From positions 1 through 31,226 of the IMG/VR virus record IMGVR_UViG_3300022916_000060: a stretch of 31,226 bases of DNA. One strand, given 5' to 3'. Below the pieces are notes generated by a model that searched no databases, had not been told where the DNA came from, and was given only the letters and a program-made list of their open reading frames with translations. The position numbers were made by a program, and so were the translations under genes. Shown in pieces: positions 1 to 31,226 of the stretch. Source of the stretch: a virus. Each line of letters opens with the position of its first letter. Position 1 is the stretch's first letter.

Positions 1-2
1 TG

Positions 3-596
3 GATGAAGAAGATATTGAAGATTGGCGGGATAGATTACTCGCAAGAAAAAGGAGTCCTCCACACGGAGGGGCTGAACACGATTACGAAACTTGGGCAAA
101 AGAAGTATCCGGAGTAACGAGAGCATGGTCATTCCCATTGTATTTTGGAGTCGGGACAGTCGGATTAGCTTTTGTAAGAGATGAGGATACTTCGATTATT
201 CCTGACGCGACAGAGATGAAAGCTGTTTATGATTATGTTATCAGTCACGAAGATCCAGTTACCGGAAAAACTGTCGGGATTCCGGTAACTGCTGAACCTG
301 GATTTTTTATTATCGGATACAATGACGGCCAGACGTTTGTAGAAAAAGAAGTCGATTTGACTCTCGCGATTTATCCGAATAATACAACTATTCAGGCTGC
401 GGTAACGACAAAAGTGCAGGATGCCTTAGAACTTTACGGCGGTCCTGGTGAAACTGTTTATTTGTCTGACCTTTATTTCATGATCGGTGACGCTGCGAAT
501 CTCGAAAGATTGAGAATCGATTTACCTGGAGCTGATATTGTGGCGACGAATACCGAAGTGCATGTTTTGGGAACAATCACATTTGACAGCTATTAA
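3..596 (+). CDS. Baseplate assembly protein J (Mu gp47 / P2 J family), 5'-truncated
   Basis: The frame is open from base 3 to the TAA at 594-596, so the start lies outside the window and about 197 C-terminal residues are visible. The family signature is clear: a basic segment followed by SPPHGGAEHDYETWAKEVSG, then VTRAW and a GVGTVGLAFV strand, typical of baseplate J proteins that form the wedge of contractile tails. An internal TTG at 138 could be taken as a start, but the coding signature continues upstream of it. The stop overlaps the ATG of the next tail gene (TAATG), the usual order J then DUF2313. Family assignment is confident from the motif order. Confidence 0.88.
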   Translation, partial: DEEDIEDWRDRLLARKRSPPHGGAEHDYETWAKEVSGVTRAWSFPLYFGVGTVGLAFVRDEDTSIIPDATEMKAVYDYVISHEDPVTGKTVGIPVTAEPGFFIIGYNDGQTFVEKEVDLTLAIYPNNTTIQAAVTTKVQDALELYGGPGETVYLSDLYFMIGDAANLERLRIDLPGADIVATNTEVHVLGTITFDSY

Positions 597-1387
597 TGGC
601 CAGAGAATCCGCTGATTATAGAAATTTACTTCTGTCTTTATTGCCGAGAGGTAAGGCATGGAGCAAGGCAGTCGGATCAAGATTGTATGAATATTTTGAC
701 GGTCAATCGCTTGAATTGGCTAGGGTCGATGACAGAATACAGGACTTACACACCGAGCGTGATACCCTGACAACTGTCGAATTGATCGAAGAACATGAAG
801 AGGATTTGGGTTTGCCAGAAGGATGTCTGGTTGGGGGAGTACCATTTTTTCCTAATTTAACTTTGACAGAAAGGCAATTGAGGGCGAATTCAAAATTGCT
901 TGCCGTTGGACAGCAGGACAAGGGTTATTTTATTGAAATAGCAGAGAGGTTGGGCTTCACGGCAACGATAACAGAATTTGAGCCTTTTTGGTGTGGGCTT
1001 ATGGGTGCGGGAGATCCGTGCGGTGATCAGATTAATTTGTTTTATTGGTCTTTTAATATCGTCTATTCAGGAGATGTAATTTATTTTTTATCCGGAGAGG
1101 GATCTTCCGGAGATCCACTAGCGAAAATTACTGATCTATTGGAGGCAGTATTTTGTTATGCCGAGCTTTACAAACCGGCGCATACGATAGTGATTCATTC
1201 GATTGTCGGGCCTGAGTTTGGTTACGGATTCGATAGCAGTTTTAATTCATATCAATCTGATACGCCAGAACATCTTGAGGGTGATTATGGTTGGGATGAT
1301 TGGAGTGAGGCTTTCAATAAAGCGCGTAATGTGGCTTACACGAAGGCTTTTGAAGAAACAGATTTTGGGGTTTATCCATTAACTTAG
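596..1387 (+). CDS. DUF2313 / YmfQ-like tail protein (Mu gp48 family)
   Basis: A 263-residue protein starting with ADYRNLLLSLLPRGKAW, the hallmark N-terminus of DUF2313 (YmfQ, Mu gp48) baseplate proteins. These sit at the baseplate centre next to J. Its ATG overlaps the stop of J, which supports translational coupling. The middle is acidic and the C-terminal third is rich in Gly, Tyr and Asp, possibly a fibre-contact region. It runs about 60 residues longer than short members of the family. No catalytic residues are expected. Confidence 0.85.
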   Translation: MARESADYRNLLLSLLPRGKAWSKAVGSRLYEYFDGQSLELARVDDRIQDLHTERDTLTTVELIEEHEEDLGLPEGCLVGGVPFFPNLTLTERQLRANSKLLAVGQQDKGYFIEIAERLGFTATITEFEPFWCGLMGAGDPCGDQINLFYWSFNIVYSGDVIYFLSGEGSSGDPLAKITDLLEAVFCYAELYKPAHTIVIHSIVGPEFGYGFDSSFNSYQSDTPEHLEGDYGWDDWSEAFNKARNVAYTKAFEETDFGVYPLT

Positions 1388-1397
1388 GAGATTTATC

Positions 1398-1982
1398 ATG
1401 GCAGATACAGAAAGAACGAGAGCGGCGTTAATAACGCTATTTGCAGACAACGTGACCGGACAAATCAGCGCCCAAGATTTGCGTGATTTCCTGGTTAGTG
1501 TGATGCCGGCAGAATTTGCATATGTCGGAGATTTTTGGAAGAGAGAGGATGCCCAACAATTGAGCGGGGATAAGGATTCTAGGGGATGGAAACTTTATTC
1601 TCAGAATGTTGATGATACCTGTTCATTCGGGAATATTTTGATGCAGACCCAATCCGGGACTTGGAGCAAGGCGATCTTCAGTGGCGCTACAACCAGCATA
1701 TTCAGGGCAGCTTTGGCATTGAATTCTGTTACTGTAGCCAGTACAGAGATTACGATTTTGGCAAGAGGACTTGTCAAGAATGCTGATTTGTCCGATGTCC
1801 TTTCCGGGCAGCAAATTGGTGGGATGTGGCTGATATCAGGCAACGCCGGTTCTATCGCTTCCGCAGCACCGACAGGGGTTGCCAGATTGCATGTTGGCTT
1901 TCCTGAACCAGAAGGAAGCGCCCATACCACTTCATTGACTGATGTTTATCGGTTTGATCCTGCATGGACAATTACCGCATAG
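1398..1982 (+). CDS. Tail appendage / fibre-associated protein
   Basis: A 194-residue protein preceded by GGAG (1388-1391). The N-terminus (TRAALITLFADNVTGQISAQDLRDF) resembles short N-terminal modules of phage fibre proteins that attach to the baseplate; the rest is beta-rich with many Ser, Thr and Gly residues and no membrane segment. The gene lies between the DUF2313 baseplate protein and a C1q-tipped fibre, so a structural tail role is inferred from context and composition. I recognise no enzyme motif. Confidence 0.6.
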   Translation: MADTERTRAALITLFADNVTGQISAQDLRDFLVSVMPAEFAYVGDFWKREDAQQLSGDKDSRGWKLYSQNVDDTCSFGNILMQTQSGTWSKAIFSGATTSIFRAALALNSVTVASTEITILARGLVKNADLSDVLSGQQIGGMWLISGNAGSIASAAPTGVARLHVGFPEPEGSAHTTSLTDVYRFDPAWTITA

Positions 1983-1991
1983 GGGGTATAA

Positions 1992-2651
1992 ATGCACAGA
2001 ACAGAAGGCGCAAATTATGCCGAAGTCGGCGGAAAAAAGGAATTCACCGATGGTCCTCCAGGCACTACGGTGGAGGAAGATTGGTTGAATGCTGTTCAAA
2101 AGGAACTTGTCACTGTGATTGAAGATGCTGGTTTGACTTTGAAAACAGCATCCACTGAGACAGGTGTCCAGTTGCTTGCTGCTTTAGATGCAATGTATGC
2201 CAGAAATGCTGGTTTGGATTACGTTGGGTTCAGTGTAAATAAGAATAATTCTGGAGATCAATCAATTGCTGCCAGCACTTCTACTAAAATCACTTTTGAT
2301 GGGGCTAATGCTGAGTGGGACACTGAGGGTGATTTTGATGATGCTAATAATAGATACACGCCATCAGTCGCTGGTAAGTACTTATTTACTGGACATATTC
2401 ATATCAGTGCCCAGACAGACCAAGCCACTCTTTATGTTAGAATTAGAAAGAATGGTGCTGATGTGAAAGGCCTTAGTTATTTGTTTGCATCTGGTGCAGA
2501 GGTAAGTGGTATAGGTGGTTCATGTGAGATTGATATGAATGGCACAACTGACTATGTTGAAGTTTGGATCTGGGAAAATTCTGGGGGTGGAAATAAAAAT
2601 GTGGATGATGCTCCAGTTACTACTTACTTCCAAGGACACTTAATTAAATAA
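1992..2651 (+). CDS. Tail fibre protein with C1q-like C-terminal domain
   Basis: A 219-residue protein. Residues 1 to about 75 form a fibre N-terminal segment with GGKKEFTDGPPGTTVEEDWLN, often seen in phage tail fibres that attach to the baseplate. From about residue 78 the protein reads as a C1q/TNF-like jelly roll: a start around YVGFSV, a central SVAGKYLFTGHIHIS strand, and an end with TTYFQGHLIK, matching the conserved Y-F-G-xL ending of C1q domains. Such tips trimerise and bind host receptors. SD GGGGG lies 5' of the ATG. Confidence is good for a fibre, moderate for the fold. Confidence 0.75.
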   Translation: MHRTEGANYAEVGGKKEFTDGPPGTTVEEDWLNAVQKELVTVIEDAGLTLKTASTETGVQLLAALDAMYARNAGLDYVGFSVNKNNSGDQSIAASTSTKITFDGANAEWDTEGDFDDANNRYTPSVAGKYLFTGHIHISAQTDQATLYVRIRKNGADVKGLSYLFASGAEVSGIGGSCEIDMNGTTDYVEVWIWENSGGGNKNVDDAPVTTYFQGHLIK

Positions 2652-2659
2652 GGAGGATT

Positions 2660-3001
2660 ATGAGTTTAGCATTAGCAATTGCTTTTAAATTGGGTGTAGT
2701 GTCGGGAACTGATTTTGAAATAGAAGATCATTCTGATGGTGAAGGCCCAATCATTGCTGTTTGGAATCTTGACAGAAAGCAACCGACAAAAACAGAGCAG
2801 GCTCAATGGATAGTTGAGTATGAAAGCCACATGGCCTCCATTGAGTACCAAAGATTGAGAGCTGGGGAATACCCACCAATCGTTGAGCAATTAGATTTGC
2901 TCTGGCATGATATTGATGAAGGAAAAGTCAGCACAGCAGCCAAGTCATCCAGCTGGTATCTGGCTATCAAAGCAGTGAAAGATGAGTTCCCAAAGGCATA
3001 G
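2660..3001 (+). CDS. Tail fibre assembly-type protein
   Basis: A 113-residue soluble protein with a strong SD (AGGAGG, 2651-2656) directly after the fibre gene. The C-terminal half contains YPPIVEQLDLLWHDIDEGK, a pattern common in small phage proteins encoded next to tail fibres and annotated as fibre-assembly or XkdW-like proteins. Its position after the C1q fibre favours a chaperone or attachment role. No enzyme motif is visible. Confidence 0.55.
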   Translation: MSLALAIAFKLGVVSGTDFEIEDHSDGEGPIIAVWNLDRKQPTKTEQAQWIVEYESHMASIEYQRLRAGEYPPIVEQLDLLWHDIDEGKVSTAAKSSSWYLAIKAVKDEFPKA

Positions 3002-3229
3002 ATGCCAACTGAACTGATAGGCCAGATCACAACCATGCTTGAGGGAGTTCCCCAGACATGGCTGGTGATGATTGCGCTTTTCATGGTGGTCACACATCTT
3101 GTGGTCAAACAGAAGCGAGTGAACAGAGGCACAGTCACTTATGTCATCATAGTGGGTGCTGTGTTTATGTTCTTGCTATTCTCTTTTGAAGTATTCAAAT
3201 TCATTTGGAGTGCTGTTTGGAAATGCTGA
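3002..3229 (+). CDS. Small two-helix membrane protein, holin-like
   Basis: A 75-residue protein with two predicted transmembrane helices, about residues 19-35 (TWLVMIALFMVVTHLVV) and 46-66 (YVIIVGAVFMFLLFSF), joined by a short basic loop (KQKRVNR). It starts one base after the stop of the preceding gene. Small two-helix proteins at this place in the late operon are often holins or antiholins, but no endolysin is visible nearby, so the role is inferred from topology and position only. Confidence 0.5.
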   Translation: MPTELIGQITTMLEGVPQTWLVMIALFMVVTHLVVKQKRVNRGTVTYVIIVGAVFMFLLFSFEVFKFIWSAVWKC

Positions 3230-3260
3230 AGTCTTTACTTAATTTTTAAAGGAGGTTAGC

Positions 3261-3557
3261 ATGGAAATTATTACAGCCTGGATAATGTCTCATCTAGCTG
3301 TTTCGATTGGAGGCAGCATTGGGGTGGTCATTCTGACTTGGATCTTGAAAAAGGTTCCGACAGAAACGATCAGAGACAAGATCCACAAAGTCTTTTTTGC
3401 GATTGGAGCCGGGATCTCAGGATTTTTTATCAAATGGAAATATACCAAGGCATTTTGGAACAGCACGTTTGAGCCTTGGCTTATTGGATTCTTGGATATG
3501 ATAATTGTTGCAGCGATGCAAGGTCTCTTCGATGGTCTCCGATCCGATAACGAGTGA
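3261..3557 (+). CDS. Small membrane protein, possible holin
   Basis: A 98-residue protein with strong SD AAAGGAGG 5' of the ATG. Hydrophobic stretches at about residues 10-28 (HLAVSIGGSIGVVILTWIL) and 45-58, plus an amphipathic C-terminus ending in charged residues, fit a phage holin or membrane-anchored accessory lysis protein. It lies downstream of another small membrane protein and immediately before the tRNA gene. No family is recognised. Confidence 0.5.
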   Translation: MEIITAWIMSHLAVSIGGSIGVVILTWILKKVPTETIRDKIHKVFFAIGAGISGFFIKWKYTKAFWNSTFEPWLIGFLDMIIVAAMQGLFDGLRSDNE

Positions 3558-3560
3558 ATA

Positions 3561-3634
3561 AGCGCCTATAGCTCAACGTCAGAGCGACTTGCTTCCAGCA
3601 AGGAGACACGGTTCAACTCCGGAATGGCGCTCCA
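3561..3634 (+). tRNA. tRNA-Gly(TCC)-like gene with encoded CCA
   Basis: A 74-base cloverleaf candidate. Acceptor AGCGCC (3561-3566) pairs with GGCGCT (3626-3631), followed by an encoded CCA (3632-3634). The D-arm is GCTC/GAGC. The anticodon loop CTTCCAG (3592-3598) gives anticodon TCC, which reads GGA. The anticodon stem has four good pairs and one A-G mismatch. The T-loop TTCAACT is canonical but only three T-stem pairs are good, so the gene may be weak or degenerate. It sits between the lysis-type genes and the Mom-fusion gene. Confidence 0.65.
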
Positions 3635-3646
3635 ACTTAGGGGATC

Positions 3647-5005
3647 ATGTTTTTTGGAACCACGCCACAGGTTATCTCGCAGTATCTTTTCAAAGAGTTA
3701 AAACAGCACTCACCCAAAAGGGTCTATATTCCATTTGCCGGTAATTTCGTTGTCGAGCAAATCGCTTACAAGGCCTGTCCTACCGCAGAAATCCACAGCA
3801 CAGATGTCAGCATTTATTCCAGGGCCATTGGTTTGGGAGTGAATGATATGGACTTCAAACTGGAAATCAAATCGGAGTTTCAGGAAGATTTCTCCCATCT
3901 CGTCGGCAAAGAGGATCCACTTGAGAAAGCAGCGATTGTGATCTTTTTTACAGAGGTCGCTCCAGCAATGCTAAAGAAAGGGAAGATCCAGTATTACCAG
4001 AATATGTATGACGAGGCAATCGATCTGCAGGAGATGTATTTCGGGAAGATTCTGGAGAAACTGAAACAGTTTAAAGCCGAGTCGAAATTCAAGTTTTACG
4101 GTGTCGACGCATGTGATATTCTGCCGGATTGTAAGAAAGGTGATTTTGTGTTCTACGATCCCCCGGTGATCCTGGGAGATTACGAAAAGATGTATGCTGC
4201 GATGGAGGACTGTCTGGATTTTGATTCAGTGGGATATACTGAAATAACAGAGGAAATCAAAGAAGCACATCTGAAGGATTTATCGTACAAAGGTTGCATG
4301 GTTTACTGGCGAACGAATAATCCTGTGATTCCCCCTGAGGAACTGGAAGAAGTTTATCGGTATACCTACAAATGGGGAGGCAATTATTGCCTGTACTCGA
4401 ACGAGTATTTCCAGAAGTTTGTTGGTCGATGGAGCCCATTGAAAGAGATCGTGAAAAACATCCGGATTATCGGGAAGGATGATGTGATCACCGAGAAGTC
4501 AAAGGTTGAGATTATTGAGCAGCCGTCAGCAGTCGGTAATCATTATCGAATGATGTGGACAAAGAAGGCCCAGATGACGGACAGCGGATATTGTTTCCTG
4601 ATCATGGTGGACGAGAAACTGATCGGGATGGTGCAGCTTGCCGATAGCCTGAAATTCGGAAGTGAGCTAATGATCATCAACAGTGATCCCGCAGCTCCGA
4701 CGAGCAGGTACAAAAGGTTGAGCAAATTGGTGTTGTACCTGATCTGTAATAAGCAGGTAATCAAGATCATCAACGACAAAATCATGTGGGAGCATACCGG
4801 ATTCACGACACGGATCTTCAGCAACAATCCGATGTCGATGAAATACCGGAGTTTGTTCAAACTGGCAAAGCGAGAAGAGGACAAAACGAGCGACTACAAA
4901 TTCTGCCTAATCTACCAGAACCGGGATAAGATATTTGATACCCCCGAGGATGGTCTGAAGATATGGGTGCAAAAAGAATCCAAACACGTTAAAGCCGATG
5001 GATGA
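3647..5005 (+). CDS. Methyltransferase-like N-terminus fused to Mom-like acyltransferase domain (DNA modification)
   Basis: A 452-residue protein. The N-terminal half looks like a class I methyltransferase fold: a motif-I-like strand and loop VYIPFAGNFVVE (about residues 26-37), an acidic HSTDVS (50-55), and DFVFYDPPV (166-174), a DPPY-type motif IV with Val in place of the aromatic. The C-terminal region (about 299-452) resembles phage Mu Mom, a GNAT-fold enzyme that modifies adenine: a strand DEKLIGMVQLAD (322-333), then SDPAAPTSRYKRLSKLVLYL (346-365). Mom protects phage DNA from host restriction. Adjacent genes are ParB-like and terminase, placing the enzyme beside packaging. The SD is AGGGG. 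Whether the methyltransferase half is active is uncertain. Confidence 0.7.
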   Translation: MFFGTTPQVISQYLFKELKQHSPKRVYIPFAGNFVVEQIAYKACPTAEIHSTDVSIYSRAIGLGVNDMDFKLEIKSEFQEDFSHLVGKEDPLEKAAIVIFFTEVAPAMLKKGKIQYYQNMYDEAIDLQEMYFGKILEKLKQFKAESKFKFYGVDACDILPDCKKGDFVFYDPPVILGDYEKMYAAMEDCLDFDSVGYTEITEEIKEAHLKDLSYKGCMVYWRTNNPVIPPEELEEVYRYTYKWGGNYCLYSNEYFQKFVGRWSPLKEIVKNIRIIGKDDVITEKSKVEIIEQPSAVGNHYRMMWTKKAQMTDSGYCFLIMVDEKLIGMVQLADSLKFGSELMIINSDPAAPTSRYKRLSKLVLYLICNKQVIKIINDKIMWEHTGFTTRIFSNNPMSMKYRSLFKLAKREEDKTSDYKFCLIYQNRDKIFDTPEDGLKIWVQKESKHVKADG

Positions 5006-5453
5006 AACGACAAAGGAATTACTGGCGAGGCTGAATAATCAGCTCAAATCGTACAATGTGCCGGAGCTTGGATTGGTCAAACCGGAAGATTGTCTGGGCC
5101 AGGATAAGAATGCGAGATACTTCACGCCGGAAGTGTTTCAGCAGTTAGTGGATAATGTAAAGGCTGATGGTCAATTGGAGAGCGTTCCTTTGGTTTATCC
5201 GCATCCGGATATTGAAGGGAAATATCTGATTATCAGTGGACACCACAGGATCGATGCAGCAAAACAGGCGAAGTTGGAATATGTTCTGGTGTTTGTTATC
5301 AGACCGACATCTCAGGATGAGATTATCAGCAAGCAGTTGAGTCATAATGCGCTGGTCGGGATGGATGACAAAGCAGTATTGGCAGAGATATTCAGCAAAG
5401 GATGGCGACTGGACTTCAGGATGAGATCGAAAAAATATCTTACGTATCTTTGA
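4998..5453 (+). CDS. ParB/Srx-like domain protein, N-terminal part of a frameshifted gene
   Basis: A 151-residue reading whose first ~133 residues are a ParB-like nuclease-fold domain: LESVPLVYPH, then YLIISGHHRIDAAKQA with the GHHR box at residues 81-84, and KQLSHNALVG. After residue ~133 the frame gives an unlikely basic tail and stops, while the natural continuation is in the -1 frame starting about 5400. Adding one A to the AAA run at 5397-5399 joins the two as one protein of about 286 residues. It overlaps the end of the Mom-fusion gene by 8 bp. In phages, ParB-like proteins often accompany DNA-modification or terminase genes. Confidence 0.75.
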   Translation: MDETTKELLARLNNQLKSYNVPELGLVKPEDCLGQDKNARYFTPEVFQQLVDNVKADGQLESVPLVYPHPDIEGKYLIISGHHRIDAAKQAKLEYVLVFVIRPTSQDEIISKQLSHNALVGMDDKAVLAEIFSKGWRLDFRMRSKKYLTYL

Positions 5454-5857
5454 ACTTTAAAATGGGAAACTTCAAGGAGCTTATCTTACTATTCGCTCCT
5501 GGTGAAATTGATCATTTAGACCAGATTATGACGGATTTAGAGGATAATTCTCACATATCGCCAAAGTCATCAGTCAGGATTGCTGATATGGCGATATTTG
5601 ATGAGTTTGCCGACAGGCTCCGGAAGATTAAGAAGGTCGAAAATATCAAGAGTTCCGCGATTGCTATTAATCGCATGGTCGAAATCGTTAGCGAGTATTT
5701 AGATGGAATCGAAAAAGAAGAAGCAGCCAAAGTCAGCGAAAAAGAAGCAGCCGATAAAAAAGCCAAAGCCAGCAAAAAAGCCAAAGGAGACAAGGCAGGA
5801 AAGACAGGCAAAGGCAAAACTAAAAAGGTATCGAAAACTGATTCACCCAAATCTTGA
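5402..5857 (+). CDS. C-terminal part of the frameshifted ParB-like protein
   Basis: The reading from ATG 5402 begins GLQDEIEKISYVSLNFKMG, the expected continuation of the ParB-like protein. It has a helical middle segment and an Ala/Lys-rich tail of about 45 residues (from ~106). The ATG has no usable spacing from an SD (AAAGG abuts it), so independent initiation is unlikely. A stop at 5366-5368 in this frame limits the crossing point to 5369-5450. The last 155 bases overlap the terminase small subunit in another frame. Separate translation cannot be fully excluded. Confidence 0.65.
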   Translation: MATGLQDEIEKISYVSLNFKMGNFKELILLFAPGEIDHLDQIMTDLEDNSHISPKSSVRIADMAIFDEFADRLRKIKKVENIKSSAIAINRMVEIVSEYLDGIEKEEAAKVSEKEAADKKAKASKKAKGDKAGKTGKGKTKKVSKTDSPKS

Positions 5858-6287
5858 GCAAATCGCTCAATGGGTGAGGGACGGCTTTCCAGAGAAGGAG
5901 TTCGTTAAGAAATTGGGAATAGGGCTCCGGACCTTCCAGAGATACAAGGATGAGTTTGAGGAACTGAGTACGGCTGTCATTGAAGCCAAAAAAATATCCT
6001 GCATGGCCATCGAGAACAAACTTTACCAGAGGGCTCATGGTTATGAAGTCGAAGAGAAAAGATCGTCTGCGACTGCCGATGGGACTGTCAGAGTTGAAAC
6101 CCATACGAGGCACATCCCGGCAGAAGTGTCGGCTGCGAAATGGATTTTGATGAACAGAGATCCACGACGTTGGAGAGAAAGGATCGAAATAGATCACGGT
6201 ATTTCAGATGAGTTAGCAAAGAAGTTGGGATTGGAAAATTTGTCAGATGAGGAACTAATGGAAATTGCTTATGGTGACAAAAAATGA
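5703..6287 (+). CDS. Terminase small subunit (HTH DNA-binding)
   Basis: A 194-residue protein. Residues about 47-80 form a helix-turn-helix (LEQIAQWVRDGFPEKEFVKK, then GIGLRTFQRYK), the usual N-terminal DNA-binding module of phage small terminases. It is followed by AIENKLYQRAHGYEVEE and AAKWILMNRDPRRWRER, typical of this family, and an acidic C-terminus. The large subunit follows with overlap. The only ATG in frame (5703) gives a Lys-rich leader of ~45 residues that overlaps the ParB-like tail by 155 bp and has no SD. Family starts usually lie nearer residue 45, so the true start is uncertain. Confidence 0.8.
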   Translation: MESKKKKQPKSAKKKQPIKKPKPAKKPKETRQERQAKAKLKRYRKLIHPNLEQIAQWVRDGFPEKEFVKKLGIGLRTFQRYKDEFEELSTAVIEAKKISCMAIENKLYQRAHGYEVEEKRSSATADGTVRVETHTRHIPAEVSAAKWILMNRDPRRWRERIEIDHGISDELAKKLGLENLSDEELMEIAYGDKK

Positions 6288-7791
6288 GGCGTTATCCCAA
6301 CTGAAGAAGAGAGAAGCACAGAGGATCCTCGCTAAGAAAAAACTGTACGATTACATCAGATACACCTTCCGGACCTACAAGAACCCGAATTGGCATCATA
6401 AGCTGATCGCCGATTATTATCAGCGGGTAATTCAAAAGAAGATATTGAGGTTGATGGTTTTTGCTCCTCCCCGGCATATGAAAACCGAGGGAGCAGAGAG
6501 AGCCATGTCGTATGCGTTTGGTAATGATCCAGACGAACGGATAATTTCGTGCGCCTACGGTGAATCGAGAGCCAGCAAAACGTCCAGAAATGTCAAATCC
6601 AACATCAGGGATAAGAATCATATTCAGGTGTTCCCGAAGTTTGCTGAGATTGATACTCGCAATGCGATTGATATGCAAGCCAAATGGGAGATTGGTGGAG
6701 ATTATAAAGGCGGTTTTCTGGCTTCCGGAATAGGTGGCGCCATCATGGGAGAAGGTTTCACTTTGGGATATATCGATGATCCAGTGAAATCGAGGGAGGA
6801 TGCAGAAAGCGAGAACAGCCAGACCAAGACTTTTGAATGGTACGGCGGCACGTTCCTGAACAGGCAAGATGAATTGGATTCTCGAATTATGCTGACCAAC
6901 ACCAGATGGAACCGGAAGGATCTCGCTGGCCAGATATTAGAGCAGGACGGTATTCGATCGTACAATGGCCACGTTCCGTCTGAGGGTTGTCCGGAATGGA
7001 ACGAAATGTCTGATGGTTTATGGGATGTGCTTTGTTTGTCGGCAGAGATGGATGATGAAGCCTGGAGATGGAAACATAAGGATGATCCCAGGAAGATCGG
7101 CGATGCTCTATGGCCAGCCAGATTTCCGATGTCATTCCTGCAACAGTTCAAAGCGAATAAGTATGATTGGTACTCGCTTTATCAGCAGAGGCCACAGCCG
7201 AAAGGCGGGAATATCATCAACAGGGCATGGTTCAAACTGATCGATGTTTTGCCCAATGTTGACGACATGGCTTTTGTCAGGTTCTGGGATTTCGCTGGAA
7301 CTGAGAAAAAGACTGCCAACGATCCGGATTTCACAGCAGGAGCTTTGGTTGGATACCTGGATGGGAATGTTTATTTGTGTGATATGGTCGCCATCAGGGG
7401 AACGCCAAAAACGGTTGAGGATATGGTTGTCCATACCGCTCAGATGGACGAGGATCAATATGGCGATGTGATGCAGGTTTGGGAAGAAGAGGGAGGAGCT
7501 TCCGGAAAGCACGTTTCGAGTTATTATCTGAAGCTGTTGGGAAAGTACACAAGGAAGGAATATCGGACAGGCAGAGCGAAGCATTTTTATGTGGATCGGT
7601 TAGCGAACAAAGCTGAGACAGGGAATGTGTACTGCCTGAAGGGAGCATGGTTGCATAAGAAGTGCGATGGGAATACGTTCTTCGATGAAGCAGAGGAATT
7701 TGATAAAGGCCGGCACGATGACAGATTGGACGCTGCCAGCAAAGGAACGCATGTGTTAGTCGGGGATGATATAAAGATTAGATCGCTTTAA
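6271..7791 (+). CDS. terL: Terminase large subunit (ATPase-nuclease)
   Basis: A 506-residue protein from ATG 6271, chosen over the TTG at 6265 because GGAA at 6260-6263 is well spaced from it; it overlaps the small subunit by 17 bp. ATPase motifs: Walker A variant FAPPRHMKT (about residues 64-72), Walker B LGYIDDP (about 165-171), coupling motif LTNTRW (about 208-213). The RNase-H-like nuclease has WDFAG (Asp near 340), EEEGG (Glu near 406) and HDDRLDA (Asp near 483-484). All packaging motor and DNA-cleavage motifs are present, so the gene looks intact. It is the last gene before a strong hairpin terminator. Confidence 0.93.
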   Translation: MVTKNEALSQLKKREAQRILAKKKLYDYIRYTFRTYKNPNWHHKLIADYYQRVIQKKILRLMVFAPPRHMKTEGAERAMSYAFGNDPDERIISCAYGESRASKTSRNVKSNIRDKNHIQVFPKFAEIDTRNAIDMQAKWEIGGDYKGGFLASGIGGAIMGEGFTLGYIDDPVKSREDAESENSQTKTFEWYGGTFLNRQDELDSRIMLTNTRWNRKDLAGQILEQDGIRSYNGHVPSEGCPEWNEMSDGLWDVLCLSAEMDDEAWRWKHKDDPRKIGDALWPARFPMSFLQQFKANKYDWYSLYQQRPQPKGGNIINRAWFKLIDVLPNVDDMAFVRFWDFAGTEKKTANDPDFTAGALVGYLDGNVYLCDMVAIRGTPKTVEDMVVHTAQMDEDQYGDVMQVWEEEGGASGKHVSSYYLKLLGKYTRKEYRTGRAKHFYVDRLANKAETGNVYCLKGAWLHKKCDGNTFFDEAEEFDKGRHDDRLDAASKGTHVLVGDDIKIRSL

Positions 7792-7838
7792 GGCAAAATA
7801 TGCCGTTTAAGCACGGCAAAAATGATCAGGCAGCATCG

Positions 7839-7898
7839 CCGTTGATAGGCTATTAAGGCTTTGGCCAGTAAATAGTCAATAATATCAACGGTATTTTT
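7839..7898 (+). terminator. Long composite hairpin terminator after terL
   Basis: A perfect 9-bp inverted repeat, CCGTTGATA (7839-7847) with TATCAACGG (7883-7891), encloses a second stem GGCTATT (7848-7854) with AATAGTC (7871-7877; one G-T). It is followed by TATTTTT. A smaller hairpin, TGCCGT/ACGGCA, lies just upstream at 7801-7818. This separates the packaging genes from the next promoter. Confidence 0.75.
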
Positions 7899-7920
7899 AT
7901 GTCTTTTTAATGGGGTTTTC

Positions 7921-7936
7921 TGGCACACCTACTGCA
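7921..7936 (+). promoter_or_regulatory. Sigma54-type (-24/-12) promoter 1
   Basis: TGGCACACCTACTGCA has GG at 7922-7923 and GC at 7934-7935 separated by exactly 10 bases, matching the sigma54 consensus TGGCAC-N5-TTGC except for one base. It is preceded by TTTTC, as at the second copy. The start of transcription would fall near 7947, giving a short A-rich leader to the ATG at 7978. The same block recurs at 10839 and 22574. The assignment rests on consensus match and recurrence; no activator gene is visible. Confidence 0.65.
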
Positions 7937-7977
7937 TTGTATTGGGTATGAAACAAAAACCCCAAAAAAAGGCGAAC

Positions 7978-8103
7978 ATGAGAAACTTAATCGGAAAAGT
8001 AAAATTCGTTTTGACAGCCCTCAGATATGAAGATGGGAAATTCTGGAATCCGGTTGACGGCTCCATGTATTACGCTGAACTGAACCTGCACAATAGGAGT
8101 TGA
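7978..8103 (+). CDS. Small unknown protein, first gene of promoter-1 operon
   Basis: A 41-residue reading frame (MRNLIGKVKFVLTALRYEDG and on, ending LNLHNRS) preceded by AAAGGCG. An in-frame ATG at 7948 would add ten residues but would sit at or next to the predicted transcription start without an SD. The protein is short, charged and soluble. No family is recognised. The next gene starts two bases after its stop, so the two are probably co-translated. Confidence 0.5.
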   Translation: MRNLIGKVKFVLTALRYEDGKFWNPVDGSMYYAELNLHNRS

Positions 8104-8104
8104 T

Positions 8105-8287
8105 ATGAAATATTACTCGATTCAGTGTTTTCATCATGCTTTCAGTGGCAATATAAAAGCCGAGACAGAAGAGGAAGCGATGAAATTCCATAAAGACCAT
8201 GCAGAGAAAAACGGAACTGCGCGAACGAGAATGATTGAGATCACCAAAAATTTTTATGAAATCAACGAAAAATTCAAACTGAATTAG
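8105..8287 (+). CDS. Small hypothetical protein
   Basis: A 60-residue soluble protein (MKYYSIQCFHHAFSGNIKAE...). It has an AGGAG SD at 8095-8099, overlapping the end of the gene before it. An N-terminal beta strand, then AETEEEAMKFHKDHAEK, a helix pattern common in small phage proteins of unknown role. It is part of the gene run behind promoter 1. No catalytic residues stand out. Confidence 0.6.
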   Translation: MKYYSIQCFHHAFSGNIKAETEEEAMKFHKDHAEKNGTARTRMIEITKNFYEINEKFKLN

Positions 8288-8297
8288 GAGAACTGAG

Positions 8298-8744
8298 ATG
8301 AAAACACTCGAAAGAACGAACAGCTCCGGAACTGGTCACTCCTGCATGCCTCCTGCCGATAAAGCGAGGCTGATCAGAATGAACAACGAACCGATCACGA
8401 GAAGGATGCTTGAAGATTTTTTTAAGATGAACCCTGAACTGAAACCATGTAGAGTTGAATTGTCAAATATGGAAACGAAGCAGAGATGGGGAACCGCATG
8501 GCCACATGAGAACAGGTTCACCTTATATCGTCATTCAGTCTCAGTTTTCCTGCACGAATATGCTCACTTAGAAGTCATGAACAGAGGACTTTTCAGAAGA
8601 GGCGATCATCACGGTTATCATTTCGCTGGAGTGTTGTCAGAACTGCTGGATTATTGGGACACAACGCCATTCAGAGAAGTACAGCCTGAAGAAGCGAAAC
8701 TTGAAGCGTATGAAGAAGCTAAGAAAAAATGGTGGAAAAAATAG
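8298..8744 (+). CDS. Putative zincin metallopeptidase-like protein (HExxH)
   Basis: A 148-residue protein with SD AGGAG. It contains FLHEYAHLEV (HExxH at residues 86-90) followed by GDHHGYHFAG, whose His 108 lies 18 residues after the motif and could be the third zinc ligand. This is the layout of small zincin or SprT-like metalloproteins. No signal peptide is seen, so it would act in the cytoplasm. The target is unknown; a role in cutting a host protein is only inference. The C-terminus is a charged helix ending KKWWKK. Confidence 0.6.
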   Translation: MKTLERTNSSGTGHSCMPPADKARLIRMNNEPITRRMLEDFFKMNPELKPCRVELSNMETKQRWGTAWPHENRFTLYRHSVSVFLHEYAHLEVMNRGLFRRGDHHGYHFAGVLSELLDYWDTTPFREVQPEEAKLEAYEEAKKKWWKK

Positions 8745-8753
8745 GAGATGAAA

Positions 8754-8975
8754 ATGATAACAGAACTGCTGAAGGAGTTAGGAAAATTGCACTTCAAAGA
8801 TTTTACCACGGTTGATCTGGTCAATGAATGGAAAGCGTTTTTTGAAGCCGGAAACGTGTCCGAGTATTACCTGCATACGTTGTCTGAGATTTTGATAGCA
8901 GGATTGAGAGCGCAGAAAGAAAAGAAGGAAGTTGATAGTGCCATTTTAAGTCATCTGACAAAAAAGGAGATATAG
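8754..8975 (+). CDS. Small hypothetical protein
   Basis: A 73-residue mainly helical protein. Of two in-frame ATGs, 8754 is chosen because the GGAG at 8744-8747 is 6 bases upstream, whereas 8748 abuts it. It has no cysteines, membrane segment or recognised motif. It is followed with no gap by the next gene, and lies in the promoter-1 operon. Confidence 0.55.
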   Translation: MITELLKELGKLHFKDFTTVDLVNEWKAFFEAGNVSEYYLHTLSEILIAGLRAQKEKKEVDSAILSHLTKKEI

Positions 8976-9170
8976 ATGAGCGAGAAAACATTGATTGGCG
9001 AAGAAGCCAAAAAGAAATACGTCGAACGGTGGGATGAGCATGTCAACACGCTGCAAGGTCTTGGCTGGCATTTGATTGGCGACGATTTTATGGAACTGAA
9101 GGAAAAACTGGAAGAGCTGAAAAAGCTGGTCAGAGTAGCAGCGAAAGACGTTGAACAGGTTACGATATGA
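8976..9170 (+). CDS. Small helical hypothetical protein
   Basis: A 64-residue protein with SD AAGGAG. It opens with EKTLIGEEAKKKYVERWDEH and contains a coiled-coil-like stretch (FMELKEKLEELKKLVRVAAK) at about residues 36-56, so it may form dimers. The stop overlaps the next start as ATGA. Function is unknown. Confidence 0.55.
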   Translation: MSEKTLIGEEAKKKYVERWDEHVNTLQGLGWHLIGDDFMELKEKLEELKKLVRVAAKDVEQVTI

Positions 9171-9439
9171 CAATCGAAGAACTGACAAAGGCGATCATCT
9201 CAGGCGAGAAAACGGTCAGGGATGTTGAGCTTGAAACCAGAAAGAGCCACGGCGGAGGCAATTACAGCGAAGTCGGGGTTTATATAACAGAAGATGGCCT
9301 GGAAGCCGGATGGAAAAGTAATCATGCTGGAGTGTTCTTCTTTAGAGGCGCGATTTACACGGAATCTGGCAGAACGCTTGAGAACGGAATAGTCGATGGC
9401 CATTTGGCCCTGACTGAACATCACAGAACCATGATTTAG
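9167..9439 (+). CDS. Hypothetical protein
   Basis: A 90-residue soluble protein coupled by a 4-bp ATGA overlap to the gene before it. The N-terminus (TIEELTKAIISGEKTVRDVE) is helical and the rest is beta-rich with a Gly-rich turn (SHGGGNYSEVGVYITEDGL). No domain is recognised. It belongs to the promoter-1 operon. Confidence 0.55.
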   Translation: MTIEELTKAIISGEKTVRDVELETRKSHGGGNYSEVGVYITEDGLEAGWKSNHAGVFFFRGAIYTESGRTLENGIVDGHLALTEHHRTMI

Positions 9440-9447
9440 GAGGAAGC

Positions 9448-9693
9448 ATGGAATTTGAACACGTTAGATTGAGCGAGTACGACCGGATGTTGATTGCCGG
9501 TATGCTTCACGCGAAAATCAGAGAGTATCGGGATCTGCTTGAGCATGGCAGCTCGATTTCACCGCTCAGAGTCAATGGTGTCCGGAAGGAATCAGTAAAG
9601 AGAGACATCGAACGGCTGGAGCATTTGTATAAACGGATGGTCAAAACCAGAGAGGAGAGAGATGTCAGCGACAGCAAAAGTGATCCTGCTTAA
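9448..9693 (+). CDS. Hypothetical helical protein
   Basis: An 81-residue protein with SD AGGAGG. It is basic and helical, with several Arg-Glu pairs (MLHAKIREYRDLLEHG and KRDIERLEHLYKRMVK). Its 3' end overlaps the next gene by 32 bp in another frame, with the next SD inside its coding region. Function is unknown. Confidence 0.55.
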   Translation: MEFEHVRLSEYDRMLIAGMLHAKIREYRDLLEHGSSISPLRVNGVRKESVKRDIERLEHLYKRMVKTREERDVSDSKSDPA

Positions 9694-9961
9694 AGGGGAT
9701 CCGAAGAATCCGGAATCCGCGGAGCATATTATCAAGTTCCCGGGTGGGTCGATTGCGGTCTGCAGAACTAGTGATAATGAGTATTGGGCGCATATCGAGG
9801 TAAACCATAAGGATGTTTTGGATGACGGATTCAGGGAGTCGAAAAGAGGAGAGATTGTTCATTCCAGGGTAGATCGCGATTATCCGCATGAAATGACGGA
9901 CATCGAGGATCTGCAAACTGTAAATCATTTAGCGGTCCGAATACGGACGATAGGAGGGTAA
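9662..9961 (+). CDS. Hypothetical protein
   Basis: A 99-residue soluble protein starting inside the preceding gene after GAGAGGAGAG, a good SD. The N-terminal half is beta-rich (AKVILLKGDPKNPESAEHIIKFPGG, then SIAVCRTSDNEYWAHIEVNH). It stops one base before the next ATG. No family is recognised. Confidence 0.55.
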   Translation: MSATAKVILLKGDPKNPESAEHIIKFPGGSIAVCRTSDNEYWAHIEVNHKDVLDDGFRESKRGEIVHSRVDRDYPHEMTDIEDLQTVNHLAVRIRTIGG

Positions 9962-9962
9962 A

Positions 9963-10313
9963 ATGACCGAACAAGCTGAGAAAATGTTTGTACCCAATAC
10001 AATACTCCAACAGATCCGTTTTGCAGATCAGTGGGCATTAGGAGCTTGGGGCGCACAGAATTTTGTCGGATCTGACGATGAAGGTTCGATTGTTGAGATG
10101 CTCACGGATACTGCTCTGCCGGTCGCCATGAATATTACGATTATAATTTTTGAGAAGTGGTTGAACAGGCACACTGAATGCAATAGTATGAGTATATCAT
10201 TTTTCTTAACCTGCAAATATAGGAGGCGCCATGAAATAGAGAAAACAATTCTCGGACCGGATGAGCTACGGTTTGTCCGGTTTAACTCCAACAATCAAAG
10301 AGGGAAAAGATGA
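9963..10313 (+). CDS. Hypothetical phage protein with ILQQIRFAD...WGAQNF motif
   Basis: A 116-residue protein with SD AGGAGG. The N-terminus has TILQQIRFADQWALGAWGAQ, a pattern seen at the start of several small phage proteins of unknown function. The C-terminal half (from about residue 50) looks atypical and basic, and a strong SD followed by ATG-AAA-TAG lies inside it near 10221, so the 3' part may be degraded or misread. The stop overlaps the start of the DUF488 gene. Confidence 0.5.
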   Translation: MTEQAEKMFVPNTILQQIRFADQWALGAWGAQNFVGSDDEGSIVEMLTDTALPVAMNITIIIFEKWLNRHTECNSMSISFFLTCKYRRRHEIEKTILGPDELRFVRFNSNNQRGKR

Positions 10314-10741
10314 TTTATACATTTGGGTACGCTGGTCAAAAGATCGAGAAGTTGAAGGAAGATGTTGAGAAACTGGACGCGATTATTGTCGATGTCCGGT
10401 TCAGTCCCTGGAGCAAGGACAAACAGTGGGGTCAATCTGGTCTGATCAAGGAATTTGGGAACAGATATAAAGCCGGAGGAAAGTATTTCGGGAATAAGAA
10501 CTATCAGGGGGATGAGATAATCCTGGCAGATCCGCTTGAGGGAGTAAAACGGATTCAGCAAATAGGAGATCGGAATATTATTCTGATGTGCGGATGCTGG
10601 AATTTTACGACCTGTCACAGAAGAAATGTTGCAGAGCTTTTGGAATCGAACGGATTCAAGACAATGGAGCTGAGTGTTTGGAGAAAGGCTGAGAAGGAGA
10701 AGCAGCACGAAATGAAGTATGGCAATCAAGGTTCCTTCTGA
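10310..10741 (+). CDS. DUF488 family protein
   Basis: A 143-residue protein with the DUF488 pattern: N-terminal YTFGYAGQKIEKL, DAIIVDVRFSPWSKD at about 27-41, and the Cys/His box LMCGCWNFTTCHRRNVAELL at about 96-115. DUF488 proteins are small, mostly bacterial and of unclear function; in phages they occur in early regions. The Cys-Cys-Cys-His cluster may bind metal. Last gene of the promoter-1 operon, followed by a small hairpin (CGGCA/TGCCG at 10753). Confidence 0.75.
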   Translation: MIYTFGYAGQKIEKLKEDVEKLDAIIVDVRFSPWSKDKQWGQSGLIKEFGNRYKAGGKYFGNKNYQGDEIILADPLEGVKRIQQIGDRNIILMCGCWNFTTCHRRNVAELLESNGFKTMELSVWRKAEKEKQHEMKYGNQGSF

Positions 10742-10838
10742 CACTTTTTGCTCGGCAAATTCTGCCGGAATCTAATTGAAGTTGATATGATCTGCCTGTC
10801 AGGTGTTTATAAAACTGCGCTTAGAGTCTATGCTTTTC

Positions 10839-10854
10839 TGGCACACCGTCTGCA
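10839..10854 (+). promoter_or_regulatory. Sigma54-type (-24/-12) promoter 2
   Basis: TGGCACACCGTCTGCA with GG at 10840-10841 and GC at 10852-10853, again 10 bases apart. It shares TTTTCTGGCACACC upstream and CTGCATTG downstream with promoter 1. The following GGTATGACACAAAAACCC matches the region after promoter 1. It lies in a 157-base gap between DUF488 and the next gene, where I see no other gene. Confidence 0.65.
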
Positions 10855-10898
10855 TTGAAAGTGGTATGACACAAAAACCCAAAAATCAAGGAGAAAGA

Positions 10899-11258
10899 AT
10901 GGTAGCCAAAACAAATCTGATCGTTGCCCTGGAGACACTGGAGCAGATTGGTGTGAACAAAAACACCCATCCGGACGTTGTTGAGAAGCTGGAACTGCAT
11001 ATCCAGAAGAGGATCGATCATCAGAAGCAGGTTGAAGCGAATTGGGAGAAGCGAGAAGTCACAGAGCATATCAAGCACATCTGCCGAAATCCAGTGACTT
11101 TTGTTCAGTATAAAGAACGGATGAAGAAAAAAGGTTTAGGCCGATCAGAGCAAGGTTTCACCGAGCTTTTTGAAGAAGCGTTGAGAGATGGCGTTATCGA
11201 AATGTTACCATCATTGCCGACGAAAGCCGTTTACTATCAAGCCAAAGAGAGGAGTTGA
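10899..11258 (+). CDS. Hypothetical helical protein, first gene of promoter-2 operon
   Basis: A 119-residue protein. ATG 10899 is chosen because AAGGAG lies 6 bases upstream; the in-frame ATG 10866 would fall near the transcription start of the sigma54-type promoter and has no SD. The sequence is helical and charged (VVEKLELHIQKRIDHQKQVE, then EHIKHICRNPVTFVQYKERM), with no recognised motif. Downstream genes follow closely. Confidence 0.6.
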   Translation: MVAKTNLIVALETLEQIGVNKNTHPDVVEKLELHIQKRIDHQKQVEANWEKREVTEHIKHICRNPVTFVQYKERMKKKGLGRSEQGFTELFEEALRDGVIEMLPSLPTKAVYYQAKERS

Positions 11259-11259
11259 G

Positions 11260-11376
11260 ATGAAAACCTGTTTGAACTGCGGAGAGATAATCGAAGATCC
11301 AGATGCCCACGAATGCCCTTCATGCGGATCTGAAGATTTGGAAGAAACCAGTTATTACGATGAGGAGGAGAGATGA
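11260..11376 (+). CDS. Mini zinc-ribbon protein (38 aa)
   Basis: A 38-residue protein, start ATG 11260 with SD AGAGGAG. It consists almost entirely of a zinc ribbon: CLNCGEIIEDPDAHECPSCG (two CxxC pairs, residues 4-7 and 19-22) followed by an acidic tail. A longer upstream reading in the same frame lacks an SD and overlaps the previous gene. Such mini-ribbons bind nucleic acid or partner proteins; the target is unknown. Confidence 0.6.
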   Translation: MKTCLNCGEIIEDPDAHECPSCGSEDLEETSYYDEEER

Positions 11377-11627
11377 AAAAGGACAGAATGTTTTTAGGTT
11401 CCAATGGCCGAAATATTGAAGGCGTTGATTTCTCAGTCAGGATCGCCCCGACAAACAGCCACGGTTTTGATAATTGGATGTTGTTTGTTGATGGAGTGCA
11501 GGTTTCCACTGGTATCAGTTACGATGAGATTCCTGGCCGGATAAAAGAGTATCTGGAAACGAGCGGGATCATGAAGAGCATCACACGACAATTGGGAGTG
11601 AAAAATGAGCAAACGATTGAGAGCTGA
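11373..11627 (+). CDS. Hypothetical protein
   Basis: An 84-residue protein with strong SD GAGGAGGAG and a 4-bp overlap with the zinc ribbon gene. The centre is beta-rich (GVDFSVRIAP and NWMLFVDGVQVSTGI), the C-terminus helical. It overlaps the RadC-type gene by 23 bp. No domain is recognised. Confidence 0.55.
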   Translation: MKKDRMFLGSNGRNIEGVDFSVRIAPTNSHGFDNWMLFVDGVQVSTGISYDEIPGRIKEYLETSGIMKSITRQLGVKNEQTIES

Positions 11628-12075
11628 GAACCGACGATTGAAGGAAGAAGTCAAAACGCTGAGAATGTTATTGGCTGATAAAGTCGAGGAGCCCACGTTG
11701 ACTTCCTCGATGGATATCGTCAAACGGTTCACTGAGAAGTGGCCAAACGTGAAGCAGGAGGAGTTCTGGGTGATCCTGTTGGACAATAAGCATAAGGTAA
11801 TGGATGAGCTTATGGTCACGAAAGGAACGCTGAATCAGAGTCTTGTGCATCCGAGAGAAGTGTTTTCAGAAGCGATCAAACAGAGAGCAGCAGCGATTGT
11901 TTTACTGCACTGCCATCCTTCTGGAGATCCGGCGCCATCTGGCCAGGACATCCAGATAACGAAAAGGTTGAGGCAGGTTGGTGATCTGGTCGGTATTCAG
12001 GTGCTGGATCATATAATCATCGGCGGGACTGATTATCATTCAATGGTGGATAGTGATACGATGCCGAATTTCTAA
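11605..12075 (+). CDS. RadC/JAB-domain protein
   Basis: A 156-residue protein. Residues 1-25 form a short basic coiled coil (RLRAENRRLKEEVKTLRMLL). The rest is the JAB/MPN domain of the RadC family: FWVILLDNKHKV, LLHCHPSGDPAPSGQDIQIT with the metal motif H102, H104, S112, D115, and VLDHIIIGG. The helix-hairpin-helix N-terminus of chromosomal RadC is absent, as in many mobile-element RadC proteins. The JAMM residues are intact, so it may be a metallo-isopeptidase or DNA-associated enzyme; its substrate is not known. Confidence 0.85.
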   Translation: MSKRLRAENRRLKEEVKTLRMLLADKVEEPTLTSSMDIVKRFTEKWPNVKQEEFWVILLDNKHKVMDELMVTKGTLNQSLVHPREVFSEAIKQRAAAIVLLHCHPSGDPAPSGQDIQITKRLRQVGDLVGIQVLDHIIIGGTDYHSMVDSDTMPNF

Positions 12076-12083
12076 GGAGAGTC

Positions 12084-12368
12084 ATGGAAAGGAAATATCT
12101 GAAGATGTACGCTGATCGGGTTTCGAAGATTGACGGTTTGGTTGCTGCTGGTCTTTTCAAATCCCGATCAGAGTTTATCCGTCATGTCGTAAACGAGGAA
12201 CTGGAGGATGGTCTTGGGAATATCCGAAGAGTGAGCGTTACGATGGAAGAAAAAGATATACGGAAACTGGATAAAATTGCTAAAAAACAGTTCGGAGGGA
12301 AGATTTCTGGAGCAATTGAGTTCGGAATCGGAAAATATCTGGCAAAAATAGCGACAAAAGGCGATTAA
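12084..12368 (+). CDS. Ribbon-helix-helix-type regulator
   Basis: A 94-residue basic protein with SD AAGGAG. The N-terminal half (YADRVSKIDGLVAAGLFKSR, then SEFIRHVVNEEL) and C-terminal half (RVSVTMEEKDIRKLDKIAKK, ending GAIEFGIGKYL) both have the strand-helix-helix pattern of RHH DNA-binding proteins, suggesting a tandem or elongated form. It precedes a non-coding region with palindromes at 12396 and 12405, which it could bind. Last gene of the promoter-2 operon. Confidence 0.6.
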   Translation: MERKYLKMYADRVSKIDGLVAAGLFKSRSEFIRHVVNEELEDGLGNIRRVSVTMEEKDIRKLDKIAKKQFGGKISGAIEFGIGKYLAKIATKGD

Positions 12369-12377
12369 TTGTTGTTA

Positions 12378-12421
12378 TTTGCACTTTTCTATATTAGTAT
12401 ATACTTGTCTATTATTGACAA
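12378..12421 (+). promoter_or_regulatory. Promoter and operator-like palindromes before the recombination operon
   Basis: TTTGCA (12378-12383) and TATACT (12400-12405), 16 bases apart, resemble a sigma70 promoter. The -10 overlaps a perfect palindrome AGTATATACT (12396-12405), and an inverted repeat TTGTC/GACAA (12405-12409, 12417-12421) follows. This fits repression by a dimeric regulator, possibly the adjacent ribbon-helix-helix protein. Confidence 0.5.
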
Positions 12422-12425
12422 AATA

Positions 12426-12457
12426 AAAGCCCGACAGCGGCGAAACCGTCGAGCTTT
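12426..12457 (+). terminator. Hairpin terminator or leader attenuator
   Basis: AAAGC (12426-12430) plus CGAC (12432-12435) pair with GTCG (12448-12451) plus GCTTT (12453-12457), with one C-A mismatch and a 12-base loop. It ends in TTTCC rather than a long T-run. It could end the promoter-2 operon, or act in the leader if transcription starts at the -10 box near 12400. Confidence 0.55.
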
Positions 12458-12487
12458 CCTATTGAACCACGACACCTAGAGGTTATC

Positions 12488-13366
12488 ATGACAGATGCGA
12501 AACCGCAAGATCCCGAGATCATCGATCTGAAAGGAAAGGATCTTACGAACTTCAAACCGGAGCTTGGTAAATGTTACGCCAATCTTCCGATCCAGCTTTA
12601 CCATTCCCTGACAGAGTTCAACGGCAGTACACAGATGAAAACTGCCAAACGATCGTTCGAGAATTACGAAATGTGCAAAGGAGTCGGCCTTGATACGACG
12701 ATAGCTCTTGAGCGCGGAAACGCATTCCATCTTGGGATGCAAGCCAGAGCAGAAGGCTGGATCGATCAATGGGATGCCTGGATCAAAACTTGCTCCACGA
12801 AAACGATTCTGACGAAAGATTGGTTTGCAGTTAGAGATGCCAATAGTTCGGAATGTTTTGTCCTGCCAGAGCATGAAAAAATCAACTCTTATATTATGTC
12901 AGAGAAGCTATACAACGATGCCAAGGAAGTCGGGCTATTCGATGACTTCCACTGTGAGATTAGTATGTTTTGGCGTGATATGAGCGGGATCCTCTGCAAG
13001 TGCCGGCCAGATTTGCTCAGTTTCAGGCACAGGTTCTTTCTTGATTGGAAGTCCACGAAAACAGAGAGTGATTTTATGTTCTCGAAAGATATGTTCGATT
13101 ATCTGTATCATTTTTCCCTGCATTTTTACCGGGAAGGGATAATGAGAACAACCGGGATATTCATGGATGATGTTTATATCGCGTCTGTCCGGAATACGCC
13201 ACCGTTTGAAACTGATTTCTTCAGAGTGTTTGACGAGACTCTGGATGAAGGTGAGAAAGTGATGTCACAATTGATTGCAACGATCAAAGCAGGTAAACCG
13301 AATCCGCAATGGAAGAACATTGGAATCCCATATTACGGTTTCACGAAGGAGGATGAAGATGAGTGA
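12488..13366 (+). CDS. RecE-like PD-(D/E)XK exonuclease
   Basis: A 292-residue protein, SD AGAGG. The pattern fits the phage RecE/DUF3799-type nuclease: ALERGNAFHLGMQ in the N-terminal third (conserved His region), GILCKCRPDLL at about residues 175-185 (catalytic Asp), and FFLDWKSTKT at about 192-201 (D-x-K motif). RecE-type enzymes resect dsDNA ends to feed an annealing protein; the ERF gene follows with an 8-bp overlap, forming an exonuclease-annealase pair. The closing residues are acidic. Confidence 0.8.
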   Translation: MTDAKPQDPEIIDLKGKDLTNFKPELGKCYANLPIQLYHSLTEFNGSTQMKTAKRSFENYEMCKGVGLDTTIALERGNAFHLGMQARAEGWIDQWDAWIKTCSTKTILTKDWFAVRDANSSECFVLPEHEKINSYIMSEKLYNDAKEVGLFDDFHCEISMFWRDMSGILCKCRPDLLSFRHRFFLDWKSTKTESDFMFSKDMFDYLYHFSLHFYREGIMRTTGIFMDDVYIASVRNTPPFETDFFRVFDETLDEGEKVMSQLIATIKAGKPNPQWKNIGIPYYGFTKEDEDE

Positions 13367-14192
13367 TAATTTCTTTGAGACTCAGTACATGAGCCAGTTG
13401 AAAGCCAAACTGCATTCCAAGATTACTCAGATCACGGCGGCGATTGGAAAGGTTGACCAGGACGGAAAAAACACGTTCAGCAATTACACTTACATCTCGA
13501 GTGATCAGTTGATGGCTGCATTGCGTGGAAAGTTGGCAGAATTCCATGTCAATGTTGCCCAGGAGATCATTGAGCATGAGACAAAGGAGTTCAGAGGCAA
13601 AGAGAATAAGATGACGTTTCGGACGCGAGTGAAGATCGCATTTGAAGTCGTCGATACCGAAACCGGATACTCTGAATTCTATGATTGGTACGGAGTTGAT
13701 CAGGATACTGGTGGAAAAGATTACCAGCAAGCAGTTACGTCCTGCGTGAAGTATTTCATGTTCAAACTGTTCAAGGTATCGAGCAAAGAGGAAACCGATC
13801 CGGATAGCAAGGACAAAGAGATACAGACCGAGAGCGACGATGAGAAAGCCGAACGTGAGCAGAAGGAAGCCGAGGTCGATTCCAAAAAGAAAGCCGAGAA
13901 GGAAGAGTTTGAAGTGATCAAAAATATGCTTCACTTCCTGAGCGAAGAGAACCTGCTGAATGAAGAGGAAAGAGAAGGGCTCAATGCCAAACGGTCGAAA
14001 AAGAATCTGACGGAATGGCATGACAAAATCACGGCCAGATTGAATCCTCTGTATGAAGAAGCGCATGTCATTTTTGAGGAGCTTCCGATTGAAATGAAGG
14101 AAGGCGGTGAGGAGCATAAAGGCAAATATTCGCTGATCAATTTCATTCAGAAGATGTCAGAAGAAGCCGATAAAGACGGCAAGGAGGAATGA
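13359..14192 (+). CDS. erf: ERF-family single-strand annealing protein
   Basis: A 277-residue protein; ATG 13359 is preceded by AAGGAGG. The ERF domain is clear: AIGKVDQDGKNTFSNYTYIS near residues 26-45, LMAALRGKLAEFHVNVAQE, and DTGGKDYQQAVTSCVKYFMF near 125-144. ERF proteins anneal complementary strands in phage recombination and circularisation. The C-terminal half is a charged Lys/Glu-rich coil (about residues 165-185) and a helical tail. It is paired with the RecE-like exonuclease upstream and SSB downstream. Confidence 0.88.
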   Translation: MSDNFFETQYMSQLKAKLHSKITQITAAIGKVDQDGKNTFSNYTYISSDQLMAALRGKLAEFHVNVAQEIIEHETKEFRGKENKMTFRTRVKIAFEVVDTETGYSEFYDWYGVDQDTGGKDYQQAVTSCVKYFMFKLFKVSSKEETDPDSKDKEIQTESDDEKAEREQKEAEVDSKKKAEKEEFEVIKNMLHFLSEENLLNEEEREGLNAKRSKKNLTEWHDKITARLNPLYEEAHVIFEELPIEMKEGGEEHKGKYSLINFIQKMSEEADKDGKEE

Positions 14193-14278
14193 TGGCAATC
14201 GATAGAGCAGCCATAGTTCATGGAAAATTACAGAAATCAGGTGATGCTGAAGGTCTTAATATAACAACAGGAGGAAAG

Positions 14279-15169
14279 ATGGATGAATTAATTAAGAAGG
14301 AGAGCGTTACACCAGCAGTTTTTTTCATGGACACAAATTCATTGCCATTGTTGGAGGATATGAAAACGAAGGCAAAGGATTTTACTCCGGACCTTTCAAC
14401 GGACAAAGGACGGAAAGAGATTGCGAGTAGAGCAGCGCAAGTTGCCAGTGCCAAAGTGTGGCTGGATGATCTTGGAAAGAATCTGGTTGCTGATAAGAAA
14501 GCCGAGATCGGTAAGGTAGATTCAGCGCGGAAAATGATCAGAGACTCCCTAGTATATCTGAAAGCTGAGATTCGCGATCCTTTGACCGTCTATGAGACTC
14601 AAATGAAGGAAATACAGGCCAAAGCCTTAGCACTTGCAGAATATCTGAAAGATTGGGATGAGGCTGTCGGTATGGATGATCTGTTTGAGCGTGAACGGAA
14701 AGTCAAAGAGCAGGAGGCCGAGATTCAGAAAGAACGTGATGAACAGGCCAAAAAGGAACGTGAAGTATTCCTGCAGAAACAGGCTGCTGATCAGGCAAAG
14801 AAGGAAGTCGAGGAGAAGGCTGAGAAGGAGAAACAGGAATTGAGAGATAAGGAAACCAATGCCAGGATCGCAGCCGACCGTGCCGAACGTGAAAAGGAAG
14901 AGGCAATCGCCAATGCTGAGAAAGAAAAGAAGGAAGCGGTTGAAGCCGAGAAACGCCGTGCAGCCGAAGAGAAAAGGTTGGCCGATGAGGTTGAGGTACA
15001 GAACCAAAAGGAAGCCGACCGGAAAGCTGCTGACAAAGAGCATCGCCGGACGATTGAGACTCAGGCCATAAGTGGATTGATACTTCATGGCATAGACTCA
15101 GCGACTGCCTCGAAAGTGGTTGCTGTGATTTCAAAAAAGATGGTCAGACATCTGACGATCAATTATTAG
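14279..15169 (+). CDS. Long coiled-coil phage protein, TolA-like composition
   Basis: A 296-residue protein; ATG 14279 has a strong SD (GGAGG). The in-frame ATG at 14189 couples to the ERF stop and would add 30 residues, so the start is not settled. Residues ~1-140 are a helical domain (SRAAQVASAKVWLDDLGKNL, IRDPLTVYETQMKE), and ~150-275 form a Glu/Lys/Ala coiled coil. Automatic annotation often calls such proteins TolA-like, but no membrane anchor is visible. It lies in the recombination cluster next to SSB, so a DNA-metabolism scaffold is inferred. Confidence 0.65.
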   Translation: MDELIKKESVTPAVFFMDTNSLPLLEDMKTKAKDFTPDLSTDKGRKEIASRAAQVASAKVWLDDLGKNLVADKKAEIGKVDSARKMIRDSLVYLKAEIRDPLTVYETQMKEIQAKALALAEYLKDWDEAVGMDDLFERERKVKEQEAEIQKERDEQAKKEREVFLQKQAADQAKKEVEEKAEKEKQELRDKETNARIAADRAEREKEEAIANAEKEKKEAVEAEKRRAAEEKRLADEVEVQNQKEADRKAADKEHRRTIETQAISGLILHGIDSATASKVVAVISKKMVRHLTINY

Positions 15170-15177
15170 GAGGTAAG

Positions 15178-15308
15178 ATGGAAGAAGTCACTGGTTTTGA
15201 AGTTTGGATGGCGGAGTGTCCGAATTGCAAGGAGGATATTTTATTCCTGATCCGCCGTGTGAAACTTTCTGTGAGCATTGTGGTTGTGAATTCAAAGCTA
15301 ATCAATAG
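15178..15308 (+). pseudogene. Small zinc-ribbon protein with apparent frameshift
   Basis: From ATG 15178 (SD AGGAGG at 15169-15174) the frame reads EVWMAECPNCKEDI, then drifts into a hydrophobic stretch ending at 15315. In the -1 frame from 15240 it continues FIPDPPCETFCEHCGCEFKA and stops at 15308, supplying the second CxxC pair. One extra T in the TTTT run at 15239-15242 restores one 43-residue zinc ribbon. Whether this is a real mutation or a read error cannot be told here. It precedes ssb by 8 bases. Confidence 0.6.
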
Positions 15309-15316
15309 GAGATAAG

Positions 15317-15724
15317 ATGGCAGGAGGATTGAATGAGTGTTGTTTTATCGGTCGAATGGGCCAGGATCCGGAGAAGAGATTTACTTCATCCGGCAAGGCC
15401 GTGACGAATGTTTCAATTGCAGTCACGACGAAATTTGGTCAGACAGAAAACACTGAGTGGATTTCGTTGGTGTTCTGGAATAAACCAGCCGAGATCATTG
15501 AACAGTATTGTCGAAAAGGATCTCAAATTTGGGTAAGGGCTAGACAGGAAACGCAATCCTGGGAGCATGAGGGCCAAAAAAAGTACAAAGTGGTTCATGT
15601 TGTCGAGGCTTTCAGATTGCTTGATGCGAAGCCACAGAGCCAGCAAGATCAACAATTCAACCCACAAACACCACCAAATCAAGCTACAAATGATGATTTT
15701 GTGGACGATGATATCCCATTTTAA
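15317..15724 (+). CDS. ssb: Single-stranded DNA-binding protein
   Basis: A 135-residue protein with the SSB OB-fold: LNECCFIGRMGQDPEKRFTS, AVTNVSIAVTTKFG, TEWISLVFWNKPAEIIEQYC, SQIWVRARQETQSWEHEGQK, then a Gln/Asn/Pro-rich linker and the acidic tip DDFVDDDIPF that recruits partner proteins. It acts with the RecE-like nuclease and ERF protein in recombination and with the replication genes downstream. The SD is AGGAG. Length is short for the family but the fold and tip are complete. Confidence 0.95.
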   Translation: MAGGLNECCFIGRMGQDPEKRFTSSGKAVTNVSIAVTTKFGQTENTEWISLVFWNKPAEIIEQYCRKGSQIWVRARQETQSWEHEGQKKYKVVHVVEAFRLLDAKPQSQQDQQFNPQTPPNQATNDDFVDDDIPF

Positions 15725-15734
15725 AGGAGACACC

Positions 15735-16073
15735 ATGCCAATAATGAACTTTTGCCCAAACTGCGGATGTAATTTGAAAGAGTGTTCAAGAAAAACAGAA
15801 GTTGAACCGAAAGCTGTTGAGGATTCTCAGCTTGATTTTGATCAATTCAAAAAGCCGAAGAAAAGACAGCGGTTCAAAATGCCAATTGAGAAAGCTATTA
15901 TGGAACTGCTGAAGAGATGCGGCACTCAATCATTGTCAGAGATTGGCGCACAAACTGGCGGTTACTCTCCAGTTATCAGGAATGCTGCTTTGTATAAAAT
16001 GCTGGAAAAAGGCTTAATTGAAATGGAGAAAGTCGGGAAGGCAAAATTATTTGCGCTGGCAAATGGTAAGTAA
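15735..16073 (+). CDS. Zinc-ribbon plus winged-helix-type protein
   Basis: A 112-residue protein; ATG 15735 has SD AAAGGAG. The N-terminus has CPNCGC plus a further Cys at residue 17 (a partial zinc ribbon), a basic linker, and a C-terminal winged-helix-like domain (PIEKAIMELLKRCGTQSLSE, then YSPVIRNAALYKMLEKGLIE) resembling small DNA-binding regulators. It could tune early transcription. It ends just before a terminator. Confidence 0.55.
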   Translation: MPIMNFCPNCGCNLKECSRKTEVEPKAVEDSQLDFDQFKKPKKRQRFKMPIEKAIMELLKRCGTQSLSEIGAQTGGYSPVIRNAALYKMLEKGLIEMEKVGKAKLFALANGK

Positions 16074-16084
16074 ATGTAAGCAAT

Positions 16085-16115
16085 AACCCGTTTATTGTTA
16101 ACATCAAACGGGTTT
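16085..16115 (+). terminator. Rho-independent-type terminator
   Basis: AACCCGTTT (16085-16093) pairs perfectly with AAACGGGTT (16106-16114), with a 12-base loop. The stem ends in a TTTC run. It closes the ssb operon before the regulatory gap at 16116-16214. Confidence 0.75.
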
Positions 16116-16148
16116 CTGCTACCTGAAATATTTTAATGTGCTTTTATA

Positions 16149-16205
16149 TTGACTAATTAATATTTTTTTAGTAAGTTCTATATTATATCTAAACAATTTT
16201 AGATA
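16149..16205 (+). promoter_or_regulatory. AT-rich promoter region with operator-like inverted repeat
   Basis: TTGACT at 16149 and a TATATTATAT tract near 16180 suggest a sigma70-type promoter, though spacing is poor. TATCTAAA (16186-16193) and TTTAGATA (16198-16205) form a perfect 8-bp inverted repeat with a 4-base spacer, 10 bases before the ATG of an XRE-type gene. Autoregulation by that protein is a reasonable inference. Confidence 0.55.
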
Positions 16206-16214
16206 GGTCATAAT

Positions 16215-16424
16215 ATGATATTCAAAAATCCGAATACTGCCGGGAAAAAGCTAGGCCAACTCAGAATCAAATATGGCTTAACTTTTGATGTTTTAGCTTC
16301 AGGATCCGGCATCTCAAAACCTGCTCTGATTGAAATAGAGAAAGGCAGGTCTATTCCATTTGCAAAAACGCTTTTCAAGCTAAACCAATATTTCGGGGAG
16401 CTGGAAGATGGGGAGGGATCATAA
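16215..16424 (+). CDS. XRE-family helix-turn-helix regulator (small)
   Basis: A 69-residue protein matching the XRE/Cro fold: GKKLGQLRIKYGLTFDVLAS, GISKPALIEIEKGRSIPF, AKTLFKLNQYFG, with the recognition helix near residues 32-43. It is short, as Cro-like proteins are, and lies next to an 8-bp inverted repeat. It overlaps the next gene by 17 bp. A role in switching between gene sets is inferred; no integrase or CI-like partner is visible in the window. Confidence 0.75.
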   Translation: MIFKNPNTAGKKLGQLRIKYGLTFDVLASGSGISKPALIEIEKGRSIPFAKTLFKLNQYFGELEDGEGS

Positions 16425-17343
16425 AGTTGGTTTGGATTATTTTTCGCTTGATACCGATATTCTGGCGGATCCGAAAACAGAGTTTTTAATAGCGGAACAT
16501 GGTTTGCTTGGGTTTGCAATTTTTATTCAACTCCTCACAAAAATATATAGAAATGGTTACTATTTGAAATGGACGGAACGAGAGGCGAAGATTTATCGAT
16601 CAAAAGTAAATGTTAACATAAATGAGTTAGATGCGATCATTAATACGATGATTGCTGAAACTATCTTTGATAATGATAACCATAAAGCCTTTAATGTCCT
16701 CACTTCAAAAGGCATCCAGAAGCGTTATATCAGTGCTTGTGAGCGAAGAAAGAAACTTATTTTGATTGCGGAGTATCTTTTAGTCGATGTTGATTCGATG
16801 GAAAAGAAACCCAAAGAGATTATTTATGTTAACATAAAAGGGGATTATGTAGACATAAAAGAGTTTAATGTTAACAAAAAACCGCAAAGTAAAGTAAAGA
16901 AAGAGGAAAGTAAAGTAGAGGAGAGTAGAGAAGATACTCCGAAATTCGCAATCGAATTACGAGAACATTTTATCACCGCTAATACGACACCCGAAGGCAT
17001 ACCCTTTAAAGTGCCTTCCTCATTTGTAGCTTGGGACAAGACAATGCGACTGATGGTAGAAAAAGATAAAAGGTCGATACCGCAGATTAATGTTGTCATA
17101 GTGTTCGCAGCTAATGAACTGAAAGGGCATAATAATGGAGAACAATATTGCTTTAGGGTGGAATCCCCAAAATCTCTGAGAGAAAAATATGATAAATTAC
17201 TCAGTAAAATGAACAACGAAAAGAAAAAAGAGAGTGGTAGTCAAAAATCCGTGTTTGATAAGTATCGAGAAGAAGCTGCACAGCAAACAATCAATTTAGA
17301 TAAGGGGCAGGATGGAATATTCAAAACGGCCAGTGATAATTGA
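16408..17343 (+). CDS. Lin1244/Lin1753-type (DUF4373) replication protein
   Basis: A 311-residue protein. The N-terminus KVGLDYFSLDTDILADPKTE, FLIAEHGLLGFAIFIQLLTK, IYRNGYYLKWTE is the DUF4373 (Lin1244/Lin1753-like) domain found in phage replication initiators. A basic linker with repeated Val-Asn pairs and EES-type charges follows, then a helical C-terminal segment. Such proteins act at the replication origin with a helicase loader; the next gene looks like one. The SD GGGGAG lies inside the XRE gene. Confidence 0.75.
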   Translation: MGRDHKVGLDYFSLDTDILADPKTEFLIAEHGLLGFAIFIQLLTKIYRNGYYLKWTEREAKIYRSKVNVNINELDAIINTMIAETIFDNDNHKAFNVLTSKGIQKRYISACERRKKLILIAEYLLVDVDSMEKKPKEIIYVNIKGDYVDIKEFNVNKKPQSKVKKEESKVEESREDTPKFAIELREHFITANTTPEGIPFKVPSSFVAWDKTMRLMVEKDKRSIPQINVVIVFAANELKGHNNGEQYCFRVESPKSLREKYDKLLSKMNNEKKKESGSQKSVFDKYREEAAQQTINLDKGQDGIFKTASDN

Positions 17344-17905
17344 TGCGATTGAAATGATTTCAGCCAATAGTAATATTGAGCTGAAGCATTTAGATAGAAC
17401 GATTCAAATATGGCATATCAGTTTGAAGGATTTCACAGATCAACAAATTATGTGGGGAGTCCAGAAGGTTCTCGATAGATCAGAGCCGTTTATGCCGACC
17501 ATTGGTCAATTTAAAGAACTGGCAATGACCGGATCCGGTGTTGAAAATATCGAGGATGAAGCCCTGGAAGCCTGGAGGTTGGTTGTTCAAAATCTGAACG
17601 CTTATGTTTCCCCGGTATTCAAAAACGCTGCTATCGCTGAAACGCTGAGAGGTTTGGGAGGTTGGGTCGCTGTTTGTCGATGGAAAACCGATGAATTACA
17701 ATGGAGGCAGAAAGATTTTGTCGCGATGTATAAGATTTATCGGAAGCGTGGCGGTGATTATTTACCGGAGCTGTCCGGTATAAATGATCCAGAGTTTAAA
17801 TTTATTGGTTATTCGCATGATGAGGACACGAAGCAGATCGAACAAGAATTGAAAAAAGGTGTTGAATTTCAAAGGGAGGCTGTCAAAAAACTGACCGGAG
17901 GATGA
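17312..17905 (+). CDS. Helicase-loader-like replication protein
   Basis: A 197-residue protein overlapping the DUF4373 gene by 32 bp. It contains FTDQQIMWGVQKVLDRSEPF and MPTIGQFKELA near residues 38-71, a pattern typical of lambda-P/DnaC-region phage proteins (a DUF6475-like layout), then GLGGWVAVCRWKTDELQWRQ. The Gly-Gly-Trp box and position after the initiator support a loader role. No ATPase Walker motif is visible, so it would act as a lambda-P-like adaptor rather than a DnaC-type ATPase. Confidence 0.6.
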   Translation: MEYSKRPVIIDAIEMISANSNIELKHLDRTIQIWHISLKDFTDQQIMWGVQKVLDRSEPFMPTIGQFKELAMTGSGVENIEDEALEAWRLVVQNLNAYVSPVFKNAAIAETLRGLGGWVAVCRWKTDELQWRQKDFVAMYKIYRKRGGDYLPELSGINDPEFKFIGYSHDEDTKQIEQELKKGVEFQREAVKKLTGG

Positions 17906-17908
17906 GCC

Positions 17909-18205
17909 ATGACGATGTTTTTAGAATTGAACGGCGAAGTATTACCGATAGGGCAATGGGCGAGAATTACAGGGTTTCCATATCAGGTTATTTATGATCG
18001 GAAGTTGAAAGGCTGGTCTGATAGGGATGCCTTGACGAAAGAACCGAAGAAAATGAAGAACAAAGCAGACAACGGAACTGCCAGAGATCGAGAGGCTTTC
18101 CAGGGTTTGAAGATTGGCCAGTTGAAACAATTATTGAAATGGGAGCGATTATATGGAGGAGAATATGTATCGAAGATCGAACAAATACTCAAACGAAAAA
18201 GTTGA
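17909..18205 (+). CDS. Hypothetical protein with weak HTH signature
   Basis: A 98-residue basic protein. The segment GQWARITGFPYQVIYDRKLK near residues 18-37 could be a helix-turn-helix; the rest is Lys/Glu-rich. It has SD CGGAGG and overlaps the DUF1064 gene by 41 bp. Its place in the replication cluster hints at a DNA role, but this is weak. Confidence 0.45.
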   Translation: MTMFLELNGEVLPIGQWARITGFPYQVIYDRKLKGWSDRDALTKEPKKMKNKADNGTARDREAFQGLKIGQLKQLLKWERLYGGEYVSKIEQILKRKS

Positions 18206-18539
18206 GATCGACGGTTATAAATTTGGGTCGAAGTATGAAGCTCAGATTTATTCGGAATTTAAACTGGATCCGGACATCAAAATTTTGAGACTGCAGCCGA
18301 AGTTTCTATTGATCCCTGGATTCACAAGGTACGATAAAAAGATTCTGCCGATTTATTATGTTGCTGATTTTGAGATCATCCAAAACGAAAAAGAGTGGGT
18401 GATCGATGTCAAGTCCATTGCGACGGAAAAAAATGCCGAGTACCGTCTGAAGCGGAAACTGTTTTTGAGATCACACCTACGGACGAGGTTCAAAGAGATC
18501 ATATTCGGTGGCCGGTTCCCCGAAGAGAGGGTCTGGTGA
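18165..18539 (+). CDS. DUF1064 family (PD-(D/E)XK-like) protein
   Basis: A 124-residue protein. ATG 18165 is preferred over 18153 because GGAGGAG lies just upstream of it. It matches DUF1064: EIDGYKFGSKYEAQIYSEFK near the N-terminus, LPIYYVADFEI and EWVIDVKSIAT (D-x-K, residues ~89-91 and around). This layout is that of small nuclease-like proteins of the PD-(D/E)XK fold, often near phage replication genes. Possible branched-DNA nuclease; the acidic and Lys residues are present. Confidence 0.75.
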   Translation: MYRRSNKYSNEKVEIDGYKFGSKYEAQIYSEFKLDPDIKILRLQPKFLLIPGFTRYDKKILPIYYVADFEIIQNEKEWVIDVKSIATEKNAEYRLKRKLFLRSHLRTRFKEIIFGGRFPEERVW

Positions 18540-18859
18540 AAACAAAAATTGATAGGAATAACATTAAAAACAGGATGATGGAAATCGCTCGCGCTACCAT
18601 GCTAGATATTGATTGTTTTAGACCGACAGTTGGCACCATGATCTTAATTTGGGCAATTAGCGATGAAATTAATGAAGTAATAAACAACATATTAAAGACG
18701 ATAAAAATAGATTTTACATGCGATAAATGCGGAGAAGAGAAAACTCTTGAAGAGATATTCTATCTTGGCCCAAAGGATGCAGGTTCAGAAGAGTGCAGCC
18801 CTTTTATGGAAATGATTTGTATTTGTGTTGAGTGCCAGGAAAAAGAGGACGAGAAATGA
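18536..18859 (+). CDS. Hypothetical protein with two CxxC pairs
   Basis: A 107-residue protein; GTG 18536 is chosen because it overlaps the previous stop (GTGA) and follows AGAGGG, whereas the longer reading in the same frame overlaps the DUF1064 gene entirely. Residues ~61-64 (CDKC) and ~97-100 (CVEC) could form a zinc-binding ribbon around an acidic segment. The first part is helical. No family is recognised. Confidence 0.55.
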   Translation: MKTKIDRNNIKNRMMEIARATMLDIDCFRPTVGTMILIWAISDEINEVINNILKTIKIDFTCDKCGEEKTLEEIFYLGPKDAGSEECSPFMEMICICVECQEKEDEK

Positions 18860-19281
18860 AAATATTTTTTCGGAAAGAGCGCGGCGGTGTTCTGATTCCT
18901 GATAGTGAGAAAGATGAAGAGATCATGCAGCGGTTTAAGAATGGCGGTATCCTAAAAGCCGACATCAAGAAACCGAGGAATCCGCAGTTTCACAAGAAGG
19001 GAATGGCGCTCATTCAGTTGATGTTTGACAATCAGGATGAGTTGGATGTGTTTAAGCATTTTTTAATCAAGGTCAAACTGGAGGTTGGTCACTGTCTCGA
19101 AACTGTGATCGCCGGACGTTTGGTTTTGACTCCCCTTTCGATCTCGTTTGAGGATATGGATGATCTTGAGTTCGGAGAGTTTTATTCAGCAACGCTGGAT
19201 TTGGCTTTCAAGAAGTATTGCATTGGATCGACTAAGGATCAGATCGAAAACGAAGCACAGAAATTTGTTGGATTTATGTAG
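18856..19281 (+). CDS. DUF1367 family phage protein
   Basis: A 141-residue protein starting at ATG 18856 in an ATGA overlap. The DUF1367 signature is strong: GGVLIPDSEKDEEIMQRFKN, then KKPRNPQFHKKGMALIQLMF. This family is common in phages of proteobacteria beside recombination or replication genes and has no defined biochemical role. The C-terminus is helical. It shares the operon with DUF1064 and DUF2303 genes. Confidence 0.82.
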   Translation: MKIFFRKERGGVLIPDSEKDEEIMQRFKNGGILKADIKKPRNPQFHKKGMALIQLMFDNQDELDVFKHFLIKVKLEVGHCLETVIAGRLVLTPLSISFEDMDDLEFGEFYSATLDLAFKKYCIGSTKDQIENEAQKFVGFM

Positions 19282-19288
19282 GAGGCAG

Positions 19289-19633
19289 ATGAGTGAGCAT
19301 AAGTTTGTTGAGAACCTAGAGACTTACGGTCTAGGTGATTTATTGGAGCAGATGGTAGATGAGCAAAAAAAGATTGTGTCGGCAGTACGGCAAACTGCCA
19401 AGAAGGGAAAGTTGACCCTGACCCTGGATTTTATCAGACGAGGGAACAATGATATCGAAGTGAAGGCTGATATCAAGTCAAAGATCCCGAGGACAGGACT
19501 GTTGAGCGTGATCATGTTTGCCGATGATGCGAATGATTTGCATGAAGAGAATCCCGATCAATTGGTGTTCGACCCTAAGAACGTCCACAAGATTGATAAG
19601 GGAGAAGAAAAACAAACCGTGAATAAACCATAA
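19289..19633 (+). CDS. Hypothetical protein upstream of DUF2303 gene
   Basis: A 114-residue protein; ATG 19289 has strong SD GGAGG. It has an N-terminal helical region (FVENLETYGLGDLLEQMVDE) then a beta segment (KLTLTLDFIRRGNNDIEVKA) and a Lys-rich C-terminus. Proteins of this build often accompany DUF2303 genes in phages. Function unknown. Confidence 0.6.
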   Translation: MSEHKFVENLETYGLGDLLEQMVDEQKKIVSAVRQTAKKGKLTLTLDFIRRGNNDIEVKADIKSKIPRTGLLSVIMFADDANDLHEENPDQLVFDPKNVHKIDKGEEKQTVNKP

Positions 19634-19642
19634 GGAGAAATT

Positions 19643-20557
19643 ATGGATGAAGTTACCGAAGTGAAGGTATTGTCGAATTTTGTAGATTCGATTCTGACTG
19701 CTGGTAGAAAAACAGCGGAGATCAAACAAGTGCCGAGAGAGGAAGGAGTTGAGGAAACGACGGTGCTTGTGCCAAATGGATTCAATCTGCAAACGATCCA
19801 GAACGAACTGGAGAGGCCAACCAGAAAGCGCGGAAGCCGGACATTTACAGCGGTTGAGAGCTTTAATTCGTATGTCTCGAAGCACAAAGATTTCAACGAA
19901 ACCATTATCATTGCCGATGAGGAAAGAGGCCAGATTAAGGCGATATTGAATGACCACGCTGATAAAAAAGCCGGTTATGGTGATCATACCGCTTTTTTGA
20001 ATTTGGGATTCTCGAAACAGTACGATACTTGGTTTAGAAACCAGAAGGGCAACCGGAATGATCATTTCGATCAGGAAGATTTGGCGATGTTCCTTGAAGA
20101 GAACCGATCCGATTTCATGTGCGGGAAGATCGAAGGCGATGACAATAAAGAGATTGAGAACATCTCAGCCCAGGAATTGGCGAGGATGATCCTTGATCTG
20201 AAAGTTACCGCCCAGGAGAAATTGAGCTCAAAATTCGATCCGCAATCAGGCCGGCAGATTCTGCACTATGAGAATGAGGAAGTCGGACAGAAGAATTTTT
20301 CTCCTCCTCCTCAGTTTGTTTTGGCGATCCCGATCTACAAATCAGGTGATCTGTTCCAGGTGACTATCAAATTGTTTCACCGGACCCAAGGCGGAACTGC
20401 AAGATTCTGGTATCTCATTGACCAGATCGAAAAGCTGAAGGAGAGAGCCTTTGAAAAGATTTGCAAGAGAGTGACTGACGGAAATATGAGCGAAGGATTC
20501 GATTCTGAAAGCACATATGGTGGGACGTTGGTTGATGTTTTGAGAGGAGTTATTTAA
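19643..20557 (+). CDS. DUF2303 (YfdQ-like) protein
   Basis: A 304-residue protein with SD AAGGAG. DUF2303 features: PNGFNLQTIQNELERPTRKR, FTAVESFNSYVSKHKD near residues 69-84, a central HADKKAGYGDHTAFLNL, and HFDQEDLAMFLEENRSDF. YfdQ-type proteins are common in prophages; their function is not known. The length is in the family range. It is the last gene before the first tRNA-like element, which begins 6 bases after its stop. Confidence 0.85.
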   Translation: MDEVTEVKVLSNFVDSILTAGRKTAEIKQVPREEGVEETTVLVPNGFNLQTIQNELERPTRKRGSRTFTAVESFNSYVSKHKDFNETIIIADEERGQIKAILNDHADKKAGYGDHTAFLNLGFSKQYDTWFRNQKGNRNDHFDQEDLAMFLEENRSDFMCGKIEGDDNKEIENISAQELARMILDLKVTAQEKLSSKFDPQSGRQILHYENEEVGQKNFSPPPQFVLAIPIYKSGDLFQVTIKLFHRTQGGTARFWYLIDQIEKLKERAFEKICKRVTDGNMSEGFDSESTYGGTLVDVLRGVI

Positions 20558-20563
20558 TTGAAA

Positions 20564-20694
20564 GCTGCTCCGTAGGGAAAGAAAACCCCTAAGTTAAACT
20601 TTTGAGAATGGATACATTAACGAGGTGATCCAAATTGTATAAAAGTAGGCGATACTCCTAAGCGGGTGCAGGTATCAAATCCTGCCGGGGCAGT
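20564..20694 (+). ncRNA. tRNA-like RNA element 1 (enlarged interior)
   Basis: Acceptor helix GCTGCTCCG (20564-20572) pairs with CGGGGCAGT (20686-20694), 9 bp including two G-T. The T-arm GCAGG/CCTGC (20668-20672, 20681-20685) has an 8-base loop TATCAAAT. Between them lie 95 bases with a D-arm-like stem TAGGG/CCCTA (20573-20577, 20587-20591), a long stem ACTTTT/AAAAGT (20598-20603, 20641-20646) and TAGG/CCTA, but no normal anticodon arm. Length 131 nt rules out a simple tRNA. A near-identical 3' end recurs at 26853-26879. Confidence 0.6.
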
Positions 20695-20712
20695 TCAAAA
20701 TCAGGAGAGATT

Positions 20713-20925
20713 ATGGAATGTGCAAAGTGCAATGAAAAGAAGGGCGATGAAGAGATTGTCGCAAACGAAGAAGAAAAATTCAAAGCATGGCTGGAAACGA
20801 TCAATGCAGAAGCTCGTCGTGATTATGTGATGTTAGGCCCGATGGGGATGGTCAGTTTCGCCAGGAAAGCATGGTTAGCCGGGAGAGTTGATTTGATCGA
20901 TGAGCTTAAAGTGAGAGGGATATGA
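20713..20925 (+). CDS. Small protein after tRNA-like element 1
   Basis: A 70-residue protein with SD AGGAG, 18 bases after the tRNA-like element. It starts ECAKCNEKKG (one CxxC) followed by helical residues (EEEKFKAWLETINAEARRDY). The single Cys pair is not a full ribbon. The stop overlaps the MazG-like gene start. No family is recognised. Confidence 0.5.
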   Translation: MECAKCNEKKGDEEIVANEEEKFKAWLETINAEARRDYVMLGPMGMVSFARKAWLAGRVDLIDELKVRGI

Positions 20926-21254
20926 CTGGATTTATAAAAAGTTACAATGAACTTGCCGGATATGTGAACGACATGGCGATTCAAAAAGGATGGTGGAAGG
21001 GGGATCGGAATAACGGTGAGATGATAGCATTGATGCACTCAGAATTGAGCGAATGCCTTGAAGGTCTAAGACATGGTAATCCTCCGAGCGATCATATTCC
21101 TGAGTTTTCTGCAGTTGAAGAAGAGCTGGCTGATGTCATTATTCGGATAATGGATTTCGGACATGCCAAAGGTCATAAGATTGCCGAGGCGTTGATCGCG
21201 AAGATTCAGTTTAATTCTGGCCGAGAATACAAACACGGAGGCAAGGAGTTCTGA
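20922..21254 (+). CDS. MazG-like NTP pyrophosphohydrolase (copy 1)
   Basis: A 110-residue all-alpha protein. The ExxE box SELSECLEGLRHG and the later EEELADVIIRIMDFG (ExxxD) match the metal-binding pattern of the MazG/dUTPase superfamily; NGEMIALMHSE precedes it. These enzymes hydrolyse NTPs to NMP and pyrophosphate; in phages they are suggested to influence nucleotide pools or (p)ppGpp signalling. A second copy lies at 26437. It overlaps the preceding gene by 4 bp. Confidence 0.85.
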   Translation: MTGFIKSYNELAGYVNDMAIQKGWWKGDRNNGEMIALMHSELSECLEGLRHGNPPSDHIPEFSAVEEELADVIIRIMDFGHAKGHKIAEALIAKIQFNSGREYKHGGKEF

Positions 21255-21255
21255 C

Positions 21256-21609
21256 ATGGGATATTTTAGCAATGGTTCAGAAGGTTGCAGCTACGAGGCT
21301 GCATACTGTGATAAATGTGTTCATCAACATCCGAAAAATGGTTGTCCCTGTTGGGATGCCCATATGCTCTGGAATTACGATGAATGCAATAATAAGGAAT
21401 CGATTCTGCATAAGATGATCCAGCGAAGTGAGGACGGATTGAGCAATACGCAGTGTTCGTTTTATGTCCCGAGAGATAAAGGAGAGAGTGCAGCCGGGAT
21501 CATTAATAAGCTGGCAGCGTTTGATCCAGAAGAGTTCGGCCTTCTCTGGGCAAGGAAAACATTTGCAGAAAAGAAGCTGTTTGAAGATTGGCTGAAGGGG
21601 ATGATATGA
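21256..21609 (+). CDS. Cysteine-rich phage protein
   Basis: A 117-residue protein starting MGYFSNGSEGCSYEAAYCDK and continuing with CxxC and CPC clusters: CDKCVHQHPKNGCPCWDAHM. A similar YFSNG...YCxxC...YDEC layout is seen in many phages of unknown function and probably binds zinc. The C-terminus (RKTFAEKKLFEDWLKGM) is helical. Only one base separates it from the MazG-like gene. Likely co-translated with the HNH gene downstream. Confidence 0.65.
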   Translation: MGYFSNGSEGCSYEAAYCDKCVHQHPKNGCPCWDAHMLWNYDECNNKESILHKMIQRSEDGLSNTQCSFYVPRDKGESAAGIINKLAAFDPEEFGLLWARKTFAEKKLFEDWLKGMI

Positions 21610-22070
21610 AAAATGAGATTGAGAAACCAACATTCCACGGTGAAATTGGGACGAGGCTTTACAATATTTGGGGAGCGATGAAAACCAGATGCAGAAATAA
21701 AAATAGTCCTGAATATAAAAATTACGGCGGAAGAGGGATAAGATATTGCGATGAATGGAGCGCATACATCCCCTTTCGAGATTGGGCTTTGGCAAATGGA
21801 TACCGAGATGATCTCACTATTGACCGCATTGATAATGAAAGAAATTATGAGCCATCTAATTGTTGTTTTATTCCATTCTCAGAAAACGCAAAGAAAAGAC
21901 GGAACACCACGTTGAATTTGGAAAAAGCAAATGAAATTAGAGATATGTATGGAACAGGTTCATATTTCCAACATGAGCTTTCGGTTATTTTTGGAGTCTG
22001 TACTTCCTCAATAAATAATATAATAAAAAACAGAACATGGAAAAACCAGCATTCCCAAAGCCAGGATTAA
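21606..22070 (+). CDS. HNH-type homing endonuclease-like protein
   Basis: A 154-residue protein starting at ATG 21606, overlapping the previous stop. The N-terminal module RLYNIWGAMKTRCRNKNSPE, then YNYGGRG-like NYGGRGIRYCDEWSAYIPF, LTIDRIDNERNYEPSNCCFI is typical of small phage HNH/AP2-type homing proteins; DRIDN and the Asn/Cys pair carry the catalytic region. The C-terminal HTH-like end contains SVIFGVCTSSINNIIKN. It overlaps another HNH gene by 34 bp and may have invaded that gene's 5' end. Confidence 0.75.
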   Translation: MKNEIEKPTFHGEIGTRLYNIWGAMKTRCRNKNSPEYKNYGGRGIRYCDEWSAYIPFRDWALANGYRDDLTIDRIDNERNYEPSNCCFIPFSENAKKRRNTTLNLEKANEIRDMYGTGSYFQHELSVIFGVCTSSINNIIKNRTWKNQHSQSQD

Positions 22071-22504
22071 AGAAATCAAAAGCGGATAAGAAGCGAAAAC
22101 GACCAAAGCAATTGACTAAAGATCAGAGAATGGAGATTTACAAAAAATACGACGGTCGCTGTGCTTACTGTGGCAAGGGTTTAGATTATGGAGAGATGGA
22201 GGTCGATCATTTGGTTCCGGTAAGAAATTTTAGTGATCCTAATGATGCGAATTTTGATGATAATCTTATGCCGGCCTGTCGCCGATGCAATGGATACAAA
22301 AGGGCCACGAAGTTGGGATACTTCCGAATGCTGCTTACCACCATACATCAGAGAGTAATGAATGACTATTTGGTGAAGGTTGCCAGAGATTACGGAGTCA
22401 TTGAATTCCATCCCTTCGACGGTGTTTTCTATTTCGAGAAGGTGAAGAAAGGGGAACAATATGCCGATAAAGCCCGGAATCAATTGCCGGGGAAAGTTGA
22501 ATAA
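22037..22504 (+). CDS. HNH endonuclease
   Basis: A 155-residue protein. The N-terminus is basic (KKSKADKKRKRPKQLTKDQR). The HNH core is RCAYCGKGLDYGEMEVDHLV, PACRRCNGYKRA near residues 48-97: two CxxC pairs around the VDHLVP motif, as in McrA-type HNH nucleases. Its ATG lies inside the preceding HNH gene with no SD, and GAAAAACCAGCATTCC there echoes the start of that gene. An independent start is doubtful. Confidence 0.8.
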   Translation: MEKPAFPKPGLKKSKADKKRKRPKQLTKDQRMEIYKKYDGRCAYCGKGLDYGEMEVDHLVPVRNFSDPNDANFDDNLMPACRRCNGYKRATKLGYFRMLLTTIHQRVMNDYLVKVARDYGVIEFHPFDGVFYFEKVKKGEQYADKARNQLPGKVE

Positions 22505-22573
22505 TATCAGATTGCAAATGCGATGGACTCCTCCAGGAACTATCAATCCTATGTTTCGAGACTTATGGTTTTA

Positions 22574-22589
22574 TGGCATACCGTCTGCA
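22574..22589 (+). promoter_or_regulatory. Sigma54-type (-24/-12) promoter 3
   Basis: TGGCATACCGTCTGCA, GG at 22575-22576 and GC at 22587-22588, 10 bases apart. It shares ACCGTCTGCATTG with promoter 2 and the downstream GGTATGA and A-rich leader with both others. The gap is 135 bases long between the HNH gene and the next start; nothing else is seen in it. Confidence 0.65.
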
Positions 22590-22639
22590 TTGTTAGAGGT
22601 ATGACTAAAAAAACCAAAAACTCGAAAAAAGGCTTTAAA

Positions 22640-22834
22640 ATGAACAAACCGTATTCAGCTTGCAAAAAGGAATCAAAGGCGCATAGCTGGCAACCCGCAT
22701 TAAGCCAAGGTTGTCCGATATTAGCCGGTGTCTATCCAGTAGGTCTGAAACAATTGCTGGAATGTGTAAATGACGATTGCTACGAAACCAAGTGGATTTA
22801 CTTAAAAGACGGAAAAATCAGGAGGGGAAAATGA
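22640..22834 (+). CDS. Small cysteine-containing protein, first gene of promoter-3 operon
   Basis: A 64-residue protein. ATG 22640 is preferred over the in-frame ATG 22601, which would lie at the predicted transcription start of promoter 3; the SD (AAGGC) is weak. Cys residues occur as single and paired positions (YSACKKES, LSQGCPILAG, LLECVNDDCYETKW), possibly metal-binding. It ends in an ATGA overlap with the next gene. Confidence 0.5.
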   Translation: MNKPYSACKKESKAHSWQPALSQGCPILAGVYPVGLKQLLECVNDDCYETKWIYLKDGKIRRGK

Positions 22835-23013
22835 GTCGAACGAAACTGCTGAACATGAAATGGAATAATTGTCACAGAATCGAACTTTGGGAAATCCACG
22901 AAGCGTACATGGTGAAAGTTGTCACTTTACATCCTGACGGTGGCGGTCGGTTGATCATGAAGAAATACCGCGATCACAAGGAATCTGCTGAAAAACTGTT
23001 TGAACAAGCATAG
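22831..23013 (+). CDS. Small hypothetical protein
   Basis: A 60-residue protein; ATG 22831 has SD GGAGGGG and overlaps the previous stop. It contains HRIELWEIHEAYMVKVVTLH and a basic helical end (KKYRDHKESAEKLFEQ). No motif is recognised. Nine bases separate it from the next gene. Confidence 0.55.
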   Translation: MSRTKLLNMKWNNCHRIELWEIHEAYMVKVVTLHPDGGGRLIMKKYRDHKESAEKLFEQA

Positions 23014-23022
23014 GAGGAGAAA

Positions 23023-23421
23023 ATGAGTTACTACGACGATCACAGAGTAAGAGCCGGAGAACGTGAAGAGGTTTTTACCGATATCGACGAGCAGAACATG
23101 ACCTGCACGATGCGTCTCGAATATGAAGAGCCGGTCGAGGTTAAATTTCGCTGGACTGTCTGTCCGACATGCGACGGAAAGGGTTCACACGTTAATCCGA
23201 GTATCGACTGCGACGGATTGACAGCCAGCGATTTTGAAGATGAGGAATTCAAAGAATCGTATTTTTCAGGTGTCTACGATGTTGTTTGTGCCGAATGCAA
23301 TGGAAACCGAGTTGTTCCTGAGTTGATAGATCCTGAAGATATTAAGATGTTAAACGAGTACCACTCTGAAATGTGGGAATATGAGGCTGAACGAGCAGCC
23401 GAAAGAAGGATGGGGGCATAA
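23023..23421 (+). CDS. DnaJ-type cysteine-rich zinc-binding protein
   Basis: A 132-residue protein with SD AGGAGG. Residues ~47-54 CPTCDGKG and ~90-97 CAECNGNR have the CxxCxGxG pattern of the DnaJ central zinc finger, with an acidic linker between. There is no J-domain. Small phage proteins with this pattern are common; they may bind zinc and a protein partner. The stop overlaps the next ATG by one base. Another such protein lies at 25382. Confidence 0.65.
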   Translation: MSYYDDHRVRAGEREEVFTDIDEQNMTCTMRLEYEEPVEVKFRWTVCPTCDGKGSHVNPSIDCDGLTASDFEDEEFKESYFSGVYDVVCAECNGNRVVPELIDPEDIKMLNEYHSEMWEYEAERAAERRMGA

Positions 23422-23636
23422 TGGCCAGACAGTTTTATGAAATCAGTCGAGATGAAAAATGTATCGGCCTTTATAAAACGAACAGAGGGCTGGTGAAGCG
23501 ATTGAATTTGATATTCAAAAGCAAACTGTTTTTGTATTCAGTGATTTTGTGGGACGGTTCCCCGAATAGCCCACATTCAGGGATCAAAGACATAATCAAC
23601 GCCGAGGAGTATATGGCGAGAGAGGAGGGGAAATGA
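23421..23636 (+). CDS. Small hypothetical protein
   Basis: A 71-residue protein, start coupled to the previous stop (TAATG). It carries FYEISRDEKCIGLYKTNRGL and a beta-rich centre, ending in an acidic helix. No motif is recognised. Its stop overlaps the next ATG. Confidence 0.55.
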   Translation: MARQFYEISRDEKCIGLYKTNRGLVKRLNLIFKSKLFLYSVILWDGSPNSPHSGIKDIINAEEYMAREEGK

Positions 23637-23806
23637 AAATGGTATTGACTTTTAAAACGCCAGATGTTCTCGATCAATTGCCGGATAATGACGAAGATGC
23701 CGACAAGATCAGAGAGATTGCCAAAAAGTATGTGGAATATGGCGAATATCTGAGTGTTGAAATTGATTCAGATGACGGTACGATAACCGTTTTGGAGGTA
23801 GAATGA
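23633..23806 (+). CDS. Small acidic protein (57 aa)
   Basis: A 57-residue reading frame with strong SD GAGGAGGGG and an ATGA overlap on both sides. It begins MKMVLTFKTPDVLDQLPDND and has an acidic middle and a beta-like end. Overlap spacing and SD strength support translation. Such short DUF-like proteins are common in phages; the function is unknown. Confidence 0.55.
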   Translation: MKMVLTFKTPDVLDQLPDNDEDADKIREIAKKYVEYGEYLSVEIDSDDGTITVLEVE

Positions 23807-23988
23807 CCGAAGAACAAAAAGCACTCCTGCAGGGAGAGATTGAAAACTGCCTGGAGTTCTGCGGATGTGTAAAAGAAACGATTGACGATTTTTGTCAAAC
23901 CGAGGCCATTGATCAGGAGGAGTTTGAAAAAGAGATCGATGCCGTCAGTTTTGCAGCGCACACGGAATTTCACGGATGGGTTGTATGA
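23803..23988 (+). CDS. Small hypothetical protein with Cys residues
   Basis: A 61-residue acidic helical protein starting in an ATGA overlap, with SD TTGGAGG. Cys residues cluster as NCLEFCGCVK. The end overlaps the radical SAM gene start by 4 bp, which may couple their translation. No recognised family. Confidence 0.5.
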   Translation: MTEEQKALLQGEIENCLEFCGCVKETIDDFCQTEAIDQEEFEKEIDAVSFAAHTEFHGWVV

Positions 23989-24500
23989 AGATCGCGAGAC
24001 TGATCACGACGTTTGACTGCATTCGAGATTGCGAGTTTTGCGTCAACAAAGTGCCGAGGATTATGGATCAGGGATATTGTATAAAGCCTGAAGATTTAAA
24101 GACGATAGGCCATTACGATATGGTTTTGATAACTGGTGGCGAACCGATGCTCGATCCAGAAAGAACTTTGACTATAATAAAAAGATTGAAGGCCTGGAAT
24201 CCGGCGCAGAAGATTTATTTGTACTCCTCGATTCCAGTTCAACACAATCGAGTTCTTGACCATCTCGACGGAATGACTTATACAATCCATAAGGAAAGCA
24301 GTCCAATGGATCTAGCGACGATTCAGGCGACATTAATGCTGCATCCTAACAGATCCTATCGGTTGAACATCGATCCGGAATATCGTCAGGATCTAAAGAT
24401 CAAACCGTATTTGTGGGAAAAGATCAAAATCAAAATATGGTATGACTTTAAGATGGTGAACATACCCGAAAACGAAACCCTATTCATTTTGGAGGAGTGA
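23985..24500 (+). CDS. Short radical SAM protein
   Basis: A 171-residue protein; ATG 23985 is preferred to 23976 because of the ATGA overlap. CIRDCEFCVN supplies CxxxCxxC (Cys 12, 16, 19) for a 4Fe-4S cluster, and LITGGEP (49-54 region) is the GGE motif that binds SAM. The rest resembles a truncated radical SAM barrel, shorter than typical family members (about 200-250 aa). QueE-like or activase-like roles are possible, but no Que pathway or ribonucleotide reductase genes are in the window. Substrate is unknown. Confidence 0.75.
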   Translation: MKIARLITTFDCIRDCEFCVNKVPRIMDQGYCIKPEDLKTIGHYDMVLITGGEPMLDPERTLTIIKRLKAWNPAQKIYLYSSIPVQHNRVLDHLDGMTYTIHKESSPMDLATIQATLMLHPNRSYRLNIDPEYRQDLKIKPYLWEKIKIKIWYDFKMVNIPENETLFILEE

Positions 24501-24754
24501 TGGGCAAAGCTGATAATGTTGATATAATCGAATCGAAAATGATGAAAAGAGGCCGGAAAAGAGGACTCGCTGCATTTAATCCATCCAGATCATTCTTAGA
24601 GATGGCGGTTGAAGAGTTTTTGTGCGCTGGTGGAGTGATTAATAGGATTGAGCTAAAGCCGAAAACAAGGGAGCAGATTCTGAGTGATACCAATGGGTTA
24701 AATGAAGTTGACGAATTCCTGGGATTCGACTGTGGCATTTCTGACACTCCGTAG
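24500..24754 (+). CDS. Hypothetical protein
   Basis: An 84-residue protein; ATG 24500 follows GGAGGAG and overlaps the previous stop (TGATG); a GTG three bases earlier is an alternative. It is basic at the start (SKMMKRGRKRGLAAFNPSRS) and acidic toward the end. A helical DNA-binding-like N-terminus is possible but no motif is recognised. Confidence 0.5.
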   Translation: MGKADNVDIIESKMMKRGRKRGLAAFNPSRSFLEMAVEEFLCAGGVINRIELKPKTREQILSDTNGLNEVDEFLGFDCGISDTP

Positions 24755-24763
24755 GGGGTAAAG

Positions 24764-25021
24764 ATGAGAAAGATATTATTGCTGCTGGCTGTGTTTATCC
24801 TGTCCAGTTTTACTGAAGTAGAGAGATATAAGATATTTTATCGGTTCCCAATTAATGCGAATTGTAAGGTGATTGAAACGGGAGGAAGAAGCTACAAGGC
24901 ATGTTGGTCGCTTTGGGGTCCTGATTCGATTGAAGAGAAGGCTGCAGAATTCAGGATGACTCCCGATTTGATCAGAAGAGAGATCAGGAGTGAGTGTTCT
25001 TATTCAAAAATTTGGTGGTAA
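24764..25021 (+). CDS. Small secreted or periplasmic protein
   Basis: An 85-residue protein with an N-terminal signal-like segment (RKILLLLAVFILSSFTEV), charged start then a hydrophobic core, followed by a soluble part with two Cys (NCKVIETGG, KACWSLWG) that may form a disulfide, plus a third Cys near the end. SD GGGGG. Export across the inner membrane is inferred. No lipobox is evident and no family is recognised. Confidence 0.55.
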   Translation: MRKILLLLAVFILSSFTEVERYKIFYRFPINANCKVIETGGRSYKACWSLWGPDSIEEKAAEFRMTPDLIRREIRSECSYSKIWW

Positions 25022-25058
25022 AATTATAACCGATATTATAACCACAATTGGAGAAAAT

Positions 25059-25190
25059 ACCGCTGTGCGAGAGTCTGGTAATCGTGCCTTGAAACAAGTA
25101 GGTAAAGGTCAGGACGCTGACTGTGACGAAAAAAGGTAAAACTGGTGTGCGACTGTAACACTAGGCGCAGGTTCAAATCCTGTCAGCGGT
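25059..25190 (+). ncRNA. tRNA-like RNA element 2 (enlarged interior)
   Basis: Acceptor ACCGCTG (25059-25065) pairs perfectly with CAGCGGT (25184-25190). The T-arm GCAGG/CCTGT (25167-25171, 25179-25183) has the canonical loop TTCAAAT. A D-arm-like stem CGA/TCG with a GG-bearing loop follows the acceptor. Between them are extra hairpins GTCAG/CTGAC (25109 region) and CTGGTGT/ACACTAG (25142 region). The 5-bp arm TGCCT/AGGTA has a 10-base loop, so there is no normal anticodon. Length is 132 nt. The 3' end TTCAATA is not CCA. Confidence 0.6.
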
Positions 25191-25215
25191 TCAATAACTA
25201 CATTGGGAGAAAATT

Positions 25216-25359
25216 ATGGGGAAACAATTATTAGTTGAAAAGATAAGGGGCTTTATTGGATCAATAGGTTTTAGTATTTTTCTTTGGTCTGTAAAAATGA
25301 ATGTTGATGAGTACCATAACGAGATAATTCGTCAAAGTTACGCAGATGAATATCCGTAA
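25216..25359 (+). CDS. Small membrane protein (47 aa)
   Basis: A 47-residue protein not listed among the long frames. It starts ATG 25216 with SD GGGAG and has one hydrophobic stretch (FIGSIGFSIFLWSVK, about 13-27) that could be a membrane helix. It follows tRNA-like element 2 by 25 bases. Function unknown. Confidence 0.45.
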   Translation: MGKQLLVEKIRGFIGSIGFSIFLWSVKMNVDEYHNEIIRQSYADEYP

Positions 25360-25381
25360 AACCAAACGGAGATTGTGAAGG

Positions 25382-25579
25382 ATGAGTGAAGAAATAGAAT
25401 GCGATGAATGTAACGGGACTGGGCAAGAAATATGTGATAACCCTGATCATGGCTTCATTGGTGCAGTTGCCGGCGAAACTGGAAGGCTTGGTTGTCCAGT
25501 ATGCGGGCACGACGAATTGCATAGAGTAGCCGGGACAACTTGCGGAAAGTGTGACGGTACAGGAACAGTTAAAGTGTAG
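25382..25579 (+). CDS. DnaJ-type cysteine-rich mini protein
   Basis: A 65-residue protein, SD GAAGG. Two zinc-finger boxes, CDECNGTG (residues ~8-15) and CGKCDGTG (~54-61), plus CPVCG between, match the DnaJ central domain repeats (CxxCxGxG). It has no J-domain. It shares a repeated 5' junction (ACCAAACGGAG...GAAGGATGA) with the genes at 25961 and 26187. A zinc-binding accessory role is inferred. Confidence 0.65.
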   Translation: MSEEIECDECNGTGQEICDNPDHGFIGAVAGETGRLGCPVCGHDELHRVAGTTCGKCDGTGTVKV

Positions 25580-25611
25580 CTACAACTAAACTATAACTAC
25601 AACGGGGGATT

Positions 25612-25971
25612 ATGAGAATTTATTACTTTGGATGCAGGGGAGAAGTTGGCCATTATCTACATGACCCAAAAGGTGGTCGCTCTTTAGATTGGCGGTTTTT
25701 GCCTTGGGGGAAAATAGATGGTGGATTGTGCCCCGATGGAACCAGAGATCAAGGTATAACTGAGCTTCATCAAAAAGACGGCTGGACTGCTTTAGCATTC
25801 TGGGATTACTCAATAGATAAAAGACCAGGGAGCAATAGCGTTTTTTTCTATGAGGATTTGCTTGAGTTCGACCAGATGGTTAGAGAATTTCAGGAACACT
25901 TTCCTGATGTTGTGAACCGCTTTAATTTTCCAATCATAGAGAAACCAAACGGAGCGAAGGATGACACCTGA
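25612..25971 (+). CDS. Hypothetical phage protein
   Basis: A 119-residue soluble protein with SD GGGGG. It starts MRIYYFGCRGEVGHYLHDPK and contains many aromatic residues and Gly turns; a similar RIYxFGCxGxxGHYL start is seen in phage proteins of unknown function. The last residues (KPNGAKD) are encoded by a repeat shared with the next junction. It overlaps the next gene by 11 bp. Confidence 0.55.
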   Translation: MRIYYFGCRGEVGHYLHDPKGGRSLDWRFLPWGKIDGGLCPDGTRDQGITELHQKDGWTALAFWDYSIDKRPGSNSVFFYEDLLEFDQMVREFQEHFPDVVNRFNFPIIEKPNGAKDDT

Positions 25972-26194
25972 AGAATGGGTTTTAACATATACTAGAGAGG
26001 ATCTGCACCCAGAAGATTTATATACTTTTGAGGATATGGAAGAAGCGTACAAGGCAGGTCAGAAAAATCCCCCATACCGCTTTGAAAATGTTAACAAAGC
26101 ATGGGAGTCAGAAGAAGCGAAAGTGTTTGCTGGTTATATATGCGGATTTAGAGCAGCAAGAGAAATGAAACCAAACGGAGTGAAGGATGAGTGA
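25961..26194 (+). CDS. Small hypothetical protein
   Basis: A 77-residue acidic protein starting at ATG 25961 after GAAGG. It has TYTREDLHPEDLYTFEDMEE and a Gly-containing helical end (FAGYICGFRAAREMKPNGVK). The end residues KPNGVKD repeat the end of the preceding protein through duplicated DNA. Function unknown. Confidence 0.55.
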   Translation: MTPEEWVLTYTREDLHPEDLYTFEDMEEAYKAGQKNPPYRFENVNKAWESEEAKVFAGYICGFRAAREMKPNGVKDE

Positions 26195-26405
26195 AGAAAA
26201 ATTAAGGATGGATGCTTATTATTATGATTTTACCGAAACCGGAGTAAGGTGCATTGATGAAATACTTTCGGCAGTCGCAACGGCTGGTAAAGGGTACCAC
26301 CACACATCCGATTGGAATGATAAGGATGAAGGGGAATCTTCTGAAGTTGAAAAAATACAACTAGCAGCGAATCGAGCTGCCGTATTATTCAAAGCCAAAG
26401 TGTAG
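26187..26405 (+). CDS. Small hypothetical protein
   Basis: A 72-residue acidic protein; ATG 26187 uses SD AAGG inside the preceding gene. It reads MSEEKLRMDAYYYDFTETG and an Ala-rich helical C-terminus. The segment after the stop (TAGTTATAATT) resembles the one after the DnaJ-type gene. No family is recognised. Confidence 0.55.
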   Translation: MSEEKLRMDAYYYDFTETGVRCIDEILSAVATAGKGYHHTSDWNDKDEGESSEVEKIQLAANRAAVLFKAKV

Positions 26406-26436
26406 TTATAATTCTACTTATTTAACAGGAGAAACA

Positions 26437-26739
26437 ATGCCTAAAACGATCAGAGAATGGCAAAAGGAAGTCCACGACAATTCAGTTAAACACGGCTTTT
26501 GGGAAGGAAAGGGGTGGTCAGATGTTCCAGAAAAATTATGCCTAATTCATTCTGAGGTTTCAGAAGCACTTGAGGCATTTCGGAAAGGTGACAATGTAAA
26601 TTTTGCTGAAGAATTGGCAGATACAGCAATTAGGGTGTTTGATCTAGCTGAACATTTTGGGATCGATTTGGATTCTGAAATTGGTGAAAAACACGCAGTA
26701 AATCTGAAGCGTCCGTATAAGCACAACAAATTGATATAA
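26437..26739 (+). CDS. MazG-like NTP pyrophosphohydrolase (copy 2)
   Basis: A 100-residue all-alpha protein with SD AGGAG. LCLIHSEVSEALEAFRKG and FAEELADTAIRVFDLAEHF give the ExxE and ExxxD metal-binding pairs. It is only distantly similar to the copy at 20922, so the two were probably acquired separately or have diverged. Two related copies in one window suggest control of nucleotide pools. It ends 7 bases before tRNA-like element 3. Confidence 0.85.
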   Translation: MPKTIREWQKEVHDNSVKHGFWEGKGWSDVPEKLCLIHSEVSEALEAFRKGDNVNFAEELADTAIRVFDLAEHFGIDLDSEIGEKHAVNLKRPYKHNKLI

Positions 26740-26745
26740 CCAGAT

Positions 26746-26879
26746 GCTGCCCCGTGGCTGAAGTCGCATTGAAGATGGGAGAATTAAAGCGTGTGAGTGA
26801 TAACAATGGTTATCCGGTAGCAGCTCCCGAAATCTCCGGAGTTAGTAGGGTTGCAGGTATCGAATCCTGCCGGGGCAGT
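26746..26879 (+). ncRNA. tRNA-like RNA element 3 (enlarged interior)
   Basis: Acceptor GCTGCCCCG (26746-26754) pairs with CGGGGCAGT (26871-26879), 9 bp with one G-T. The T-arm GCAGG/CCTGC (26853-26857, 26866-26870) has loop TATCGAAT. The interior holds a long hairpin GGGAG/CTCCC with an inner perfect GATAAC/GTTATC hairpin (loop AATG). There is no clear anticodon arm. Its last 40 bases are close to element 1. A GTG frame crosses it but starts inside the acceptor and is not convincing. Confidence 0.6.
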
Positions 26880-26894
26880 TCAACAGGAGAGAAG

Positions 26895-27215
26895 ATGTTT
26901 GAATATTGCGATATATGCGGTAAACGTCACCATCCATCAGCAGCTTGTGGGGATATACCAATAGGAGGAAAGATGACTTTTGAAGATGCTTTAAGAGAGG
27001 AAAAGAAAAATTTTCATCCTGATCTAATGACGGAAGAAGAAATTGAAGAATTCAGAAATGGATACAAGGCAGCAGAGCAATCCACCCATGAGGTTTATAA
27101 ATCATTTCTAGGTGCTTACGAATTCTTGAAGAACAAAGATGATCCTCACAAATTCCTAGAAATGTTCATGAAACAAGCTGATGCAGCACTTGAAAAAATA
27201 AAGGAGGGGAAATGA
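26895..27215 (+). CDS. Hypothetical protein with zinc-knuckle-like N-terminus
   Basis: A 106-residue protein; ATG 26895 has SD AGGAGAG. It starts FEYCDICGKRHHPSAACGD (CxxC, HH and a further Cys), a small zinc-binding unit. ATG 26973 has an even stronger SD (AGGAGG) and would give a shorter protein, so internal initiation is possible. The rest is helical (FEDALREEKKNFHPDLMTEE). It overlaps the next gene by 4 bp. Confidence 0.55.
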   Translation: MFEYCDICGKRHHPSAACGDIPIGGKMTFEDALREEKKNFHPDLMTEEEIEEFRNGYKAAEQSTHEVYKSFLGAYEFLKNKDDPHKFLEMFMKQADAALEKIKEGK

Positions 27216-27394
27216 CTTGGGAGAAACTGATAACGATCATTACGCTGATAATTATGATAATCGCTGTGATTTTTCTGGAAACCTGCTCCACGGCAAATGC
27301 GCCGGCAATAGATTACGGATCGATCACTTGTCTGGATGGTGGGCTGGAATGGAGGAAGAAATGCAGTGCAAGACCATGCTATTGCCCGAGGTAA
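27212..27394 (+). CDS. Small membrane or lipoprotein-like protein
   Basis: A 60-residue protein with SD AAGGAGGGG. The N-terminus LITIITLIIMIIAVIFLETC (about 6-25) is a hydrophobic helix ending in Cys; LETC is a poor lipobox. The second half holds five more Cys residues (ITCLDGGLEWRKKCSARPCY). Export and disulfides are possible. It resembles short Rz1-like proteins in size only. Confidence 0.45.
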   Translation: MTWEKLITIITLIIMIIAVIFLETCSTANAPAIDYGSITCLDGGLEWRKKCSARPCYCPR

Positions 27395-27395
27395 A

Positions 27396-27602
27396 ATGGA
27401 AAAACAATTTAAGCTGGATAAGAAGGTGAAGAAAAAAAAGATCAGGTTTATCTGGACATGCAGTAATTTCGTTCGTCACGAGCATCGGTGGAAATGGTCT
27501 GCCTGGATTTGCGGTCGCTGTCAGTATTTCAGGGCGAGATTGAAGTATGAGATTGCTCTGGTATTTCGGTGGATCGAGGAGTGGAGATACCGTGGAAAGT
27601 AA
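27396..27602 (+). CDS. Small basic protein with a CxxC pair
   Basis: A 68-residue protein; ATG 27396 follows GAGG. It is strongly basic and Trp-rich: DKKVKKKKIRFIWTCSNFVR, then WSAWICGRCQYF. CGRC plus an earlier Cys and two His could bind metal. No family is recognised. The 3' end overlaps the next frame by a few bases. Confidence 0.45.
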   Translation: MEKQFKLDKKVKKKKIRFIWTCSNFVRHEHRWKWSAWICGRCQYFRARLKYEIALVFRWIEEWRYRGK

Positions 27603-27780
27603 GTATTTTGGGAATTACAAGAACACGACAACTCCAAAGGGAGCCACGGTTTATTTGAACGGCAAAGTGATTCTCAAGAGTGAGTTTTACAAGTTGCTGA
27701 GAATAAAAGTGACCAAGGCGAAGGAGCTATTGAGCGAAGGTATGCCGGTCGAAAAGATGTATGCGAAATACAAAATTTGA
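27592..27780 (+). CDS. Small hypothetical protein, GTG start
   Basis: A 62-residue protein. GTG 27592 is chosen because GGAG lies 9 bases upstream and it overlaps the end of the preceding gene; ATG 27547 in the same frame would overlap it by 56 bp. Helical basic C-terminus (KVTKAKELLSEGMPVEKMYA). It ends 43 bases before the nucleotidyltransferase gene. Start is uncertain. Confidence 0.4.
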   Translation: MESKYFGNYKNTTTPKGATVYLNGKVILKSEFYKLLRIKVTKAKELLSEGMPVEKMYAKYKI

Positions 27781-27823
27781 ACTTAATTTTTAGATCGTTT
27801 ATAAATAGTACAGGAGACATAAA

Positions 27824-28558
27824 ATGAGAATCGTGCCAATCATTCAGTGTCGCATGGAGAGTACCCGATTGCCGGGAAAAGCCATGCTATCGCTTGCCGG
27901 AAAACCTGCCTTACAGCGTGTGATCGAGAGAGTCAGAAATTCGTTCTGGTGTCTAAACCCCATAGTAGCAACTTATTTGTCTGAGAAAAATATCGAACTG
28001 ATTCCCGTTGCCCATGAAGCTGGCGCCGGAATCTATTTGTTCGATGGCGATCCGGATAATGTTTTGGAAAGGATTTATCGGTGTGCGAAAGAATATGGAA
28101 TTGATGTCATTGTTGAGATCACCGCTGACTGTCCATTGATCGATCCGGATATTATGGATGATGTGATCGAGCGATTCATCAGTGATAAAGCGGTTGATTA
28201 TGCCTCCAATGTTGGGATCAGGTCGTTTCCTGATGGGTTAGATGTGCAAGTTTACTCCTTTACCGCATTAGATCAAATCAGGAATAAGATCCTGAATCCG
28301 ATCCATGTCGGTTGGAATATCATGCAAGACTCGTCATTTCGATGTGCTAATATCGAAGCAAAAGGAGAGTTGAAATGGCCTGATCTCCGCATTACGTTAG
28401 ATACGCCAGAGGATTATGCGTTGATTGATATCATCTGGCATCACTTCAGATCCACGCCTGGATTTACTGCATTGGATGTTGTCAGGTTTTTGAAGGCACA
28501 TCCGAACCTGTTGGAATTAAATCGCAGTGTGAAAACCAAAGCACCGGAGGAAGGATGA
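27824..28558 (+). CDS. SpsF-like cytidylyltransferase-type nucleotidyltransferase
   Basis: A 244-residue protein with SD AGGAG. The N-terminus IIQCRMESTRLPGKAMLSLA is the nucleotide-binding loop of the KdsB/NeuA/SpsF superfamily, and IVEITADCPLIDPDIMDDVI carries the metal-binding Asp. These enzymes activate acidic or amino sugars with CTP (or another NTP) for surface glycans. The gene sits near a Gfo/Idh/MocA oxidoreductase, a pairing seen in some surface-sugar loci. No glycosyltransferase is visible here, so the final acceptor is unknown. Confidence 0.8.
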   Translation: MRIVPIIQCRMESTRLPGKAMLSLAGKPALQRVIERVRNSFWCLNPIVATYLSEKNIELIPVAHEAGAGIYLFDGDPDNVLERIYRCAKEYGIDVIVEITADCPLIDPDIMDDVIERFISDKAVDYASNVGIRSFPDGLDVQVYSFTALDQIRNKILNPIHVGWNIMQDSSFRCANIEAKGELKWPDLRITLDTPEDYALIDIIWHHFRSTPGFTALDVVRFLKAHPNLLELNRSVKTKAPEEG

Positions 28559-28746
28559 CACAAGAATCACCGACAGCTCCACCACAGCCGACTAAAACAG
28601 TGACACTTGAAAGGCTGGTTGAAGTTTTTGAGCTATGGCAAAGAGATACTGCTGGAATTGCGACGGATGCCAAAACGATAATCGATGTTTGGCAAGGTAA
28701 GGATTACCCGAGGCATTGCGCTCATTATCTTTGGGAGAAGATGTGA
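28555..28746 (+). CDS. Small hypothetical protein
   Basis: A 63-residue protein coupled by ATGA overlap to the nucleotidyltransferase. The N-terminus is Pro/Thr-rich (QESPTAPPQPTKTVTLERLV), then helical with Trp residues. No motif is recognised. Its stop overlaps the next GTG start. Confidence 0.5.
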   Translation: MTQESPTAPPQPTKTVTLERLVEVFELWQRDTAGIATDAKTIIDVWQGKDYPRHCAHYLWEKM

Positions 28747-28967
28747 ACAACACTGCAGCCAGACCATACAGAGTCACGTTTATTGATGATCAGGAGTTTA
28801 TTGTTTATGCCTATGAAGCCCAGGATGCAATGGTTCAGGCATGTGTCGATTATGCGAATCTGTTGAATCAGGAAGTCCCTGCATTGAAAAAGATCGAGGC
28901 GTATTACCAGAAGAAGGTGGGACTATTTGATCGGCGTTTGACTTCCAATGAAAAAAAGAGAGGATGA
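28743..28967 (+). CDS. Small hypothetical protein, GTG start
   Basis: A 74-residue protein from GTG 28743 (SD GGGAG), chosen because of the GTGA overlap. It has beta-strand text (YRVTFIDDQEFIVYAYEAQD) then a helix (AMVQACVDYANLLN) and a basic end. This resembles small phage adaptor-like proteins. Its end overlaps the oxidoreductase start. Confidence 0.5.
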   Translation: MNNTAARPYRVTFIDDQEFIVYAYEAQDAMVQACVDYANLLNQEVPALKKIEAYYQKKVGLFDRRLTSNEKKRG

Positions 28968-29911
28968 TGAAAAATTACACAGCAACGATTATCGGAGCCG
29001 GTTCCATTGGAGCGTTGAAGCCAGAGTCAAAGGACAAAAAGGATAAACGGACTGTCCCTCTAACCCACGGACACGCATGTTGGGCGCACAAGAGAATCGA
29101 TCTGGTGAGCATTTTTGATGAGGATCATAGGAAAGCAAAGGAAGCCGGAGAGAAATGGGATTGTGGCTGGTCGTCAATTGTGACTTCAGAGGCAGATATT
29201 ATGATCGTGGCAGTGCCGACGAAATTCCATCTGGAGGTTGTGAAGCATTGTGCTGATATGAAACCGAAGTTGATTATCTGTGAGAAGCCGTTTGGCATGG
29301 ATCTTAATGAAGCGATGTGGATGCACGGTTATTGTGAGGCTGCTGGAGTCCCGCTAATGGTCGATTACTCCAGAAGATTTGAAGCATTCCATCAGGGAGT
29401 TTATGAGAAACTGAGTAAGCCTGGAGTTGAGATTTACAACGCGAGAGTGATTTACGGTCGAGGATTGAAGCATGATGGATCTCACGCTATTGATCTCTGC
29501 AATTGGTGGTTTGGTGCATTGGAGGGAGCAGCGCCAAAACATACGCCGATTTATGATAGAGATGGCGATGACCCGACCCTGACAACTGATTTTGTGTATG
29601 GGAGATGCCCTTATGTGGTTTTCACCGGAGTCGATGGCCGGAAAGCCTACACGTTCGAGATAGATGTAATCAGCTCAGTCGGAAGGTTCCAGTTTTACCA
29701 GTACGGAACTAGATTGGCGACTTATCCGATAGAGAACGAAAGTATTTACGGCAGCTATCCGCAATTGGGAATGCCGAAAACTCAGGCAACGAACATGGGA
29801 TGGAATCTGCATTTTATGTTGGAAAACGCAGTCAAATACCTGGACGGCTCAGAGGATCTGAAATGTGATGCGGAAGATGCGATTGCTGTCCATAAAGTTT
29901 TGGAGGGATGA
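28964..29911 (+). CDS. Gfo/Idh/MocA-family oxidoreductase
   Basis: A 315-residue protein. The N-terminal Rossmann fold has IIGAGSIGALKP (GxGxxG, residues 11-16), a second-strand IFDEDH, then ADIMIVAVPT and LIICEKPFGMDLNEA, the conserved EKP site. KHDGSHAIDLCNWWFG fits the catalytic His-Asp region. Members use NAD(P) to oxidise or reduce sugars. The ATGATG start at 28964-28969 leaves two possible Met. Paired with the SpsF-like gene, it suggests a small sugar pathway for surface glycan change; this is inference. Confidence 0.82.
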   Translation: MMKNYTATIIGAGSIGALKPESKDKKDKRTVPLTHGHACWAHKRIDLVSIFDEDHRKAKEAGEKWDCGWSSIVTSEADIMIVAVPTKFHLEVVKHCADMKPKLIICEKPFGMDLNEAMWMHGYCEAAGVPLMVDYSRRFEAFHQGVYEKLSKPGVEIYNARVIYGRGLKHDGSHAIDLCNWWFGALEGAAPKHTPIYDRDGDDPTLTTDFVYGRCPYVVFTGVDGRKAYTFEIDVISSVGRFQFYQYGTRLATYPIENESIYGSYPQLGMPKTQATNMGWNLHFMLENAVKYLDGSEDLKCDAEDAIAVHKVLEG

Positions 29912-30024
29912 TGATGAAAGTAGTTGAAGGAGTCTTGACGAAAAGATGGCACAAGGTGCTTTATGTAATCCTGTGGATTTTGATAATCGCAGGTTCGTTT
30001 ACACTTGCAATTTGGAAATCGTGA
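29908..30024 (+). CDS. Tiny single-pass membrane protein (36-38 aa)
   Basis: A reading frame starting with three consecutive ATGs (29908, 29911, 29914) after GGAGGG, overlapping the previous stop. It has one hydrophobic helix (VLYVILWILIIAGSFTLAI). It ends where the next ATG begins (TGATG). The role is unknown; it precedes two further membrane proteins. Confidence 0.45.
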   Translation: MMMKVVEGVLTKRWHKVLYVILWILIIAGSFTLAIWKS

Positions 30025-30329
30025 TGATTGCACTATCGATGGTGGTGAATGTTATATTTGTTGTTATGGGTGCTGGCGTTTTCTTTTGGATTGTCGAACT
30101 GGCAAAAAGCGAGAAAGAAAAGAAGATCCAGCAGAGGAAGCTAATCGAGGATCCGGATAGCATTGTGAATCGGTTAATCGATGGCTTGATTGAACTGGAC
30201 CGCCAGAAAGGGGCGGATTCCAGCCTTTCGGAGATTGAGGGAACGCTGATTGATCTCCATAGAAGCGGGAGTTTCTTCCCAAGGTTCTTTCACTGCCAGG
30301 GACTGAAGTTGAGGATTTTGTTAAATTAA
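30024..30329 (+). CDS. Small N-terminally anchored membrane protein
   Basis: A 101-residue protein from ATG 30024, overlapping the previous stop. A hydrophobic N-terminal helix (VVNVIFVVMGAGVFFWIV, about 7-24) is followed by charged helical sequence (LAKSEKEKKIQQRKLIEDPD). The N-in or N-out topology cannot be told. It lies 18 bases before the SPFH-like gene and may work with it. Confidence 0.5.
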   Translation: MIALSMVVNVIFVVMGAGVFFWIVELAKSEKEKKIQQRKLIEDPDSIVNRLIDGLIELDRQKGADSSLSEIEGTLIDLHRSGSFFPRFFHCQGLKLRILLN

Positions 30330-30347
30330 AATTGAAGGAGTTTAAAG

Positions 30348-30698
30348 ATGACTGAAACAATTGAAGGTATGATTCCTAAGCCATTCCGAAAGATGGTAAA
30401 AATCGGAGTGCCAGCGGTAATTTTGTTTATTGTGCTTTTGGTACTTGGAATCAAGACCGTCGATTTCAACGATGCCGATGAGAGGATTGTGCTGCAGAGT
30501 GTTGGTGGAACGATGTCGGTAATTGATACGCCGGGACCGTACATGAGACTGTTTGGAACGCCCACGATTTACAAAAGGGTGATTGCTGTTAACTTTACAG
30601 GGACACCGAGCGCGAAGGCATCCTCAAAATTGGAGCCGAACCCCAGATTGATTTCTGGACACTACGACAGGCGGAGCGAAGGGTGTTGCCAGATTTAG
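30348..30698 (+). CDS. SPFH/prohibitin-like membrane protein, 5' part (frameshifted)
   Basis: A 116-residue reading from ATG 30348 (SD AAGGAG). It has an N-terminal membrane helix (VPAVILFIVLLVLGI, about 24-38) followed by DADERIVLQSVGGTMSVIDT and GPYMRLFG, the start of an SPFH/band-7 domain. After about residue 84 the frame becomes unlikely. In the -1 frame (30602-30650) the reading is DTEREGILKIGAEPQID, then the next -1 frame gives LDTTTGGAKGVARFRM. One extra G at 30600-30602 and one extra T at 30652-30654 join them into one protein. The stop here is likely artificial. Confidence 0.7.
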   Translation: MTETIEGMIPKPFRKMVKIGVPAVILFIVLLVLGIKTVDFNDADERIVLQSVGGTMSVIDTPGPYMRLFGTPTIYKRVIAVNFTGTPSAKASSKLEPNPRLISGHYDRRSEGCCQI

Positions 30699-30699
30699 A

Positions 30700-31226
30700 A
30701 TGCCGGCAGGAAAACCGCTTCTGAAGATCCACCGGGAATTTGGAGATCAGGATACTCTGGTTTCAAATGTGATGGTGAGAGCGACCGAAGAGACTGCCAA
30801 AGCGTCAGCCAGATTGATGTCGGTTGAAGAGCATTATTCTGGTGGAAATGGCCAGTTGAGTATGGATTTCCGTGACCAGATGATTAATGGTATTTTTGTT
30901 GTTGACCAGCAGATTGATAAAGCCGGATCAAGAGCAAAGACCAAAGATGAGTTGTCTGACCGCCAGAGAGTGACCATAAGAAAGCGGAAAGCTGATGACG
31001 GCAAGGATATGCGAACGAAATCTCCTCTGACTGATTATGGGATCACGGTTGTTGATGCTTCCATTATCGATGTGGTTTATGAAGAAAAGGTTTTGGAACG
31101 TCTTGAAAGCCAGAAAAAATCGGCTGCAGATGAAGCACTTGCACGGCAGAACCTGAAGAAAGCCCAACAGGAAGCCGAAACTGCCAAAGCGTTAGGTCTG
31201 AAAACTTTGGAAGATCAGAGAGCTGA
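30700..31226 (+). CDS. SPFH/prohibitin-like protein, main part, cut by the window end
   Basis: Open from ATG 30700 to the window end (no stop), the downstream part of the SPFH gene. Bases just upstream in this frame give LDTTTGGAKGVARF, so the ATG is not the true start. It contains LLKIHREFGDQDTLVSNVMV, VRATEETAKASARLMSVEEH, IVDQQ-like VVDQQIDKAGS and a long charged coiled coil (KVLERLESQKKSAADEALAR), typical of prohibitin/flotillin-type proteins that form membrane rings. In phages such proteins are unusual and their role is unknown. 3' end lies outside. Confidence 0.65.
   Translation, partial: MPAGKPLLKIHREFGDQDTLVSNVMVRATEETAKASARLMSVEEHYSGGNGQLSMDFRDQMINGIFVVDQQIDKAGSRAKTKDELSDRQRVTIRKRKADDGKDMRTKSPLTDYGITVVDASIIDVVYEEKVLERLESQKKSAADEALARQNLKKAQQEAETAKALGLKTLEDQRA

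Follow-up and report, generated by a model that had tools for sequence, protein, structure and literature searches.

Does a stretch of viral DNA of 31,226 nt (IMG/VR record IMGVR_UViG_3300022916_000060; the whole stretch is called the window here) encode RNAs that have the ends of a tRNA but no anticodon arm, and what might a phage use such RNAs for? The original prediction, made from the sequence, had placed three of them in the window.

Elements in the window

A descriptor of 7/7 acceptor pairs, T8, R9, A14, a 3-bp D-stem, 5/5 T-stem pairs and a TATCRA or TTCRA loop matched the window exactly three times (E1, E2 and E3), all on the + strand, with no match on the − strand. There were also no matches in 60 dinucleotide-shuffled windows or in 1.9 Mb of reversed sequence used as a control. 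The three enlarged tRNA-like elements are where they had been placed, with refined limits (Table 1), and the acceptor helix and 5-bp T-arm claimed for them are found. The MFE z-scores are modest (E1 −3.3, E2 −1.6, E3 −1.9), and thermodynamics alone is insufficient proof of the fold. When E1 or E3 was left out of the training of model R1, the model still recovered its T-arm (E = 4e-4 and 1e-4, respectively). A candidate fourth element at 12114-12169 (17.9 bits with R1) has no T-stem, lies inside an ORF and was taken as a chance match.

Table 1. Positions of the parts of E1, E2 and E3 and of the ORFs that follow them
Feature	Position	Strand	Description
E1, tRNA-like RNA	20566..20692	+	127 nt, refined fold limits
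E1 acceptor	20566-20572/20686-20692		then T8A9
E1 D-arm	20575-20588		GGG/CCC stem, loop AAAGAAAA
E1 core	20589-20667		last base T48
E1 T-arm	20668-20685		8-nt loop TATCAAAT
Small ORF after E1	20713..20925	+	70 aa, directly 3′ of E1, SD aggag
E2, tRNA-like RNA	25059..25190	+	132 nt, refined fold limits
E2 acceptor	25059-25065/25184-25190		then T8G9
E2 D-arm	25068-25084		CGA/TCG stem, loop GAGTCTGGTAA, G18G19 retained
E2 core	25085-25166		last base C48
E2 T-arm	25167-25183		canonical 7-nt loop TTCAAAT
Small ORF after E2	25216..25359	+	47 aa, directly 3′ of E2, SD gggag; read from sequence
E3, tRNA-like RNA	26748..26877	+	130 nt, refined fold limits
E3 acceptor	26748-26754/26871-26877		then T8G9
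E3 D-arm	26757-26790		GCT/AGC stem, enlarged 28-nt D-loop
E3 core	26791-26852		last base T48
E3 T-arm	26853-26870		8-nt loop TATCGAAT
ORF after E3	26895..27215	+	106 aa from ATG, directly 3′ of E3, SD aggag

In all three elements a 7-bp acceptor is followed by T8-R9 and by a 3-bp D-arm that includes A14; a 5-bp T-arm is present, and there is no anticodon arm. The earlier reader had noticed no D-arm, but one is present in each element, together with a Levitt pair between positions 15 and 48 (A-T in E1 and E3, G-C in E2). The proposed tRNA-type T-loop holds for E2, which alone has the 7-nt TTCAAAT, while E1 and E3 carry an 8-nt TATCRAAT loop; likewise, the combination of G18G19 with T54-T55-C56 is present in E2 and absent in E1 and E3. 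The acceptors of E1 and E3 are lengthened by a C-G pair at −1/73. GTTCAA had been read as a common 3′ tail, a reading that we abandon: in E2 it is offset by one base, and the 3′ ends of E1 and E3 form a 56-nt repeat of 80% identity that runs into the next ribosome-binding site. Each element is followed, as described before, by a small gene with a good SD sequence. A family match was sought for the ORF after E1 and none was found. The frame of the ORF after E3 is by chance open upstream through E3 (GTG at 26754).

ARAGORN found no tRNA in the window, and nothing in the window reached threshold in Rfam 15, the tmRNA model (RF00023) included, in agreement with the claim that the elements are neither ordinary tRNAs nor tmRNAs. 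The best Rfam match was E2 to tRNA (RF00005) at 20.1 bits, below the cut-off of 29; E1 and E3 gave no score with that model. One 17-nt T-arm match to tmRNA was seen below threshold. Searches of viral contigs for relatives of the window, through its DUF2303 protein, and for relatives of E2, through its D-arm, found none. Against known phages, blastn with E3 returned short T-arm matches alone, and the 25-31 kb region gave a sole match of 41 bases in a Staphylococcus phage gene. Since no close relative of the window was found, E1-E3 were assessed through their family rather than through orthologues.

The family and its covariation

E1-E3 are almost certainly members of a tRNA-like RNA family that is widespread in phages and apparently undescribed. 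Class A, characterized by a 7-bp acceptor, T8 R9, a 3-bp D-stem with A14 A15, T48 and the 8-nt T-loop TATCRAAT, has more than 60 members beyond E1 and E3, both of which show all of these features. A sister class of 28 members has a 7-bp T-arm with the loop TGNRAGT, and further members have a canonical elbow like that of E2. E2 differs from class A in its type of T-loop and in having G15-C48 in place of A15-T48; within the family it matches the canonical-elbow form alone. The D-arm of the family is of the tRNA-Leu type, usually without G18G19. The inserts range from 20 to 190 nt, and the shortest members, of 68-71 nt, have a core of only ∼20 nt.

Unannotated members were found in phage SAC12B and in phAPEC8 and 84 other phage records, mostly from E. 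coli; these 85 cultured phage records retain one member at ≥95% identity. In the Phapecoctavirus record JX561091 the RNA is 76 nt long and lies at 60020-60095. One member is in a Lactobacillus phage, and copies occur in Paenibacillus, Clostridia and Weeksellaceae genomes; a search of SPO1, SPBc2, crAss001, Felix O1 and PBS1 found no member. In bacterial genomes R1 was rejected as a specific finder because it also matched apparent tRNA-Leu genes of the host, with scores of ∼30 bits compared with >40 for phage-type members. The family is unknown to Rfam 15 and ARAGORN, and no description was found in a literature search of journal papers, few of them from subscription titles. This structured RNA family, present in phages of several host groups, was missed by Rfam and by tRNA finders because it lacks an anticodon arm and its middle is never twice alike.

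Covariation among homologues, named in the original prediction as a test, was examined and the finding survived: acceptor, D-stem and T-stem all covary across the family. The 100% pairing in the pair-count set is a product of selection and was excluded as evidence. In the unbiased version, an anchor test, the D-arm and T-arm motifs were located separately at 74 loci and the 7-nt flanks were then compared. The flanks pair at 6-7 of 7 positions in 57 of the 74 loci, compared with ∼4.5% for mismatched partners. Two-sided changes were seen in 7/7 acceptor pairs, 4/5 T-stem pairs and 1/3 D-stem pairs. Position 48 is T in all 63 dissimilar class A members, although this was no search requirement, and across the family the 15/48 pair is A-T in 84 cases, G-C in 5 and other in 1. 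The two elbow loops change together (p = 1e-8): a TTC T-loop is accompanied by GG in the D-loop in 23 members and lacks it in 3, while with TATC the numbers are 15 and 49. The L-shaped corner of a tRNA is probably retained.

Such a pattern bears on the idea that these RNAs are decaying tRNA pseudogenes. In one phage genuine tRNA-Leu genes do adjoin them, and tRNA-Leu signatures are kept. However, decay cannot account for compensatory substitutions at every acceptor pair, for the joint changes of the elbow or for the invariant T48, nor is retention by the cultured phage records expected of it, and we regard this origin as extremely improbable.

Cores, neighbors and 3′ ends

The absence of an anticodon arm extends to the whole family, where canonical anticodon hairpins (5 bp, 7 nt, T33, R37) number 2 in 61 cores and 2.2 are expected by chance. 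Interrupted tRNAs with an intron, split tRNAs or reduced tmRNAs, for which a length of ∼130 nt would suit a tRNA plus intron, are hardly credible given this chance-level count, the ∼20 nt of core left in the shortest members and the lack of a tmRNA match at threshold.

Conserved ends around a variable core, first noted for E1 and E3, proved to be the rule of the whole family: the cores have no sequence in common. At one locus in two phages (L025 and L045) the flanks are 92% and 99% identical and the core 48%, a swap in place. That phages so alike carry different inserts at the same site suggests strong pressure to diversify, and this points to host-phage conflict at tRNA recognition. For the full core swap a trans-acting decoy or carrier is a better fit than a cis-acting stabilizer. 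Wholesale replacement of the core is not explained by decoying of tRNA ends alone. In another reading the frame provides only processing and stability for a small RNA whose insert acts itself, for example through base pairs with host RNA or through contact with a protein. The strictly conserved frame, the insert replaced between near-identical phages, the tolerance of 20 to 190 nt and a slight excess of core stability over shuffled sequence (mean z −0.68) speak for this arrangement. However, antisense matches between cores and the DNA of the same phage are at chance (9.5 versus 9.4 nt), and the cores show neither a common motif nor a clear excess of hairpins; we consider it rather unlikely.

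The RNAs are mostly intergenic and mostly on the strand of their neighbors (102 same strand, 18 opposite). In two phages they form arrays between short ORFs, and in one of these they adjoin two genuine tRNA-Leu(TAA) genes. A general linkage to tRNA clusters was rejected, an ARAGORN tRNA lying within 1.5 kb of only 7 of 66 members. There is no fixed protein partner among the neighbors, which include terminase, portal, DNA polymerase, clamp loader, thymidylate synthase and endolysin. Their position and orientation, and the SD and small ORF after each of E1-E3, would agree with RNA punctuation, in which cuts by RNase P and RNase Z separate and protect the mRNAs of neighboring short ORFs, as in mitochondrial genomes. 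However, punctuation gives no reason for the retention of T8/A14 and 15/48, the joint change of the elbow or the core swap, and 15 of 66 members overlap a mechanical ORF of at least 100 aa; we judge it improbable.

An encoded 3′ NCCA is present in 10 of 66 members compared with 1 expected (p = 8e-8), and a gene for a CCA-adding enzyme lies directly upstream of one member (L117). Both observations fit tRNA-like maturation. They would also suit a non-decoding mimic of tRNA-Leu that is aminoacylated by an anticodon-independent synthetase, e.g. LeuRS, and supplies or hides an amino acid. The anticodon is not needed by LeuRS, SerRS or AlaRS, and the tRNA-Leu D-arm and A15-T48 pair are as such a mimic would have them. 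However, the discriminator base is mixed (A 29, T 18, C 13, G 6) and the acceptor sequence is unconstrained, so that no single aminoacyl-tRNA synthetase is implied, and aminoacylation seems a doubtful role.

Known systems and a possible function

Bacterial tRNA-Leu (class II, RF00005) shares with the family the 7-bp acceptor, T8, the D-arm TGGCGGAA..TAGACGC, A14, A15-T48 and the 5-bp T-arm. The family differs in having no anticodon arm, mostly no G18G19, mostly an extra A in the T-loop, and the insert. tmRNA (RF00023) also has tRNA-like ends without an anticodon arm, but the family is far shorter, with no tag ORF or pseudoknots recognized. C4 antisense RNA of P1/P7, GOLLD and ROOL are phage non-coding RNAs with folds that differ from that of E1-E3; C4 is processed by RNase P, and GOLLD and ROOL are often close to tRNA genes. 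None of them matched here, in a comparison limited to Rfam.

The best explanation overall, and a moderately probable one, is that the family consists of processed, tRNA-shaped, trans-acting phage RNAs made from a tRNA-Leu frame. They would be descended from, or modeled on, tRNA-Leu. Their fold is that of the upper tRNA, in which the acceptor stacks on the T-arm and the 3-bp D-arm is joined by T8-A14 and the Levitt pair 15-48; the exchangeable insert stands where the anticodon arm was, and sometimes in the D-loop too. The elbow of most members is rebuilt, either by loss of G18G19 together with gain of one A in the T-loop or by the longer T-arm of the sister class. Host tRNA enzymes, namely RNase P, CCA-adding enzyme and either RNase Z or 3′ exonucleases, would, we infer, excise the RNA from a polycistronic transcript, and the RNA is likely to be excised and stable. 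It would then bind or occupy host proteins that recognize tRNA, most likely tRNA-cleaving or tRNA-sensing defense effectors, and an arms race with these would diversify the insert.

That the RNAs act in trans as decoys is a more tentative proposal. It draws support from phage tRNAs known to counter tRNA-targeting defense, namely tRNA-Tyr of T5/T6 against PtuAB and tRNA-Lys against PrrC (PMC11555353, PMC13096335). The proposed role is alike, a phage-made, tRNA-shaped RNA that blunts a tRNA-cleaving effector. However, those tRNAs decode and replace or supplement the cleaved tRNA, while the family RNAs cannot decode. The exchange of inserts even between near-identical phages suggests that fake tRNAs serve phages as decoys or carriers. 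Possibly, though we would not yet expect it, phages widely encode modular anticodon-less tRNA mimics, in which a tRNA-Leu-type frame displays fast-exchanged inserts as an RNA counter-defense repertoire, with T4 species 1 RNA as a variant of the same strategy.

The latter RNA (rnaC, 139 nt, T-even phages) is a stable late RNA detected by northern blot whose function is unexplained (PMC9697503, PMC3014915), and the family gives a concrete test of this old question of its role. It resembles the family in its acceptor helix and T-arm around a long core without an anticodon arm, but it has no tRNA-Leu D-arm (the T8/A14 pattern is absent) and two U-U mismatches in most acceptors. Model R1 found nothing in T4, rnaC included. 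The 7-nt acceptor of rnaC (CGAUUCG/CGUUUCG) is made perfect by a compensatory change in Yersinia phage fHe-Yen9-01. Among relatives the T-arm covaries and the T-loop is altered in some, and in the rnaC of Salmonella phage Melville the ends are kept while the 5′ half of the core is different.

Three tRNA-like RNAs and their family

The window is a tailed-phage contig of 31,226 bases, a virus record, with genes for a T4-type baseplate, terminase, exonuclease, ERF and replication initiator. ARAGORN and Rfam reported no RNA genes in it. The descriptor applied here required a 7-bp acceptor, T8, R9, A14, a D-stem of 3 bp and a T-arm of 5 bp whose loop reads TATCRA or TTCRA. With both strands searched, it matched only E1, E2 and E3, and 60 shuffled windows gave no match. 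The three tRNA-like elements of the original prediction are therefore real despite the silence of both tools. No orthologues of E1–E3 were present in the collections searched.

Positions of the elements and genes discussed (L numbers denote viral or phage stretches used for comparison)
Feature	Sequence	Position	Strand
E1, tRNA-like RNA	Window	20566-20692	+
MazG-like pyrophosphatase gene (PHROG 3301)	Window	20922-21254	
Radical-SAM-like 4Fe-4S protein	Window	23976-24500	
E2, tRNA-like RNA	Window	25059-25190	+
GAAACCAAACGGAGNGAAGGATGA module	Window	about 25360-25394	
GAAACCAAACGGAGNGAAGGATGA module	Window	25941-25964	
GAAACCAAACGGAGNGAAGGATGA module	Window	26167-26190	
MazG-like pyrophosphatase gene (PHROG 3301)	Window	26437-26739	
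E3, tRNA-like RNA	Window	26748-26877	+
Cytidylyltransferase and GFO/IDH/MocA oxidoreductase genes	Window	27824-29911	
Element with nested tRNA-Val (aac)	L018	2720-2866	
Element without CCA	L117	3526-3651	
tRNA nucleotidyltransferase ORF	L117	3720-4739	
76-nt member	phAPEC8	60020-60095	
rnaC homologue, Salmonella phage Melville	L290	about 48-188	

The 18-nt T-arm common to E1 and E3, GCAGGTATCRAATCCTGC, was present in 118 stretches of viral contigs, which on reading were mostly RNAs of the E1/E3 build and not ordinary tRNAs. These RNAs (class A, with an 8-nt T-loop) run in the order acceptor, TG, D-arm (TGGCGGAAG-TAGACGC), variable core, T and T-arm, the D-arm being that of tRNA-Leu without G18G19. 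By a strict descriptor, class A has 66 unique members, counting E1 and E3. A further scan, for the D-arm motif TGGCGGAAGNTAGACGC alone, returned 101 stretches, many of which had the same T-loop on a T-stem of other sequence. It also surfaced a sister class, whose T-arm is CRT plus a 7-bp stem with the loop TGNRAGT; stem length and acceptor distance, neither of which was imposed, were identical in 28/28 members. A model whose training set came from the other subtype recovered a canonical-elbow subtype (L239, L240, L242 and L244), on which the predicted membership of E2 rests.

tRNA-like non-coding RNAs as such are already known, among them tmRNA and T4 rnaC. The present family, marked by exchanged cores and a rebuilt elbow, did not turn up in any of the resources searched, the literature being covered in part.

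Helices, elbow and anticodon domain

For an unbiased test of structure, D-arm and T-arm motifs were found separately and pairing of the adjoining 7-mers was then checked. They paired at 6–7 of 7 positions in 57/74 loci, with 59 different 5′ strands, compared with about 4.5% for mismatched partners. Two-sided changes occurred in all acceptor pairs (pair counts, 28 members), and the D-stem varied as GCG/CGC, GTG/CAC, GCT/AGC, GCC/GGC, GGG/CCC and ACG/CGT. Position 48 was T in all 63 dissimilar members, while the 15/48 (Levitt) pair was A-T in 84 cases, G-C in 5, including E2, and other in 1. The two elbow loops changed together (p=1e-8) in a sample mixing T-anchored, D-anchored and incidental members, the D-anchored scan being biased against the trend. 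Reversed sequence (1.9 Mb) gave 0 matches. Taken together, these sequence comparisons show selection acting on the corner of the L-shaped tRNA fold.

Canonical anticodon stem-loops were found in 61 cores at the level of chance (2 versus 2.2), and 5-bp hairpins in the same cores showed no clear excess (43 versus 37 ± 7). Core stability was barely above that of shuffles (mean z -0.68). In the shortest members, of 68–71 nt, about 20 nt replace the anticodon domain. Judged from these features, the RNAs cannot decode, and the reading as intron-bearing tRNAs is excluded, because anticodon hairpins are at chance and the shortest members leave only this space. One core (L018) includes a tRNA-Val according to ARAGORN, a tRNA nested within a tRNA-like frame.

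Exchange of cores and members in known phages

No 16-mer was shared among 63 cores. In two phage groups whose elements share both acceptor and genomic location, flank identity can be 81–99% while cores are at or near chance: L025 and L045 shared 92% upstream, 48% in the core and 99% downstream, and L109 and L102 shared 91% upstream and 57% in the core. E1 and E3 show the same pattern: their cores are unrelated, while a repeat of 56 nt at the 3′ end is 80% identical between them. Most Paenibacillus matches to the sister class likewise spanned the query ends only.

Known phages also carry members. That of phAPEC8, unannotated between tRNA-Asn and tRNA-Thr, scored 35.6 bits (E=1e-7) with a model not trained on it and is kept in 85 records at at least 95% identity; in Lactobacillus phage SAC12B the member is 119 nt long. 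The model found no member in T4. T4 species 1 RNA (rnaC) resembles the family in that a 7-nt acceptor and a T-arm enclose a long core; it is a late RNA detected by northern blot, of unknown function (PMC9697503; also PMC3014915). Six rnaC homologues showed compensatory changes in the acceptor and T-arm helices, among them a change that makes the acceptor perfect in a Yersinia phage; the T-loop is altered in two. The Melville homologue has the acceptor, T-arm and 3′ core half of T4 rnaC (L123) and an unrelated 5′ core half, a possible core swap by sequence.

Proposed action and genomic context

Beyond the fold, covariation, distribution, anticodon loss and core exchange, which are observed, we propose that tRNA enzymes would excise the RNA from a transcript and leave it stable. 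More speculatively, it might then act in trans as a decoy of tRNA-recognising defence or host factors. A precedent comes from phage tRNAs that counteract two defences: PtuAB, whose cleavage site in tRNA-Tyr is in the variable loop, and PrrC, an anticodon system (PMC11555353, PMC13096335). A decoy or carrier exposed to diversifying pressure would be expected to look like this: a frame resembling a class II tRNA, with a different middle in each phage. The chief alternative, that the frame carries a small RNA, is less likely but plausible; antisense matches of the cores to DNA of their own phage were at chance level.

Encoded NCCA was enriched (10/66, p=8e-8), and in L117 a phage gene for the CCA-adding enzyme lies directly upstream of an element that encodes no CCA; both fit a tRNA-type 3′ maturation. 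Elements lay on the same strand as their neighbours in 102 cases and on the opposite strand in 18, with no fixed partner gene nearby. In L197 five such RNAs, some with canonical and some with altered elbows, form an array interspersed with short ORFs, and ARAGORN calls one of the five a tRNA-Leu; in L227 several adjoin two genuine tRNA-Leu(TAA) genes. Sister-class elements, where classified, were near a late activator or sigma factor gene (L182, L137, L167 and L205), with terminase genes of temperate phages downstream in L182, L167 and L216; one adjoins tRNA-Ser.

In the window, one MazG-like gene lies just after E1 and its ORF and the other just before E3, which together with the common 3′ ends of E1 and E3 hints at segmental duplication. 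Copies of the translation-start module GAAACCAAACGGAGNGAAGGATGA precede successive small ORFs. The cytidylyltransferase and oxidoreductase genes probably belong to nucleotide-sugar metabolism.
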